A stretch of DNA of 64,000 nucleotides, from NCBI GenBank assembly GCA_003725745.1, contig RHDP01000001.1:3046001-3110000 (forward strand). Direction: 5' to 3'. The notes beneath the pieces were generated by a model. It worked only from the letters and a program-made list of their open reading frames with translations, was not told where the DNA came from and made no database searches. Positions 1-64,000 of the stretch are shown here, one piece after another. A program made the position numbers and the translations under genes. The stretch's first letter is position 1. Each line of letters opens with the position of its first letter. The DNA is from Streptomyces sp. I6. GTDB lineage: Bacteria; Actinomycetota; Actinomycetes; Streptomycetales; Streptomycetaceae.

Positions 1-261
1 TCGCCCCACTGATGGCCGGGATACGTGATCCACCACTTCGGTGCCGCCTGGCCGTGGGTGTCATGCGCGGTCATCGGCACCCTGGCGGCGCCCGGCCTCT
101 GGCTGCTCATGCGCGGACTGCCGGCCGGCCCAGCGGAATCCGGGAAGCACGCGCCCACCGGGGTCCGGCACGGCGAACCCAACCGGCACCGGCCGAGCCC
201 GTACTGGCCGAGCCCGCACCGACGGGCTCCCCTGCGGCGGAGCCCCACGGGGGAACAGTGA
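1..261 (+). CDS. MFS transporter, C-terminal fragment, probably frameshifted
   Basis: This is the end of a gene that begins outside the window. From about position 20 the frame reads YVIHHFGAAWPWVSCAVIG and continues into a hydrophobic helix, then a Pro/Arg-rich cytoplasmic tail ending at TGA 259-261. This looks like the last membrane helix of a major facilitator superfamily drug or sugar exporter. The preceding residues (APLMAG) lie in a different frame, and the frame of the last helix has a stop at 10-12, so the coding sequence shifts between about positions 10 and 22. Too little of the protein is present to name a substrate. Confidence 0.45.
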
Positions 262-351
262 CCGAGGCCGGATCTGCCGAAGCCAGCCGGTGCCGGTCCG
301 GGGACACCGGATCGGCCCGGGGCGGACGCCGGATCGGCCCGGGGACGCCGG

Positions 352-843
352 TCAGTCCGTGGCCCGCCGGGTCAGATGCGTGAACGCCTCGAGGTTCCGG
401 GTGGATTCGCCGCGCGCGACCCGCCAGGCGTACTCCTTGCGGATGGCGGCGGCGAACCCGAGTTCCAGCAGGGAGTTGAATGCGCCGTCCGCGGCCTCCA
501 GCACCGTCCCGAGCAGGCGGTCGAGTTCCTCGGGGCCGACCGCCGACAGCGGCAGCCTGCCGACGAGGTAGACGTCGCCGAGCCGGTCGACCGCGTAGCT
601 CACCCCGTACAGCTTGAGGTTGCGCTCCAGCAGCCAGCGGTGGACACGGGCCTCGTTCTCGTCGGGGTGGCGGATGACGAAGGCGTTGACGGACAGCGTG
701 TGCCGGCCGACGCGCAGGGAGCAGGTCGTGGCGAGCTTGCGCGTGCCGGGAAGGGTGACGACGTAGGCGCCCGGTTCCGGGCACTCCCACTCCAGCTCCG
801 CGCTCTTGAGATACGTCTCGATGATCTGCCGCGGGTCAGCCAT
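352..843 (-). CDS. YbjN domain protein
   Basis: A 163-residue cytoplasmic protein with no signal or membrane segment. The core (about residues 5-145) has the YbjN/type-III-chaperone-like fold pattern: an N-terminal helix ending in an aromatic-rich strand ([17 protein letters not shown]), then strands rich in V/L/R with the motif [16 protein letters not shown]. YbjN-family proteins are small alpha/beta proteins; in actinobacteria their role is unknown, though the family resembles secretion chaperones. The ATG at 841-843 overlaps the end of mshA by 8 bp, so the two genes are translationally coupled and probably cotranscribed. I would not assign a function beyond the family. Confidence 0.8.
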
Positions 844-2179
844 GGTGGGAGCGTACGCGACGGCGGTGCTCGTGCATGGCGGCCGTGTAGACCTCGGCGG
901 TGGCCGAGGCCGCCGTGTCCCAGCCGAAGCCGCGGGCGTGCACGGCGGCCGCCCCGCCCATCCGGGCCGTCAGGCGAGGGTCGTCGACGAAGCGGCGCAG
1001 TGCGCGGGCGTAGTCCGCGGGGTCGTGGCCGGACACCAGGAAGCCGGTCCTGCCGTCCCGCACGGCCACCGGCAGCCCGCCGACCGAGGCTGCGACGACG
1101 GGCGTGCCGGCCGCCTGCGCCTCTATGGCGACCAGCCCGAACGACTCACTGTGCGAGGGCATGACCAGCACCGACGCCGCACGGAACCAGTCCGCGAGCC
1201 GGTCCTGGGCGACCGGCGGCCGGAACTGCACGACATCGGCGATGCCCAGACCGGCAGCCAGTTTCTGCAGGCCCTCCGGCTTGGACAGTCCGCTGCCGCT
1301 CGGGCCGCCCACTATCGGCACCACCATCGTGGACCGCAGCGAAGGGTCCTCCTCCAACAGCAGCGCGACGGCCCTCAGCAGTACGTCGGGAGCCTTCAGC
1401 GGCTGGATGCGACCGGCGAACAGCGGGATCACGGCGTCCCTCGGCAGGCCCAGGCGAGCGCGTGCGGCCGAACGGCCGTCGGCGACCCGGAAGCGGTCGA
1501 GGTTCACACCGGGGTGGACGACGGCGACCTTCGCGGGACGGGCACCGTAGTGGCGGACCAGCTCGCCGGCCTCCTCGGCGGTGTTGGCGATCAGCCGGTC
1601 GGCGGCCTCGACGACCTGGGTCTCGCCGATCACCCGGGCCGCGGGCTCCGGGGTGTCCCCGTCCGCGAGGGCGGCGTTCTTGACCTTGGCCATGGTGTGC
1701 ATGGCGTGGACCAGGGGGACGCCCCACCGCTCGGCGGCCAGCCAGCCGACGTGGCCGGACAGCCAGTAGTGGGAGTGGACGAGGTCGTAGTGGCCGGGCC
1801 GGTGCCCCGCCCAGGCCTGCATCACCCCGTGGGTGAAGGCGCACAGCTGCGCCGGCAGGTCCTCCTTGGCCAGTCCCTCGTACGGACCGGCGTCCACGTG
1901 CCGGACCAGCACACCCGGCGCCAGCTCCACCGCGGGCGGCAGTCCGCCCGTCGTGGCGCGAGTGAAGATCTCGACCTCCACGCCGATGGCCGCGAGCCGC
2001 CTGGCCAGCTCCACGATGTAGACGTTCATCCCGCCCGCGTCGCCGGTGCCCGGCTGGTGCAGGGGCGAGGTGTGCACGCTGAGCATGGCCACCCGGCGCG
2101 GTCTGCGGTGGTGGCCGGGGAGCCGCAGCCGGGGCGGCGCCGCCAGGGTGCCGGCGAGCCGGGACACGTACTGGCTCAC
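836..2179 (-). CDS. mshA: D-inositol-3-phosphate glycosyltransferase (mycothiol step 1)
   Basis: MshA transfers GlcNAc from UDP-GlcNAc to 1L-inositol 1-phosphate, the first committed step of mycothiol, the main low-molecular-weight thiol of actinomycetes. The 447-residue protein is a GT-B, GT4-family enzyme. The N-terminal domain has the acceptor loop [20 protein letters not shown]. The C-terminal domain has [17 protein letters not shown], then the donor-binding segment [20 protein letters not shown] with the EX7E motif. Length fits the family. The start is GTG at 2177-2179, with a GAGAGG ribosome-binding site. The gene overlaps the downstream YbjN gene. A SigR-type promoter lies 70-100 bp upstream, as expected for thiol-oxidative-stress control. 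Mycothiol synthase (mshD) is also in this window. Confidence 0.95.
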
Positions 2180-2249
2180 AGGGACAGTCCTCTCGGCTCT
2201 TGTACACGGGCACGACGAACAAGGGCGATCACGGCCCTCCGAAGCCGAT

Positions 2250-2277
2250 CAACAGTGGAACCGTCTCTTTCATTTCC
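2250..2277 (-). promoter_or_regulatory. SigR-type promoter of mshA
   Basis: On the minus strand the sequence reads GGAAAT, an 18-base spacer, then GTTG. The SigR consensus in Streptomyces is GGGAAT-N18/19-GTTG. The predicted start of transcription falls about 60 bases before the mshA GTG. SigR controls the disulphide-stress response and is known to drive mycothiol genes. The match is by eye. Confidence 0.65.
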
Positions 2278-2339
2278 GCGCCCCGCTCCCCTTTGCCCAA
2301 TCGTTGCCAAGTGCGCCTCGGCGTGAGAGCGCCGACTCG

Positions 2340-2465
2340 GGGACGCGGGAGGTGTGGGGACACGGGAGGCAGGAGACAGGAGGCAGGAGGCACGGGGACA
2401 GGAACGTGAAGACCTGGGGACACAGGGACACAGGGACACAGGGACACAGAGGCACAGAGGCAGGA
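2340..2465. repeat. Low-complexity tandem repeats, 8-bp unit
   Basis: Four perfect copies of GGGACACA run from 2417 to 2448, flanked on both sides by degenerate GGCAGGAG and GGCACAGA repeats. The whole stretch between the mshA promoter and the methyltransferase (about 2280-2700) shows no convincing gene. It is purine-rich and looks like a replication-slippage minisatellite. Confidence 0.8.
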
Positions 2466-2712
2466 GGTGCGGGAGGCGCGGGAGGCGGCGTTCCTGCGGA
2501 TCCTGTCCGGCCTGTACCCCGCCCGTGGACGCCCGGCGTGCGGCCGGTACAGGGGAGGCACAGGTCCGGCGTGCGACCGGGGTAGGCCGGCGTGCGGCAG
2601 GCGTAGGGCCGGCATCCGGTCGGCGGGCGGTCCGTCCCGGGCCGTGCCTCCGTCCCGGGTACCCCTACAGACCGGTACCGGCGCCGTTTTCCTCCGGTTT
2701 ACCCTCGTGTCC

Positions 2713-3555
2713 ATGTCCCCGCCCCCCGTCACGCCCCCGCCCCGCCCCGTGGGCACGGTGACGCGCGGCACCACCCATCCGAACCGGCTTCGCCGCATGG
2801 ACCGCTGGATCGCCGCCGTGCACGGCCCGGCGCTCCGCCGTTCGGCAGCCGCACCCGTAGCGGTCGACCTCGGATACGGGGCCGCTCCCTGGACCGCCGT
2901 GGAACTGCTGGTGAGGCTGCGCGCCGCCGAACCGCGCACCAGGGTCGTGGGCGTCGAGATCGAGCCGACCCGGGTGGAGGCCGCTCGTGCTTATGTGCGG
3001 GACGGGCTGAGCTTCGTTCACGGCGGCTTCGAGGTGCCGATCCCCGATCCCGTCCGCCCGCTGGTCATCAGGGCGGCCAACGTACTCCGCCAGTACGACG
3101 AGGAGCAGGTCGCCGAAGTCTGGCGGCGGCTGTGCGGGCGTCTCGCTCCCGGCGGTCTGCTGGTCGAGGGCACCTGCGACGAGATCGGCCGTCGGCACGT
3201 GTGGGTGGCGCTCGGCCCGGAGGGCCCGAGGACCGTCACCTTCGCCACCCGCCTCGGCTCGCTGGACCGCCCCTCCGACCTCGCCGAACGCCTGCCCAAG
3301 GCCCTCATCCACCGCAATGTGCCGGGGGAACCGGTCCACGCGTTCCTTCGGGACTTCGACCGGGCGTGGGCGGCCGCGGCACCGTACGCCTCGCTCGGCG
3401 CGCGGCAGCGCTGGATCAGGGCGGTGCGCCTGCTGGCCGCGGACTGGCCGCTGACGGACGCCCGCACGGACGGGCGGCGGCGGTGGCGGCAGGGCGAGGT
3501 GACCGTCGAGTGGTCGGCGCTGGCCCCGGGTCCGTCCGCCGAGGGCCGCGACTGA
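2713..3555 (+). CDS. Class I SAM-dependent methyltransferase-like protein
   Basis: A 280-residue cytoplasmic protein. It has a Rossmann-type SAM-binding core: motif I reads VAVDLGYGAAPWTAVELL (about residues 49-66), the acidic end of strand 2 reads VVGVEIEPTRVEAA, and motif IV-like DPVRPLVIRAANVLRQYDEEQV follows. Motif VI is APGGLLVEGTCDEIG. The substrate cannot be deduced. ATG 2713 is preferred because the upstream in-frame sequence is repetitive; GTG 2707 is an alternative. It lies divergent from mshA. Confidence 0.8.
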   Translation: MSPPPVTPPPRPVGTVTRGTTHPNRLRRMDRWIAAVHGPALRRSAAAPVAVDLGYGAAPWTAVELLVRLRAAEPRTRVVGVEIEPTRVEAARAYVRDGLSFVHGGFEVPIPDPVRPLVIRAANVLRQYDEEQVAEVWRRLCGRLAPGGLLVEGTCDEIGRRHVWVALGPEGPRTVTFATRLGSLDRPSDLAERLPKALIHRNVPGEPVHAFLRDFDRAWAAAAPYASLGARQRWIRAVRLLAADWPLTDARTDGRRRWRQGEVTVEWSALAPGPSAEGRD

Positions 3556-4144
3556 CAGGCCCGGGCGGCGTACGGCATACGGTGCAGTGCCTGCCGCGCG
3601 CACGTACGGCGCGCGACCTAAGAAGGGGCGCAGTGCGTGCGGCGTGCGGGACATACGGCGTAGCGGGTGCGGTGCGTCGGGGCGAACGGCGGGGAGGGAG
3701 GAGGGGGACGGCCGGGGAGGGACCGGCGGCACGGTGGCCGGCGCGGTAACCGGCGCGGTAACCGGCGGCGGGTGGTCAGCTGAGCGGCGGCCGGTCAGCT
3801 GAGCGGCGGAAGCATGCGCCGACGCGGAAGCGGACACCCGGCACCCGGCACCCGGCACCCGGCACCCGGCACCCGGCACCCGGATCGGGAACGCGGTCCG
3901 GTGTCCGTTCGTCGGAATGGCAGTGATCAGAGATCAGAGATCCACGGCTGGTCCATCCGCAGGAACGAGTGGGTGTGACGGGTGACGGACCGGAGCGCGG
4001 ACGGGTGACAGAAGTGACCGGGGCGGACTTGCTCTGTCGCTTTGGCTCGCGTCATGGCACCATCGCGTCGAAAGCCGTAAGTTACTGACGGTAAATCATA
4101 TTGAGTGGGACCAGAGTCGTCTGGCGTTGTCCGGAGGGGGACTT
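3556..4144. other. Intergenic region with 7-bp tandem repeats and a 13-bp dyad
   Basis: No gene is supported here. Seven perfect copies of CACCCGG occupy 3835-3883. A 17-bp direct repeat GGTCAGCTGAGCGGCGG occurs twice at 3774-3808. The final 70 bp before the next gene are clearly less GC-rich and contain the dyad TTACTGACGGTAA (4082-4094) and the AT-rich CATATT, so the promoter of the NlpC/P60 gene is probably here. Confidence 0.6.
4082..4094. promoter_or_regulatory. Candidate operator dyad TTAC-N5-GTAA
   Basis: The arms TTAC and GTAA form a perfect inverted repeat around a 5-base centre, 50 bases upstream of the NlpC/P60 start and close to a possible -10 (CATATT at 4096-4101). The regulator is unknown. 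The arms are short, so chance occurrence is possible. Confidence 0.3.
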
Positions 4145-5185
4145 GTGAACCGACGCCGCTATGCCGCCGCCGTCACGGTGGTGGGCGCCGTGACACTACT
4201 GGCCGCACCGGGCCAGGCCTTCGCCGTGCCCCAGCCGCCCGAACCGCCCCGCAAGAGCCTCGAAGAGGTACGCGAGGAGCTCGACGAGCTATACCGCAAG
4301 GCCGCTTCGGCCACGGACGCCTACAACCTGGCGGAGGAGCAGGCCGAACGGCAGTCGGCGCAGATCGTGACGCTGGCCAAGGAGATCACCGAGGGGCGGG
4401 CCAGGATCGACGACCTCAAGGACCGGGCCGGCGCCACGGCCCGTGCCCAGTACCGGGGCGGCGGCCTGCCGCCGGAGGCGCAGCTGGTCCTCAGCGACGA
4501 CCCGCACCTCTTCCTCGACGCCGCCGGACGCATCAAGGCGGGCGGCAAGGCGACCAGGGACCTTCTCGGCGAACTGAACAGGACCCAGGCCGACTTGCAG
4601 ACCTACAGCAGGGAGGCCAGCGTCCAGTGGGCGCTGCTGGAGGCCAACCGGGTCAAGAAGGAGAAGCACAAGAAGGAGATCAACGAGCAGATCGCCGCGG
4701 CCAGGAGGATAGAGGCCCAGCTCCAGAAGGAAGAGCTGGAGCGGCTGCGGAAGCTGGAACAGGAAGCGGCGAACGAGGCCCAGACGGCCTGGCTGGGCTC
4801 CGGCGTCCTCAAGGAGATCAACGGCCGTGCGAGCGAGCAGGGCAAGGCCGCCGTCGCGTTCGCGACCGGGCAGATCGGCAAGCCCTACGTGTGGGGCGCG
4901 GAGGGGCCGGGCTCCTACGACTGCTCCGGACTGACCTCGCAGGCCTGGGCGGCCGCCGGGCGCGGCATTCCGCGCACCTCGCAGGAGCAGTGGCGGCGGC
5001 TGCCTCGCATCGACATCAAGGACATGCGGCCGGGCGACCTGATCATCTACCACGCGGACGCCAGCCACGTGGGGATGTACGTGGGCGACGGCGCGATCGT
5101 CCACGCCCCCCGCCCCGGGCGGAACGTGACGCTGGCGGGTGCGGGCTCGATGGCGATCCTCGGGGTCGTCCGCCCGGACAAGTGA
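4145..5185 (+). CDS. Secreted NlpC/P60 peptidoglycan hydrolase with coiled coil
   Basis: The 346-residue precursor has a signal peptide (basic NRRR, hydrophobic core, cleavage near AFA-VP, about residue 28). A long charged coiled coil with repeated EE/KE/QK heptads fills about residues 35-225. A C-terminal NlpC/P60 cysteine peptidase domain begins near residue 235. The catalytic Cys is in YDCSGLTSQAW (C260), the His in SHVGMY (H308), and the third polar residue in HAPRPG (H320). This RipA-like layout cuts D-Glu-mDAP bonds in stem peptides; the coiled coil usually keeps the enzyme restrained or localised. Start is GTG 4145 with the strong GGAGGGGG site at 4132-4139. A strong terminator follows, so the gene is probably monocistronic. 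Confidence 0.92.
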   Translation: MNRRRYAAAVTVVGAVTLLAAPGQAFAVPQPPEPPRKSLEEVREELDELYRKAASATDAYNLAEEQAERQSAQIVTLAKEITEGRARIDDLKDRAGATARAQYRGGGLPPEAQLVLSDDPHLFLDAAGRIKAGGKATRDLLGELNRTQADLQTYSREASVQWALLEANRVKKEKHKKEINEQIAAARRIEAQLQKEELERLRKLEQEAANEAQTAWLGSGVLKEINGRASEQGKAAVAFATGQIGKPYVWGAEGPGSYDCSGLTSQAWAAAGRGIPRTSQEQWRRLPRIDIKDMRPGDLIIYHADASHVGMYVGDGAIVHAPRPGRNVTLAGAGSMAILGVVRPDK

Positions 5186-5209
5186 GCGAAACCACAGCAA
5201 AACGTACAG

Positions 5210-5250
5210 GGTGAGCCGGGTCACGCGGGAGTTGCGTGACCCGGCTCACC
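5210..5250 (+). terminator. Strong hairpin after the NlpC/P60 gene
   Basis: A perfect 17-bp stem (GGTGAGCCGGGTCACGC and its complement) with a 7-base loop lies 25 bp after the stop codon. There is no U-run, which is usual in Streptomyces. Confidence 0.85.
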
Positions 5251-5429
5251 TGCACCGGGTGACGTTCGTCATCACCCAGGGGGCAACTACGCCCTGATGC
5301 GCGGCATATGCCATTCACTCTCCCCGGAACGCCATTCCCCCGCACCCCCCGCTACCGCTATGGTCCCCGTCGGGTGGGACGTCGTTCGTCGACCCGCCGC
5401 GCCCTCGGGGGAGGGAAGGAAGCACACCG

Positions 5430-6815
5430 ATGCCCGTACCCGTTCCGCGCCAGCGGACCGGCTCACCAGTCACCGCAGGCCCCGCCGCAGCGCCGGTCCC
5501 CGCGGGTCCCGTCGCCGCCGACCCGATGCCGGAGTCCGCCGCCGACCCGATGCCGGAGTCCACGGCCGGCCCCATGCCGGAGTCCACCGCACCCGTCTCG
5601 GAGTCCGCCGGAGGCGACCTCACGCTCCTCGTCATCGAGGACGACCCGGCGGGCACCTTCACCGTCCCCGAACTGCTCGGCGCCGCCGGCACACGGGTCC
5701 GTATCCGCACGGCCCGCAACCTCACCGAGGCCGAACGGCTCCTCACCGACGACATCCACTGCATCCTCGTGGATCTCGCGCTTCCCGGCTCCGCCCGCGA
5801 GCGCGCGGAGGGCGACGATCTGGCCGTGCTGCGGCACGTGCTGCGCATCGCGCCGAAGCACGCCGTGCTGGCACTCGCCGCGGACGCCGACTCCGAGCGC
5901 GCCGCCGAGGCCGTAAGGGTCGGGGCGCAGGACTTCCTGCACCGCGACGAGCTGGACGGAAGGGTCCTCAGCCGGGCCATCCGGTACGCGGTGGAACGCA
6001 AGCGCGCCGACAGCGCGCAGGTGAAGCTGGCCGAGTCCCGGCTGCGCGCCCAGGAGAACGCCCGGCTCGAGCGGGGGCTCCTGCCCACGCCCCTGCTGCA
6101 GGGCAGTGACCTGCGGTTCGCGGCCCGCTACCGCCCGGGGCGCTCGCGCGCCCTGCTCGGCGGTGACTTCTACGACACGGTCCGCACCCCGGACGGCACC
6201 GTCCACGCGATGATCGGCGACGTGTGCGGGCACGGCCCCGACGAGGCCGCCCTCGGCGTGGAACTGCGCATCGCCTGGCGTGCGCTGACCTTCGCCGGGA
6301 TGTGCGGGGACGAGCTGCTCTCCACGCTCCAGAAGGTACTGGAGCACGAGCGTGAGAGCGACGAGATCTTCGCGACCCTCTGCACGGTCGACATCGCCCC
6401 GGACGGCCGGCGCGCGGGCCTGTGCCTGGCCGGCCACCCGTCCCCGCTCGTCGTCCGCCGGGGACGGCCCGCGCAACTGCTTCCGTACGAGAGCGGCGGC
6501 CCGGCCCTGGGTCTGCTGCCACGCGCCCGCTGGCCGCGCCGGCAGGTGGAGCTGGGTGCCTCGTGGAGCCTGATGATGTACACGGACGGCCTGATCGAGG
6601 GCCGGATCGCACCGGGCGGCGACCGGCTGGGCCAGGACGGCATGGTCGACATGGTCAACCGCCAGCTGGCGGCCGGGCTCAGCGGCGAGGCGCTGCTGGA
6701 GGCCGCGGTGGCGGAGGTGCGGGAGATGAACGGCGGCGATCTCACCGACGACGTGGCGGTGCTGCTGCTGGACCGCGACCGGGTGCACGACCGCGACCGG
6801 GTGCACGCCCCGTAA
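5430..6815 (+). CDS. Response-regulator receiver fused to PP2C (SpoIIE/RsbU-type) phosphatase
   Basis: A 461-residue protein. Residues 1-60 are a Pro/Ala-rich leader with three near-identical 8-residue repeats (ADPMPESA, ADPMPEST, AGPMPEST). Residues 63-190 are a CheY-like receiver: acidic pocket IEDDP (70-73), probable phospho-acceptor D115 in ILVDLALPG. The usual conserved Lys is replaced (FLHRDEL). A short coiled linker leads to a PP2C domain with metal-binding GGDFYD (244-249) and GDVCGHG (263-269), ending in LTDDVAVLLLDRD. Such proteins dephosphorylate anti-sigma-factor antagonists in partner-switching stress pathways; the partner is not encoded nearby. The start ATG has a GGGAAGGA site. 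The C-terminus carries a tandem DRDRVH duplication. Confidence 0.9.
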   Translation: MPVPVPRQRTGSPVTAGPAAAPVPAGPVAADPMPESAADPMPESTAGPMPESTAPVSESAGGDLTLLVIEDDPAGTFTVPELLGAAGTRVRIRTARNLTEAERLLTDDIHCILVDLALPGSARERAEGDDLAVLRHVLRIAPKHAVLALAADADSERAAEAVRVGAQDFLHRDELDGRVLSRAIRYAVERKRADSAQVKLAESRLRAQENARLERGLLPTPLLQGSDLRFAARYRPGRSRALLGGDFYDTVRTPDGTVHAMIGDVCGHGPDEAALGVELRIAWRALTFAGMCGDELLSTLQKVLEHERESDEIFATLCTVDIAPDGRRAGLCLAGHPSPLVVRRGRPAQLLPYESGGPALGLLPRARWPRRQVELGASWSLMMYTDGLIEGRIAPGGDRLGQDGMVDMVNRQLAAGLSGEALLEAAVAEVREMNGGDLTDDVAVLLLDRDRVHDRDRVHAP

Positions 6816-6853
6816 GCGCTGAGGGCCGGCCGCGGCCGGCCCTCAGCGCTTAC
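6812..6853 (+). terminator. 42-bp perfect palindrome overlapping the phosphatase stop codon
   Basis: A perfect inverted repeat with arms of 21 bases, centred on GGCCGCGGCC. The left arm includes the TAA stop of the phosphatase. Because it is a full palindrome it could terminate transcription from both directions, serving also the converging DUF2516 gene. Confidence 0.85.
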
Positions 6854-6907
6854 GGGGGCGCGCCGTGTGCGCGGGTGCCGCGTGCCGTGCGCGCCGCGTG
6901 GCCGGCC

Positions 6908-7249
6908 CTAGCGTCCACCGTTGTAGGGCCCGTACGGCCCGTCGCTGCTGGAGCCGCCGCGGCGGCCGCCGCCGGACACCTGCTGGAGCGCGGGGCGGAC
7001 GTCGACCAGGAAGACGATCGTCGCGATCAGCCCGGCGATCTGCAGGAACAGCATCGGAATGATCAGGTTCACGGCGACCGTGACGCCGAGCAGGATCAGC
7101 CAGAACATCTTCGACTGCTTGCCGGCCGCACGGTACGCGTCCTCACGGGCGAAGGCGGCGAAGCCCAGCGCGACCACCGCGAGGACGAGCATGGCCAGGT
7201 TGAGCAGCCAGAGAATCGTGCCGAATCCCTCGAGCAACATGCTGTGCAC
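6908..7249 (-). CDS. DUF2516 family membrane protein
   Basis: A 113-residue inner-membrane protein with about three hydrophobic segments (roughly residues 8-34, 48-66 and 68-84) and a Gly/Ser/Arg-rich tail. The sequence LNLAMLVLAVVALGFAAFAREDAYRAAGKQSK fits the actinobacterial DUF2516 family, whose function is unknown. The first codon could be GTG 7249 or ATG 7240; the AGGCGG sequence favours the ATG. It follows the HbhA-like gene on the same strand with a 148-bp gap. Confidence 0.8.
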   Translation of the reverse strand: MHSMLLEGFGTILWLLNLAMLVLAVVALGFAAFAREDAYRAAGKQSKMFWLILLGVTVAVNLIIPMLFLQIAGLIATIVFLVDVRPALQQVSGGGRRGGSSSDGPYGPYNGGR

Positions 7250-7397
7250 CGCCTAGTGGGTTGAAACGCGTCCCGACCACGGTACGGCCGGGACAAGGCC
7301 AACGTACCCGCACAACGGGCCGGGAACCCGAAAGGTGCCCGGCCCGTGGGGGATGCGCCCCGGCCGCGGCGGCTCGGCCGCCCACGGGGCGTTACCG

Positions 7398-8095
7398 CTA
7401 CTTGCCTGCCTGCGGGCCGGTGGACTTCTTCGCCACGGGCTTGCGGGGCGCGGGCTTGCGGGCGGCCGGCGGCGCAGGCTTCCTGTCCTCGGCCCTGGCC
7501 GCCGGCTTCGGAGCGGGCTGGGTCTTCACCGCGCCGTTCGCGGCCTTCGGCGCCTCCGCCCTAGGCGAGGGCTTCGGCGCGGCCTTCGGCTCGGGCTTCG
7601 GCGCCGTCTTGGGCGTGGTCTTCGGCGTGGTCTTCGGCTGCGCCTTGGGCTCGACGGCCACGGCGATCTCGGCGATCTCCTCCGCGGCCTCGCCGCGCCA
7701 CGCCTTCACAGCCTGCTCACCGTGCTCGGCGACCTTCTCGTAGGTATCCCGGGCCCGCACCGCGTACTCCGCGGCCACGCCCACGCTGCGCAGCGCCAGG
7801 TCCTGCGCGTTCTCACCGAGCTTCTTCAGGTCGGTGTCCAGGCTCCCGAGCACCTCGGTCACCTTGGCCTGCATGGTGGCCTGGGCCTCCCGGGCCTGAG
7901 CCACCATCTTCGCCTGCACGGCCTTCGGGTCGGTCTCGCGCACGGCCTCGATACGGGCCGGCGCCTCGGTACGCAGCTGCTCGATCAGCGTGGGCACCTT
8001 CTTCGCCTGCTGGACCGCGAGGTCGGCCGTGCCGGCCGCGAAGTAGAGGGGGTGGGGTCGGTGAGGGTCTTGCGCAGGTCATCGGTGATGGCCAT
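7398..8095 (-). CDS. HbhA-like helical protein with Lys/Pro/Ala tail, frameshifted as sequenced
   Basis: Read through one missing base, the gene encodes about 232 residues. It starts at ATG 8093-8095 with MAITDDLRKTLTDPTPLYF and continues AAGTADLAVQQAKKVPTLIEQLR. An amphipathic helical bundle fills about 1-130, and a basic tail made of repeated K-T-P-K and P-K-P units completes it. This is the arrangement of mycobacterial heparin-binding haemagglutinin and its Streptomyces relatives, thought to bind polyanions or membranes at growing tips. The break is in the run of five G at 8048-8052, where six would restore the frame. The next gene upstream is a small XRE regulator on the same strand. Confidence 0.8.
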
Positions 8096-8129
8096 GACTG
8101 TGGTCCTCCCGGATCGCAGATTCGTCGGT

Positions 8130-8564
8130 TCAGACTTCGGGTGATGAGGGCTGGTCGGCACCACTTCCTGCGGCCGTGCGGGGGCCGCCCTCGGTGGTGT
8201 CCCTATCCGTATCGGCGTCGAAGCCGTTCTCCTTGCGGAACGATTCGTAGATCTGCAGCAGCACCTGCTTCTGCTTCTCGTTGATCGAGGGGTCGGCCAG
8301 GATGACGGCCCGCGTCTCCAGCTCGTCCCGCTCGCGCTCGTCGAGGATCCCGGCCCGCACGTACAGCGTCTCGGCGGAGATCCGCAGCGCCTTGGCGACC
8401 TGCTGCAGCACCTCGGCGCTCGGCTTGCGCAGCCCGCGCTCGATCTGGCTCAGGTACGGATTGGACACCCCGGCGGCGTCGGCGAGCTGCCGCAGCGACA
8501 GCTGCGCGTTGCGCCGCTGCTCGCGGAGGTAGTCACCGAGGCTGCCGACGTTGAGGGATGCCAT
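8130..8564 (-). CDS. XRE-family helix-turn-helix regulator
   Basis: A 144-residue DNA-binding protein. The helix-turn-helix is at about residues 9-62 (LGDYLREQRRNAQLSLRQL, AGVSNPYLSQIERGLRKPSA), followed by a helical region with LQIYESFRKENGF and a disordered acidic tail. ATG 8562-8564 is the start. A perfect 20-bp palindrome lies 31 bp upstream of the start codon, which suggests autoregulation. The HbhA-like gene lies directly downstream on the same strand, so the pair may be coexpressed. The ligand, if any, is unknown. Confidence 0.88.
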   Translation of the reverse strand: MASLNVGSLGDYLREQRRNAQLSLRQLADAAGVSNPYLSQIERGLRKPSAEVLQQVAKALRISAETLYVRAGILDERERDELETRAVILADPSINEKQKQVLLQIYESFRKENGFDADTDRDTTEGGPRTAAGSGADQPSSPEV

Positions 8565-8595
8565 GGTGTCGATGGTGCGCCATCGATGCTAACAA

Positions 8596-8615
8596 TTGCA
8601 AGCACCTGCTTGCAA
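8596..8615. promoter_or_regulatory. Perfect 20-bp palindromic operator before the XRE gene
   Basis: TTGCAAGCA, two bases CC, then TGCTTGCAA form a perfect inverted repeat in an AT-richer patch. Its place just upstream of the regulator start is typical of an autorepressor site. Confidence 0.6.
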
Positions 8616-8872
8616 AAGTGCGCTCCATCACCCGGGCAGCGGAGTGAGACCGAGCACGATAGGTGTCCGTTCCCGAGGGACATGGCGAAGGCCCACCGGA
8701 TCTGGCGACGGACTTGGCGGAGTCTCACCGATCTGGCGTCTACTGCGTGGCTGGCCCGACTCGCCTTCTTCTCAGCCACCGCCCCCCACTCGGACCCTGA
8801 ACCGCCCTCCTTCACCCAACCGGCGACGAATCCGAATGACGGCGCACGTGGTGCTGGCCTAGCGTTCCGCCC

Positions 8873-9316
8873 ATGACCTCCCCGGACGACAAGCCCGGCG
8901 TGACCATCCGCTGCCAGGACAGCGCATCCGTCGGCGTGACGTTCTGCGACCGGTTCAGCTTCGACGCAGACTCCGTGCACTATGCCGTCGAGCTGTGGGG
9001 CCCGGGTCTGACCGCTCGCGCCAACGAGGTTGTCGCCCGGATCTGGGACAGCGGTCTCGCCCCGTTCCTGGAAGAGCTCGCCGCCGACTACCGGGGATGG
9101 GACGGCGAACGGAGCTGGCAGACCAACGACCGGGACCTCGCGGTGTCGGCCGTCTTCCGGTCCGGCGGGCACGTCGGGCTGACCTGGACCTTGCGGCCAT
9201 GGCCGCAGGTCGCTGGCGGCTGGGGCGCATCGGTGACCACCTGGCTGGAAGCCAGCGAGCAGACGGCTTCTCTGGCGGCCGACATCCGGCACTTCCCCGC
9301 CGGGGAGCAGCAGTGA
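8873..9316 (+). CDS. DUF6228 family protein
   Basis: A 147-residue soluble acidic protein with no catalytic motif that I recognise. The pattern (VTFCDRF, YAVELWGPGLTARANEV, DYRGWDGERSWQTNDRDLAV, GHVGLTWTLRPW) matches the Streptomyces DUF6228 family. These genes are often found in accessory regions together with a second small gene, as in toxin-immunity or stand-alone immunity-like pairs; that role is inference. Its TGA overlaps a GTG that opens the next, truncated reading frame. Start ATG 8873. Confidence 0.7.
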   Translation: MTSPDDKPGVTIRCQDSASVGVTFCDRFSFDADSVHYAVELWGPGLTARANEVVARIWDSGLAPFLEELAADYRGWDGERSWQTNDRDLAVSAVFRSGGHVGLTWTLRPWPQVAGGWGASVTTWLEASEQTASLAADIRHFPAGEQQ

Positions 9317-9615
9317 CATCCGCTATCCGCATTACCTGGACGTTGGCGGCCCACGGATGGGCCGACTGCACCCTTGAGGATCATCATGCGAAGGCCGGGC
9401 TCACATCCGCGTGCGGCCTCCTGGTGCAGGCGTTCCGGGCCGGCCTCCGCGAGCCGCCGACGAACAGCTTTGTCGGTGGGCTCTGCCAGGGTGTGCGTCG
9501 TGGACGAATCGGTGGAGCGTGTCGACGGTCAAGATCGCGTGCTGGGGGTGATCAGCCGTGGGGAGGCCATCCGGGAGGGCCGGCTGCATCGGGTCGCCTT
9601 GACGGTGTGTCGTGA
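9313..9615 (+). pseudogene. Truncated partner of the DUF6228 gene
   Basis: The GTG at 9313 overlaps the preceding stop (GTGA), the standard layout for a coupled second gene. The first 28 codons (TSAIRITWTLAAHGWADCTL, EDHHAKA) read like the start of a conserved Streptomyces small protein. From about 9396 the sequence changes to low-quality Arg/Gly-rich coding that overlaps the Nudix gene in another frame. I read it as a gene cut off by a deletion or recombination, with the remainder being out-of-frame sequence. Confidence 0.45.
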
Positions 9616-10000
9616 TGAGGATGGCCGGATTCTCGTCCACCGGCGGTCGGAGCAGGTGTCGCGCTTCCCAGGGCTCTATGAGGTCGGGGTCGGTGGCGCT
9701 GCAATTGCCGGCGAGTCCTATGAACAGGCCGCCGCGCGGGAACTGGCCGAAGAGCTGGGCATTCGTGCGCTGCCGCGCCTGCTGTTCACGTTCATCAACC
9801 GCAGCGGCTTGAGCCCTCACCGGCTCGGCGTGCACGAAGCCGTGGTGCCGAATGCCGTGGCCCCCGATCCCGACGAGGTCGCCTGGCATGGCTGGCTGAC
9901 CGAGCCGGAGCTCGGCTCGGCCCTGCTGGAGCGGCACTTCACCCCCGACAGCCACGAAACCTTCAGGCAGTATCTCGCGTTCCGGAGCGCGCACTCCTGA
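9500..10000 (+). CDS. Nudix hydrolase
   Basis: A protein of about 166 residues, depending on start. The Nudix box is complete: GAAIAGESYEQAAARELAEE followed by LGI, which fits GX5EX7REUXEEXGU. The upstream part (DRVLGVISRGEAIREGRLHR) resembles the isopentenyl-diphosphate-isomerase-like YfcD group, where the first strand carries VLG/SRGEA. The substrate cannot be predicted; a nucleoside- or pyrophosphate-containing compound is likely. GTG 9500 is preferred (AGGGTG six bases upstream); GTG 9491 is possible. The gene overlaps the decayed reading frame before it. Confidence 0.82.
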   Translation: MDESVERVDGQDRVLGVISRGEAIREGRLHRVALTVCRDEDGRILVHRRSEQVSRFPGLYEVGVGGAAIAGESYEQAAARELAEELGIRALPRLLFTFINRSGLSPHRLGVHEAVVPNAVAPDPDEVAWHGWLTEPELGSALLERHFTPDSHETFRQYLAFRSAHS

Positions 10001-10245
10001 CCTTGCTCGCCTCGCGGGCGAGGTCTGGCCGGCTGATCCCGTCCGGACCACCTCTTCACCACCATCGGGCACCACTTCGGCCGCGTCGAACCCCGCCGCC
10101 GGATGCGGGACTACGTGCACGGACGGTCGTTTCGCAGCTTGAGTCCGCGTAAGGCACGATTCGGCATGCGTTCCGGTCGGATAACGATCGGTTCTGGCGA
10201 CTCAGGGGTGACATTCAGCCCCGTAGAGTGCATACGTATCTATGT

Positions 10246-10261
10246 CTTGAACATGTTCAAG
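10246..10261. promoter_or_regulatory. Perfect 16-bp palindrome upstream of the PBP gene
   Basis: CTTGAACATGTTCAAG is its own reverse complement and sits 58 bp before the PBP start codon in an AT-rich patch next to ATACGTAT (10231-10238), the likely promoter. The regulator is unknown. Confidence 0.5.
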
Positions 10262-10318
10262 TGGACATGCTCGTACGCCGGGGTCGTCCGTACGGGGCTC
10301 TTGGGGAGGGTCTACACC

Positions 10319-11959
10319 ATGCGCAGCGGAGTGAACACCGCTTTCGTCGGCGGCGTGTTCGTCCTGGTGGCAGGCGGGGTGGGGTTCGCGGGCTACGAGA
10401 TGCTGGGCGGGGACTCGGGTGGCGCGGACCTGGGTGGCGCGGACGCCGCGCCGCTGAACTCGTCCGAGTCCGGGGAGGTTACGGCCAAGGAGGTCGAGCG
10501 GACATCGCGGGACTTCCTGGCGGCGTGGGCCCGCGGGGACGCGGACGCGGCGGGGACGCTGACCGACGATCCGGCGGCGGCCGGGGAGGCGCTGCGCGGC
10601 TTCCGGGAGACCGGGCATGTGGAGAGCGCCGTGGTCACGCCGGGCGCGGCGAACGGCGCCACGGTGCCGTACACGGTGAAGGCGACCATCAGTTTCAAGG
10701 GGCACGAGAAGGAGCTGGCGTACGCCTCGGAGCTGACCGTGGTGCGGGGCAAGAGCAGTGGGCGGGCGCTGGTGGACTGGACGCCGACGGTGCTGCACCC
10801 GAAGCTGATCGAGGGCGCGACCCTGCGGACCGGTGAGGCGAAGACGATCCAGGCGGTGGACCGCGAGGGCCGGGAACTGACCGCCGAGAAGTACCCGTCG
10901 CTGGCCCCCGTGCTGGACACCCTGCGTACCCGGTACGCGGACGGGGCCGCGGGCGAGCCCGGCGTCGAGACCTGGATCGAGCCGGCCGACGCCGACGCGC
11001 CGAACCGGACGCTGCTCACCCTCGCCAAGGGAAGGACGAAGAAGCTCCAGACGACGCTGGACGCCGATGTACAGGCCGCCGCCGAGCGCGCGGTGAAGAA
11101 GTACGACCGGGCCTCGGTGGTCGCCGTCCGGCCCAGCACCGGCGAGATCAGCGCGGTCGCCAACAGCCCGGCCGGCGGGTTCAACGTGGCGATGGAGGGG
11201 GCGCAGGCCCCCGGCTCCACGATGAAGGTCGTGACCGCGGCGATGATGCTGGAGCACGGCCTGGTCGGCGGACCGGCCTCCCCGGTCGAGTGTCCGAAGG
11301 AGGTGACCTGGTCGGGCCGGACCTTCCACAACAACAAGAACTTCTCCATCGCGAACGGCACCTTCCGGGACAGCTTCCGCCGCTCCTGCAACACCTTCTT
11401 CATGAAGGCGCTGGGCCCGCTGAACGCCAAGGGCGTGGAGGACATCGCCCTGAGCCAGACGGCCCGCAAGTACTTCGGCCTGGGCGGGGTGTGGTCCGTC
11501 GGGATCGTCTCCACCGACGCCCGCATCCCGGTCTCGAAGGGCCCCGAGACGGCCGCCTCCTACATCGGCCAGGGCAAGGTCACCATGAACGCCCTCAGCG
11601 TCGCCTCCCTCTCGGCGACCGTGAAGAACGGCGCGTTCCGCCAGCCGGTGATCGTGCCCAGGGAGATGATCAAGGGCGAGCTGACCACCGCCCAGCCGCT
11701 GCCCGGGAGCATGGCCGCCACCCTGCGCAGCGTGATGGGCGCCGCCGCGACCGACGGCACCGCCGCCAAGGCGATGTCCGCGGTCAGCGGCGACAAGGGA
11801 GCCAAGACCGGGTCGGCCGAGGTCGACGGGCAGAGCGACTCCAACAGCTGGTTCACCGGCTACGCGGACGACCTGGCCGCCGGCTCGGTCGTCCAGTCCG
11901 GCGGCTACGGCAGCGGGCCGGCGGGCAACGTCGTCGCGGCCGTGCTGAACGCACGGTAG
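10319..11959 (+). CDS. Penicillin-binding protein, MecA_N-type transpeptidase
   Basis: A 546-residue membrane-anchored D,D-transpeptidase. One N-terminal helix spans about residues 7-28. An NTF2-like MecA_N domain follows (about 55-165; EVERTSRDFLAAWARGDADA). Then comes a short dimerisation-like linker and the C-terminal transpeptidase domain. Catalytic motifs are S300-T-M-K303 (APGSTMKVV), S356-C-N, and K496-T-G (GAKTGSAEV). It belongs to the PBP2a-like subgroup of class B PBPs common in actinobacteria. ATG 10319 has a strong GGGGAGGG site at 10303-10310. A perfect palindrome marks a probable regulated promoter. The gene stands alone; an IS remnant lies downstream. Confidence 0.93.
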   Translation: MRSGVNTAFVGGVFVLVAGGVGFAGYEMLGGDSGGADLGGADAAPLNSSESGEVTAKEVERTSRDFLAAWARGDADAAGTLTDDPAAAGEALRGFRETGHVESAVVTPGAANGATVPYTVKATISFKGHEKELAYASELTVVRGKSSGRALVDWTPTVLHPKLIEGATLRTGEAKTIQAVDREGRELTAEKYPSLAPVLDTLRTRYADGAAGEPGVETWIEPADADAPNRTLLTLAKGRTKKLQTTLDADVQAAAERAVKKYDRASVVAVRPSTGEISAVANSPAGGFNVAMEGAQAPGSTMKVVTAAMMLEHGLVGGPASPVECPKEVTWSGRTFHNNKNFSIANGTFRDSFRRSCNTFFMKALGPLNAKGVEDIALSQTARKYFGLGGVWSVGIVSTDARIPVSKGPETAASYIGQGKVTMNALSVASLSATVKNGAFRQPVIVPREMIKGELTTAQPLPGSMAATLRSVMGAAATDGTAAKAMSAVSGDKGAKTGSAEVDGQSDSNSWFTGYADDLAAGSVVQSGGYGSGPAGNVVAAVLNAR

Positions 11960-12166
11960 GGCGGCGTCGGTCCGGTCGGCGGCGCGGAGACGGCCGGACG
12001 GGCCGAGGCGCACGACAGGACCGCGGAGGCTGTCGACGCCGTGGCCAGTCCCGTTCCCGTACATCCACACGGGGCCGACCGAGACAGTTGCGGGCAGAGT
12101 GCCGTTCGCGGAAGGGTTCTGCCCGCCGGCCCTCGACGGAGTGCCCACGACGAGGGTCGTGGCAGT

Positions 12167-12450
12167 TTCCAGCATCCGGCGGACGCGGTTGTCCTGTCCA
12201 TAGGCAGCGTCCGCCGTCACCCGGGCGATCGGCAGCGGCGAGGACAGCGCCCTGCGGACGATCGCCGCGGCGATCGCGTCTTTGGTGGCGAACTCCCGCT
12301 CGTCGGGGACCTTGGCGGCGTGGCAGCGGTCACGGCCGTCGGTCCAGGGCTTGGGCAGGTAGAGCTCCCGGTCCACCAGGGTGCGGCCGGCCGTGCTGGC
12401 GTAGGCGGCGAAGACGCCTGTCTGGCAGTTCTCGGTGCGGCCGGGGCCTG
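12167..12450 (-). mobile_element. IS701-family transposase remnant
   Basis: On the minus strand the translated segment GRTENCQTGVFAAYASTAGR, then TLVDRELYLPKPWTD, KVPDEREFATKDAIA and ASPLPIA-like RVTADAAYGQDNRVRRMLE is typical of the central DDE-endonuclease part of IS701-type transposases (DREL, then ADAAYG). Both ends are missing: there is no start, no C-terminal part and no terminal inverted repeats. About 95 codons remain, between the PBP and AraC genes, in the otherwise empty stretch 11960-12528. It is an old, inactive fragment. Confidence 0.75.
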
Positions 12451-12528
12451 CGGGCTTCGGCTTCGCGATCCGGGACGGTCGCTTCCGGCTCCCCCTTCCC
12501 GCTTACGGGCGGCCGGTACCGTGTCCCC

Positions 12529-12957
12529 GTGTCCCGAACACCCCTCTCCGACCTCGTCAGGCTGCGCCGGGCCCGTGACGCGATGGACCGCGACTACGCA
12601 CAGCCCCTGGACGTACCCGCGCTGGCGCGCATCGCCCTCATGTCGGCCGGGCACTTCTCACGCAGCTTCCGGGCCGCATACGGCGAGACGCCCTACAGCT
12701 ACCTCATGACCCGACGGATCGAGCGGGCCAAGGCGCTGCTGCGGCGTGGCGACCTGTCGGTCACGGAGGTCTGTATGGAGGTCGGCTGCACCTCACTGGG
12801 CTCGTTCAGCTCGCGGTTCACCGAACTGGTCGGCGAGAGCCCCAGCGCCTACCGCGCCCGCGGCCACGATCACGGATCCGCCATCCCCGCCTGCATCGCG
12901 AAGATCCACACCAGGCCGGTCAGGAACGGAGAAGCGAGCGGCCCCGCCCGTCCGTAG
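12529..12957 (+). CDS. AraC-family transcriptional regulator (stand-alone DNA-binding domain)
   Basis: A 142-residue protein that is little more than the AraC double helix-turn-helix: VPALARIALMSAGHFSRSFR for the first HTH and SVTEVCMEVGCTSLGSFSSRF for the second, with the family signature ending in GESPSAYR. There is no ligand-binding domain. The GTG at 12529 starts 11 bp before a second near-identical GTG context; the exact start is uncertain by a few codons. The following VOC gene starts 11 bp downstream, so the two form an operon. Paired AraC/VOC genes are usually linked to a small-molecule response. Confidence 0.88.
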   Translation: MSRTPLSDLVRLRRARDAMDRDYAQPLDVPALARIALMSAGHFSRSFRAAYGETPYSYLMTRRIERAKALLRRGDLSVTEVCMEVGCTSLGSFSSRFTELVGESPSAYRARGHDHGSAIPACIAKIHTRPVRNGEASGPARP

Positions 12958-12967
12958 CGTGGCGGAC

Positions 12968-13384
12968 ATGGACATCAATCTTTCGCAGTGCTTCATCGCC
13001 GTCGACGACCACGACAAGGCACTCGCCTTCTACCGCGACGTACTCGGTCTCGAGGTGCGCAACGACGTCGGGTTCGAGGGCATGCGCTGGGTGACGGTGG
13101 GCTCTCCCTCTCAGCCGGACGTGGAGATCGTCCTCGAGCCGCCGCTCGCGGATCCGAACGCCACGGAAGCCGACCGCCGGGCGGTGGCCGAACTGCTCGC
13201 CAAGGGCATGCTGCGCGGTGTCATCTTCCGGACCGGCGACGTGGACGCCACGTTCGAGCGGATCCGCGCCGCGGGGGCCGAGGTGCTGCAGGAGCCCGTG
13301 GACCAGCCGTACGGCGTCCGCGACTGCGCCTTCCGCGACCCGGCGGGGAACATGCTGCGGTTCAACCAGCCTCGCGGCGCGTAG
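12968..13384 (+). CDS. VOC (glyoxalase/bleomycin-resistance) family protein
   Basis: A 138-residue protein with two beta-alpha-beta-beta-beta modules typical of the vicinal oxygen chelate fold. The first module reads CFIAVDDHDKALAFYRDVLG and the second VIFRTGDVDATFERIRAAGA, ending in FRDPAGNMLRFNQP, where the terminal metal-ligand position of the family would lie. The substrate is unknown. It follows the AraC gene by 11 bp in the same operon. Confidence 0.88.
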   Translation: MDINLSQCFIAVDDHDKALAFYRDVLGLEVRNDVGFEGMRWVTVGSPSQPDVEIVLEPPLADPNATEADRRAVAELLAKGMLRGVIFRTGDVDATFERIRAAGAEVLQEPVDQPYGVRDCAFRDPAGNMLRFNQPRGA

Positions 13385-13502
13385 CACCCGGAACCGGAGC
13401 CGGGGCCGACAGGGGAGCGGGACGGCGCAGGCAGCCCCCTCGCAGGCCGGCCCGATCATACGGGCCTGCCCCTGACCGGCCCGGCTCGGGCCTCACTCCT
13501 GC

Positions 13503-13587
13503 CGCGCGTCGGCCCTGGCCCGCATCCGCCCTGGCCCGCGTCGGCCCTGGCGCGCATCGGTTCTGGCCCGCGTCGGCCCTGGCGCGT
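13503..13587. repeat. Imperfect tandem repeat GGCCCTGGCCCGCGTC
   Basis: Five imperfect copies of a 16-18-bp unit (C/T-G-GCCCTGGC-C/G-CGC-G/A-TC) fill the convergent gap between the VOC gene and the aldo/keto reductase. No gene is visible in 13385-13648. Confidence 0.7.
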
Positions 13588-13648
13588 GACCGGCGACGGG
13601 ACGGACGGGCAGCGGCGGGACGGGGCCTCCAAACGGTGCGGGTGGCGG

Positions 13649-14539
13649 TCAGACGTGCGGGACGCTCGACAGGAGGGCCATGTCCTCCTCGGTCAGCCGC
13701 AGCGCGCCCGCCGCCACGTTCTCCTCCAGGTGCACGGGATCCCCCGTACCCGGGATCGCCAGTACGTGGGCGCCGAGTCCGAGCGTCCACGCCACGCGGA
13801 CCTGGGCCGGGCTCACGCCGTGCGCCCGGGCGACGGTGAGGACGGGGTCGTGCTCGGTGCCGGTGGCTCCCGCCTCCCGGCCCCGCCCCGCGATCGCGAA
13901 GAACGGTACGTACGCGACGCCCTGTTCACCGCACGCACCGACGAACTCGAGTTGCTCGCGCGCCCCGATGGTGCAGGCGTTCTGGACGCACACGACCGGC
14001 GCGATCTCGCGCGCCTCCGCGAGTTGGGCCGGAGAGACGTTGGAGACACCGAGGTGGCGGACGAGTCCGGCCTGCCGGAGTTCGGCCAGGGCGCCGAAGT
14101 GCTCCGCGATGGAGCCCGTCTGCCCGCTCCTCGGGACGCGGAGGTTGACCAGGTCGAGATGGTCGCGGCCGAGCTGGCGGAGGTTCTCCTCCACCTGTCC
14201 GCGTAGCTCTGCGGGCGAGGCCCAGCGCCAGTCCCCGGACGGGTCCCGCCCCGCCCACACCTTGGTGGCGATGACCAGGCCGTCCGGGTACGGGGCGAGC
14301 GCGGTGTTGATCAGCTCGTTGGCGGACCGCAGCGACGAGAAGTAGAAGGCGGCCGTGTCGATGTGGTTCACGCCCAGCTCGACCGCGCGGCGCAGCACCG
14401 CGACCGCCCGGTCCCGGTCGCCGGGGCTGCCGTCGGCGTTCGCCGTCAGGCGCATCGCACCGAATCCGAGCCGGTTGACCGGGAGGTCGCCGAGAGTCCA
14501 GGTGCCGGACGTGGTCGCGTTGATGGTCTCAGTGGTCAT
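13649..14539 (-). CDS. Aldo/keto reductase
   Basis: A 296-residue (beta/alpha)8 oxidoreductase using NADPH. Recognisable parts are VNRLGFGAMRLT, the catalytic Asp and Tyr in NHIDTAAFYFSS, and the Lys in LVIATKVWAG. The C-terminal NADP phosphate-binding region has LAIPGTGDPVHLEENVAA. The strand where most members have the catalytic His reads LDLVNLRVPR, so that His is not visible; several bacterial AKRs share this. ATG 14537-14539 is preferred to an in-frame start seven codons upstream. Divergent or coupled partners are not evident. Confidence 0.88.
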   Translation of the reverse strand: MTTETINATTSGTWTLGDLPVNRLGFGAMRLTANADGSPGDRDRAVAVLRRAVELGVNHIDTAAFYFSSLRSANELINTALAPYPDGLVIATKVWAGRDPSGDWRWASPAELRGQVEENLRQLGRDHLDLVNLRVPRSGQTGSIAEHFGALAELRQAGLVRHLGVSNVSPAQLAEAREIAPVVCVQNACTIGAREQLEFVGACGEQGVAYVPFFAIAGRGREAGATGTEHDPVLTVARAHGVSPAQVRVAWTLGLGAHVLAIPGTGDPVHLEENVAAGALRLTEEDMALLSSVPHV

Positions 14540-14685
14540 GCGCGGAGTCTTACAGCCCACGAGGGGGCGCGGCTCCGGAGTGGCACGGGACCGGTCGGCC
14601 GGTCGTCAGGTCACTCACCCCGCCCACCACACCGGCGTCCCGGTCACACGCTTCACCCACGGCACCGACCGGACCGGCCCGGTGC

Positions 14686-15936
14686 TCAGAACATGTCCGG
14701 GCACCATGCCCGACGCGGCGCCCGGAACACCGCGTCCGCCAGGGCCGCCACGCCCGCCCGGTGCTCCGACACCCGCCCCAGCGCCATCAGCCGCAGCACC
14801 GACTCGTCTCCCAGGTACAGCGATCCCAACGCCCCGAGGTCCAGGGACAGTTCGGCCGCCAGCTCGGTCGGCGAGCACTCGGCCGTGCCGTCGGGCGACA
14901 CCTCCAGCCGGAACCGGCCCCCTGCCTGCCCCAGTGGGTCGTGCACGTCCAGCACCAGCCTGCCGGGGATGCCGTAGGTGCGCGCCTCCAGCGCCCGCAC
15001 CACGTCCAGCACCCGGACCCACAGGAAGTCCGCGCAGGTGACCGTGCGGGCGGCACGCGGGTCGGGGAACAGCAGCGGGAGCAGATCGTCGGGGGCGCGC
15101 CGCCCCGACCTGACCGTGGTGACCCAGTCCACCGAGCACACGAAGTGCCACAGGGCCCGCTCGGCGGCGGGTGAGACCGTGATCAGCTTCTCGACCTCCA
15201 GGGCCGTGTCGGGCTGCCCCGCGTCGGACCAGCCGGACGTCGCGGCCCGGTACACGGCCAGCCCCTCCACGTCACCAGCCGCCGAGCGGTACAGCGCGGA
15301 GAACGGCTCCTTCCAGGGTTCGGGCCCCGCCGGGACCACTCCGGTGTTCAGCTGCCACCAGCGCGCGTCGCGGTCGGTCGCCCCGGCCCGGCCGGCGCGG
15401 AAGCGGTCGTACAGCTCCGGACCGAGCTTGCGGACCTCCTCTCCGTCGGCCAGGTCGATCCGGGCACCGTCCCCGGGGCCCGGCCGACGCGGGTCGAGCC
15501 CGGTGCGCGCCACGTCGATGCTCCACTCCGTGAACCAGGTCGCGGGGCCGAAGCCGTACCGCCCGTAGATGGGGAACTCGGCCGCGATCAGCGTCGAGAC
15601 GATCTCGCCCCGCTCCTTCGCGGCCGCGAGGTCGGGCGTGATCATGCTGGTGAGCAGGCCGCGACGGCGGTGCGTCGGGGAGACGGTGACGTTCGAGACG
15701 GCGTTCGCCGGTACCGCGGCACCGCCGGGGACAGTGAGCTGCTGGGTGTATGACCGGTAGGTCGCCACGCAGCGGCCCGCGTCGAAGGCGCCCCGCACCC
15801 GGGGCATGTCGAAGTGCGCGAGCCGGTCGGCGGCCAGTTCCTCACCGACCTCCGGGGACTGCAGGAACCCGGTCCTGCATGCACGCAGCCAGTCGGTGAC
15901 CTCGGACTCGGTGACAGGACGCACATCAGGGCTCAT
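14686..15936 (-). CDS. Eis-like GNAT N-acetyltransferase
   Basis: A 416-residue protein. The N-terminal GNAT domain has the acetyl-CoA loop [15 protein letters not shown], followed by [17 protein letters not shown], which in Eis holds the general-acid Tyr. A second GNAT-like domain and an SCP-like domain ([20 protein letters not shown]) complete the Eis architecture. The protein ends in a C-terminal Phe (CPDMF), whose free carboxylate is the general base in Eis enzymes. Family members acetylate aminoglycosides or other amines at several positions; the natural substrate is unclear. Start ATG 15934-15936 is used because the upstream in-frame sequence is low-complexity. Confidence 0.9.
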
Positions 15937-16218
15937 GACACCCACGCTATGCCGCCCGGCCTCACCCGTCACAGCGATTACGGCGCCCTCCGGCGAGCGG
16001 GCGAGCGGCAGGGCGGGCGGGCGACCGGCAGGGCGGGCGGTCCGGCTCACCGCCCGGTCCGGTGTCCCCACACCCGGCCGCGATCCGGGTGCGGGGTCGG
16101 GTGTGGGGTCGGCCTTGCCGTTCGGCCTCCCGGGCCCGAGGGCTCCGTTCGAGAGCTGCGCAGGCGTGCCACGGCGAGCCGACAGCCCGCGGTCTCGGTG
16201 CGCAGGCCCCGCGGCACC

Positions 16219-16871
16219 TCAGGTGAGCAGGTCGTCCACCTGCGCTTCGCCCTCGCGGTACCGGCGGGCGATCTCCGCGCTGCAGTCGTCCGCGGTGCGC
16301 TGCAACTGCTGCCGCTGCCCCGACACTTCCTGCTCGTAGCCCGCGAGCCGCCCCATCGCCGCGCGCAGTTCGCCGTCCGTGCGCGCGTCCAGGTCGGACA
16401 GCTCGACCTCGGAGAGCATCTCCGCGGCCAGCAGCCGGTACTCCTCGCCGCGCGGCTCGGACAGCGTGACGTGCCGGGCCGAACTGCCGCGCCGCGACGG
16501 CGGGTCGGCGAGGATCCGCGAGAGCCGGTCGACTACGGCGGCGTCCGGTCCGGGCGGCTCCGGTCCGGACGCCGCACCGGGCAGCAGCGGCGACGGCGGT
16601 GCCGACCGCCGGGACAGCTCCGCGCGCAGGATGTCGATCCGTCCCTGCAGCAGCCGCCGCACATAGCTCAGATCGGCCTCGTCCCGCTGGGACTCCTTGC
16701 GCAGGGCCCGCAGCTCCGGCAGCCGCAGTGCGGCGAGATCGCGCCCACCGGCGGAGTCGGAACGGCCTTCGCCGGTGCGCTGCGCGGGCGGGCGGGCGGT
16801 GCCGGCCCCGAGCAGGCACCGCGGGTCGTCTGAACGGGACCGGGCGACTGCCCGGTGCCAGGTGTGATCAT
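16219..16871 (-). CDS. rsiG: RsiG, c-di-GMP-dependent anti-sigma factor for WhiG (frameshifted as sequenced)
   Basis: Two copies of the RsiG signature E-X3-S-X2-R-X3-Q-X3-D are present: [16 protein letters not shown] (DNA 16633-16680) and [16 protein letters not shown] (16288-16335). In Streptomyces each motif, one per long antiparallel helix, grips c-di-GMP, and RsiG bound to the dinucleotide sequesters WhiG and blocks sporulation genes. The helical core has no start codon before GTG 16660-16662, which would cut motif 1. The frame from ATG 16869-16871 ([14 protein letters not shown], with a GAGGGGA site) joins the core if one base is missing between about 16745 and 16830, giving roughly 217 residues. 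Dtd is divergent. Confidence 0.85.
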
Positions 16872-17017
16872 GCGTGAATCAGTCCCCTCGACCGGTGCCT
16901 GAGGTCTCCCCGGGCCCGGAGGGCCGAAGGGATGCACCGACTCCGTGCATCGTGCCACTACGAACGGTGCCCATGCAGGCGGTCTGCACCCGTTCAGCCC
17001 CCGATAGGTTGGTGTGT

Positions 17018-17443
17018 ATGCGTGCAGTGGTGCAGAGGGTCGACGGCGCGAGCGTCGTGGTGGCCGGTGAGACCGTGGGAGAGATCGTCGGCGAGGGGCT
17101 GTGCGTCCTGGTGGGGGTGACCCACGGGGACACGTCCGAGAAGGCGGCGCAGCTGGCCCGCAAGCTGTGGTCGGTGCGGATCCTGGAAGGCGAGAAGTCC
17201 TGCTCGGACGTGAACGCTCCGCTGCTGGTGATCTCGCAGTTCACTCTCTACGGGGACGCCCGCAAGGGCCGCCGGCCCACCTGGAACGCCGCGGCAGCCG
17301 GCGAGATCGCCGAGCCGCTCGTCGACGAGGTGGTGGCGCGGCTGCGGGAACTGGGAGCGCAGGTGGAGACGGGCCGGTTCGGGGCGCAGATGAGGGTGTC
17401 GCTCACGAACAACGGCCCGTTCACGGTGCTGCTGGAGGTGTAG
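17018..17443 (+). CDS. dtd: D-aminoacyl-tRNA deacylase
   Basis: A 141-residue enzyme that hydrolyses D-aminoacyl (and glycyl-mischarged) tRNA, a chiral proofreading step. It begins [15 protein letters not shown]. The two active-site signatures are present: [12 protein letters not shown] (the SQxT motif) and [11 protein letters not shown] (NxGPxT, with the cross-subunit Pro). Length is that of the family. ATG 17018 is the right start, because homologues begin with MRAV(V/I)QRV. The GCGGGCGGTCTGC region upstream may hold the promoter. Its divergent neighbour is rsiG; the convergent neighbour is ygfZ. Confidence 0.95.
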
Positions 17444-17469
17444 GCACGGCCGCCCCGCCCGGGGAGTCC

Positions 17470-18435
17470 CTAAGGCTCGACCACGACCTCCTGGGCCGCC
17501 GCCGTGCTCCCGGCCATCAGTTCCGCGTCCACCGGCACGTTCCGCTTCACCAGGGCCAGGGCGATCGGCCCCAGCTCGTGGTGGCGTGCCGACGTCGTGA
17601 CGAAGCCGAGCTGCCTCCCGTCCGCACCGTCCGCCGCCAATCGGACCGGCGTACCGTGCCCCGGCAGATGCACCTCGCTGCCGTCGAGGTGCAGGAACAC
17701 CAGCCGGCGCGGCGGCTTCCCCAGGTTGTGGACGCGCGCCACGGTCTCCTGCCCCCGGTAGCAGCCCTTCTGCAGGTGAACGGCGGCGCCGACCAGCCCG
17801 AGCTCGTGCGGAATGGTGCGGTGGTCGGTCTCGAAGCCCAGCCGCGGGCGGTGCGCCTCCACGCGCAGGGCCTCGTACGCCAGGACGCCGATCGCCGGGC
17901 CGTTGGCCGCGGCGTACGACTCCAGTGCCGCCCGCGGCAGGAACAGGTCGCGGCCCTGCGGGGTCTCCCGTACGACCACGCCCTCCGGGACCTCCGCGAT
18001 CGAACCGGCGGGCAGGTACACCACGGCGAACTCGTCCGTACGGTCCGCGATGTCCACCTGGTAGAAGAACTTCATCGACTCCAGGTATGCGAGGAGTGCC
18101 TCCCGGGTCCCCGGTTCGACATGGGCCCACACCGTCTCGCCGTCGTCCACGAGGTACAGCGCGTGCTCGATGTGGCCGTGCGCGGAGAGGATCAGGGCTT
18201 CGGTGGCCTCCCCGGGGGGCAGCTCGCTGACGTGCTGGGTGAGCAGCAGATGCAGCCAGCCGAGCCGGTCCTTCCCGGAGACGGTGATCACGCCCCGGTG
18301 CGAGAGGTCGACGAGACCGGTGCCGTCGGCGAGGGCACGCTGCTCGCGGAACAGATCACCGTAGTGCGCGGCGACACCTTCGTCGCGCCCCTCGGCGGGG
18401 ACGGCGCCGGGCAGGGACAGCAGAGGGCTCTTCAT
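17470..18435 (-). CDS. ygfZ: YgfZ/GcvT folate-binding protein
   Basis: A 321-residue protein of the aminomethyltransferase-like YgfZ family, which helps assemble or repair certain Fe-S enzymes with folate. The diagnostic motif KGCYRGQETVARVHNLGK is intact, including the Cys of K-G-C-Y-X-G-Q-E. The N-terminal GcvT-like core has LVDLSHRGVITVSGKDRLGW. ATG 18433-18435 is the start. It lies just 10 bp after nur on the same strand, so they may be cotranscribed. Confidence 0.92.
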   Translation of the reverse strand: MKSPLLSLPGAVPAEGRDEGVAAHYGDLFREQRALADGTGLVDLSHRGVITVSGKDRLGWLHLLLTQHVSELPPGEATEALILSAHGHIEHALYLVDDGETVWAHVEPGTREALLAYLESMKFFYQVDIADRTDEFAVVYLPAGSIAEVPEGVVVRETPQGRDLFLPRAALESYAAANGPAIGVLAYEALRVEAHRPRLGFETDHRTIPHELGLVGAAVHLQKGCYRGQETVARVHNLGKPPRRLVFLHLDGSEVHLPGHGTPVRLAADGADGRQLGFVTTSARHHELGPIALALVKRNVPVDAELMAGSTAAAQEVVVEP

Positions 18436-18445
18436 GAGCCCAAGC

Positions 18446-18883
18446 CTACGACCGGCCGTCTGCGGCGCTTCCCTCGCACTTCCGGCACCGGCCGAAGATC
18501 GCGAAGTGCTTCATATCGGTGACGAAGCCGAACTTCTCGCGCAGTTCCGCGGTGAATCCGGCGGCCACGTCGACGTCCGCCTCGATCACGTCCCCGCAGT
18601 CACGGCAGACCAGATGGAGGTGGTGGTGCCGGTCTGCCAGGTGGTAGGTGGGGGCGCCGTGCCCGAGATGGGCGTGCGAGACCAGGCCCAGCTCCTCCAG
18701 CAGCTCAAGGGTCCGGTAGACCGTCGAGATGTTCACCCCGGACGCGGTCTTGCGCACCTCGACGAGGATGTCGTCGGGCGTCGCGTGCTCCAGCGTGTCG
18801 ACGGCTTCGAGAACGAGCTGACGCTGCGGGGTCAGACGGTAACCGCGCTGCCGCAGATCACTCTTCCAGTCGGTGCTCACCAC
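18446..18883 (-). CDS. nur: Nur, nickel-responsive Fur-family regulator
   Basis: A 145-residue Fur-family repressor that is almost identical, from memory, to S. coelicolor Nur. That protein represses nickel uptake and controls the choice between Fe- and Ni-superoxide dismutase. The winged helix is residues 8-80 (GYRLTPQRQLVLEAV, SGVNISTVYRTLELL). Metal ligands known for Nur are conserved: H70, H72 and H126 for nickel, and H33, H86, H88 and H90 for the second site. Two CXXC pairs (C93/C96 and C133/C136) resemble structural zinc sites. The start is one of two consecutive GTG codons (18881-18883 or 18878-18880). No nickel-uptake or sod gene lies nearby. Confidence 0.92.
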   Translation of the reverse strand: MVSTDWKSDLRQRGYRLTPQRQLVLEAVDTLEHATPDDILVEVRKTASGVNISTVYRTLELLEELGLVSHAHLGHGAPTYHLADRHHHLHLVCRDCGDVIEADVDVAAGFTAELREKFGFVTDMKHFAIFGRCRKCEGSAADGRS

Positions 18884-18954
18884 GCGTCCAGTGTAGGCAG
18901 CGGGGGCCGGGACCGCGGAGGGACGGCGGTCCGTCCGCGCCCCCGGTTGCGGCG

Positions 18955-19011
18955 CGAGCCGCGCGCGGTGCGGGAGCCGCAGGCGCTACGCGAGCCGCGC
19001 GCGGTGCGGGA
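18955..19011. repeat. 21-bp direct repeat, two copies
   Basis: The sequence CGAGCCGCGCGCGGTGCGGG (plus a final A) occurs at 18955-18975 and again at 18991-19011. A further 15-bp tandem duplication (AGAGGTCACTTG with flanks) overlaps the stop codon of the next gene near 19035-19063. Confidence 0.75.
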
Positions 19012-19056
19012 AGGCTGCGCGTGCCGGGGCACGCGGAGAGGTCACTTGCGGAGAGG

Positions 19057-19629
19057 TCACTTGAAGAAGGCGATGCCGTCGTCCGGCAGGTCACCGAGGT
19101 CCTTGGCCCATGCCTCGACCTGCTCGGGCGTGACGGTCTTCTTCAGGTGGGCCGACATATAGGGCCGCAGCGGCACCTCGGGGGTGGACTTCTCACCGAC
19201 CCACATCAGGTCGCCCTTGACATAGCCGTAGAGCCGCTTGCCGGCGGAGTACGGCGGAGCGGAGACGGTGTGCGCGACCGCGTCCGTGGCCAGGTCGATC
19301 TGCGGCTTCTTGTCCGCGAGATCGCCGTACCAGATCTCCACGACGCCCTGGTCGCGGACCATCACGACCTCGACCTTGCGGTCCTTGTCGATCCTCCAGT
19401 AGCCGGACTCGCTCTCCAGGGGGCGGACCTTCCTGCCCTCGGAGTCCAGCACCCAGCTGTGCGAGACGTACTCGATGAAGTCGCGGCCGTCGTGGCTGAA
19501 GGTCACGGACTGGCCGAAGTTGCACTTCTCCGAGCCGGGGAAGTCGGACACGCCCGCGCCCTCCCAGGTGCCGAGGAGAAACGCGAGCGGCACGAGGTCG
19601 GGGTTGAGGTCTGACGGGATCTCGATCAT
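19057..19629 (-). CDS. Nitrobindin-like (FABP/THAP4-like) heme-binding beta-barrel protein
   Basis: A 190-residue protein of the actinobacterial nitrobindin group, which forms a ten-stranded barrel binding heme and isomerises peroxynitrite to nitrate in characterised relatives. The signature GTWEGAG is at about residues 20-26 (LAFLLGTWEGAG). A histidine near the C-terminus (YMSAHLKK) is in the expected region for the proximal heme ligand. The enzyme role is inferred from family. The start ATG 19627-19629 is clean. A 32-residue membrane peptide is encoded just upstream on the same strand. Confidence 0.85.
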   Translation of the reverse strand: MIEIPSDLNPDLVPLAFLLGTWEGAGVSDFPGSEKCNFGQSVTFSHDGRDFIEYVSHSWVLDSEGRKVRPLESESGYWRIDKDRKVEVVMVRDQGVVEIWYGDLADKKPQIDLATDAVAHTVSAPPYSAGKRLYGYVKGDLMWVGEKSTPEVPLRPYMSAHLKKTVTPEQVEAWAKDLGDLPDDGIAFFK

Positions 19630-19659
19630 GGCTGGCTCTGTCGGTCAGTGGGATAGGGA

Positions 19660-19758
19660 CTAGCGCTGGCCCTGGTACAGCTTCTTCACGGCCAGGCCGG
19701 TGAAGGCGAGGACGCCCACACACACCAGGACCAGCAGCAGTTCGAAGAAAACAATCAC
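19660..19758 (-). CDS. Small single-pass membrane protein, 32 residues
   Basis: A GTG-initiated frame with a clear ribosome-binding site (GAGGAGCA) encodes MIVFFELLLVLVCVGVLAFT followed by GLAVKKLYQGQR. It is a hydrophobic helix of about 22 residues and a short basic tail, so it should sit in the membrane with the C-terminus inside. The codon positions are GC-rich as in real genes. It precedes the nitrobindin-like gene by 30 bp, so the two are likely cotranscribed. Function is unknown. Confidence 0.7.
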   Translation of the reverse strand: MIVFFELLLVLVCVGVLAFTGLAVKKLYQGQR

Positions 19759-20120
19759 AGGTGCTCCTCGGGTGAGCGCGAAGGCAGATCGGGCCGCACC
19801 CCAGCTTAGTGGGCGGGGGCGCGGCCCTCTCCGCGAGGTCAGCCCGGCGGCTTCTGCGTGGTCAGCCCGGCGGCCCCGAGGCAGCCGGCGACCTCCGCGT
19901 GGTCAGCGCGGCGGAGCGGTCCGGGCTGTCCGGCCGGTCCGGGCTGTCCGGCGCGACCGACGACGCCTCCGCCTTCGACTCGGCCGGCTCCGGCCGCGCT
20001 CCGTGCCGTTCCAAGAGAATCCACCACGAGACCTGCGGGCGCCCAGCCGGTTGTCCGCGCTCATACGACTGCCCCGCGCCCCGAGGTCGGGTCGCGGCCC
20101 GTCCGATTACAGTTCGGCAT

Positions 20121-20482
20121 ATGGCGAAGAAGCTCGTGATCAAGGTGACCGCCGGGGCCGACGCCCCGAACGCTGCTCGCAGGCCTTCACGGTGGCCGCC
20201 GTCGCCGTGGCGAGCGGGGTGGAGGTCTCGCTCTGGCTGACGGGCGAGTCGTCGTGGTTCGCCCTGCCGGGCCGGGCCGCGGAGTTCGAACTCCCGCACG
20301 CGGCGCCGCTGCCGGATCTCATCGATTCGGTCCTGGCGGCCGGGCGGATCACCCTCTGCACGCAGTGCGCGGCACGGCGCGAGATCACGGAGAAGGACGT
20401 GATCGAAGGCGTACGGATCGCGGGCGCGCAGGTCTTCGTGAGTGAGGCGCTGGCCGACGGCACCCAGGCGCTCGTCTACTAG
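20121..20482 (+). CDS. DsrE/DsrF-like protein, frameshifted as sequenced
   Basis: With one base restored, this is a 120-residue protein: MAKKLVIKVTAGADAP, then ERCSQAFTVAAVAVASGVEV, ending in GTQALVY. The parallel alpha/beta pattern, the Cys in LCTQCAARREI and the G-x-S-L-W-L-T motif match the DsrE-like sulfur-relay fold; the CxxC may be the reactive or metal site. The run CCCC at 20164-20167 should be CCCCC; without it the second half is out of frame. ATG 20121. There is a cluster of sulfur genes 1 kb away (sulfurtransferase and DUF1416). Confidence 0.8.
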
Positions 20483-20562
20483 GACACTCCTCGACCGGCC
20501 GGTGCCAGGGCACTCGTCGACCGGCCGGTATCGGGACACTCGTCGACCGGCCGGTAACCGGG
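20483..20562. repeat. Three tandem copies of a 25-27-bp unit
   Basis: The unit GGACACTCGTCGACCGGCCG (then GT and a few variable bases) repeats three times directly after the DsrE stop codon. Each unit contains CGACCGGCCGGT, which can form a hairpin, so the array may double as a terminator. Confidence 0.75.
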
Positions 20563-20749
20563 ACGGTCGTCCGCCAGTCGGGTGCGGGACCGGACCGCCC
20601 CGCGGATTGCGGGCGCGGGCCGGTGATCGGTACGCACACGGGGTCACAGCGGCGTGAGGGCGGGATACCGGGCACCAGGGACCGGGGATCCGCCCCGGAC
20701 CGGGCGCCACGGACCGGGTATCAGGGACAGGCACCAGGGACAGGGACCA

Positions 20750-20788
20750 GGGACACGGATTCGGGACACGGATTCGGGACACGGATTC
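20750..20788. repeat. 13-bp tandem repeat GGGACACGGATTC, three copies
   Basis: Three perfect copies, preceded by degenerate CAGGGACAGG and ACCAGGGAC repeats from about 20665. The gap 20563-20860 otherwise holds nothing that I can identify. Confidence 0.8.
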
Positions 20789-20860
20789 GGGGGAGGGGGC
20801 CGGGAGCAGCGCGGGCCCTCCGATCAGGGGCGAGGAGCCGGACTGCGGCGTTGCGCCACG

Positions 20861-21136
20861 TCATGGACGCGGGCCCTGGCCCGGCTTCCTTCTGCCGTCG
20901 AGTTCGTCCCACCACTCGTCGGACTGCGGGTCACCCGACGGGTCGTCCCACCAGCGGTCCTCCGGTCCCCGCCGGTTCGCCACCACCGCCGCGAGCGGTG
21001 GGATCACCATCGCGACGAAGCACATGCCGACCGCGACCGGCACCGACCACAGGCGCACGAAGGCCCAGGCGGAGACGAAGAGGACGAGACATCCGCCCAT
21101 CAGCAGGAAGTAGGCGTGACGGCGCCGCGCGTACAT
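20861..21136 (-). CDS. DUF3099 membrane protein
   Basis: A 91-residue inner-membrane protein. It has a basic N-terminus (MYARRRHAYF), two membrane helices (about residues 9-30 and 33-54) and an acidic Trp-rich tail (DRWWDD, DEWWDEL). This fits the actinobacterial DUF3099 family of unknown function. ATG 21134-21136 is chosen because longer in-frame alternatives are Arg/Pro-rich low-complexity. Confidence 0.78.
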   Translation of the reverse strand: MYARRRHAYFLLMGGCLVLFVSAWAFVRLWSVPVAVGMCFVAMVIPPLAAVVANRRGPEDRWWDDPSGDPQSDEWWDELDGRRKPGQGPRP

Positions 21137-21287
21137 ACTTCCAGCGTAGGACGCGGCGACCCGGACGGCACCGAGGGCCGCACCCGCGTCCGCGGCAGGC
21201 CCGCGAGGGCACGAAGGGCCGCACCCGCGTCCAGGAAAGCGTCCAACCCCCTGGGGTGCGGCCCTTCGGCCGGTCCGGTTCGCGCCG

Positions 21288-21575
21288 TCAGACGGCGATG
21301 GCCACCTCGGAGAGGCCACCCGTCTGCGCGACGACCGTACGGTCCGCCGTGGCGCCCGGGACGAGGGCCCGCACGGTCCACGTCCCTTCGGCCGCGTAGA
21401 AGCGGAACTGTCCGGTCGCCGAGGTCGGGACCTCGGCGGTGAACTCGCCGGTCGAGTCCAGCAGGCGCACATAGCCGGTGACCGGCTCGCCGTCGCGGGT
21501 CACCTGGCCTTGGATGGTGGTCTCACCGGGCTTGATCGTCGAGGCGTCGGGGCCGCCGGCCTTCGCTCCACACAT
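21288..21575 (-). CDS. DUF1416 protein, SseC-like
   Basis: A 95-residue beta-sandwich protein: MCGAKAGGPDASTIKPGETT, then IQGQVTRDGEPVTGYVRLLD, ending in GGLSEVAIAV. DUF1416 proteins accompany CysA/SseA-type sulfurtransferases in actinobacteria (SseC in mycobacteria). Here it lies 67 bp downstream of such a gene on the same strand, so the two form an operon. Its exact role in sulfur metabolism is not established. The N-terminal Cys (C2) is notable. Confidence 0.85.
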   Translation of the reverse strand: MCGAKAGGPDASTIKPGETTIQGQVTRDGEPVTGYVRLLDSTGEFTAEVPTSATGQFRFYAAEGTWTVRALVPGATADRTVVAQTGGLSEVAIAV

Positions 21576-21642
21576 GCTTTTTGTCCTTACGGTCGAGAGG
21601 TCCGGAGGCCCGAAGGTCCGGGAGGTCCGGGAGGTCCGGGGC

Positions 21643-22488
21643 TTACTTGTTGGCACCGAGCTCGATCGGCACGCCGACGAGCGAGCCGTACTCGGTCCAG
21701 GAACCGTCGTAGTTCTTGACGTTCTCCACACCGAGCAGCTCGTGCAGGACGAACCAGGTCAGGGCGGAACGCTCACCGATGCGGCAGTAGGCGATGGTGT
21801 CCTTCGCCAGGTCGACCTGCTCCTCGGCGTAGAGGGCCTTGAGCTCGTCGTCCGACTTGAAGGTGCCGTCGTCGTTGGCGTTCTTCGACCACGGGATGTT
21901 GCGGGCGGTCGGCACGTGGCCGGGGCGCTGCGACTGCTCCTGCGGCAGGTGGGCCGGGGCGAGCAGCTTGCCGCTGAACTCGTCGGGCGAACGGACGTCC
22001 ACCAGGTTCTGGCTGCCGATTGCGGCCACCACGTCGTCGCGGAACGCGCGGATGGACGCGTTCTGGGCCGTGGCCTTGTACTCGGTGGCCGGGCGCTGCG
22101 GGACCTCGGAGCCGTCGACGAGGTCGCGGGAGTCGAGCTCCCACTTCTTGCGCCCGCCGTCGAGGAGCTTCACGTCCTGGTGGCCGTAGAGCTTGAAGTA
22201 CCAGTACGCGTAGGAGGCGAACCAGTTGTTGTTGCCGCCGTAGAGGACGACGGTGTCGTCGTTGGCGATCCCCTTCTTGGACAGCAGCTTCTCGAAACCG
22301 GCCTGGTCCACGAAGTCACGGCGGACCGGGTCCTGGAGGTCCTTCTGCCAGTCGATCCGGACGGCGTTCTTGATGTGGTTCTTGTCGTAGGCCGAGGTGT
22401 CCTCGTCGACCTCGACGACGACCACCTTCGGGTCGTCGAGGCGGGCCTCGACCCAGTCGGCGTCTACCAGGACGTCGCTGCGGCTCAT
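21643..22488 (-). CDS. Thiosulfate sulfurtransferase (tandem rhodanese)
   Basis: A 281-residue enzyme with two rhodanese domains. Domain 1 starts LVDADWVEARLDDPKVVVVEVD and has lost the active Cys (the loop reads VVLYGGNNNWFA). Domain 2 has the catalytic loop CRIGERS (AYCRIGERSALTW). It transfers sulfane sulfur from thiosulfate or a similar donor to a thiol acceptor; the actinobacterial members are often named CysA or SseA. ATG 22486-22488 has a GGAGGAG site. A cysteine-containing leader peptide lies 150 bp upstream and a DUF1416 gene downstream. Confidence 0.93.
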   Translation of the reverse strand: MSRSDVLVDADWVEARLDDPKVVVVEVDEDTSAYDKNHIKNAVRIDWQKDLQDPVRRDFVDQAGFEKLLSKKGIANDDTVVLYGGNNNWFASYAYWYFKLYGHQDVKLLDGGRKKWELDSRDLVDGSEVPQRPATEYKATAQNASIRAFRDDVVAAIGSQNLVDVRSPDEFSGKLLAPAHLPQEQSQRPGHVPTARNIPWSKNANDDGTFKSDDELKALYAEEQVDLAKDTIAYCRIGERSALTWFVLHELLGVENVKNYDGSWTEYGSLVGVPIELGANK

Positions 22489-22639
22489 GCTGTCTCTCCT
22501 CCGGGGCAGTGTGCGGCGAGTGGTGCGCTGGGGTGTCGCGCGGGGCTGTGCGGTACGCCGCGAGGGCGTCGGGCACGGGGTTGGCCCTGATCCATGGCAG
22601 GTCAGAAGGCCCGGGGAATACGGAAGTCGGCGCTTCCGC

Positions 22640-22720
22640 TCAGATGCCGCGACAGAGCATGGCGGCGACACGGCACAGGTCGACTGCCCGCCGCTTCGTG
22701 AGATCCGCCTGTCGCTTCAT
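22640..22720 (-). CDS. Putative cysteine-attenuator leader peptide, 26 residues
   Basis: The frame reads MKRQADLTKRRAVDLCRVAA then MLCRGI, followed by TGA. This is the recognisable actinomycete leader-peptide type (basic, with two Cys codons near the end) found in front of sulfur-assimilation operons, here 152 bp upstream of the sulfurtransferase. The -10 element sits so close that transcription would start at or next to the ATG, so the peptide is probably translated from a leaderless mRNA. Cys-tRNA shortage would stall ribosomes at the Cys codons; control by attenuation is inference from related actinobacterial leaders. Confidence 0.8.
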   Translation of the reverse strand: MKRQADLTKRRAVDLCRVAAMLCRGI

Positions 22721-22727
22721 GGGTCCG

Positions 22728-22757
22728 ATCGTAGGGACGAGTCGGCGGCCCTGTCAC
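22728..22757 (-). promoter_or_regulatory. Promoter of the leader peptide-sulfurtransferase-DUF1416 operon
   Basis: On the minus strand GTGACA, an 18-base spacer and TACGAT make a good -35/-10 pair; the A of the leader ATG is 8 bases after the -10. A dyad GTGTC-N9-GACAC (22762-22780) lies just upstream of the -35 and may bind a regulator. Confidence 0.6.
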
Positions 22758-22780
22758 CGGCGTGTCGCATTCTGAGACAC

Positions 22781-23178
<398 letters not shown>

Positions 23179-23883
23179 TCAGCCGGTCAGCGGAACGTTC
23201 CTGCCCGAGACGGTGATGACGAGGCCGTTCTCCTCCGCCTGCACCTTCTCCAGCTCCATCCCCTGCGGCAGGCCGCTGATCTCGCGGTCGAAGTCGGTCT
23301 TCTGCCGGATGAGGTTCTCGAGCATCGGTATGCCCTCCCCGGGCACCTCGTCGGCCCGCACCCTGATCGTGTCGCCGTCGACCAGGCTGACCGTGGAGAC
23401 CACCCCGCGCGACAGCGTCCGGCCGGCGATGTCGACCGAGCCGGTGACCTTCACCTTGCCGTCCCCGCCGTACGCCAGTGTGACGTCCTCGTCGGCCGCC
23501 CTGGCGAGGTCGGCGTACGAGATACGGGCGGTGCCGGTCGCGGTCGTCGCCGTGGCGCTGGAGAAGCCACCGCCGAGGCGCACGTCGTGCAGGGCGGCGG
23601 ACATCTCGGTGATGACGATCCGGCGCCCCCCGGCGCTGGCCTCGGCGCCCCGGACGGTGACGTCGACACGCTCCAGCTCCTTCCCCGCGACCTGGGTCAG
23701 GAACGGGAAGCCCGCGATCGACACCTCCGTCGTCCCGGAAGAGCCCTGGCGTGCCTTGACCTTCTCCGCGGCCTCCTGCTCGGCGTAGTCGAGCAGCAGC
23801 CGGTCGGCGGCGACGAAGAGCCCGCCGAGGACCACCGCGGTGATCAGCAGTATTCGCAGTGCGCGCACGCCTGTATCTCCCAC
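23179..23883 (-). CDS. DUF2993 (LmeA-like) membrane-anchored protein
   Basis: A 234-residue protein with an N-terminal signal anchor (LRILLITAVVLGGLFVAADR, about residues 9-28) and an extracytoplasmic domain of the DUF2993 type. The family in mycobacteria includes LmeA, needed for lipomannan chain length, and it resembles lipid-binding BPI/LptC-like folds. Motifs: VSIAGFPFLTQVAGKELERV, then EMSAALHDVRL. The GTG start 23881-23883 is followed by GGAGATACAGGC, and M-G-D-T-G-V-R begins the anchor. The role in Streptomyces is unknown. Confidence 0.82.
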   Translation of the reverse strand: MGDTGVRALRILLITAVVLGGLFVAADRLLLDYAEQEAAEKVKARQGSSGTTEVSIAGFPFLTQVAGKELERVDVTVRGAEASAGGRRIVITEMSAALHDVRLGGGFSSATATTATGTARISYADLARAADEDVTLAYGGDGKVKVTGSVDIAGRTLSRGVVSTVSLVDGDTIRVRADEVPGEGIPMLENLIRQKTDFDREISGLPQGMELEKVQAEENGLVITVSGRNVPLTG

Positions 23884-23970
23884 CCCTGTCGCGACCGCTC
23901 CCGGGCGGAAGCGGACTCAGTGATCGACGTCCACGGCACGCTAGTGGTTCCCGCCCGGCCCGGGCCAGGA

Positions 23971-25323
23971 TCAGCCGAGCAGCCGGCCGAGCAGGAGCAC
24001 GATCGGCGCCGCGGCGGTGAGCGGCAGTGCGACACCGGCCGTCATGTGCACGAACCGGGAGGGGTAGTCGTAGCTCGCCACCCGCAGACCCACCAGAGCT
24101 CCCATCCCGGCCCCCAGGGCAGGCAGCGCGGCCTCCGTCCCCGCACCGGTCACCGCGCCCGCGGCGATCCCGGCGGTCGCGGCGGCCAGCAGTGCCACCA
24201 CCGCGGAAGCGGCTCCGGGGAGCGGCAGCGCCCGGGCCAGGGCCGCGACGGCGACCGCCGCACCGCCCGCCGCGACCGCGTCCGGGGCGGCGGCGAGGAA
24301 ACCCGCCGCGACGATCGTCAGCGCGGCCGAGGCGATCGTCGCCATCAGCCCGTACATCCGCTCGTCCGCGGACGCACGGCTGCGCAGTTGCAGCACGAGG
24401 GTGAGGAGTACCCACACACCGAGGGTGCCGATGAGCGCGGCCGGGGCGTGCTCCCGGCCCGCCGCCAGCAGCACGGCGTCGGCGGCCAGACCGCCGGCGA
24501 AGGCGAGCGCGATGCCCTGGCGTGCGGGCCACATGCCGTTCAGCCGGAACCAGCCGGCGGCGGTGAGGCCCTGCAGCGCGATCAGCGGGACCAGCAGCAG
24601 ATACGGGGAGGCGCCGGCGGTCGCCGCGAGCAGCAGGCCGAGGACGGCGGTGAGGCCGGCGGGCTGCACACCGGGCGGGATGATCGGCGAACGGCCCTCG
24701 GCGCGGGCGCGCCGGGCATCGGTGACGCGGGTGTTGCCCCTGGTGGTGGGTGCGCTGTACGCGGGCCCGGCACCGGCGGGGGAACCGGGCGCGGCCGGGG
24801 TTTCCGGCACCGGGCCGTGCGAGGCGCCCTGCGGCCCGTACCCCGCGGGTGCGCCCGGCGCCTCCGGCGGCAGCGGGTGCGCCGTCTGGTGGGGCGCGCC
24901 CACCGGTGGCAGATACGCGGTGTCCGCGGCGGCCCCGGTGTACAGGCCGCCGTCCCGCGGGTGCGGGGCGCCTTGCGACGGGGGGACCTGCTGCGGGTAC
25001 CGGCCGCCCTGCGGGTGCGGGGCGTGCTCCTGGTACGGGGTGCCGCCCTGCGGGTACGGGGTGTGCTCCTGGTGCGGGGCGTGCTGCGCGTGGCCGACCG
25101 CCGGCTGGTACTGGGTGTCCCAGGTCTGCCCCTCCCACGTCTGGGTGACCTGGGAGTCCGGCGGGTTCTGCCCGTAGGGGTCGTGGGAGTCCGGCGGGCC
25201 CTGCCACGTCCGGGCGGCGTGGGAGTCCGCCTGGTTCTGCCACGTCTGGGTGACCTGGGAGTCCGGCGGGTTCTGGCCGTAGGGGTCGTGCGCACCGTAC
25301 GGATTCTGCTGATCGCTGCTCAT
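23971..25323 (-). CDS. Pro/Gln/Tyr-rich integral membrane protein
   Basis: A 450-residue protein. Residues 1-235 are disordered, with repeats such as HDPYGQNPPDSQVTQTW (twice) and PYQEHAPHPQGG. A short basic linker (TDARRARAEGRS) leads to about seven to eight membrane helices in the rest, rich in Ala/Gly/Leu. No enzymatic motif was seen. The YGQNPP-type repeats resemble the low-complexity heads of several actinobacterial membrane proteins. ATG 25321-25323. Its start is 10 bp from the stop of the MoaD gene, so the two are cotranscribed. Function is unknown. Confidence 0.78.
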   Translation of the reverse strand: MSSDQQNPYGAHDPYGQNPPDSQVTQTWQNQADSHAARTWQGPPDSHDPYGQNPPDSQVTQTWEGQTWDTQYQPAVGHAQHAPHQEHTPYPQGGTPYQEHAPHPQGGRYPQQVPPSQGAPHPRDGGLYTGAAADTAYLPPVGAPHQTAHPLPPEAPGAPAGYGPQGASHGPVPETPAAPGSPAGAGPAYSAPTTRGNTRVTDARRARAEGRSPIIPPGVQPAGLTAVLGLLLAATAGASPYLLLVPLIALQGLTAAGWFRLNGMWPARQGIALAFAGGLAADAVLLAAGREHAPAALIGTLGVWVLLTLVLQLRSRASADERMYGLMATIASAALTIVAAGFLAAAPDAVAAGGAAVAVAALARALPLPGAASAVVALLAAATAGIAAGAVTGAGTEAALPALGAGMGALVGLRVASYDYPSRFVHMTAGVALPLTAAAPIVLLLGRLLG

Positions 25324-25333
25324 GCTGTGCGGT

Positions 25334-25588
25334 TCACCCTCCTGCGAACGGCGGGAGCACCTCGACCGTGCCGCCCTCGGCCAGCCGTACGGTCTCATGC
25401 CCCCGGGTCCCGACGGGCGCCCCGTCGACGAGGAAGGAGCACCGTCGGAGTACCCGGACGAGTTCGCCCGGGTGCCTCTCGCGGACGGCGTCCAGTGCCT
25501 CGGCCAGGTTGTCCGCGGCGTACGGCTCCTCGGCCACGCCGGCTGCGGCCTTGGCCGCGGCCCAGTAGCGGATGGTCCCCGCTGCCAT
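25334..25588 (-). CDS. MoaD/ThiS-family sulfur-carrier protein
   Basis: An 84-residue ubiquitin-like protein ending in the double Gly (LPPFAGG) that becomes a thiocarboxylate in MoaD and ThiS. The start MAAGTIRYWAAAKAAAGVAE and the strand CSFLVDGAPVG are typical of the MoaD group. It is a stand-alone gene, so it may serve molybdopterin synthesis or another sulfur-transfer route; no moaE was found here. ATG 25586-25588. Confidence 0.85.
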   Translation of the reverse strand: MAAGTIRYWAAAKAAAGVAEEPYAADNLAEALDAVRERHPGELVRVLRRCSFLVDGAPVGTRGHETVRLAEGGTVEVLPPFAGG

Positions 25589-25637
25589 CGCGGCACTCCT
25601 CTCTCCGTCTTCCCGCTCGTCGACTGTCCATCATGGG

Positions 25638-26717
25638 CTATGCGCGGACGAGCCAGTCCCCGAGGCGCCCCAGCAGCGCGTCGCCGACCGCGTTCTCCGC
25701 GTGTCCCATGCCCGGTTCCAGCCACAGTTCGGACGGTCCGGCGGCGGCCAGCATCCGGGGGTGGTCCAACGGGAAGTACGGGTCGCGGTCGCCGTGGACG
25801 ATCAGCAGCGGGGTCGGGGCGATCAGCGGCACGGCCGCCACCGGGGAGAGCGGCACCGGGTCCCAGTCCCGGGGGTGGATCCGGGTGCGCAGTCCGTAGC
25901 GCCCGACGAGCCGCCCCACGGGGCGGGTGACCACCCAGTGGAGCCTGCGCATCGGCGCCGTGCCCCGGTAGTACCAGCGGGCCGGCGCGCTCACCGCGGC
26001 GACGGCGTCGGTCCGGCACTCCCGGGCGTCCGCCGCGAGCCACGGCTCCGGAGCGGACTCGTACGGCCGCCGCCGCTCCCCGCGTCTGCGCCGCGCGTCC
26101 GCCGTGGGCCGACGCTCCGGGGCGCCCGCGCCCGCGTCCACGGCCGCGGCGGACCGCTCCCGGGCCGCTCCCCCGTACGCCGCCCCGTACAGCGCCGCGT
26201 GCCGCAGCGCCACCGAGCCGCCCATCGAGAAGCCGGCCGTGACGACGCGCCGGTACCCCAGGGACCGCGCCCAGGCGACCGCCGCGGCCAGGTCCAGCAC
26301 CTCGCGGTCGCCTACGGTCGATAGTCCGCCGGAGCGGCCGTGGCCCCGGAAGGAGAAGGTGACGACCGCCGCGCTGCGGGCGAGCACACGGGCCGCCCGG
26401 CGCACCGCCGGGCGGTCCACCGAGCCGGTGAAGCCGTGCGCCACGACGATCGCCGTCCCGGCCGCCACGCCCCCGGGGCGGCGCTCGCCATCCCCATCAG
26501 CCCCATCAGCCCCGCCGCCACCGTCAGCCCTGTCTTCCCCGTCTTCGCCGTCATGCTCGCCGGAACAGCCGGAACAGCCGGACCCGCCCTCCGGACGACG
26601 CCCCGGCTCCCCCTCGGACCGGGCCGCGCGGGGCTCGTGGAGGGCCTCGACGAGCACCCCGTCACAGGTCCTCAGCATTGCGCGAAGGGGTCCCGCGGTG
26701 ATCGAGGAAACATCCAC
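25638..26717 (-). CDS. Alpha/beta hydrolase with two long insertions
   Basis: A 359-residue serine hydrolase-like protein. The core elements are [20 protein letters not shown] (oxyanion loop), [17 protein letters not shown] (nucleophile elbow, Ser in GFSMGG), the acid in [15 protein letters not shown] and the catalytic His in [11 protein letters not shown]. Two stretches look foreign to the fold. One is an acidic/Gly insert near residues 26-68 ([32 protein letters not shown]). The other is an Arg/Ala insert of about 55 residues after the nucleophile elbow. GTG 26715-26717 ([20 protein letters not shown]) is the preferred start. It is divergent from glnR. Confidence 0.75.
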
Positions 26718-26772
26718 ACTGTGACATCGGCCCTCCGACTCGGAAGTCATGTGGGCTATTCTGCTTGGCAGA

Positions 26773-26804
26773 GGATCCGGGCGACGCAGCCCCCGGGTCC
26801 TTTT
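26773..26804 (+). terminator. Rho-independent-type hairpin in the glnR leader
   Basis: GGATCCGGG pairs with CCCGGGTCC (one G-U pair) across a 10-base loop and is followed by TTTT. It lies 235 bp upstream of glnR on the same strand, 11 bp after a -10-like TATTCT (26757-26762). It could be an attenuator of glnR or the end of a very short RNA. Confidence 0.6.
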
Positions 26805-27037
26805 GTGTTTGCAGGCCGTTGTTACAGACAGGTGAACGAGACGATCGCGGAACCCCTGGGCGCGGGGACCGCGGCCGGGCAAGAAGCAGTTGCCGCATAC
26901 TCCCCCGCGGTCTTCGGGCGTGGGAGGGACCCCCTCTCGCAGGGACGAGGAGGAACCGACGTAATGGGCGAGCGAACCGTGCACGACCGAGAAACGACGC
27001 CCCGCACAGGGGCGGCGACCGGGGCAGGTGGGGCGCG

Positions 27038-27832
27038 ATGAGCTCTCTGCTGCTCCTCACCAACGCCCTCCAGCCGTCCACGGAGGTGCTTCCCGCACTC
27101 GGCCTGCTCCTCCACAACGTGCGGGTAGCCCCGGCGGAGGGCCCGGCCCTCGTCGACACCCCGGGCGCCGACGTGATCCTGGTCGACGGGCGACGCGACC
27201 TCCCCCAGGTCCGCAGCCTCTGCCAGCTGCTCCGCTCCACCGGGCCCGGCTGCCCGCTGATCCTCGTCGTCACGGAGGGCGGTCTCGCGGCCGTCACCGC
27301 CGACTGGGGCATCGACGACGTGCTGCTGGACACCGCCGGTCCCGCCGAGGTGGAGGCCCGGCTGCGGCTGGCGACGGGCCGCCAGCAGCTCACCTCGGAC
27401 GACTCCCCCATGGAGATCCGCAACGGTGATCTGTCCGTCGACGAGGCGACGTACAGCGCGAAGCTGAAGGGCAGGGTCCTGGACCTGACCTTCAAGGAGT
27501 TCGAACTGCTGAAGTACCTGGCCCAGCACCCCGGCCGGGTCTTCACCCGGGCCCAGCTGCTCCAGGAGGTCTGGGGCTACGACTACTTCGGCGGCACGCG
27601 CACGGTCGACGTGCACGTGCGGAGGCTGCGCGCCAAGCTCGGTCCCGAGCACGAGTCCCTCATCGGGACCGTGCGCAACGTGGGCTACCGCTTCGTCACC
27701 CCGGAGAAGGCCGAGCGCTCGGCGGAGGAGACCGCCGCCGCGAAGGCGAAGAAGGCGTCCGCCGGATCCACCGCCCCGGCCGCCGACACGATCGAGGACG
27801 TCGAGGCCGCCGTACGCCCTGCCCAGAGGTAG
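27038..27832 (+). CDS. glnR: GlnR, OmpR-type global nitrogen regulator
   Basis: A 264-residue orphan OmpR-family regulator. From memory it is nearly identical to S. coelicolor GlnR ([20 protein letters not shown], then [20 protein letters not shown]). GlnR activates or represses glnA, amtB, nirB, ureA and other nitrogen genes. The receiver keeps the Asp at residue 50 but has an atypical acidic pocket; GlnR works without a partner kinase. The C-terminal winged helix is intact: [20 protein letters not shown], then [15 protein letters not shown]. The tail is Lys/Ala-rich. ATG 27038 with the GGTGGGG site. A hairpin with a U-run lies in the leader. Confidence 0.96.
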
Positions 27833-27855
27833 GTCACCACGCGTAGACTGCGCGC

Positions 27856-28881
27856 GTGGCCAAGGTGACGCGGGACGACGTGGCGCGACTGGCGGGTACT
27901 TCGACCGCGGTCGTCAGCTATGTCATCAACAACGGACCCCGGCCGGTCGCACCGGCCACGCGCGAGCGTGTACTCGCCGCGATCAAGGAGCTGGGCTACC
28001 GGCCCGACCGGGTCGCACAGGCGATGGCCTCGCGGCGCACCGACCTCATAGGCATGATCGTGCCGGACGCCCGGCAGCCGTTCTTCGCGGAGATGGCCCA
28101 CGCGGTGGAGCGGGCCGCGGCCGACCGCGGCAAGATGGTCCTGGTCGGTAATTCGGACTACCGCGACGAGCGCGAGGTCCACTACCTGCGGGCCTTCCTC
28201 GGCATGCGGGTCGCCGGGCTGATCCTGGTCAGCCAGGGCCCGAGCGATCGCGCCGCGGCGGAGATCGAGGCCTGGGACGCCCGGGTGGTGCTGCTCCACG
28301 AGCGGCCCGAGGCGATCGACGACGTCGCCGTCGTCACGGACGACATCGGCGGTGCCCAGCTCGCCACACGGCATCTGCTGGAGCACGGTCACCCGTATGT
28401 GGCGTGTCTCGGCGGGGTCGAGGAGACCCCGGCGGTGGGCGACCCGGTGGCCGACCACGTCGAGGGCTGGCGGCGGGCGATGCTGGAGTCCGGGCGATCC
28501 ACGGAGGGCCGCCTGTTCTCGGCGCCGTACAACCGGTACGACGCCTATCGCCTGGCCTTGGAGCTGCTGTCCGGCCCCGAGCGGCCTCCGGCGATCTTCT
28601 GTGCGACGGACGACCAGGCGATCGGTGTGCTGCGGGCGGCCCGGGAGTTGCGGATCGACGTTCCCGGTGAACTCGCTGTGGCGGGCTTCGACGACGTCAA
28701 GGAGGCCGCGCTGACCGATCCGCCGCTGACGACCATCGCCTCCGACCGGCCGGCGATGGCACGCGCGGCGGTCGACCTGGTGCTGGACGACGGTCTGCGG
28801 GTGGTCGGATCGCGGCGGGAGCGGGTCAAGCTGTTCCCCTCGGCACTGATCGTGCGCCGCTCCTGCGGCTGCGGCGGCTGA
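27856..28881 (+). CDS. LacI-family transcriptional regulator
   Basis: A 341-residue repressor. The N-terminal helix-turn-helix is [20 protein letters not shown]; the hinge helix and periplasmic-binding-protein-like core start near residue 60 ([20 protein letters not shown]). The C-terminus ends CGCGG, unusual in having several Cys. The effector and targets are not evident from the neighbourhood. GTG 27856 is the start, 23 bp after the glnR stop, so cotranscription with glnR is likely. Confidence 0.93.
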
Positions 28882-28894
28882 CCCCGCGGCGAGG

Positions 28895-28983
28895 GCCTGC
28901 TCCCCGCCGGCCGGGCGGCATGCCCACGGCCGCCGCCGACCCCTTCAGCGCATGAGCCTGCTCCCCGCCGGCCGGGCGGCATG
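28895..28983. repeat. 28-bp direct repeat after the LacI gene
   Basis: The unit GCCTGCTCCCCGCCGGCCGG, continuing GCGGCATG, occurs at 28895-28922 and again at 28956-28983. Partial copies of CCGGGCGGCATGGGC follow at about 28996. The unit contains CCGCCGGCCGGGCGG, which can fold back on itself. Confidence 0.8.
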
Positions 28984-29103
28984 GGCACTCGCACCGGGCG
29001 GCATGGGCGCTCGGGCCGGGGGCATCCCGGATGCCCGCACGCGCGCACGCCGTCCGCTCCTCCCCCACCGCGGCGGGGAGGCATTTACATGGGGCATACA
29101 CGC

Positions 29104-29147
29104 TTCTGTCGGGCTTCTCAGGGCGTCCTCAGCGCTCTTTCATGTAC
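29104..29147 (+). promoter_or_regulatory. 11-bp direct repeats, candidate response-regulator site before htrA
   Basis: Four consecutive 11-base units read TTCTGTCGGGC, TTCTCAGGGCG, TCCTCAGCGCT and CTTTCATGTAC. Units 2-4 share TCA at the same phase. This 11-bp spacing is what OmpR/PhoB-type regulators bind, and the operon encodes one. MprA-type sites in mycobacteria also contain CTCAG-like direct repeats. Start codon is 20 bp downstream. Confidence 0.5.
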
Positions 29148-29166
29148 GGGCCCGACAGTCGTCACC

Positions 29167-30213
29167 ATGACGGACCACCACCACCGCAGCGGCGGCGACG
29201 GCACCCACCCCGACCCCGCGCACCCGTACTCGTCCCCGTACTCCCACCCGGACCCCGGCGACGGGGCGTACCCGCCGCCGCCCCCGCACGCCCCCGAGGC
29301 GTCCGCTCCCGCCCCCGGTCACCGGGCCCGCGCCAGGCGGCCCGTCGCGCTGATCGCGGCCGTGGCGATCGCGGCCGCGGCCGTCGGCGGCGGGGCCGCG
29401 ACGCTCGTGGAGCGGTTCACCACCGGGAGCACGCCCGCCGCCACCGCGGCCGTCAACGGCACGACGGTGTCCCAGAGCGGCAAGGGCACCGTCGCGGGTG
29501 TCGCACAGGCCGTCTCACCCAGCATCGTGGAGATCAACGCCTCGTCCGGCTCGGGCGAGTCCACCGGTTCAGGCGTGATCATCACCTCGGACGGCGAGAT
29601 CGTGACCAACAACCATGTGATCGCCGGCGCGGACACCATCAAGGTCCGGCTCAGCGACGGCACGGCGTACACCGCGGACGTCGTCGGCACCGACCCCGAC
29701 AAGGATCTGGCGCTGGTCAAGCTGCGGGGCGCAGAGGGCCTGAAGGCGGCCGCCCTCGGCGACTCGAGCAGTCTGGAGGTCGGCGACGAGGTCGTCGCGA
29801 TCGGCTCCCCGGAGGGCCTCACCGGCACCGTGACCAGCGGCATCGTCTCGGCCCTCGACCGGGACGTGACCGTCGCCAAGGATGAGGGAGACGAGGGCCA
29901 GGGACAGGGACAGGGGCGGCAGGACCCGCGGGAGAACTGGCCCTTCGAGTTCGGCGGCCGGCAGTTCAACGGCGACACCGGCGACACCAAGACCACGTAC
30001 AAGGCCATCCAGACCGACGCCTCGCTCAACCCCGGCAACTCCGGCGGTGCGCTGATCAACATGAACGGCGAGATCATCGGCATCAACTCCGCCATGTACT
30101 CGCCGAGTTCCGCGACCGGTTCGACCGCCGGCAGCGTCGGTCTCGGGTTCGCCATCCCCATCGACACCGTCAAGGCCGACCTGGACACCCTCCGCTCGGG
30201 CGGCGGCGCCTGA
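29167..30213 (+). CDS. HtrA/DegP-like S1C serine protease (no PDZ domain)
   Basis: A 348-residue envelope protease. A His/Pro/Ser-rich cytoplasmic head is followed by one membrane helix (about residues 59-82) and a trypsin-like domain with catalytic H150 (TNNHVI), D180 (PDKDLALVK) and S292 (NPGNSGGAL). No PDZ domain follows: the protein ends soon after [14 protein letters not shown]. An acidic/Gln insert ([17 protein letters not shown], about residues 241-257) interrupts the loop before the third motif. It heads an operon with its response regulator and histidine kinase, like mycobacterial PepD-MprAB, so it probably answers envelope stress. ATG 29167. Confidence 0.93.
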
Positions 30214-30233
30214 GAGCGTGCGAGGCTGGGGCC

Positions 30234-30962
30234 ATGACCTCCACACCGGACGACGGCGGGCGCATCCTCGTCGTCGACGACGAGCCCGCAGTGCGCGAGG
30301 CGCTCCAGCGCAGCCTCGCCTTCGAGGGGTACACCACCGAAGTCGCCGTCGACGGCGCCGACGCGCTCGCCAAGGTGGAGTCCTACCGGCCGGACCTGGT
30401 CGTCCTGGACGTCCAGATGCCGCGCATGGACGGACTGACCGCGGCGCGCAGGCTGCGGTCCGCCGGCTCCACCCTGCCGATCCTGATGCTGACCGCACGG
30501 GACACCGTCGGTGACCGCGTCACCGGCCTCGACGCCGGGGCCGACGACTACCTGGTGAAGCCGTTCGAGCTGGACGAACTGCTGGCGCGGATCAGGGCAC
30601 TGCTGCGGCGCAGCTCGTACGCGGCCTCCGGGCCCGGCGGCGGGGACTCCGGCGAGGTGCTGTCGTTCGCGGACCTCCGGATGGACCTGATCACCCGCGA
30701 GGTCACGCGTGGGCCGCGCCGGGTCGAGCTGACCCGCACCGAGTTCACCCTGCTGGAGCTGTTCCTGGCCCACCCGAGGCAGGTGCTGACCCGCGAGCAG
30801 ATCCTCAAGACCGTCTGGGGCTTCGACTTCGAGCCGAGCTCCAACTCGCTGGACGTCTACGTGATGTATCTGCGCCGCAAGACCGAGGCGGGCGGAGAGC
30901 CGCGGCTGGTCCACACCGTCCGGGGAGTGGGCTACGCCCTGCGGGAGGGATCCCCGGAGTGA
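30234..30962 (+). CDS. OmpR-family response regulator, MprA-like
   Basis: A 242-residue regulator with receiver ([14 protein letters not shown], phospho-acceptor D59 in [12 protein letters not shown], conserved Lys in [10 protein letters not shown]) and a C-terminal winged helix ([20 protein letters not shown], then [14 protein letters not shown]). It lies 20 bp after htrA and overlaps the kinase by 4 bp. Its likely target is the 11-bp direct repeats upstream of htrA. Confidence 0.95.
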
Positions 30963-32386
30963 TCCGCAGATTCCGCGCCCTGCCGCTGCGGTCACGGCTC
31001 GCGCTGCTGACGGCGACGGCCGTGGCGGCCGCGGTGGCCGCGGTCGCCGTCGCCTGCTGGCTGCTGGCGCGGGCACAGCTGCGCGACGAACTCGACAACT
31101 CGCTGCGGAACACCAGCGCGCCGCCCGACTCGGTCGCGACCGCGCTGGCGGCGTGCCGGGCACCCGCCAGGACACCCGACGACGCACGGGCCTTCGCGTA
31201 CATCCAGGTCCTCCTCCCCGACGGCACCCGGTGCGTCACCCCCTACACGGAGCCGGTGAAGGTGAAGTCCGCCGACCTCGCCGTGGCGCAGGGGCTGCGG
31301 AAGGACGCACTGCACGGCAGCACCACGGACGACGGCGACGACGTGCGGGTCCACACCGTGTCCAGGCCGGTGCGGGGCCAGCAGGCCGCCGTCATGGTCG
31401 CCCGGCCGCTCAACGAGATCGACTCCGCTCTGAACCGGCTCGTCCTCCTCCTCACCTTCCTCGCCGGCGCCGGAGTCGTCGCCGCCGGAGCCGCCGGCCT
31501 GTGGGTCGCCCGCACCGGTCTGAAGCCCGTCGACCGGCTCACCGACGCCGTCGAGCACGTGGCCCGCACCGAGGACCTGACCGTGCGGATCCCGGTGGAG
31601 GGCGAGGACGAGATCGCACGGCTCTCGCGCTCCTTCAACCAGATGACCGCGGCGCTGGCGTCCTCCCGGGATCGGCAGGCCCAGCTCATCGCGGACGCCG
31701 GCCACGAGCTGCGCACCCCGCTGACCTCGCTGCGGACCAACATCGACCTGCTGGTCCGCAGCGAGCAGACGGGCCGGGCCCTGCCGCCGGACGACCGGGC
31801 GGCGCTGCTGGCCTCCGTCCGGGCGCAGATGTCCGAGCTGGCCGCGCTGATCGGCGATCTGCAGGAGCTGTCCCGGCCGGACAGCGCGGCCCCCGGCCCG
31901 GTCCAGGTCGTCGCGCTGCACGAGATCACCCGGACCGCGCTGGAGCGGGCGCGGCTGCGCGGCCCCGAGCTGAGGATCGAGGCCGATCTTCGGCCCTGGT
32001 ACGTACGGGCCGAGCCCGCAGCGCTGGAGCGCGCCGTCGTCAACGTGCTGGACAACGCGGTGAAGTTCTCGCCACCGCACGGGACGGTCGAGGTGGCGCT
32101 GGACCGCGGGGTGCTGACGGTGCGCGACCACGGCCCCGGGGTGCCACCGGAGGAACTCCCGCATGTCTTCGAGCGGTTCTGGCGCTCCCCGTCCGCCCGT
32201 GCGCTGCCCGGCTCCGGCCTGGGGCTGTCGATCGTGGCCAGGACCGTGCGGCAGGCGGGCGGGGAGGCGGAGCTGCGTCCGGCGGAGGGCGGCGGCACCG
32301 TGGCGGTGGTCCGTCTGCCGGGGGCGCCGGACCTTCCTCCGGAGGTGCCGTCAGTTGTGCCGGATAAGGGATTCGACCAGCCCTGA
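30959..32386 (+). CDS. Sensor histidine kinase, MprB-like
   Basis: A 475-residue membrane kinase. Helix 1 is about 15-36, the extracytoplasmic sensor about 37-158, helix 2 about 159-184. HAMP follows ([20 protein letters not shown]). The HisKA H-box is [15 protein letters not shown] with phospho-accepting H249. The HATPase domain contains [16 protein letters not shown] (N box), [20 protein letters not shown] (G1/F box) and [13 protein letters not shown] (G2). The GTG start overlaps the response regulator stop (GTGA). The 3' end overlaps the end of the convergent PI-PLC-like gene by 36 bp. Confidence 0.95.
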
Positions 32387-33231
32387 CCGGGTGTTCGGGA
32401 AGTCGAGCACGACGATCCCGAGGGCCTTCCAGCCGCTCGCCGTGCCGTCCAGGAAGCGGTGGACGCGGGGGTTGAGGTCGTCGGAGTTCCACCGCGGCGG
32501 CAGATAGGCGGAGGTGCTGACGAAGTTGGCGAACAGCCTGCCCGGCTGCTCCACCGCCTTGCGCAGATGCGCCACGACCTTGGGGTACTTGTCCCACGGC
32601 GGGGCGTTCCAGTCGTCCTGGGTGTCGAACACCGCGCCGTCCCGCCACTTCGGGCCGGGCAAACCTCCGTTGTCCGCGATCAGGACGATCTTTCCGCGCG
32701 CCCGGCCGAGAACGGGGAGGGTGTCGCCGATGTGGAACAGCGGGCGCCAGCCGCGTACGTCGAGGTAGTCGTCGAAGACGGCGCGGAAGGCGGCGTCGCT
32801 CTCTCCCGAGTACTCCTGCTTCACCCGCATCAGGACGGTTTCCGACGGGTGGGCGCGCAGGAAGTCGCGACAGGCGACGAGGACGTCGCCGAACATCATG
32901 TGCTGGTAGGAGGGCCCGTGGTGGATCGCGAACGAGCCGTCGATGGCCCGGCACCGTATGTCCAGGAACCGGATGCCCGAGTCGAGCTGCTGCGCGATGG
33001 TCGCGTTCTGGCACTCCGCCCAGGGGCCGCCGAAGCGGGCGCCGGAGTCGTGGGTGCCGGGGATGGTGAGCGTCCGCAGCGCCCTGGCGCCGTCGAAGCC
33101 GGCCATCCAGTCCCGCGGGCCGAGCGCCCGCCGCGGCGCGGCCGCCGCCGGGCCGGGGCCGGTGCGCCGATGAGAACGGACGCGGAGGTCGCCGCCGCGC
33201 CCGTGAGGAAACCGCGCCTGGTCAGGGACAT
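32351..33231 (-). CDS. Secreted PI-PLC-like phosphodiesterase (Tat substrate), frameshifted as sequenced
   Basis: With one base restored the protein is about 293 residues. It starts MSLTRRGFLTGAAATSASV, a twin-arginine signal (RRGFL). The mature part is a PI-specific phospholipase C domain: TIPGTHDSG (first catalytic His), SGIRFLDIRCRAIDGSFAIH (second His in the IHHG region) and FANFVSTSAY. Bacterial members cleave phosphatidylinositol and similar lipids. The frame changes between the signal region and the mature domain near the G/C runs at 33150-33159, so the second half would start only at ATG 33104-33106 if unrepaired. Confidence 0.82.
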
Positions 33232-33505
33232 ACTGGCTGTCTCCTTCGTCGGCCTCCGCGATGTGGGGGCGTCGCGGTCGGCACCGGGATGATGACAGAC
33301 ATGCTCATGACAGGAAATGCACCGGTCGGAAAGGCCGCGATGCAATGAGCCGGACGGAACGGCTCGAAGCGGAGAGCCGCACGGGGAACGGCGGAAACAC
33401 ACCCCGGACGGGGAGCGGGGGAGACACGCCCCGGACGGAAACCGCCGGGAGCCGCGGAAGACATATCGGGGGGAGAAACGCGCCGGACGGAAACCGCGGG
33501 AAGAG

Positions 33506-33542
33506 AGGAGGGGCGGCGGACCCGCGGTCCGCCGCCCCTCCT
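33506..33542 (-). terminator. Strong hairpin between 5'-nucleotidase and PI-PLC genes
   Basis: A perfect 17-bp stem (AGGAGGGGCGGCGGACC) with a 3-base loop CGC lies 53 bp downstream of the 5'-nucleotidase stop on the minus strand. Confidence 0.8.
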
Positions 33543-33543
33543 C

Positions 33544-33587
33544 GTTCGGCCGGCGTTCGGCCGGCGTTCGGCCGGCGTTCGCCCGGC
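33544..33587. repeat. 11-bp tandem repeat GTTCGGCCGGC, four copies
   Basis: Three perfect copies and one with a single change follow directly after the hairpin. The remaining gap (33232-33505) has GGACGGAAACCG/CCCCGGACGG direct repeats and no gene. Confidence 0.8.
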
Positions 33588-33595
33588 TCAGCCGG

Positions 33596-35422
33596 TCACC
33601 TGACGACCGTGATCCGGCCCGTCGCCGGCGGTGCCAGCGGGGCACCCGGGCTGGAGTGCGCGGCGAAGTAGGCGTTGAGCATGTCCAGGTCGGACGCGCC
33701 CACCAGCTTGTTCTTGTGCTCCTTCAGCACCGCGAAGCCGTCGCCCCCGCCCGCGAGGAACTCGTTCATCGCGACACGGTAGGTCTTCGCAGGGTCGATC
33801 GGCTCCCCGTTCAGCCTCACGGAGTCCGTCACGATCCGGTCGGCACCGCTCTTCGTCAGGTCCAGGGTGTAGGTGAAGCCACTCGACACCTGGAGGATCT
33901 TCGGTGCGGCCTGGTTGGAGCCGCTGACCTGCTGCTGCAGCGCGGTGATCAGCTGGGCACCGGTGAGGTCGACCGCCGTCATCATGTTGGTGAACGGCTG
34001 CACGGTGAACGCCTCGCCGTAGGTCACGACGCCGTCGCCCTCACTGCCGGACGCCTTGTGGACCAGGCCGGCACGGATGCCGCCCGGGTTCATCAGCGCG
34101 AGCTGCGCGCCGCCCTTGTCCGCCGGGGCCATGCCCTCCAGCTGCGCGTCGGCGATCAGGTTGCCCGCCGGGCGCTCGGGCGCGTCGGCGGGGTTCTCGA
34201 TGTCCGCCGAGATGTAGCCGACGGGCCTGTTGGCGATCGGCGCGGCCAGGGTGTTCCAGCGGTCGATCAGCTGCGTGATGTCCGCCGCCTTGGGCACGTC
34301 GCGGGTGACGACGTGGTTGGCGGACGCCACGGACGTGCGCACGATGTCGCGGGTGCGGCGGTCGTAGGTGAGCGTCGTGTCGGTGTAGAGCTTGCCGAAC
34401 GAGGCGGCCGAGGTGACCGTGCGCGGCTTGCCGGACGGGTCCGGGATCGTGCACGCGTACGCCTGGTGGGTGTGACCGGTGATCAGCGCGTCGACCTGGG
34501 GGCTGACGTTCTTGGCGATGTCGACGATCGGGCCGGAGATCCCGTCGCCCGGGCCGGGGCTGTCGCAGTCGTAGTTGTACGAGCCCGAGGCCGGCGCGCC
34601 GCCCTCGTGCAGCAGCGCGACGATCGACTTCACACCCTTGCGCTCCAGCACCTTGGCGTACTTGTTGATCGTCTCGATCTCGTCGCCGAACTTCAGGCCC
34701 TTGATGCCCTCGGCGCTGACGATGTTCGGAGTGCCCTCGAGGGTGACGCCGATGAAGCCGATCCGCACCCCGTTCTTCTCCCAGACGAAGTACGGGTCCA
34801 GGAGCGGGCGGCCGGACTTCTCGTCGGTGACGTTGGCCGCGAGGTACGGGAAGTCCGCGCCGCGGAAGGTCTTGGGCTTGCCGTTGGCCTTCTTCTCGTA
34901 GCAGCCCTCGACCGGGTGGCAGCCGCCGTTCTGCAGCCGAACGAGTTCCCCGGCCCCCTCGTCGAACTCGTGGTTGCCGACCGAGGTCACATCGAGCTTC
35001 AGCTTGTTCAGCGCCTCGATGGTCGGCTCGTCGTGGAAGAGGCCGGAGAGCATCGGCGAGGCGCCGACCATGTCGCCGGCCGCGGCCGTGATCGAGTAGC
35101 GGTTGCCCTTGCGGGCCTCGCGCAGATGCGTGGCGAGGTACTCGGCGCCGCCCGCGTCGATGGTGCGGGTGGTGCCGTCCTCGTCGGTGTGGGTGACCCG
35201 GCCCGCCGAGCCGGCGGGCGGCTGCAGGTTGCCGTGCAGGTCGTTGAAGGACAGTAGCTGGACGTCGACGGTGCGGCCGTAACCGTATCCGTGGTCGTGG
35301 CCGTGCCCCTGGCCGCGGTCGTGAGCCCCCGCGGGCATCGCGGCGACGAGTGCGCCGACAGTGGTCAGTCCGGCGGCGGCCGCGAGTATGCGGCGGCGCC
35401 TCTGGTGCGATGTGGCTGACAT
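33596..35422 (-). CDS. Secreted 5'-nucleotidase / metallophosphoesterase
   Basis: A 608-residue exported enzyme. The signal peptide (about residues 1-32, RRRRILAAAAGLTTVGALVAA) precedes a His/Gly-rich linker. The metallophosphoesterase domain has VQLLSFNDLHGNLQPPAG, TAAAGDMVGASPML, VTSVGNHEFDEG and LITGHTHQAY, all metal-ligand motifs. The C-terminal nucleotidase domain runs from about 370 with NLIADAQ, PGGIRAG and FTVQPFTNMM. It hydrolyses nucleotides outside the cell to release phosphate. In S. coelicolor the equivalent gene is under PhoP control; I saw no clean PHO box here, so that point is knowledge of the relative, not sequence. Confidence 0.93.
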   Translation of the reverse strand: MSATSHQRRRRILAAAAGLTTVGALVAAMPAGAHDRGQGHGHDHGYGYGRTVDVQLLSFNDLHGNLQPPAGSAGRVTHTDEDGTTRTIDAGGAEYLATHLREARKGNRYSITAAAGDMVGASPMLSGLFHDEPTIEALNKLKLDVTSVGNHEFDEGAGELVRLQNGGCHPVEGCYEKKANGKPKTFRGADFPYLAANVTDEKSGRPLLDPYFVWEKNGVRIGFIGVTLEGTPNIVSAEGIKGLKFGDEIETINKYAKVLERKGVKSIVALLHEGGAPASGSYNYDCDSPGPGDGISGPIVDIAKNVSPQVDALITGHTHQAYACTIPDPSGKPRTVTSAASFGKLYTDTTLTYDRRTRDIVRTSVASANHVVTRDVPKAADITQLIDRWNTLAAPIANRPVGYISADIENPADAPERPAGNLIADAQLEGMAPADKGGAQLALMNPGGIRAGLVHKASGSEGDGVVTYGEAFTVQPFTNMMTAVDLTGAQLITALQQQVSGSNQAAPKILQVSSGFTYTLDLTKSGADRIVTDSVRLNGEPIDPAKTYRVAMNEFLAGGGDGFAVLKEHKNKLVGASDLDMLNAYFAAHSSPGAPLAPPATGRITVVR

Positions 35423-35559
35423 CTGTCCCCTTGTCAGTTCAGCGTGAAACGACTGTCCTCAGCCGGGCAGCCTAGAGTCAACGCGCGTAGCGCGACAGGG
35501 GGTAGCGGGTTACGAGCTGGTATCCGATCGGGTTCGGCCGGGCGCCGTACCCTCGTCGT

Positions 35560-36486
35560 ATGACTGACGCAGCTCCCGCCGCCCTCGAGCCCGGCCGGCA
35601 GATCAAGACGCTTGACGAGCTCACCCCCGAGCTGGCCGACGACGTACTCGGCATGCTGTCCGTCGCCGCCGGTGCCGACGGTGTGCAGGCCGTCTCGGAA
35701 CAGGGCCGGCTGTATCTGCGCCACGGCCGGCGCGAGGGCGTTCGGCACTTCGTGCTGACCGTCGCCGGGGACCTCCGCGGGTACGCCCAACTGGAGGGCA
35801 CCGACCCGGTGGAGGCACCCGCCGCCGAGCTGGTCGTCCACCCCGCGCACCGTGGCCGCGGCCACGGCCGGGCCCTGGGCAACGCGGTGCTCGGCGCGTC
35901 CGGCAAGCGGCTGCGGATGTGGGCGCACGGCGGCAAGTCCGCCGCCCGCCATCTCGCCCAGGTGCTGGGCCTGACCCTGTTCCGTGAACTGCGTCAGCTG
36001 CGCCGTCCGTTGAGCCCGCTCGACATCCCGGAGCCGGTTCTTCCGGAGGGTGTGACGGTCCGCACGTTCGTCCCCGGCCGGGACGACGCCGCCTGGCTCG
36101 CGGTCAACGCGGCCGCTTTCGCCCACCACCCCGAACAGGGATCGATCACCCAGCGGGACCTCGACGACCGCAAGGAAGAGGCCTGGTTCGACCCCAAGGG
36201 CTTCTTCCTCGCCGAGCGCGGGGGCGAGATCGTGGGCTTCCACTGGACCAAACTGCACGCCGAGGACCAGCTCGGCGAGGTGTACGTGCTCGGCATCCGC
36301 CCCGACGCCCAGGGCACCGGCCTCGGCAAGGCCCTGACCGCGATCGGGCTGCGCCATCTCGCGGCGCAGGGGGTGCCGACGGCCATGCTGTACGTCGACG
36401 CGGACAACCCGGCGGCCCTGCGGGTGTACGAACGGCTCGGGTTCACCACGCACGAGGTGGACCTGATGTACCGCACGGAGACGTGA
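35560..36486 (+). CDS. mshD: Mycothiol synthase
   Basis: A 308-residue protein with two GNAT folds, the MshD architecture: acetyl-CoA is used to acetylate Cys-GlcN-Ins, the last step of mycothiol synthesis. The N-terminal half has AAELVVHPAHRGRGHGRALG, and the active C-terminal half has VYVLGIRPDAQGTGLGKALT and LYVDADNPAALRVYERLGFT. It runs divergently from the 5'-nucleotidase. The rest of the pathway, apart from mshA 33 kb away, is not in this window. Confidence 0.95.
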   Translation: MTDAAPAALEPGRQIKTLDELTPELADDVLGMLSVAAGADGVQAVSEQGRLYLRHGRREGVRHFVLTVAGDLRGYAQLEGTDPVEAPAAELVVHPAHRGRGHGRALGNAVLGASGKRLRMWAHGGKSAARHLAQVLGLTLFRELRQLRRPLSPLDIPEPVLPEGVTVRTFVPGRDDAAWLAVNAAAFAHHPEQGSITQRDLDDRKEEAWFDPKGFFLAERGGEIVGFHWTKLHAEDQLGEVYVLGIRPDAQGTGLGKALTAIGLRHLAAQGVPTAMLYVDADNPAALRVYERLGFTTHEVDLMYRTET

Positions 36487-36608
36487 GCCGGCCGTAGCGG
36501 GAGGGGCGAGCCCTGGGGCCGCACCGCGCGATCCGACCGGCACCGGACGGAGGGCCGGCTCGGACGCGGATGCCTCGGCGAGCGGCTCCTGCCGTATCCT
36601 CCTCCTCT

Positions 36609-37265
36609 ATGGCGAGGTGGGGGCGGTCGGCAGCGGACGTCTTCTGGTCGGTGGACCGTGCTCTCGGGGGTCAGCGAGCTCCGACCCCGGTGCAGAGATG
36701 GGCGGCGAGTCACCCGATCGGTGCCGGTCTGTGCATGTCCGTGTTCTCCGCCCTCTTCTTCCTGGGAACGTCCCCGAACGAGGAACCCCCGGACGCGGCG
36801 CCGGCGCTGCTCCTCGGGGCGGTCGTGGGCCTGCTCTTCTCCCTCACCGCGCTGGCCGAGAGAGGCCGGCAGCACCGACTGGTGCGCCTGGGCGTGTGGA
36901 ACGGGCCCGGGCGGCATGCGTCCTCCGTCCGGCGCGGCACGGCGCACACGGCCCGCCGTGAGGCGAGGGCCAGAGCCCGTCGGTCCGTCCTCGGCGCCTG
37001 GGCGGCGTGGTGGGCGTTCCTCACCGCCGTGCTGTGGCTGCTCGGCCTGGTGACCGGTAATCCCGCGGCTCTCCCGGGATGCGCGGCCTCGGCGCTGTTC
37101 ATGATCATTCTGGGTGAGGTCGGCGACCGCCTGCGGCGTCGCTGGACCGCGAGAGGCACCCGTGCCCGGACGAACGCCGGGGGTAGGCCGAGCCCCGCTC
37201 ACGGACGCCGCGCCGCCGGCCCGTCCGGCCCACCTGACGGCTCCCCGCCCGCGCGGGCGGGGTAG
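36609..37265 (+). CDS. Predicted membrane protein of unknown family
   Basis: A 218-residue protein with about four membrane helices (roughly residues 35-53, 62-84, 127-150 and 152-172), an Arg-rich cytoplasmic loop between helices 2 and 3 (RRGTAHTARREARARARR) and an Arg/Pro/Gly-rich tail. I do not recognise the family. ATG 36609 fits the start of the first hydrophilic segment (MARWGRSAADVFWSVD). The gap to ppk is 237 bp. Confidence 0.6.
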   Translation: MARWGRSAADVFWSVDRALGGQRAPTPVQRWAASHPIGAGLCMSVFSALFFLGTSPNEEPPDAAPALLLGAVVGLLFSLTALAERGRQHRLVRLGVWNGPGRHASSVRRGTAHTARREARARARRSVLGAWAAWWAFLTAVLWLLGLVTGNPAALPGCAASALFMIILGEVGDRLRRRWTARGTRARTNAGGRPSPAHGRRAAGPSGPPDGSPPARAG

Positions 37266-37351
37266 ACCCGCCGCGGGCGAGGCGGAGCGGGGGCCGCCGC
37301 ATCCGCGCGGGCCACGGGCATGACGCATGAGGCGCCCGGGGGTACCCCGGA

Positions 37352-37384
37352 TGTCATGTTCTCGTTACCGGCCATTCAGGGACC
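37352..37384 (+). promoter_or_regulatory. Candidate degenerate PHO box upstream of ppk
   Basis: Three consecutive 11-base units (TGTCATGTTCT, CGTTACCGGCC, ATTCAGGGACC) carry TCA/TTA/TCA at the same phase, as PhoP direct-repeat units do. It sits 120 bp upstream of ppk. ppk is known to be PhoP-controlled in Streptomyces; the exact site here is my inference. Confidence 0.4.
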
Positions 37385-37502
37385 CTTGCGACCCTCACGG
37401 AATGCAGCCCGCTGTGCCCCCCGCCCGCGGAACGGGCGTTCCGACCCCGCCGGGACCCGCTCCGGCGCGCCCGGTCACCCCTTTGCGCGGAACAATGGGT
37501 CC

Positions 37503-39724
37503 ATGAGCCAGCAGCCCGCCGAGGTACCGGTCCAGAACGCCCAGCCGTCCGTCGGCTCCATCGCCGCGCACCGCCCGCACGCGATGTCCGCCGCGGTCTC
37601 CGGCCTGGATCCCGACATCGACGCCGACCTCGACGCCTACGAGGGCGAGGCCGAGGGCGCCGAGCTGCCCCAGGGCCGCTTCCTGGACCGCGAGCGCAGC
37701 TGGCTCGCGTTCAACGAGAGGGTCCTGGAACTCGCCGAGGACTCCACCACACCGCTCCTCGAACGAGCGAACTTCCTCGCGATCTTCGCCTCGAACCTGG
37801 ACGAGTTCTTCATGGTCCGGGTGGCCGGACTGAAGCGCCGCATCGCGACCGGCGTCGCGACCCGCTCCGCCTCCGGACTGCAGCCCCGCGAGGTGCTGGA
37901 GCTGATCTGGAACCGCTCCCGCGAGCTCATGGCCCGGCACGCCGCCTGCTTCCAGCAGGACGTCGCCCCGGCCCTCGCCGACGAGGGCATCCACCTCATC
38001 CGGTGGCCCGAGCTCACGGAGAAGGAGCAGGCCCGCCTGTTCACCCTGTTCCGCCAGCAGATCTTCCCGGTCCTCACCCCGCTGGCCGTGGACCCCGCCC
38101 ACCCCTTCCCGTACATCTCGGGCCTGTCGCTGAACCTCGCCGTGGTCGTCCGCAACCCGGTCAGCGGCCACCGCCACTTCGCCCGGGTGAAGGTGCCGCC
38201 GCTGCTGTCCCGCTTCCTCGAGGCCTCCCCGCAGCGGTACGTACCGCTCGAGGACGTCATCGCGGCCCATCTCGAGGAGCTCTTCCCCGGCATGGAGGTG
38301 CTCGCGCACCACATGTTCCGGGTGACCAGGAACGAGGACCTCGAGGTCGAGGAGGACGACGCCGAGAACCTGCTCCAGGCCCTGGAGAAGGAGCTGCTGC
38401 GCCGCCGCTTCGGCCCGCCGGTCCGGCTGGAGGTCGAGGAGTCCATCGACCCGTACGTACTGGACCTGCTGGTACGGGAGCTGAAGATCTCCGAGTCCGA
38501 GGTCTACCCGCTGCCCGGGCCGCTGGACCTGACCGGCCTGTTCGGGATCGTCTCGCTCGACCGGCCCGAGCTGAAGTACCCCAAGTTCATCGCCGGTACC
38601 CACCGCGACCTCGCCGAGGTCGAGTCCGCGTCGGCACCCGACATCTTCGCCGCGCTGCGCGAGCGGGACGTGCTCCTGCACCACCCCTACGACTCCTTCT
38701 CCACGTCCGTCCAGGCCTTCCTCGAGCAGGCGGCGGCCGACCCCGACGTCCTCGCGATCAAGCAGACGCTCTACCGGACCTCCGGCAAGTCGCCGATCGT
38801 GGACGCGCTGATCGACGCGGCCGAGTCCGGCAAGCAGGTCCTCGTCCTGGTCGAGATCAAGGCCCGCTTCGACGAGCAGGCCAACATCAAGTGGGCCCGC
38901 AAGCTGGAGGAGGCCGGCTGCCACGTGGTCTACGGGCTCGTCGGCCTGAAGACCCACTGCAAGCTGTCGCTCGTGGTCCGGCAGGAGGGGGACACCCTGC
39001 GCCGCTACTCGCACGTCGGGACCGGCAACTACCACCCCAAGACCGCCCGGCTGTACGAGGACCTCGGCCTGCTCACCGCGGACCCGCAGGTCGGCGCCGA
39101 CCTCTCCGACCTGTTCAACCGGCTCTCCGGCTACTCGCGCCGCGAGACCTACCGCCGGCTGCTCGTCGCCCCGAAGTCGCTGCGCGACGGGCTGGTCGCC
39201 CGGGTCGACAAGGAGATCGTCCACCACCGGGCGGGGCGCCCGCCTACGTCCGCATCAAGGTCAACTCGATGGTCGACGAGACGATCATCGACGCCCTCTA
39301 CCGTGCGTCCCAGGCCGGTGTGCCGGTCGACGTCTGGGTCCGCGGGATCTGCGCGATCCGGCCGGACGTACCGGGCCTGTCCGAGAACATAAGGGTCCGC
39401 TCCGTGCTGGGGCGCTTCCTGGAGCACTCCCGGATCTTCGCCTTCGGCAACGGCGGCGAACCGGAGGTGTGGATCGGCAGCGCCGACATGATGCACCGCA
39501 ACCTCGACCGCCGCATCGAGGCGCTCGTCCGGGTCACCGACCCGGCCCACCGCGCTGCCCTGACCCGGCTCATGGAATCCGGTATGTCCGACTCCACCTC
39601 GTCCTGGCACCTCGGCCCCGACGGCGAGTGGACCCGCCACTCGACCGACGGGGACGGGCAGCCGCTGCGGCACGTCCAGGAGATGCTCATAGACGCCCGG
39701 AGGCGCCGGCGTGCACAACCATGA
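37503..39724 (+). CDS. ppk: Polyphosphate kinase 1, frameshifted as sequenced
   Basis: About 740 residues when one base is restored. PPK1 makes polyphosphate from ATP and reverses the reaction. The N-terminal domain is recognisable ([20 protein letters not shown], then [19 protein letters not shown]). The catalytic domain has [20 protein letters not shown], with the autophosphorylated His, and the second conserved His-bearing segment [18 protein letters not shown]. The break is at CCC 39239-39241: CCCC gives [20 protein letters not shown], the normal protein; as written the frame closes early. The start ATG 37503 follows a possible PHO box. CHAD and Nudix genes overlap downstream. Confidence 0.93.
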
Positions 39725-40850
39725 CCTCCCCCCGGCGCCGCGAGGGGCCGGCGCCGACCAGGTCCTGGCCGGATACCTGCGGACGCAGGCCGGCGACTTC
39801 CTGCGCAGTCTGCGGCTGCACGGCGAGAGCGGCGCGGACACCCACGGCGCGGCGGAGGCCGCCCGGGCCCTGCGGAGAGCCGCGCACCGCATCCGCGGCA
39901 CACTCCACACCTTCCGGCCCCTGCTCGACCCGGCCTGGGCGGACCAGCTGCGCACCGAGCTGGCCTGGCTGTCCGGCGTGCTCGCCGAGGAGCACGCCTG
40001 CACGGCCCGGCTGACCCGGCTGCTCGACGCCCTGGCCCGGCTCTCGGGCACCCAGCCGGTGCCGGCGGCCCGTACCCGGATCGGCGATGCCGGCACGGCC
40101 GGGCCGGCAAAGGCCCGGCCGTGCGAGGGCGGCCCGGCGCCGGAGCAGGCCGCGGCCGCCCCAGCCCGCGCCGCGGGGCGCCGCGGCGCCCTCACCGTCG
40201 GCGGCGCCCGCGCCGGGGCACTGCTGGAACGGCAGCTGACCCTCGGCCGCACCCGGGCCCACTCCGCCGCCCTCCAGGCTCTGGGATCCTCCCGGTTCCA
40301 CGCGGTCGCGGACGCCGTCGCGCTGCTCGCCTCCGAGGTGCCGCTGGCCGCGACCGCCGCCGCGCCCGGCGCCGCCCTCGCGGCGCACGCGGAGATCGCC
40401 GAGCGCCGGCTGCTCGACGCGGTCACCGCACTGCCGCTGGCCCGCGCGGCCCACCCGTACAACGCCGAAGCCCTGGTCCACGGCCTCGCCACCGCCTCCG
40501 CCGGCGAGGCCCAGGACGCCCCCTGGCACCAGGTGCGGCATCTGCTGCGGCTGCACGCCTACGCCCAGGAGGTGCTGCACGCCGGGTGCGGCACCGGCAC
40601 CGGCCGCCGGCTCACCACCGCGGGCCGCACGCTGGACCGGCACCGCGACGCCGCCGAAGCGGCGGCGGCCGCCGCCGCCGCGGCCCGCACCCCCCGTATC
40701 GCGCCGGCCACCGCCTACGCCCTCGGTGTGCTCCACGCCGACCAGCGCCACGAGGTCGAAGCCGCCCGCTTCGCCTTCCAGCAGGCATGGCAGGAAGCAC
40801 CCCAGGGGCCCGACGGGCCCCATGACGAGCACGCACTGGCCGCGCCATGA
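39711..40850 (+). CDS. CHAD domain protein
   Basis: A 379-residue alpha-helical protein with conserved His and basic residues ([20 protein letters not shown], then [20 protein letters not shown]). CHAD proteins bind polyphosphate. It starts with GTG 39711 inside the last codons of ppk (14-bp overlap) and overlaps the next gene by 4 bp, so it belongs to the polyphosphate operon. The helical bundle is interrupted by an Ala/Pro/Gly-rich linker in the middle (about residues 120-155). A role as polyphosphate-binding partner of Ppk is an inference. Confidence 0.85.
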
Positions 40851-41273
40851 GCAGCGCCTCCGACGGCACGGTCCTCGCGGCCGGCTGCGTCCTGTGGCGC
40901 CGATCCCGCGGAAGGCCGGGGGAATCGAGATCTGCCTGGTCCACCGCCCCGGTACGACGACTGGTCGCACCCGAAGGGCAAGCTCAAGCAGGGTGAACGG
41001 GCACTGGACGGAGCGCTGCGCGAGGTCCGTGAGGAGACCGGCCACCAGGGGGTGCCGGGCCCGGTCCTGCCGACGGTCCGCTACCTCGTGGACAACCGCC
41101 CCAAGCAGGTCAGCTACTGGGCCGCCGAGGCCCCGGCGCCGGGCCGCTTCACCCCCGGCCGCGAGGTCGACCGCATCGCCTGGCTGCCCCCGGACGCCGC
41201 CCGCCGCCGGATCACCGAGCCCCGCGACCGCGCCCTCGTCGACGCGCTGCTGAAGGCCCTCGGCACCCGCTGA
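40847..41273 (+). CDS. MutT-like Nudix hydrolase, two frameshifts as sequenced
   Basis: With two bases restored this is about 142 residues. Start ATG 40847 overlaps the CHAD gene: SDGTVLAAGCVLWRRS, then EICLVHRP, then YDDWSHPKGKLKQGERALDG and ALREVREETGHQG (complete Nudix box), ending ALLKALGTR. MutT-like enzymes hydrolyse oxidised or other nucleoside triphosphates. The losses lie at about 40908-40922 (perhaps the GGGGG run) and at the CCCC of 40947-40950. Frame order (2, then 1, then 0) is exactly what two single-base losses give. Third gene of the ppk-CHAD operon. Confidence 0.82.
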
Positions 41274-41451
41274 ACCACGGGCCCGGGCCCAGGGGCACCG
41301 CGGATACCCCCGAGACCCCCGCACCAGCCGCCGGACCAGGAACCTCCCCGCCACCCAGCGCCGCCTCACCACCCGGCCGGGACCCGTCCCGCCGTACCCG
41401 CCGGCCCGCAGGTCACGCCCCGATAAAGGTGGAACCTCTTTGTCCGGCAGG
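41274..41451. other. Gap between the Nudix gene and the pst promoter
   Basis: C-rich and featureless apart from CACCCGC-like short repeats; no gene or hairpin is convincing. The following 177 bp carry the PHO box, the -10 and the pstS leader. Confidence 0.5.
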
Positions 41452-41506
41452 GTTCACCTCCCGTTCACCACCCCCCGTCGGCGGCTTCACCTGATCTGCC
41501 TAATTT
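41452..41506 (+). promoter_or_regulatory. PHO box and -10 of pstSCAB
   Basis: GTTCACCTCCC and GTTCACCACCC (41452-41473) are two consecutive consensus 11-base PhoP units (GTTCACC). A degenerate unit (CCCGTCGGCGG) and a further TTCACC-bearing unit (CTTCACCTGAT) follow to 41495. A -10-like TAATTT is at 41501-41506. The pstS GTG is 122 bp further on. Confidence 0.88.
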
Positions 41507-41628
41507 CGGGCCTACCCGGTGCCCGGCCGAGTGCCGCACCACCCACCCCGACACGCGCCGCCGGAGAACGACGAGGACGGACGAGTCCTCGAGCGCGACC
41601 CGGCGGCTTCTGGAAGGAACACCCGAAA

Positions 41629-42762
41629 GTGAAGCTTCAGCGCAAGAACGGGCTTCGCGCCACCGCGCTCGGTGCCCTCGCCGTGTCCGGCGCCCTGGTC
41701 CTCACGGCGTGTGGTTCGGACGACAACACCGGCGGCACCGGCAACGCGGGCGAGAAGAAGACCGCCGCGTCGAACATCAAGTGCGACGATGCCAAGGGCC
41801 AGCTGATGGCGTCCGGCTCCAGCGCCCAGAAGAACGCCATGGACCTGTGGGTCAAGAACTACATGGCCGCCTGCACCGGCGTGGAGGTCAACTACAAGTC
41901 CTCCTCCTCCGGCGAGGGCATCGTCGCCTTCAACCAGGGCACCGTCGGTTTCGCCGGCTCCGACTCCGCGCTGAAGCCCGACGAGGTCGAGGAGTCCAAG
42001 AAGGTGTGCACGTCCGGCCAGGGCATCAACCTGCCCATGGTCGGCGGCCCGATCGCCATCGGCTACAACCTGCCCGGCGTCGACAGCCTGGTCCTGGACG
42101 CCCCGACCGTCGCCAAGATCTTCGACACGAAGATCAAGAAGTGGAACGACCCGGCGATCGCCAAGCTGAACCCGGGCGTCACGCTGCCCGACACCACCAT
42201 CCAGGCCTTCCACCGCTCCGAGGACTCCGGCACCACCCAGAACCTGGGCAAGTACCTCGGCAAGGCCGCCCCGAACGACTGGAAGTACGAGGCCGAGAAG
42301 AAGTGGCCCGCCCCGGGCGGCCAGGCGGCCCAGGGCTCCTCCGGTGTCGCGGCCCAGGTCAAGCAGGTCCCCGGCGCCATCGGCTACTTCGAGCTCTCCT
42401 ACGCCAAGTCCCAGGACATCCCGGCGGTCTCGATCGACACCGGTGCCTCCGCGCCGGCCGAGGCCACCTCCGAGAACGCGTCCAAGGCCATCGCCGCCGC
42501 CAAGATCAAGGGCACCGGCAAGGACCTGGCACTCGACCTCGACTACACCACCAAGGCCGAGGGCGCCTACCCGCTCGTCCTGGTGACGTACGAGGTCGTC
42601 TGCGACACCGGCAACAAGCCCGAGACCCTCGACACGGTCAAGTCCTTCCTCAGCTACACCGCCTCGGACGAGGGCCAGAAGATCCTCACCGACGCCGGCT
42701 ACGCCCCGATCCCGACCGAGATCAACGCCAAGGTCCGCGAGACCGTCAACGGCCTCTCGTAA
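41629..42762 (+). CDS. pstS: Phosphate-binding lipoprotein PstS
   Basis: A 377-residue periplasmic-type binding protein anchored as a lipoprotein: signal MKLQRKNGLRATALGALAVS, lipobox LTAC with Cys28. The mature domain has the PstS ligand region LMASGSSAQKNAMDLWVKN, then GSDSAL, HRSEDSGTTQNLGKYLGK. It delivers phosphate to PstCA. GTG 41629-41631 with the GGAAGGA site 11 bp upstream is the start (residues KLQRKNG follow). Induced by phosphate starvation through the PHO box. The hairpin after it allows more PstS than PstC. Confidence 0.96.
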   Translation: MKLQRKNGLRATALGALAVSGALVLTACGSDDNTGGTGNAGEKKTAASNIKCDDAKGQLMASGSSAQKNAMDLWVKNYMAACTGVEVNYKSSSSGEGIVAFNQGTVGFAGSDSALKPDEVEESKKVCTSGQGINLPMVGGPIAIGYNLPGVDSLVLDAPTVAKIFDTKIKKWNDPAIAKLNPGVTLPDTTIQAFHRSEDSGTTQNLGKYLGKAAPNDWKYEAEKKWPAPGGQAAQGSSGVAAQVKQVPGAIGYFELSYAKSQDIPAVSIDTGASAPAEATSENASKAIAAAKIKGTGKDLALDLDYTTKAEGAYPLVLVTYEVVCDTGNKPETLDTVKSFLSYTASDEGQKILTDAGYAPIPTEINAKVRETVNGLS

Positions 42763-42783
42763 CCGACCGGCTTCCGCGACGGC

Positions 42784-42820
42784 GGAGGCCGGCCCGGACC
42801 ACCACTCCGGGCCGGCCTCC
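42784..42820 (+). terminator. Hairpin between pstS and pstC
   Basis: A perfect 15-bp stem (GGAGGCCGGCCCGGA) with a 7-base loop, flanked by further GGC/GCC pairing, lies 21 bp after the pstS stop and 77 bp before pstC. It probably lowers transcription of the downstream permease genes or protects the pstS message. Confidence 0.7.
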
Positions 42821-42897
42821 CCGCCGTCACCCTCCGGTGCACCGCCGCCAGGGGAACCGCGACCCGCGGGCCCTTCCCCACCCAGACCGGAAAGATC

Positions 42898-43889
42898 ATG
42901 GCTTCCACCACACCCACAGAGACACCGCCGGCACCCCCGGCCGCCTCGCGCCGCGCCGCGTCCACCGGCCGCGTGGGGGACAAGGTCTTCCTTGGCCTCT
43001 CCCGTGGATCGGGCATCCTGCTGCTCGCGATCATGGCGTCGATCGCCGTGTTCCTCAGCTACCGCGCCGCCCTCGCCATCTCCAAGGACGAAGGCAACTT
43101 CCTCACCACCTTCGACTGGAACCCGGCGGGTGACCCGCCCGTCTTCGGCATCGCGGTCCTGCTCTTCGGCACCGTCGTCAGCTCGATCATCGCGATGGCC
43201 ATCGCGGTCCCCATCGCCGTCGGCATCGCCCTCTTCATCTCCCACTACGCGCCCCGCCGCATAGCCGCCCCGCTCGCCTACGTGGTCGACCTGCTGGCCG
43301 CCGTCCCGTCGATCATCTACGGCATCTGGGGAGCCCTCTTCCTCGTCCCGTACCTGGGAGGGCTGAACCTGTGGCTGGACGAGTACCTGGGCTGGACGTA
43401 CATCTTCGACAAGACCGAGGTCGGCGTCGCCCGCTCCCTCTTCACCGTCGGCATCCTGCTCGCCATCATGATCCTGCCGATCGTGACCAGCGTGAGCCGT
43501 GAGGTCTTCCTCCAGGTCCCGCGGATGAACGAGGAGGCCGCACTCGCGCTCGGCGCGACCCGCTGGGAGGTCATCCGCATGTCGGTGCTCCCCTTCGGCC
43601 GCTCCGGCGTCATCTCCGCCTCGATGCTCGGCCTCGGCCGCGCGCTCGGCGAGACCATGGCCGTCGCCACGGTGCTCTCCCCGAGCTTCGTGATCTCGCT
43701 CCACATCCTCGACCCGGGCGGCGGGACGTTCGCCCAGAACATCGCCGCGAAGTTCGACGAGGCCAACCAGTTCGGCCGGGACGCCCTGATCGCCTCCGGT
43801 CTGGTCCTCTTCGTGCTCACCCTGCTGGTCAACGGCGCCGCACGGCTGATCATCGCGCGCCGCAAGGAGTACTCGGGGCGAACGCCTGA
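42898..43889 (+). CDS. pstC: Phosphate ABC permease PstC, frameshifted as sequenced
   Basis: About 330 residues with one base restored. Six membrane segments of the PstC type; the cytoplasmic EAA-like loop reads EEAALALGATRWEVIRMSVL. After RRKEYSG the normal ending is A-N-A-stop, with TGA 43887-43889 overlapping the pstA ATG by one base. As written, GGGG at 43875-43878 should be GGGGG, and the frame instead runs on for hundreds of nonsense codons inside pstA. ATG 42898. Forms the membrane channel with PstA. Confidence 0.93.
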
Positions 43890-44968
43890 TGAGCCACGCA
43901 ACCGTCAAGGACACCCGCACCGACGCCCCCGCACCGCGCCGGGGGAACACCCTGAGCCGCCGCGGACTGCCCCGCTGGGCCCAGCCCGCCTTCGCGGTCG
44001 TCTCCGTCGCGCTCGGCTGCGGCATCGGCATGGCCGCCGGCTGGGAGAGCCGCGTCCAGTGGGGCCTGATCTCCGCCCTGCTGTTCGTGGCCATCTCGTA
44101 CACGACCACCTCGGCCGTCGAGAACCGCCGCCAGGCCAGGGACCGCCTCGCCACCAGCGTCGTCTGGGTGTGCTTCGTCCTCGCCGTCATCCCGCTGCTC
44201 TCCCTGATCTGGGTGACGGTCAGCCGGGGCATGAAGGCCCTCGACGGCTACTTCCTCACCCACTCGATGGCCGGCGTCCCCGGTTTCGAGCCCGGCGGCG
44301 GCGTCTACCACGCCCTGGTCGGCACCCTGGAGCAGGTCGGTCTCGCGACCCTGATCTCCGTGCCCGTCGGCCTGCTGACCGCCGTCTACCTGGTCGAGTA
44401 CGGCAAGGGGGCCCTGGCCAGGGCCGTGACCTTCTTCGTCGACGTCATGACCGGTATCCCGTCGATCGTCGCCGGCCTCTTCATCCTCTCGATCATGCTG
44501 CTGGCCGGCTGGTCCCCGTCCGGGTTCATGGGCTCGCTCGCCCTCACCATCCTGATGATCCCGGTCGTGGTCCGGTCCACCGAGGAGATGCTCAAGCTCG
44601 TCCCGAACGAGCTGCGCGAAGCCTCCCTCGCCCTCGGCGTCCCGAAGTGGAGGACGATCACCAAGGTCGTCATCCCGACCGCCGTCGGCGGCATCTCGAC
44701 CGGTGTGATGCTGGCCGTCGCCCGTATCGCGGGTGAGACCGCGCCGATCATGCTGCTCGTCTTCGGCAGCCAGCTGATCAACACCAACCCCTTCGAAGGC
44801 GCCCAGTCCTCGCTCCCCTTCTACATCTGGGAGCAGTACCGGGTCGGCAGCGAGGCGTCGTACGACCGCGCCTGGGCCGCCGCCCTCGTACTGATCGCCT
44901 TCGTCATGATCCTCAACCTGGTGGCCCGCGGCATCGCCCGCTGGAAGGCCCCGAAGACCGGCCGCTGA
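43889..44968 (+). CDS. pstA: Phosphate ABC permease PstA
   Basis: A 359-residue permease with a longer N-terminal extension than PstC (two extra hydrophobic stretches at about 30-80). The transport core starts near residue 130, with the coupling loop LREASLALGVPKWRTITKVV. The ATG 43889 overlaps the repaired pstC stop. Next gene is pstB after 29 bp. Confidence 0.95.
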   Translation: MSHATVKDTRTDAPAPRRGNTLSRRGLPRWAQPAFAVVSVALGCGIGMAAGWESRVQWGLISALLFVAISYTTTSAVENRRQARDRLATSVVWVCFVLAVIPLLSLIWVTVSRGMKALDGYFLTHSMAGVPGFEPGGGVYHALVGTLEQVGLATLISVPVGLLTAVYLVEYGKGALARAVTFFVDVMTGIPSIVAGLFILSIMLLAGWSPSGFMGSLALTILMIPVVVRSTEEMLKLVPNELREASLALGVPKWRTITKVVIPTAVGGISTGVMLAVARIAGETAPIMLLVFGSQLINTNPFEGAQSSLPFYIWEQYRVGSEASYDRAWAAALVLIAFVMILNLVARGIARWKAPKTGR

Positions 44969-44997
44969 GCGCGCGGCGATTGGGAAGTGACTGAGTA

Positions 44998-45774
44998 ATG
45001 GCCAAGCGAATCGACATCAGCGGACTGTCCGCCTTCTACGGCTCCCACAAGGCGATCGAGGACATCTCGATGACCGTGGAGCCCCGCTCGGTGACGGCCT
45101 TCATCGGCCCGTCCGGCTGCGGCAAGTCGACGTTCCTGCGCACCCTGAACCGCATGCACGAGGTCACCCCCGGTGGCCGCGTCGAGGGCAAGGTGATGCT
45201 GGACGACGAGAACCTGTACGGCAAGGAGGTCGACCCGGTCGCGGTACGGCGCACGGTGGGCATGGTGTTCCAGCGGCCCAACCCGTTCCCCACCATGTCG
45301 ATCTTCGACAATGTGGCGGCGGGCCTGCGGCTGAACGGCTCCTACAAGAAGAGCGAGCTCAACGACGTCGTCGAGCGCTCGCTGCGCGGGGCGAACCTCT
45401 GGAACGAGGTCAAGGACCGCCTGAACAAGCCCGGCTCGGGCCTCTCCGGCGGCCAGCAGCAGCGCCTGTGCATCGCCCGTGCGATCGCGGTCGAACCCGA
45501 CGTCCTGCTGATGGACGAGCCCTGCTCGGCGCTCGACCCGATCTCCACGCTGGCGATCGAGGACCTGATCGGCGAGCTCAAGGAGCGCTTCACGATCGTC
45601 ATCGTGACGCACAACATGCAGCAGGCGGCGCGCGTCTCCGACCGCACCGCGTTCTTCAACCTCTCGGCGGTCGGACAGCCCGGCAAGCTCATCGAGATAG
45701 ACGAGACGGAGCGGATCTTCTCCAACCCGTCCGTCCAGGCGACCGAGGACTACATCTCGGGCCGCTTCGGCTGA
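44998..45774 (+). CDS. pstB: Phosphate ABC ATPase PstB
   Basis: A 258-residue ATPase with Walker [10 protein letters not shown] (residues 37-45), signature [16 protein letters not shown], Walker [15 protein letters not shown] and the His switch in [14 protein letters not shown]. Together with PstC and PstA it powers high-affinity phosphate uptake. Last gene of the operon; a phosphate-specific ATPase of this type also signals phosphate status through PhoU/PhoR. Confidence 0.97.
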
Positions 45775-45830
45775 GCCCCCCGTACTGCCCCGCGGTGCTG
45801 CATGGCGGTGCCACCGCAGGGCGAACGGTC

Positions 45831-45857
45831 GGCCCCCTCTCATCCCGAGCGGGGGCC
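45831..45857 (+). terminator. Possible terminator after pstB
   Basis: GGCCCCC and GGGGGCC pair across a 13-base loop 56 bp after the pstB stop. The convergent gap 45775-46114 otherwise contains only a second hairpin near its right end and no gene. Confidence 0.5.
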
Positions 45858-46064
45858 GACGTCGTACCGGTACCGTCGTCCGGTGCGCGGAGTCCGCTTC
45901 GGTGCACCGGTTCCCGGGCACCGGGCGTCTGCCTGCGCGCACACGACCCGGCCCCTTCGCGACCGGCCGCCGCACCCCGCGCGGTCCGGACGGGGCGACC
46001 CCCGGCAGGCGGGGGTCCCGCGGGGGCAGTCGCCGGGGTCGCGGGGCGGCCGCGGGGCAGGGAA

Positions 46065-46093
46065 GCGCCGCGCCCCGGAGCGGGACGCGGCGC
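46065..46093 (-). terminator. Terminator of the DUF47-pit operon
   Basis: GCGCCGCG and CGCGGCGC flank CCCG-GAG-CGGG, giving a nearly perfect 13-bp stem-loop 22 bp beyond the pit stop codon on the minus strand. Confidence 0.75.
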
Positions 46094-46114
46094 ACGCACG
46101 TCTCGCGGTACCGG

Positions 46115-47113
46115 CTAGCCGAACGCGAGGTTCACGATCCAGAAGCTCAGCGCCGCGACGAGCGCCGCGGCCGGCATGGTGATGAACCACCCCATGACGA
46201 TGTTCTTCGCGACGCCCCATCGCACCGCGCTCACCCGCTTCGTCGCCCCGACACCCATGATCGCCGAGGTGATCACATGCGTCGTGGAGATCGGAGCGTG
46301 GAAGAGGAACGCCGAGCCGAACATGATCGACGCACCGGTCGTCTCCGCCGCGAAGCCCTGCGGCGGGTCCAGTTCGATGATCTTGCGTCCGAGCGTCCGC
46401 ATGATCCGCCAGCCGCCCGCGTAGGTGCCGAGTGACAGCATCACCGCGCAGACGACCTTCACCCACACCGGAATGGGGTCGCCGTACTCCTCGACATCGG
46501 CGATGACCAGGGCCATCACCACGATGCCCATGGTCTTCTGCGCGTCCTGGAGGCCGTGGCCCAGGGCCATTCCCGCCGCGGACACGGTCTGGGCTATGCG
46601 GAAGCCGCGCTTGGCCTTCGCCGGGTTGGCCCGCCGGAAGATCCACATGATCGCGCACATCACGAGGTAGCCGGCGAGGAGGCCGACCAGCGGCGAGACG
46701 AACATCGGAATGATGACCTTGTCGAGCACCCCGCCCCAGATGACCTCGGTTCCGCCGGCCAGCGCCGCTCCCACCATGCCGCCGAAGAGGGCGTGCGAGG
46801 ACGACGAGGGCAGGCCGAAGTACCAGGTGATCAGGTTCCAGATGATCGCACCGACCAGCGCCGCGAACAGGATGCCCATGCCCCTGTCACCACTGGGCGT
46901 CGCGATCAGGCCCTCGCTCACCGTCTTGGCGACCCCGCTGCCCAGGAAGGCGCCGGCGAGGTTCATCACGGCGGCCATGACCAGGGCGGCGCGCGGCGTC
47001 AGGGCGCGCGTCGAGACGGAGGTGGCGATCGCGTTCGCGGAGTCGTGGAAGCCGTTGGTGTACGTGAAGAAGAGCGCGACCCCGATGGTCACGACCAGCG
47101 CAAAGGTGTCCAC
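46115..47113 (-). CDS. pit: Low-affinity phosphate transporter, PiT family
   Basis: A 332-residue permease with about ten membrane helices and the PiT signatures: FTYTNGFHDSANAIATSVST near the N-terminus and LFHAPISTTHVITSAIMGVG near the C-terminus, plus LPSSSSHALFGG. It moves metal-phosphate with protons. GTG 47111-47113 is the start, 6 bp after its partner DUF47 gene. I recall the S. coelicolor equivalent as pitH1. No PHO box is visible at this operon, consistent with constitutive or differently regulated uptake. Confidence 0.95.
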   Translation of the reverse strand: MDTFALVVTIGVALFFTYTNGFHDSANAIATSVSTRALTPRAALVMAAVMNLAGAFLGSGVAKTVSEGLIATPSGDRGMGILFAALVGAIIWNLITWYFGLPSSSSHALFGGMVGAALAGGTEVIWGGVLDKVIIPMFVSPLVGLLAGYLVMCAIMWIFRRANPAKAKRGFRIAQTVSAAGMALGHGLQDAQKTMGIVVMALVIADVEEYGDPIPVWVKVVCAVMLSLGTYAGGWRIMRTLGRKIIELDPPQGFAAETTGASIMFGSAFLFHAPISTTHVITSAIMGVGATKRVSAVRWGVAKNIVMGWFITMPAAALVAALSFWIVNLAFG

Positions 47114-47119
47114 GTCCGC

Positions 47120-47740
47120 TCAGGACTCCTTGACCGCGATGGTCTCCACCGTGTTGGCCACGTGCTCGAACGCGTCCGCGGCCTCCTCGAGTACGTCGAC
47201 GATCTGCTTGAGCTTGAGCACCTCGATGGCGTCGTACTTGCCGTTGAAGAGGTGTGCGAGGAGCTTGCGGTGGATCTGGTCCGCCTGGTTCTCCAGGCGG
47301 TTCACCTCGATCCAGTACTCGGTGAGGTTGTCCATCGTCCGCAGGTGCGGCATCGCCTCCGCGGTCAGCTCCGCGGCCCGTGCGAGCACCTCGATCTGCT
47401 GCTCGACGCCCTTCGGGAGTTCCTCGATGTTGTAGAGGACGACCAGGTCGACGGCCTCCTCCATGAAGTCCATGATGTCGTCCAGCGACGACGCGAGGGC
47501 GTAGATGTCCTCGCGGTCGAAGGGCGTGATGAACGAGGAGTTCAGCTGATGGAAGATCGCGTGGGTAGCGTCGTCCCCGGCGTGCTCCGCCGCACGCATC
47601 CGTTCCGCGATCTCGCCCCGGGCGGGACCGTCCGCACCGAGCAGTTCCATCAGGAGCCTGGAGCCCGTCACGATGTTGTCCGCGGACGCGGCGAACATGT
47701 CGTAGAAGCTCGTCTCCCTGGGGGTCAGACGAAATCGCAC
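47120..47740 (-). CDS. DUF47 (PhoU-like) Pit-accessory protein
   Basis: A 206-residue helical bundle with the DUF47 signatures RMRAAEHAGDDATHAIFHQL and SLDDIMDFMEEAVDLVVLYN. Members normally sit next to PiT transporters and restrain or tune them. GTG 47738-47740 starts the protein (MRFRLTPRETSFYDM). The same-strand pit gene begins 6 bp further. Confidence 0.92.
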   Translation of the reverse strand: MRFRLTPRETSFYDMFAASADNIVTGSRLLMELLGADGPARGEIAERMRAAEHAGDDATHAIFHQLNSSFITPFDREDIYALASSLDDIMDFMEEAVDLVVLYNIEELPKGVEQQIEVLARAAELTAEAMPHLRTMDNLTEYWIEVNRLENQADQIHRKLLAHLFNGKYDAIEVLKLKQIVDVLEEAADAFEHVANTVETIAVKES

Positions 47741-47776
47741 GTGGGGTCCTCGGGGTACTGGGTCTGGGCCAGGCTG

Positions 47777-47806
47777 ATGCTAGGCGCATCATCCGGCCAC
47801 GGCTAA
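47777..47806 (-). promoter_or_regulatory. Candidate promoter of the DUF47-pit operon
   Basis: On the minus strand TTAGCC, an 18-base spacer and TAGCAT form a possible -35/-10 pair, 37 bp before the GTG start. No PhoP direct repeats were seen around it. Confidence 0.4.
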
Positions 47807-47884
47807 CCTGCGCCTCCTCAGTGTCGCCCATCGACAGGAGAGACCGGCACGGGGCCCTGACCGAACCGGCGGGGATCGGTACCA

Positions 47885-47903
47885 TATACCCACGCGGGGT
47901 ATA
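47885..47903. promoter_or_regulatory. CsoR operator
   Basis: TATACCC, five bases ACGCG, then GGGTATA form a perfect inverted repeat 24 bp upstream of the csoR start. Copper-sensing CsoR proteins bind G-rich TACCC...GGGTA dyads like this, so csoR is likely autorepressed. Confidence 0.75.
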
Positions 47904-47927
47904 CCGGACAGGTCTGCGGGAGGACCG

Positions 47928-48278
47928 ATGACGACCACGGAGACAGCCGGCGGACTTCCGGTCACGGCCCACGAGGGATCCGGCCACGACCAGGGCGTCC
48001 ACGGCTACCACAAGCAGAAGGACGAGCACCTCAAGCGGCTGCGCCGGATCGAGGGCCAGATCCGCGGGCTGCAGCGCATGGTCGGCGAGGACACGTACTG
48101 CATCGACATCCTCACGCAGGTCTCCGCCTCCACGAAGGCGCTGCAGTCCTTCGCGCTGCAACTGCTGGAGGAGCACTTGCGCCACTGCGTCGCCGACGCC
48201 GCGCTCAAGGGCGGCGACGAGATCGACACCAAGGTCGAGGAGGCCACCAGGGCGATCGCCCGCATGCTGCGGACCTGA
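47928..48278 (+). CDS. csoR: CsoR-type copper-sensing repressor
   Basis: A 116-residue helical, dimer/tetramer-forming repressor. The Cu(I) triad Cys-His-Cys is C58, H83, C87 with the same spacings (25 and 4) as mycobacterial CsoR: TYCIDILTQ and EEHLRHCVAD. The N-terminal tail is His-rich (AHEGSGHDQGVHGYH). Copper binding releases DNA and de-represses exporters, which must be elsewhere since no copA or chaperone lies next to it. ATG 47928. A dyad operator is in place upstream. Confidence 0.93.
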   Translation: MTTTETAGGLPVTAHEGSGHDQGVHGYHKQKDEHLKRLRRIEGQIRGLQRMVGEDTYCIDILTQVSASTKALQSFALQLLEEHLRHCVADAALKGGDEIDTKVEEATRAIARMLRT

Positions 48279-48327
48279 TCCCCGCCCGCCCGGGGGCCGG
48301 CCGCGACCGCGGCGGCATCGGCCGGCC

Positions 48328-48501
48328 TCACTCGGTGTCGATCGTGCTCACATGGACGTTGAGCACCTCGTCGATACGGTCGGGACTGAGCCGTTCCCCG
48401 TCCGCGGCCGAGGCCGCGATCATCAACTCACCGCACAACTCGATCTCGGCGAGGGCGACGCGGTCCTGGACCGTCGGCGTACTGGCGGGAGCCACGTGCA
48501 T
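48328..48501 (-). CDS. Small conserved acidic protein, 57 residues
   Basis: Starts MHVAPASTPTVQDRVALAEI and ends STIDTE; composition Ala/Glu/Asp-rich and helical (ELCGELMIAASAADGERLSP). Ribosome-binding site AGAGGTGA just before ATG 48499-48501. It converges with csoR. No function known. A conserved short Cys (C23) is the only residue of note. Confidence 0.6.
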   Translation of the reverse strand: MHVAPASTPTVQDRVALAEIELCGELMIAASAADGERLSPDRIDEVLNVHVSTIDTE

Positions 48502-48594
48502 TCACCTCTTCCGGCCGGTGTCGGCTTCCTAGCGTAGGGAGCGGGATACACACCGCGCATGGCACGTCCGGACCATTTACCGACCCCCCGGTGC

Positions 48595-49422
48595 CTACAT
48601 CCGGACGCGGCCCGCGTAGATGTCCCGGCGGTCGGGAAGCCGCACCACGACGGGGGCGCCGAACTCGTAGAGCAGGGTCGTGGACGCGACGGCGACCGTT
48701 CTGCCCTGGTTCGCGAAGCTGAACTGATGGCGCACCTTGCGCAGCCGCCCCTCGGAGTCGAAGTAGGCGTCGAAGGACACGGCGTCCTGGTCGAACCCCT
48801 TCGCCGCAGCGGTCAGCGCACCGCGGGCATGGGCGGACGCGGCCCTCGCGGCGTGCGCGATGTCGGTGACGCCGCGGTAGTGCGCGACCCGCACCCCCGC
48901 CAGCTCCTCGTAGCCGACGAACGTCGCGCTCCGCGCCCCGCGCAGCAGTTCCGCGGCGGCCGCCGGGTCGGTCGCGCCGCCGGTGACCAGATTGCCGTCG
49001 GTCAGCGCCGCGGTGTCCACCCTGACCCACTTGTCCGGCGGTACCCCGGCACCGCGGTCCTTCATATACAGCGCCCCGGGGGCGAGCAGTTCGGTGATCG
49101 GCTGTTGACCGCTGGAGCCGGCCGGATCGTTGGGAAGGACCACGCGCAGCCGCCCCATGGCCCGCCGGAAGTCGTACCCGCCCTCCCCGCGGATGGTGAC
49201 CCGGGTCCCGCCGGCAGCCGTCTCCATGGCGGTGCGCGCCTTCGCCGTGCCGGCCTCGGCCAGCACGTCCGCCGCCGTGCGCACGCTGAGGAGGGGATCC
49301 GCGCCGGCGCGGGCGTCGGCGACGGCGTCCCCGCCTCCCGAGCAGCCGGCGGTACCGGACACACCCATCACGGCGGCGGCGGCACACGCGCCGCGCCTGA
49401 GCCAGTGCCGCTGCACCACCAT
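48595..49422 (-). CDS. Predicted lipoprotein (LppX/LprG-like fold possible)
   Basis: A 275-residue secreted protein. Signal VMGVSGTAGCSGGG with lipobox T-A-G-C27. The mature part has a beta-rich middle with KDRGAGVPPDKWVRVDTAAL, then LAGVRVAHYRGVTDI and FDAYFDSEGRLRKVRHQF, the pattern seen in Streptomyces LppX-like lipoproteins with a hydrophobic pocket. Ligand unknown. GTG or ATG alternatives are limited; ATG 49420-49422 is used. Confidence 0.82.
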   Translation of the reverse strand: MVVQRHWLRRGACAAAAVMGVSGTAGCSGGGDAVADARAGADPLLSVRTAADVLAEAGTAKARTAMETAAGGTRVTIRGEGGYDFRRAMGRLRVVLPNDPAGSSGQQPITELLAPGALYMKDRGAGVPPDKWVRVDTAALTDGNLVTGGATDPAAAAELLRGARSATFVGYEELAGVRVAHYRGVTDIAHAARAASAHARGALTAAAKGFDQDAVSFDAYFDSEGRLRKVRHQFSFANQGRTVAVASTTLLYEFGAPVVVRLPDRRDIYAGRVRM

Positions 49423-49482
49423 CGCCTGTCAACCCCCAACACGCTCGCCGCTGTCCCGCATAACGACCGGTACCGTGGAAGG

Positions 49483-49638
49483 GTGCGCCTCGCTCACCAC
49501 CACACCACGACCGTCGAGCGGGGTTCGTTCGCGCTGGCCCGCTGCTCCTGCGGCTGGACGGGCCCCGCCCGCCGCTCCCGGGAGCGCGCCCGTACGGATG
49601 CGAGGGCGCACGAGTCGGCCATGCCCGGCGAGGCCTGA
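49483..49638 (+). CDS. Small CxCG-containing protein, 51 residues
   Basis: GTG 49483 gives MRLAHHHTTTVERGSFALAR followed by CSCGWTGPARRSRERARTDA and RAHESAMPGEA. The single CSCGW could be half of a zinc site. Arg-rich downstream helix. It is divergent from the lipoprotein gene (61-bp gap). The reading frame has GC-biased third positions. Short, so the call is tentative. Confidence 0.5.
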   Translation: MRLAHHHTTTVERGSFALARCSCGWTGPARRSRERARTDARAHESAMPGEA

Positions 49639-50037
49639 GGATCCTTCAGCCCGCCCCCTTCCCCTGAACCGTCCGTCGCCGTCGGCCCCTCTTCGGCAAC
49701 GGCCCCTGCTTCGGCCGCGGGCACTCGAGCGCGGGGACGGGCGACGGGCGACGGGCACAGGAGGGGCGGGGACGGAGGGGCGGGGACGGAGGGGCGAGGA
49801 CGCGCAGAGGACGGGCAGAAGGCGGGCCCGCGATGCCGGCCGGGGACGGGCCGGGGCGGAAGGGCAACCGAAGGCACCGGCCGGGCCGGCCCCCTGTACG
49901 CGGGACCGGGGACCGGGCAGTGGTGCGGGAACTCCCCGTGGGCCGGGACAAACCCGTGCCCGGGAGAGACCCGTGCCCGGGAGGGACCCGTGCCCGGGAG
50001 GGACCCGTGCCCGGAGGGGGACTCGTGCTACCGGCTC
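49639..50037. repeat. Gene-free gap with 17-bp tandem repeats
   Basis: Four 17-bp units of the type GACCCGTGCCCGGGAGG lie at 49951-50018, just beyond the stop of the PAP2 gene; each contains the palindrome CCCGGG. Shorter GGGGCGGGGACGGA repeats lie at about 49760-49800. No gene is convincing in this gap. Confidence 0.7.
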
Positions 50038-50748
50038 TCAGGCCGCCAGGTCGCTGCGCCCCGGCCGCACATCCGGCTCGGGTATGTCGAGCATCTCGTG
50101 CTGCCGCTCCGGCACCGCCGCCCGCCGGGACCGCACCAGCCGGCCCGCGCTCGCCGAGCGGGACACCGCCGACACCAGTGGGGTGAGCAGGGCCTGTGCG
50201 AGGGGGGCGAGGAGCAGCACCACCGCCGTGCCGAGTGCGAACCCGCCGATGACGTCGGTCGGGTAGTGGACACCCATGTAGACCCGGCAGAAGCCTTCGG
50301 CGAGCGCGAGTCCGATCGCCGCGAACCCGAAGCCGCGGTGGGCGACGAAGACCCCGACGCCGATGGCCATCGCCATCGTCGAGTGGTCGCTGACGAACGA
50401 GAAGTCGGTCTTCCCTGCCACCAGGACCTCCAGGCCCTGGTGGTCGAGGAACGGCCTCGGCCGTTCCACGAAACCGCGGATCGGCACATTGATCAGCAGG
50501 GCGATGCCGGCCGCGAGCGGCGCCCAGACCAGCGCGGCGACCGCGCTGACCGAGTCCGCGGGGGTTCCGCTCCGACGCACGCGCCACCAGCACCACAGCG
50601 TCACGAGGACGAGGGCGAGCATGATCCCGTACTCGCCGACGAACTCCATGACGCGGTCGAACCACGTCGGAGCCGACCGGGCCAGCCCGTTGATGTCGTA
50701 GAGCAGACCGACATCCGGATTCACGCCGTCGAGTGCGAGTCCAGCCAT
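50038..50748 (-). CDS. PAP2-family membrane phosphatase
   Basis: A 236-residue protein with about five helices and the PAP2 triad: RGFVERPRPF (KX6RP-like), FVSDHSTMAMAIG (SXHX) and RVYMGVHYPTDVIGG (R-X5-H-X3-D). It dephosphorylates lipid pyrophosphates or undecaprenyl-PP-like substrates; specificity cannot be told. Start ATG 50746-50748 (AAGGGG site); longer in-frame extensions are Arg/Ser-rich and unlikely. Confidence 0.9.
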   Translation of the reverse strand: MAGLALDGVNPDVGLLYDINGLARSAPTWFDRVMEFVGEYGIMLALVLVTLWCWWRVRRSGTPADSVSAVAALVWAPLAAGIALLINVPIRGFVERPRPFLDHQGLEVLVAGKTDFSFVSDHSTMAMAIGVGVFVAHRGFGFAAIGLALAEGFCRVYMGVHYPTDVIGGFALGTAVVLLLAPLAQALLTPLVSAVSRSASAGRLVRSRRAAVPERQHEMLDIPEPDVRPGRSDLAA

Positions 50749-50995
50749 CTGCTGCGGCCCCTTGCCTGTGTGTCGCCAGTCGCGGCGCGCGCCCGTGCGC
50801 GCCGCGTTCCGAGACCCCGTGTTCGGTGCGGTCCGTCTGTACTGCTCCGCTCCAGGGAACGACTCGTTCCGCGCGTACGTTCCCCTCTCCACGAAACGAT
50901 CACCATGACGTTATCGAAGAGTGATACGTCGTCGCAGTTCAGGCCAGGGGCGTACGGAGAGTTCCGGCCACGCCCGACGCCCCGTCAGCCGGTCG

Positions 50996-52006
50996 TCAGA
51001 CGGCGGGCCGTGGCGGGCTCGGCAGTGCCTCGGCACCGTCCCTGGTCACCCGCGTCGCACCGAAGTAGTCCGGAGTGTCGATCTTGTCGAACCGGATCAC
51101 CGCCCCGGTGTACGGCGCGTTGATCATATAGCCCCCGCCCACGTACAGCCCGACGTGCCTGATGGCCCGTGAATCGGCCAGGTCGTCGGAGAAGAACACC
51201 AGGTCCCCGGGGAGCAGTTCGTCCCTCGACGGGTGCGGTCCCGCGTTGTACTGGTCGTTGGCCACGCGCGGCAGCTCGATCCCGACGGTGCGGTACGCCG
51301 CCTGCGTCAGGCCCGAGCAGTCGAACCGGCCGCCCTGCTCGGGTGTCCCGTTCCCGCCCCAGAGGTACTTCGTGCCGAGCTTCTGCTGGGCGAAGTAGAT
51401 CGCCCCGGCCGCCTGCCGCGACGGCTCCACCCGCCCGACCGGCCGCGCGAAGCTCTTCTCCAGCGTCCGGATGACCTTCACGTAGTTCTGCGTCTCGCGG
51501 TACGGCGGCACCCCGCCGTACTTGATCACGGCGTACGCGCCCGCGTTGTACGCGGCGAGCATGTTGTCCGTCGGGTCACCGGGGGCCTTCTTCACATACC
51601 CCGCGAGCTTGCAGTTGTACGAGGCCGCCGAGGGAATCGCGTCGGCGGGGTCCCACACGTCGCGGTCCCCGTCACCGTCCCCGTCGACACCGTGCGCCGC
51701 CCAGGTGCCGGGGATGAACTGGGCGATGCCCTGCGCGGCGGCATGGCTCTGGGCCCGCGGGTTCCAGCCGGACTCCTGGTACAGCTGCGCGGCGAGCAGC
51801 GCCGGGTTGATGGCCGGGCACAGGTTGCCCCACTTCTGCACCAGCGGCTGGTACAGGGCGGGGACGGCCCCCTTGGCCAGCGCCACGGCCCCCTTCGCCC
51901 CGCCCCCGAGCCCCGCGGCGGCGGAGAAGGTCCCGACGACGAGCAGGGCGACGAAGCCCAGACAGAGCCCGACGGCCCCGCCCGCGACGAGCCACGCCTT
52001 ACGCAC
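50996..52006 (-). CDS. Lytic transglycosylase-NlpC/P60 bifunctional cell-wall hydrolase
   Basis: A 336-residue (GTG start) exported protein. The signal/anchor is about 3-30. A soluble lytic transglycosylase-like domain follows (INPALLAAQLYQESGWNPRA with the catalytic Glu in QESG; SHAAAQGIAQFIPGTWAAHG; DNMLAAYNAGAYAV). The C-terminal NlpC/P60 domain has Cys in FDCSGLTQAAYRT and His in RHVGLYVGGGYM. It would cut glycan and stem peptide. A calcium-binding-like DGDGDGDRD motif lies inside the first domain. GGAGG is 10 bp from GTG 52004-52006 and 4 bp from TTG 52010-52012, so the longer TTG start is also possible. Confidence 0.92.
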   Translation of the reverse strand: MRKAWLVAGGAVGLCLGFVALLVVGTFSAAAGLGGGAKGAVALAKGAVPALYQPLVQKWGNLCPAINPALLAAQLYQESGWNPRAQSHAAAQGIAQFIPGTWAAHGVDGDGDGDRDVWDPADAIPSAASYNCKLAGYVKKAPGDPTDNMLAAYNAGAYAVIKYGGVPPYRETQNYVKVIRTLEKSFARPVGRVEPSRQAAGAIYFAQQKLGTKYLWGGNGTPEQGGRFDCSGLTQAAYRTVGIELPRVANDQYNAGPHPSRDELLPGDLVFFSDDLADSRAIRHVGLYVGGGYMINAPYTGAVIRFDKIDTPDYFGATRVTRDGAEALPSPPRPAV

Positions 52007-52444
52007 CGTCAATCATCCTCCACCGCACGGCAGTCCACCGCTCGTCAGTGTAGGTGCGGAGCACCCGGTTCCGGGGGCGCACAAGGGTCCCGGGGAAGCA
52101 CGGCGGCGGGCATCGGACGAGGACGGGGCGCCGGGGCGGGATGGCGAGACGACAAAGGCGTGACGGGGGCGCGCGGCGCCCCGGCCGCCCGGAGGGCCGG
52201 TGGCCGGGCACCGGGCGGGCGGGAGCCGGCTGGGAGCCGGTCGGTGCCGGGCCGTGGCCCCCCGGCATCAGGCACAGGGACCGTGACCGCGTACAGCGAC
52301 CGCGACCGCGATCGCACGCGGGGGCCGTGACCGTGGCCGCGTACAGGAACCGGGCGCGATGGCCGCTCCGAGGGCTGTTCCAGCCTGTTACCCGCAGGTA
52401 GCGTGTGGCCGGTACACCTTGTCCGTGGCGAGAGGCGGCCCCTC
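52007..52444. other. Divergent gap between the transglycosylase and thioesterase genes
   Basis: The last 70 bp contain the -10-like TAGCGT (52399-52404) of the thioesterase gene. From 52270 to 52350 the segment GACCGTGACCGCGTACAG is repeated in degenerate form. No coding sequence or clear terminator is seen. Confidence 0.5.
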
Positions 52445-53236
52445 ATGACGGAACACCCGGCGTTCTACGAGCGGATCTCCGAGGCCCGTTTCTCGCCGAC
52501 CGAGCACACCCGCGGCCCCTGGGACGCCGGATCGCAGCACGCCGGACCACCCGCGGCGCTGCTCGGTCGCGCCCTGGAGGAGCGGCCGGGCGCACGCGCC
52601 GACATGCGGCTCGCACGCGTGACGTACGAGATCGTCCGCCCCGTGCCGATCCGCCCGCTCGAGGTGACGACGACCGTCCTGCGGAGCGGGCGCGGCGTGG
52701 AGATCGTCGAGGCGGCGCTCACACCCGAGGGAGGGGCACCGGTGATGTTCGCCCGCGCCCTGCGCGTCCGCACGCTCGGCGAGCCGGGACCGGCCGTCTC
52801 CGAGGGCCCGCGGGTGCCGTCGCCCGGCGAGACCCCGGAGACGCCCTTCCTCGCCGTGCTGTGGGACGTCGGGTACCACACGTCCATGGACACCCGGTTC
52901 ACCGAGGGAACCTTCCGGGAACAGGGCCCCGGAACCTGCTGGATGCGGATGAGGATGCCGCTCGTCGCGGGGGAGGAGATCCGCCCGCTGGACCGCGTCC
53001 TGGTCGCCGCCGACTCCGGCAACGGCATCAGCAACGTCCTGGACTTCGAGCGCCATGTGTTCGTCAACGCCGACCTGACGGTCCATCTGCACCGGCACCC
53101 GGCGGGCGAGTGGGTCTGCGTCGAGGCCCGTACGAGCGTCGACCCGGCCGGCATAGGCCTGGCGGACGCCCGGCTGCACGACGAGAAGGGCCCGATAGGC
53201 CGCAGCGCCCAGAGCCTCTTCGTCGCCCCTCGCTGA
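52445..53236 (+). CDS. Acyl-CoA thioesterase family protein (TesB-like double hotdog)
   Basis: A 263-residue protein with two hotdog folds and the characteristic QHAGPPAALLGRALEERPGA. The C-terminal half has AADSGNGISNVLDFERHVFV and LTVHLHRHPAGEWVCVEA, the typical end of the TesB/4HBT group. Members hydrolyse acyl-CoA; chain preference is unknown. ATG 52445. The small membrane gene 53391 follows after a hairpin. Confidence 0.85.
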   Translation: MTEHPAFYERISEARFSPTEHTRGPWDAGSQHAGPPAALLGRALEERPGARADMRLARVTYEIVRPVPIRPLEVTTTVLRSGRGVEIVEAALTPEGGAPVMFARALRVRTLGEPGPAVSEGPRVPSPGETPETPFLAVLWDVGYHTSMDTRFTEGTFREQGPGTCWMRMRMPLVAGEEIRPLDRVLVAADSGNGISNVLDFERHVFVNADLTVHLHRHPAGEWVCVEARTSVDPAGIGLADARLHDEKGPIGRSAQSLFVAPR

Positions 53237-53343
53237 GGACGCCCACCACCACGACGCCGGCGGCACGTCACCGCCACCCCGGAGAGGTGGTCTGGACCAG
53301 CTCTGGTTACGCTGTGTCACGCAGCCGGGAAGGCTGTGAACCA

Positions 53344-53368
53344 CCCCGCCGTCCGACCGACGGCGGGG
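53344..53368 (+). terminator. Hairpin after the thioesterase gene
   Basis: CCCCGCCGTC-CGACC-GACGGCGGGG, a perfect 10-bp stem, lies 107 bp beyond the thioesterase stop and 22 bp before the next small gene. Confidence 0.6.
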
Positions 53369-53390
53369 CGACCAGCACCAGGAGCAACAC

Positions 53391-53534
53391 GTGCAGAACC
53401 TTCAGAACGCGGGGACCAGCGCCAGGACGACGGGGCGCAACAGCGACTCCGGGGGAACCATCGCCGCCGTGACCGTCATCGCCCTCATCGCCGTGGCCAT
53501 CGGGCTGCTCGGCTACATGGTCGTCAACCGCTGA
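53391..53534 (+). CDS. Small single-pass membrane protein, 47 residues
   Basis: GTG 53391 with a GGAG site 7 bases upstream. The N-terminus is MQNLQNAGTSARTTGRNSDS, then one helix (TIAAVTVIALIAVAIGLLGY) and VVNR. Hydrophilic half outside or inside cannot be told. Framed by two strong hairpins, so it seems to be its own transcription unit. Function unknown. Confidence 0.65.
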   Translation: MQNLQNAGTSARTTGRNSDSGGTIAAVTVIALIAVAIGLLGYMVVNR

Positions 53535-53546
53535 CCGTCCCGGCGT

Positions 53547-53581
53547 CGCGGGGCGGAGCCGCACTCAGGCTCCGCCCCGCG
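53547..53581 (+). terminator. Strong hairpin after the small membrane gene
   Basis: CGCGGGGCGGAGCC pairs perfectly with GGCTCCGCCCCGCG around the loop GCACTCA, 12 bp after the stop codon. Confidence 0.85.
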
Positions 53582-53896
53582 CCCATGATGTCCCGTCAGA
53601 CGCTTCCGCCTGGCCCCGGCGAGCGCCCCCGCACCCGATTCACGCCCTGGGTGCCACAACGACAGTCATTGCCCGAAGTCACGCTCCGTGATACACAGAG
53701 TGACGAAACGTGTCCCCACGCCCGTCCCGGCCGCACGGGCAACCGCAGGTCAGAGCGACCGGACCGGCATCCATGCGCGGATCGAGTAAAGAGAGCCGCC
53801 AAGTCGGCGCACGCGGACGCTTTCATCAGCGAAGATAGAGGTGGCCTGTGCCGTGCGGCAGGGGCATACAACTACCCAACAGGGGCGGTGAGTTAT
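53582..53896. promoter_or_regulatory. Probable promoter region of the T4SS-like operon
   Basis: This 315-bp gap is AT-richer than its surroundings and lies between a strong terminator and the first T4SS-like gene. TTGCCC and TACACA (spacer 17) near 53670-53700 form a possible -35/-10, overlapped by the dyad GTCAC(G)CTC-N11-GAGTGAC. A further AAGATAGAGG lies at about 53830. No gene is convincing in it. Confidence 0.45.
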
Positions 53897-54205
53897 ATGT
53901 ACCTGGCGGCTGAGAAGGGCGACATCACCACCATCATCGGCGGAATCGCCCCGAACTGGGGGCCCTTCGGCAGCCTCGGGAACGAGGCGCGCGTGATGAT
54001 CGAGGTCGTGATGGCCGTCGCCATCCTGCTCTGCCTGGGCATCGCGATCTGGGGGGCCGCGAAGCAGCGCATCGGCGCCACGGCCCTCCGCGACACGTTC
54101 AGCGCGGAACAGGGCAAGGGCCTGATCGTCGCCGGCCTGACCGGCGTCTTCATCATCGGGTCACTGGGGACCCTGTTCACCATCGTGTACGGGATGGCCG
54201 TCTGA
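53897..54205 (+). CDS. Small two-helix membrane protein of the T4SS-like cluster (VirB2-like; cmdF position)
   Basis: A 102-residue protein with two hydrophobic helices (about 31-52 and 73-97) separated by a short basic loop (KQRIGATALRDTFS). This size and topology is that of VirB2/TrbC pilin-like subunits. It is the first of six same-strand genes corresponding, by gene content, to S. coelicolor SCO4131-SCO4126, described as cmdF-cmdA (membrane proteins needed for normal differentiation and antibiotic production). Start ATG 53897 after GGGGCGGTG. Pilin function is inference only. Confidence 0.65.
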   Translation: MYLAAEKGDITTIIGGIAPNWGPFGSLGNEARVMIEVVMAVAILLCLGIAIWGAAKQRIGATALRDTFSAEQGKGLIVAGLTGVFIIGSLGTLFTIVYGMAV

Positions 54206-54390
54206 CACCCCCGTACCACTTCCCGTCCGCCTCCCGTCCGCCCCCGACACCACCACCCGTCCGTCGCGCCCACCGGCAGAGGTTGCGTCCCCCTGATGTC
54301 GAGTCACCACACTCCGCCCGCACCGCGTACAGCAGGGCTACCGTCGTACTACGGCACGGCAACGCACACGGCTGAGGGGGCGCCAGCGGC

Positions 54391-55215
54391 ATGAGCTACG
54401 ACGACGAGACCGACGGCTTCGGCAGCGGCGGCGCGGGCCAGACCCGCACCCGCCTCCCCGAGGGGGGCACCGGCGACGTATACGGCGGTGCCCGCAGGCC
54501 CGCCCGCACCTCCCGCTCCCTGGTCATGGTCGTGGGCGTGGTCGTCCTCCTCATCTCCGCCATCGCCTTCGCCAACCGCGGTGACGGCACCGTCTCCCCC
54601 GGAACCACGGACACGGCCAAGGGCACCACCCCCACCGCGGCAACCGGCATCCGCCCGGTCGCGGGCAAGCACGCGGGCATCCCCGCGGGGTACGCGAAGG
54701 ACGAACAGGGGGCGCAGAGCGCGGCGGCGAACTACGCGGTCGCCCTCGGCTCCGTCGGCATGTTCCAGCGGGACAGCCGCCACCGGATCGTGGACAGCGT
54801 CTACACACCAGAGGTCGCGGCGGGGCTGAAGGGCCCCCAGGACTCCGCCTACTCCACCGAGTTCCTCAAGAGACTCGGACTGGACCCCGAGGGGAACGCC
54901 CCGGCCGGGAGCACATTCGTCTCCCGGACGATCCCCGTGGGCACCAAGGTGGAGGCGTTCTCGGACGACACGGCGAGGATCTCCGTGTGGTACACGGGGC
55001 TCATCGGCATGTCGGGCGAAGGCTCGACCGACCCGGTGCGCACCACGTGGAAGACCTGGACGTTCGACCTGAAGTGGACCGACAACGACTGGAAGGTCGT
55101 CCGGGACTCCGAGAAGGACGGGCCCGCCCCGGTGCCCGGCGACGTCGCCGCCTCGACCTCGGACGAGATCAGCCAGGCCGTACAGGAGTTCGGAGGGTTC
55201 ACATATGCCCGGTAG
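54391..55215 (+). CDS. Single-pass membrane protein, VirB8/TcpC-like (cmdE position)
   Basis: A 274-residue protein. Residues 1-42 are cytoplasmic and Gly-rich, one helix is about 43-61, and the extracytoplasmic domain is about 65-274. The domain (YAVALGSVGMFQRDSRHRIV, then STFVSRTIPVGTKVEAFSDD, WTFDLKWTDNDWKVVRDSEK) has the alternating pattern of NTF2-like VirB8/TcpC domains. The stop overlaps the next start by 11 bp, so the genes are coupled. As a T4SS component it would bridge membrane complexes. Confidence 0.7.
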   Translation: MSYDDETDGFGSGGAGQTRTRLPEGGTGDVYGGARRPARTSRSLVMVVGVVVLLISAIAFANRGDGTVSPGTTDTAKGTTPTAATGIRPVAGKHAGIPAGYAKDEQGAQSAAANYAVALGSVGMFQRDSRHRIVDSVYTPEVAAGLKGPQDSAYSTEFLKRLGLDPEGNAPAGSTFVSRTIPVGTKVEAFSDDTARISVWYTGLIGMSGEGSTDPVRTTWKTWTFDLKWTDNDWKVVRDSEKDGPAPVPGDVAASTSDEISQAVQEFGGFTYAR

Positions 55216-56571
55216 CTCTTGGTTCCGTGCCCGTGTCGGCTCGGCCTCGGCCCTGCTCGCAGGTGTGCAGGTCGCTGCCCTCCTGTTCGCCGGACGGGCT
55301 GCCGCGGCACCCACCCCGACCCCGACCCCGTCGCCCAGCGGGGACGTCGAAGCGTGCCGCTACCTCAGCGGCCATGCCAAGCGCTACTGCGAGGAGGGCG
55401 AACGGGCAGGCGACGCGGGGACTTCGGTCACCCCCGACCCCGCCGGCGCCCTCGACCCCCTCTCCTCTCTCGCCCGCGGCTGCGCCGACGCCGCCGCCTG
55501 GGTGGTCGACACCCTCTCCAAGGCCGTGAAGTCCACCGCCGAAGTGGACTTCACCAACACCGCCTTCCTCGGCCAGTACGCCGTCGTCTTCGCCGCCGCC
55601 ACCTTCCTCACCCTCGTGCTCTGGCTGCTCGCCGTAGCCAAGCGCGCCATCCGCGGCGTCCCCCTCACCACCGCGATCTCCGAGGCCGTCGGCTTCCTCT
55701 GGCTCACCGTCCTCGCCTGCGCCTTCACCCCGCTGATCCTCTACACGCTCGTCTCCGCGACCGACTCGATCACCGACGTGATCGCCCAGGGCACGGGTGG
55801 CCAGACCGACGTGTTCTTCGGCGGCTTCAAGGAGGCACTGCAGAAGGGCGACGACATCGGCGGCGGGCCGATCATGCTCATCGTCGTGTCGCTGGTGACG
55901 ATCGTCGCCGCCGGCATCCTGTATCTGGAGCTGTTCCTCCGCGCCGTCCTGCTGTACGTGGGCGCCCTGCTCGGCGTCGTCGTGTACTCGGGGCTCGTGG
56001 ACAAGAACATGTGGGGCCACGTCCGCCGCTGGGCCGGAATCATGATCGCGGTGATCCTCGTCAAGCCGGTCATCGTCATCGTGCTCGGCCTCGCCGGGGC
56101 GCTGTCCGCCGACGACGGCCCGGACGCGTTCTCCGCCGTCGTCACGGGACTCGCCATCATCCTGCTCGCGATCTTCGCCTCCGCGATGATCTACCGTTTC
56201 GTTCCCGGGTTCGGCGACGAGATCGCCGCGTCCCGCAACAACCGGCTCCAGAACGGCGCGGAGAGCAAGGCCGCCGCCGTCATCAGTTCCCCCGCCGCCC
56301 TCGTCTCGCAGGGCATCAAGACCCACAGCAGCCGCACCCACCAGCAGGGCGGGGCGGCTCCGGGGGCGGCAGCGCCCCGAGCCCCGTCGCCGGCGGAGTC
56401 GCCGCGCACAGCACACGCGGGGCCGGATCCGGCGGGGGCGGCGGAACCGTCCCCTCCGCCGCACCTCCGCCCCGTAGTGGAGGCCCGGGCGGCACCCCGC
56501 ACAGCCACCGCAGGAACTCCGGCAGCACCACCGGCACAAGCACAGGAAGCACAGGAGGTGGAGGGCGTTGA
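55205..56571 (+). CDS. Polytopic membrane protein, VirB6/TrbL-like (cmdD position), frameshifted as sequenced
   Basis: About 455 residues with one base restored. A signal-like N-terminus (to about residue 35, AAAAPTPTPTPSPSG) is followed by about six helices (from 120 to 330), the typical VirB6/TrbL layout with long loops. The tail is low-complexity Gly/Ser-rich (SGGGSAPSPVAGG, then RRNSGSTTGTSTGSTGGGGR). The run GGGG at 56351-56354 should be GGGGG; the observed frame continues for hundreds of nonsense codons, while the repaired frame stops at TGA 56569-56571, overlapping the next TTG start. Confidence 0.75.
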
Positions 56572-58121
56572 CGACGCAGTCCCCGGCCATCGCGCCCCGC
56601 CGCACCTACCTGATCGGCCGGGCCCGGCCGAACGCGATCATCGGCAAGAACCGCGAGACCGGCGAGATCGCCCTGATCATCGCCGGGGCCTTCCTCGGCA
56701 TGATGAGCGGGCTGCTGGTACCCGTCCTGTCCCTGCGCATCGTGCTGCTCACGGGCTTCCCGCTGCTCGCACTGGCCGCCGTGTACGTGCCGTACAAGCA
56801 GCGCACCTTCTACCGCTGGTACGAGATCAACCGCAGCTACAAGCGCACCCTGCGCCGGGGCACCGTCTACCGCTCCGGCGCCATGGAGGCGGGCACCCGC
56901 ATCGACGGCCGCGAGGTCGAGATCGGCCCTCCGCCCGGAATCGGCCGCATCAGCTGGCTCGCCGCCCCCTTCGGCCCGGACGAGATCGCCGTACTGCTGC
57001 ACGCCGACCGGCGCACCGTCACCGCCGCCATCGAGATCGAGGGCCCCGGCGTCGGACTGCGCGACAGCGAGGACCAGGAAGCCCTGGTGGACCGTTTCGG
57101 CACCCTGCTGAAGCACGTCGCCAACGGCGACGGCTTCGTGACCCGACTCCAGATGCTGGCCCGTACGCTGCCCGCCGACCCCGACGCGCACGCCAAGGAC
57201 GTCGCCCAGCGCGGCGACCCGGGCGCCCCCGGCTGGCTCCAGCAGTCCTACGACCAGCTCCAGTCGATGGTCTCCACGTCCAGCGAGCAGCACCGCGCCT
57301 ACCTGGTCGCCTGCATGCACTACACGCGGGAACTCGCCGCCGAGGCCCACGCCATGGCCCGCGCCGCCCGCCAGGCCACCGGCGCCAGGCGGCTCGACAA
57401 GGACGCCGGCCTCGCCGTCGTCATGGCGCGCGAACTCACCGACATCTGCGCCCGCCTCGCCGAGGCCGACATCCGCGTCCGCCAGCCCCTCGGCCAGGCC
57501 CGGCTCGCCTCCCTCGTGCACTCCATGTACGACCCGGACCACCCCATCGACCACATCCAGGCCATGACCAAGCGCAACGCATGGCCCGCCGAACTCGACG
57601 CCGTGGAGCCCGGCTACCTCCAGGCCAAGACCCGCGAGTCCGCCACACGTGCCCCCTGGTGCCACGCCACGGCCTGGGTGAAGGAGTGGCCGCTGACCCC
57701 CGTCGGCGTCAACTTCCTCGCCCCGCTGCTCGTCCACACCCCGGACGTGATCCGCACCGTCGCGGTCTGCATGGACCTGGAGCCCACCGAGGTCGCCATC
57801 GAGCGCATGCTCACGGAGAAGACCAACGACGAGGCCGAGGCCAGCCGGGCCGCGAAGATGAACCGCACCGTCGATCCCCGCGACATCGCCGCGCACGGCC
57901 GGCTCGACCAGCGGGGTGAAGATCTCGCCAGCGGCGCGGCAGGCGTCAACCTCGTCGGGTACATCACTGTGTCGTCGCGTACGCCCGAGGCCCTGGCCAG
58001 GGACAAGCGCACGATCAGGGCCTCGGCGGGCAAGTCGTACCTGAAGCTGGAGTGGTGCGACCGCGAGCACCACCGGGCCTTTGTCAACACGCTGCCGTTC
58101 GCCACCGGCATCCGCCGATAG
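56568..58121 (+). CDS. SCO6880-family protein, VirB4 N-terminal-like (cmdC position)
   Basis: A 517-residue protein starting at TTG 56568 behind AGGAGGTGG. Two helices at about 33-75 are followed by a large soluble domain that resembles the N-terminal (non-ATPase) half of VirB4/TrbE proteins: YLVACMHYTRELAAEAHAMA, then HSMYDPDHPIDHIQAMTKRN. No Walker motif is present. The ATPase half is the next gene, so VirB4 appears to be split into two proteins here. TTGA overlap with the preceding gene indicates tight coupling. Confidence 0.78.
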   Translation: MTTQSPAIAPRRTYLIGRARPNAIIGKNRETGEIALIIAGAFLGMMSGLLVPVLSLRIVLLTGFPLLALAAVYVPYKQRTFYRWYEINRSYKRTLRRGTVYRSGAMEAGTRIDGREVEIGPPPGIGRISWLAAPFGPDEIAVLLHADRRTVTAAIEIEGPGVGLRDSEDQEALVDRFGTLLKHVANGDGFVTRLQMLARTLPADPDAHAKDVAQRGDPGAPGWLQQSYDQLQSMVSTSSEQHRAYLVACMHYTRELAAEAHAMARAARQATGARRLDKDAGLAVVMARELTDICARLAEADIRVRQPLGQARLASLVHSMYDPDHPIDHIQAMTKRNAWPAELDAVEPGYLQAKTRESATRAPWCHATAWVKEWPLTPVGVNFLAPLLVHTPDVIRTVAVCMDLEPTEVAIERMLTEKTNDEAEASRAAKMNRTVDPRDIAAHGRLDQRGEDLASGAAGVNLVGYITVSSRTPEALARDKRTIRASAGKSYLKLEWCDREHHRAFVNTLPFATGIRR

Positions 58122-58164
58122 CGGCTGACACGCACCGACACGCGCCGATAGGGGCCCTCATCCG

Positions 58165-59571
58165 ATGCGAGATCCGCTGTCCGTCCTCACCGAGTCCTTC
58201 ACGTCCTTCCTCTTCGGTAAGGTCGAGACGACCCGCTCCCCCGTGCGCACCTCCACGGGCCAGGCGCAGGCCGTCTACCTGCCGACCGCGGCGCCGGGCC
58301 TGGGCGACTCAGGCGTGATCATCGGCCGCGAGGTCTACAGCGGCAAGGGCTACGTCTACGACCCGTTCCAGCTGTACGGGCAGCAGCTCCCCGCCCCCCA
58401 CTGGCTGGTCCTCGGTGAGTCCGGCAACGGCAAGTCGGCGCTGGAGAAGACCTACGTGCTGCGGCAGCTCCGCTTCCGCGACCGCCAGGTCGTCGTCCTG
58501 GACGCGCAGGGCGAGGACGGCGTAGGCGAATGGAACCTCATCGCCCAGGAGCTGGGGATAACGCCCATCCGGCTCGACCCGAGGGCAGCCCTGGACGACG
58601 GTATCCGCCTCAACCCGCTCGACCCGTCGATCACCACCACCGGGCAGCTCGCGCTGCTGCGCACCATCATCGAGGTCGCCATGGGGCACGGCCTCGACGA
58701 GCGTGCGGGCTTCGCGCTCAAGGTGGCGCACGCGTACGTCAACGAGACCATCGGCGACCGGCAGCCGGTCCTCACCGACATCGTCGACCAACTCCGCCAC
58801 CCGGAGCCCGAGTCCGCCGCGGCGATGAACGTCGACATCGACGACGTGCGGGCCTGGGGTCTGGACGTCGCCCTGGTCCTCGACCGGCTCGTCGACGGCG
58901 ACCTGCGCGGCATGTTCGACGGCCCGACCACCGTCGGCATCGACCTGGACGCCCCCCTCATCGTCTTCGACCTCTCGCACATCGACCGCAACTCCATCGC
59001 CATGCCGATCCTCATGGCAATCGTCGGCGTCTGGCTGGAGCACACCTGGATCCGCCCGGACCGGAAGAAGCGCATCTTCCTGGTGGAAGAGGCCTGGCAC
59101 ATCATCAACAGCCCCTTTGTCGCGCAGCTCTTCCAGCGGCTGCTGAAGTTCGGCCGACGGCTCGGCCTGTCCTTCGTCGCCGTCGTCCACCACCTGAGCG
59201 ATGTGGTCGACGGCGCCGCCGCCCGGGAGGCCGCCGCCATCCTGAAGATGGCGTCGACGCGCACCATCTACGCCCAGAAGGCGGACGAGGCACGGGCGAC
59301 GGGCAGAGTGCTCGGACTGCCCCGGTGGGCTGTGGAGATCATCCCCACCCTGACCCCCGGTATCGCGGTCTGGGACGTCAACGGCAACGTCCAGGTCGTC
59401 AAGCACCTGGTGACGGAAGCCGAACGCCCCCTGGTCTACACGGACCGGGCGATGACCGAGTCCGCTCTCCCCGAGGACGTCCGGGCCGCGGAACAGGAGG
59501 CGGAGGAACGCGCGGCCTTCATCGAACGGCAGCAGCGGCGGCTGGATTCCTCCGAGTCGACGGTGGCCTGA
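58165..59571 (+). CDS. VirB4 C-terminal-like ATPase (cmdB position)
   Basis: A 468-residue AAA-like/RecA-like ATPase. Walker A is LVLGESGNGKSALEK (GESGNGKS at 84-91), Walker B KRIFLVEEAWHIINS (303-316), followed by RLLKFGRRLGLSFVAVVHHL, the VirB4-type sensor region. It supplies the energy for the six-gene machine and matches the single ATP/GTP-binding protein known in the cmd cluster. ATG 58165 starts 43 bp after the previous stop. No membrane helices. Confidence 0.88.
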   Translation: MRDPLSVLTESFTSFLFGKVETTRSPVRTSTGQAQAVYLPTAAPGLGDSGVIIGREVYSGKGYVYDPFQLYGQQLPAPHWLVLGESGNGKSALEKTYVLRQLRFRDRQVVVLDAQGEDGVGEWNLIAQELGITPIRLDPRAALDDGIRLNPLDPSITTTGQLALLRTIIEVAMGHGLDERAGFALKVAHAYVNETIGDRQPVLTDIVDQLRHPEPESAAAMNVDIDDVRAWGLDVALVLDRLVDGDLRGMFDGPTTVGIDLDAPLIVFDLSHIDRNSIAMPILMAIVGVWLEHTWIRPDRKKRIFLVEEAWHIINSPFVAQLFQRLLKFGRRLGLSFVAVVHHLSDVVDGAAAREAAAILKMASTRTIYAQKADEARATGRVLGLPRWAVEIIPTLTPGIAVWDVNGNVQVVKHLVTEAERPLVYTDRAMTESALPEDVRAAEQEAEERAAFIERQQRRLDSSESTVA

Positions 59572-59573
59572 CG

Positions 59574-61229
59574 GTGACGCGCGACCCGGGACGCGGCCCC
59601 GGCCGGGAACGGCCGCGCCAGGAGCGGGGCGTGCCCGACGGCCTGCTCGTGGGTGTCCTCGGCTTGCTCGTCGGGCTGACCCTGCTGGTCTGGACGGCGA
59701 CGGGGCTCGCCGGCCTGTTCGCGCACGGCTCCTGGCCGGAGGGCGTGACGTTCACCAACACCCCGCTCGCCATACGCAGCCTCGTGGCCGAACCCCAGGA
59801 CCTGCCCGCGGCCTGGCCCGCCACACCTGCCGACCGGCTGTCCGGCTACGGACTGTTCTGGGGGCTGCTCATCGGCCTGCTGATGACGCTCGTGGTGCTG
59901 ACGGTCTTCGTCCTGGGCACCCTGTCCCGGTGGCGCGCGGTGCGGTCGCGCCGCGCGACGGCAGGGGAGACAGCCCGCAAGACGGCCGGGGAAACGGACC
60001 GGGAGACGGGCGGGGAAACGGGCGGCGACGTCCCGACCCAGGCGGTCACGGCGACGGTCCCGGACCGGCGGGTCTCCCGCCCGGGCACGGCCGCCGCCGA
60101 GGAGACCCCCGTCCCCGCAGGATCCGCGGCCAGCGCCGGTACGACGTTCCCGTTCGAAGCGGCACCCCCATGGAACCCGCGCCGGCCTCGATGCCGGTCG
60201 GCCAGGGCGCGCCGGCACCTGCCGAGCACTCCGGACCCACGGACCCTCACTCGCCGGAGCGGACCGGCGCCCCGGCCCCCGCCGTCCGCGGGTCCTCTAC
60301 GCAGCCCCGTCCGCCCGGCGCACCTCCGCCGTCCAGGCGATCCGCGAAGCCGCCGGCCCCGCGCTCGTCGTCACATCCGATCCGGCCGTCTGGTCGGAGA
60401 CCAAGGACGCCAGGGCCAAACTCGGCCCGGTCCTCGTCTACGATCCGGGCCATCTCTGCGACACACCCGCACGGCTCCACTGGTCCCCGACGGCCGGCTG
60501 CGCGGATCCGGCCACCGCTGCCAGCCGGGCGGCGGCCCTCTTCGCTCCCGTACGTCCCCACTCCCGCCTCGACGAAGCCGTCGCGGACACCGCCGAAACG
60601 CTGCTGCGCTGCTGGCTGCACGCCGCCGCCGTGGACGGGCGCCCGTTCAAGCAGGTCCACCGCTGGGCCCAGGGAAGTGGCGCTCATGAGCCCGTACGGA
60701 TCCTCCGCACCCACCCGAAGGCCGCCTCTGGTCTCGCGGGGCTGCTCGAGTCGGCCCTCACCTCGCACAGTGAACGCCGGGAGATCGCCATGGAGCTGAC
60801 GGCCCGTACGCTGGCAGCCCTCTCCTCCGTCCACATCCGTCAGGTCTGCACCCCGAACCGATCGGATTCGCTCACGCTGGAATCATTTGCGGACGAGGGG
60901 GCACGCTCTATGTGGTGGGTGAATCGATCGAGGGTCCGCGCTCCCGGCCGGGGGCCATGCCGCTCCTGACCGCACTCACCTCAAGCGTGGTCGAGCACGG
61001 CCGCCGCATGGCCGCACGGTCATCCGACGGTCGGCTCGACCCACCATTCACCCTCGTCCTGGACGACGTCGCGGCCGTCGCCCCGCTGCCGCTCCTCCCG
61101 GAGCTGCTGGCCACGGGCCCGGCTCTCGGCATGCCGACGCTCGCGCTGCTGCGTTCCCGCGAACAGGGCCGTGCCCGCTGGCCTCAGCCGTTGACGCCCG
61201 ACGCCGCCCCCGGGCCGGCCACTCCTTGA
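59574..61229 (+). CDS. VirD4/T4CP-like protein with degenerate Walker A (cmdA position), three frameshifts as sequenced
   Basis: About 552 residues with three bases restored (CCCCC 60165-60169, GGG 60290-60292, GGGGG 60897-60901). Two helices at about 22-48 and 95-118 and an acidic/basic linker (TAGETARKTAGETDRETGGE) precede a RecA-like C-domain. At the Walker A position the protein reads RVLYAAPSARRTSAVQAIRE with no GKS/T. Later PFTLVLDDVAAVAPLPLLPE resembles Walker B. It looks like a VirD4/TraG-type coupling protein that has lost nucleotide binding. GTG 59574, 2 bp after the ATPase stop. Confidence 0.72.
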
Positions 61230-61253
61230 GTTCCCAAGCCGTCATGGCCCGCC

Positions 61254-61805
61254 TCAGGAGCGGCGCAACTCGTACTCGAACTCCCGGGCCGAGGGATCGG
61301 ACGGCACCGGTACGGAGTCACCGCTCGGTACGAACCCGAACCGCCGGTAGAACGCGATCGCGCGGCTGTTTCTCTCGTGCGCATACAGCCGGATCCGCTC
61401 CACCGGCGGCTCCCTCAGCGCCCACGACCATGCGACGGCAGCCCGGAACAGCCCTTCCGTGACGCCGGTTCCCCGAACCTCCGGCCGTACGAACACCCCG
61501 ACGAGGTGCGTCTGGTCGACCTTGGCCGCCTCCCCGAAGCGCACGTCGTCCGAGGGGCCCTCGACCATCACGGTCACCGTGCCGACCCAGCGCCCGCCGG
61601 AGTCCTCCGCGACGAACTGACGGAAGCCCACCCCGGACGCGGCCGTGTCGGTGCGGTCCTGCCAGTACCCCGCGGGCCGGCCCTCGGCCTGCTCGTAGGT
61701 GTCCAGAAACGCGATGGGTGCCGCGGGATCCCGAAGGGCGGCCAGCCTGATCTCCCGGGCCTTCTCCCACTCGCCGGCCCGCACGGCGCGAATGCTGTGG
61801 TCCAT
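61254..61805 (-). CDS. GNAT-family N-acetyltransferase
   Basis: A 183-residue single-domain acetyltransferase: MDHSIRAVRAGEWEKAREIR, acetyl-CoA loop VGVFVRPEVRGTGVTEGLFR, then IRLYAHERNSRAIAFYRRFG, the common end of the fold. Acceptor unknown. ATG 61803-61805. It converges with the T4SS-like operon, ending 25 bp from its last gene. The gap 61806-62063 to the rRNA terminator has CGCCC tandem repeats and no gene. Confidence 0.9.
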   Translation of the reverse strand: MDHSIRAVRAGEWEKAREIRLAALRDPAAPIAFLDTYEQAEGRPAGYWQDRTDTAASGVGFRQFVAEDSGGRWVGTVTVMVEGPSDDVRFGEAAKVDQTHLVGVFVRPEVRGTGVTEGLFRAAVAWSWALREPPVERIRLYAHERNSRAIAFYRRFGFVPSGDSVPVPSDPSAREFEYELRRS

Positions 61806-62063
61806 GCTCCGATCCTCACCGTGGCGACACCGGTATGCCAAGGCGATTTCGGCTCCGGCACCTCGGAGGTCGGCCGTCCGGTCCCTCCTCCGGTCTGTGT
61901 GGGCCCGGCCCCGCCGACCGGGAAACCTCCCCGGGACACCACACCCCGAAACAGCGCACCGGACTCCCGCGACCACACCACCAACCGCCCCGCCCCGCCC
62001 CGCCCCGCCCCGCAGCACACCGAACCCCGGAACACTCCGAGGAATTCTCCCCGGAACGCGGAA

Positions 62064-62091
62064 AAGCCCCGGGCCGCAAGGCCCGGGGCTT
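62064..62091 (-). terminator. Terminator of the rRNA operon
   Basis: AAGCCCCGGGCC-GCAA-GGCCCGGGGCTT is a perfect 12-bp stem with a GNRA-like tetraloop, 13 bp beyond the 5S rRNA; on the minus strand it is followed by a short U-run. Confidence 0.9.
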
Positions 62092-62104
62092 CCCCTCAAC
62101 AATC

Positions 62105-62223
62105 GTTCGGCAGTGTCCTACTCTCCCACAGGGTCCCCCCTGCAGTACCATCGGCGCTGAAAGGCTTAGCTTCCGGGTTCGAAATGTAACCGGGCGTTTC
62201 CCTAACGCTATGACCACCGAAAC
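62105..62223 (-). rRNA. rrf: 5S ribosomal RNA
   Basis: The minus strand begins GTTTCGGTGGTCATAGCGTT and ends near GGACACTGCCGAAC, 119 nt, which is the Streptomyces 5S sequence with its terminal helix (GTTTCGG paired with CCGAAC). It lies about 87 bp after 23S, last gene of the operon. Confidence 0.95.
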
Positions 62224-62310
62224 TCTATGAAAATATCGAACCAGCCCACCACCACAGTAGCAGCATGTTCGTTACTTCAGAACTAACACAGTGGACGCGA
62301 GCAACTGAGG

Positions 62311-64000
<1,690 letters not shown>

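Follow-up and report, generated by a model that had tools for sequence, protein, structure and literature searches.

The window analysed here is a 64-kb stretch of Streptomyces DNA. It contains six closely spaced genes on the plus strand at about 53897-61229, with a wall hydrolase gene upstream of them and the end of an rRNA operon downstream. The features, each with the evidence used to assign it, are as follows.

50996-52012, minus strand: tgdA, a secreted lytic transglycosylase (SLT) with an NlpC/P60 domain, VirB1-like, divergent from cmdF (Pfam)
53897-54205, plus strand: cmdF, 102 amino acids, two hydrophobic segments, VirB2-like (position and topology only)
54391-55215, plus strand: cmdE, VirB8-like, one transmembrane (TM) helix and an NTF2-like outer domain (predicted fold)
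55205-56571, plus strand: cmdD, VirB6/TrbL-like membrane protein, tail frame-broken (sub-threshold TrbL_4 match, hydrophobic segments)
56568-58121, plus strand: cmdC, SCO6880 family, two N-terminal TM segments (NCBIfam)
58165-59571, plus strand: cmdB, VirB4 C-terminal ATPase (AAA_10, 4ag5, Walker A)
59574-61229, plus strand: cmdA, degenerate VirD4-type coupling protein, frame-broken in this assembly (TrwB-like fold)
62105-64000, minus strand: end of the rRNA operon, with 5S at 62105-62221 and 23S from 62307; a conserved downstream landmark outside the machine

The six genes are the chromosomal cmdFEDCBA operon of Streptomyces. As the preliminary description had proposed, the locus is orthologous to the cmdABCDEF cluster of S. 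coelicolor (SCO4126-4131; PMC2782261), with the same genes, the same order and the same chromosomal nature. Both the cmdF-to-cmdA order and the ATPase Walker lysine at residue 90 match that operon (Lys-90 according to PMC2782261), in which all six genes are co-transcribed. An ungapped consensus of 112 loci has a conserved ribosome-binding site and start region upstream of cmdF and no common regulator site. The 5S gene lies within 9 kb downstream of cmd in 37 of 40 loci, and no tRNA was found within the 64-kb window.

The assembly consists of 7.05 Mb in two contigs and has a marker completeness of 87.4%. The sixth gene, which was originally taken to be one open frame, changes frame twice in it: cmdA starts at 59574 in frame one, switches to a second frame at about 60.2 kb and returns to frame one at about 60.9 kb. 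Queries from the intact relatives L104 and L077 show that the reading frame also shifts in the tail of cmdD, at a point within 56335-56470. Relatives do have intact copies: one set of 40 loci has cmdA in a single frame in 37, and a second set of 80 has it so in 63, with 11 of the 80 cut by a contig end. Because of the incomplete assembly, the frame breaks in the window are likely to be indel errors, real mutations being a possibility. Aligned with L104, the window shows numerous gaps in cmdD, cmdB and cmdA; a part of these necessarily compensate each other, and the gap count was left unused for judging assembly errors.

The six genes had been described as a set resembling a type IV secretion system (T4SS), and this is borne out, with the ATPase half far above chance: CmdB matches the Pfam family AAA_10 at 8.6e-13 and the solved VirB4 structure 4ag5 at 1.5e-6. 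The Walker A motif GESGNGKS, which contains Lys-90, lies at 58414-58437 of the window. This motif and the EE pair are present in all 120 loci compared (118 genomes, because L065/L114 and L072/L160 are identical records), and CmdB is therefore a VirB4-family ATPase with Walker A and Walker B. CmdC matches the NCBIfam model SCO6880_fam at 2.7e-54; against PDB sequence profiles it gives chance-like matches only, as do CmdA, CmdE and CmdF. Going by the gene order, we take CmdC as the N-terminal half of VirB4 (TrsD-like).

The membrane parts were assigned by several routes. CmdE has no Pfam support as a VirB8 protein; however, its predicted fold supports a VirB8-type NTF2-like membrane protein, in agreement with the original assignment. 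In the predicted folds, CmdA resembles the coupling protein TrwB and CmdE is of the VirB8 type, but in the Foldseek ranking for CmdE, NTF2-like folds from outside T4SSs come before VirB8. CmdD matches TrbL_4 at 2.7e-4, which is under the 27-bit cut-off, and has six hydrophobic segments; its assignment as VirB6 also uses its position. CmdF, which is single-copy in the window's genome, has hydrophobic segments at residues 27-45 and 76-94 and no match in Pfam, NCBIfam or PDB sequences. Searches against pilin families gave nothing significant, the T4SS_pilin family appearing only at E values of 0.45 and 0.73 in two plasmid homologues or position-equivalents. Homologues of cmdF occupy the equivalent position in the T4SS plasmids L098-L100, and we call CmdF VirB2-like from its position, its size and its two hydrophobic segments.

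The ATPase pair CmdB/CmdC and the tiny CmdF are the most strongly constrained of the six proteins, as indicated by two measures. Mean pairwise identity in a 40-locus set is 0.91 for CmdB, 0.90 for CmdC, 0.89 for CmdF (39 loci), 0.71 for CmdD, 0.60 for CmdA and 0.55 for CmdE. Median dN/dS over 16 pairs, with a duplicate genome (L065 = L114) excluded, is 0 for CmdF, 0.05 for CmdB, 0.08 for CmdC, 0.30 for CmdD, 0.33 for CmdA and 0.38 for CmdE.

A seventh part lies upstream. The product of tgdA in the window matches the Pfam families NLPC_P60 (1.5e-24) and SLT (3e-15), and it is 51% and 50% identical to the transglycosylases of the T4SS plasmids L103 and L099, respectively. Whole-genome searches place tgdA upstream of the cluster in 44 of 45 genomes, in inverted orientation and at a distance of 4.3 to 27.9 kb from cmdB; the exception, G407, also has a cut cmdA and no rRNA nearby. 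A search of short flanks gave tgdA matches in 51 of 121 loci, one of them downstream. The gene content between tgdA and cmdF is variable, and in several genomes, other genera included, tgdA directly adjoins cmdF. When an insertion splits the cluster in G479, it is cmdF that remains beside tgdA. A wall hydrolase gene also adjoins the T4SS cluster in all six plasmid stretches examined. From its position and product, the window gene appears to be SCO4132/tgdA, the neighbour of cmd in S. coelicolor; in the available part of PMC6585502, mutants in that gene raise actinorhodin to the level of cmdBCDEF mutants. Judged from sequence and neighbourhood, then, tgdA encodes a VirB1-type wall hydrolase, and we count it as part of the Cmd system.

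The history of CmdA is a different one. The sixth gene had been called VirD4-like, and this stands as far as the TrwB-like fold is concerned but not for the parts with which such a protein works. Not one of 100 intact Streptomyces copies (99 genomes) has GK[ST] in the P-loop, and the lysine column holds a lysine only once; the catalytic glutamate, at the second acidic position of Walker B, is replaced in all 100. The C-terminus is missing as well, with at most 47 residues after Walker B compared to 132 in a plasmid relative by the same measure. The count of intact copies, scored by a three-piece test because a proline-rich linker makes the automatic frame flag unreliable, leaves out of the 120 loci 11 at contig ends (L123, L135 and L138 among them), five partial and four frame-broken ones. 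A Walker A pattern match in CmdA of L179 was rejected, as it is at residue 304, distant from the P-loop. VirD4 of the plasmid relatives keeps the P-loop, the DE pair and the C-terminus in five of five. CmdA is therefore rejected as a working VirD4 and does not qualify as a functional coupling ATPase. However, a dead gene would not show the moderate constraint that CmdA has in Streptomyces; the protein may still act, and a residual role, perhaps scaffolding, is suggested.

In the other genera of the family (31 loci, 16 genera), the decay is graded. One locus (L187) keeps the P-loop and 17 have a degenerate one; in five (genera g237 and g240) cmdA is reduced to its N-terminal membrane part, and in eight (seven of g249 and one of g250) it is absent from the locus. 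When whole genomes were searched with a full CmdA from another genus, there was no CmdA-like match in any of the seven g249 genomes and one distant match (30%) elsewhere in the g250 genome; the same search recovered the query's own genome and the window's cmdA pieces. In G503 (L233), the sequence consists of N from about 1.6 kb downstream of cmdB onwards. On a tree of CmdB and CmdC, the P-loop was lost at least three times if loss is irreversible; two losses are the safe minimum, the basal forks being weak (72/79 and 66/45). L187 falls inside the Cmd clade on the tree of CmdB as well. The loss of cmdA in g249 is separate from that in g250, because g249 is nested in a supported clade (99.6/97) whose other genera have retained cmdA.

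As for distribution, CmdB is found at E <= 3e-146 in 247 of 249 Streptomycetaceae genomes, representing 17 of 17 genera. The tally would be 248 with G699, whose match is weak and unrelated but whose cmdC lies at a contig end; the remaining genome, which is 71% complete, has no match to cmdB, cmdC or cmdF. In a sample of the genus, CmdB is present in 101 of 101 genomes with 89-100% identity. A phylum sample gave matches in 65 of 396 genomes, 12 of them from the genus, and outside the family the best identity is at most 43%. The plasmid relatives of CmdB (199 records) are all below 60% identity. A scan of viral contigs with CmdB, which reaches close relatives only, gave three pattern matches and no confirmed relative, and a phage or viral origin was rejected on this basis.

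The Cmd proteins form one clade on the CmdB tree (24 of 24 rows, support 100/99), apart from the plasmid and ICE relatives, and the clade has a support of 99.5/100 on the CmdB+CmdC tree. A mobile element was rejected, because family-wide presence in a single clade and conserved surroundings do not fit one. A search of 20 genomes for two relaxase families, PF08751 and PF03432, found one of them somewhere in eight genomes and neither in 12; none lies within 90 kb of cmd, and the nearest, at about 91 kb, is in the genome of the window itself. The view that cmd is chromosomal and has no linked relaxase agrees with these results. The flanks had been thought to hold nothing that suggests an element. 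The family-wide single clade supports the conclusion, but the flank does hold a T4SS-type gene, the transglycosylase gene at 50996-52012.

Phenotypes of cmd mutants are known from three species (PMC2782261). Expression of cmdB rises at aerial growth, and in the mutants branching and collapse come earlier than septation. Sporulation stays normal when only cmdA (SCO4126) is deleted; all other single deletions give light-grey colonies. That the cmdA deletion is silent for sporulation is explained by the natural decay and loss of the coupling protein. In the same direction, the actinorhodin-raising transposon hits in the available text of PMC6585502 are in cmdBCDEF and tgdA, with similar effect, and not in cmdA. 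The pigment phenotype does not extend to the cmdC and cmdF mutants, according to the part of PMC2782261 concerned. A CmdB Lys-90 mutant fails to complement, although the text gives both "arginines" and "K90A" and its authors warn of possible instability.

Taken together, the cmd genes are the core of a monoderm (MPF-FATA) T4SS that is fixed in the Streptomycetaceae. The VirB1-, VirB4- and VirB8-like parts and the putative VirB6 are retained together with CmdF, and the VirD4-type coupling protein decays or disappears in several lineages in parallel. With a probability of roughly 0.6, we propose that a conjugative T4SS core was captured once by the ancestor of the family and is now a house-keeping part of aerial growth, as a coupling-protein-free envelope structure powered by CmdB and CmdC. 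CmdB and CmdC, as a split VirB4, would burn ATP to build or work a structure that spans the envelope, made of CmdF on a platform of CmdD and CmdE, and TgdA would open the wall for it. Such a structure would need no coupling protein, and therefore Cmd would not be a classical DNA exporter. It would act in aerial hyphae before septation, and the effects on chromosome segregation and antibiotics in the mutants would be secondary to an envelope defect. What Cmd builds or transports we infer, no substrate, filament or channel having been seen so far. CmdE is fast-evolving, which counts against this explanation, as do the Foldseek ranking for CmdE, the lack of a significant pilin match for CmdF, the moderate constraint on CmdA, the limited spread of the pigment phenotype among the mutants and the genomes in which the operon is broken up. 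A bolder and clearly more speculative version is that Cmd and TgdA build a conduit or filament, lined with CmdF, that crosses the wall of the aerial hypha and connects or conditions compartments before sporulation; it would be a bacterial counterpart of archaeal Ced, its coupling ATPase being lost several times over.

The authors of PMC2782261 themselves proposed a channel for chromosome or plasmid translocation. In such an alternative, Cmd would pump chromosomal DNA across the sporulation septa as a helper of FtsK, with CmdB as the DNA motor. The mutants do have 8% and 6% anucleate spores compared to 0.1%, with uneven chromosomes (PMC2782261), and CmdB belongs to the VirB4/HerA class. However, the protein with which such machines usually receive DNA is defunct or missing here, and since branching and collapse precede septation, the segregation defects may be secondary. 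In addition, cmd is unseen outside the Streptomycetaceae in the phylum sample. We consider a DNA pump unlikely. Exchange or import of DNA between hyphae or compartments, as in Ced, is less probable still. The retained set does correspond to CedB (VirB4), CedA (VirB6) and CedA1 (VirB2 pilin), and Ced is likewise chromosomal, domesticated and without relaxase (PMC9905601, available text); Cmd in this case would do with the same parts and without a coupling protein. CmdB even has a weak match to CedB, at 4.4e-4, far below the cut-off. Yet the phenotypes are developmental, DNA uptake is not reported in the literature consulted, and deletion of the cluster leaves transfer of a linear SLP2-derived plasmid unchanged (data not shown in PMC2782261).

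About equally improbable is a protein exporter, in which an unlinked adaptor would replace VirD4 and send a developmental protein into the wall. T4SSs that secrete proteins without a coupling protein do exist, namely Ptl and the Brucella VirB system (PMC12102498, in the part available), but the cluster has no constant neighbour that would be a candidate for the substrate gene, the interval between tgdA and cmdF being variable. Finally, the decay of cmdA and the frame breaks in the window might be read as signs of an integrated element that is decaying without a present role. This is very hard to reconcile with the dN/dS values of 0 to 0.08 for CmdF, CmdB and CmdC, with a CmdB in nearly every genome of the family and with the mutant phenotypes, and we give it hardly any weight.

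The domesticated envelope structure that we favor can be compared with several known systems. Among them are actinobacterial plasmid and ICE T4SSs with a SCO6880-family protein (L098-L102), which have the same order of small protein, VirB8-like, VirB6-like, SCO6880, VirB4 ATPase and VirD4, with a wall hydrolase nearby. Unlike cmd, their VirD4 has a P-loop and a full C-terminus in five of five, and a relaxase is indicated by annotation in the stretch or by plasmid typing for four of the five, L098 being typed as non-mobilizable. The archaeal Ced/Ted systems, as described in the available text of PMC9905601, are a chromosomal domesticated conjugation core of VirB4, VirB6 and VirB2 type without relaxase, which Cmd resembles if CmdD and CmdF are taken as VirB6 and VirB2. 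However, Ced differs in importing DNA and in having a pilin of solved structure, and Cmd in its VirB8 and VirB1 parts, in what remains of its coupling protein and in a phenotype that is developmental. The T4SSs of Patescibacteria are, like Cmd, chromosomal, of the monoderm type (MPF-FATA) and mostly without relaxase; their coupling protein gene is mostly away from virB4 and is not essential in one strain. Those systems serve epibiotic growth (all from the accessible portion of PMC12102498), whereas Cmd serves development and its linked coupling gene has decayed by degrees. Another conjugation-derived T4SS, Trw of Bartonella, has lost its coupling protein and secretes no known substrate (PMC2610397, in part). 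Trw has duplicated, variable surface pilins for erythrocyte adhesion; CmdF, in contrast, is single in the window's genome and nearly invariant, and its invariance speaks against a variable surface adhesin of this kind.

T4SSs without a coupling protein or relaxase are already known, as are domesticated conjugation machines in archaea and Patescibacteria. On our reading, Cmd is such a machine in a bacterial family that is large and amenable to genetics; it is fixed there, and mutant phenotypes have been published. The preliminary description considered it poorly described, which is true only in part; the genetics were published in 2009 and touched on in 2019. The text of PMC2782261 does not mention VirD4, a relaxase, a coupling protein or a Walker motif. 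The text of a 2025 T4SS review covers TraB-mediated transfer in Streptomyces and does not contain cmdA, SCO4127 or "aerial hyphae". No prior description of the coupling-protein decay in CmdA was found among the literature matches listed, of which the 2009 and 2019 papers are relevant, subscription papers being mostly outside the search. The present analysis adds that CmdA has a coupling-protein fold and has decayed or been lost, that CmdE has a VirB8 fold, that the system is retained across the family and that tgdA has a predicted VirB1-like role. The vague "membrane proteins for differentiation" thereby become a structural question that laboratory strains can answer, and the several genera that have lost the coupling protein amount to a natural experiment on which parts matter.

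The cmd operon is not strictly indivisible: cmdF has moved away from the cluster in G479 and G504, in the latter to about 133 kb from cmdB, and in G506 both cmdD and cmdE are missing from the locus and two extra CmdF-like genes are present about 80 kb away.

Three frame changes fall inside the single cmd operon, the type IV secretion-like gene cluster, at window positions 56335-56470, at about 60.2 kb and at about 60.9 kb. The assembly that contains the window consists of two contigs and has a completeness of 87%, and these three changes are probably indel errors of the assembly.

Two genes lie between tgdA, which encodes a VirB1-like lytic transglycosylase, and cmdF:
52445-53236, thioesterase gene
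53391-53534, 47-amino-acid peptide with a single hydrophobic stretch

The thioesterase gene occupies the same position in one other cmd locus (L077), yet it is found in few of the others, a pattern that suggests a lineage-specific insertion.

Two cmd loci have unusual arrangements. In L096 (genome G407), cmdA is cut, no rRNA is nearby and tgdA is about 4 Mb distant; this locus is a rearrangement or a misassembly at the rRNA operon. In the complete genome G506, the locus (L218) has cmdF, cmdC, cmdB and a short cmdA, and is missing both cmdD and cmdE; two additional CmdF-like genes are located about 80 kb away from it.

Altered VirD4 genes also exist in other actinobacterial families. In four of them (L200-L202 and L210), the P-loop glycine that precedes the lysine is substituted (GPTQSxKT or GPTQTxKT) and the full C-terminus is kept; the Walker B motif of L201 and L202 is DD. 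These four may belong to further systems in which the coupling protein is altered.
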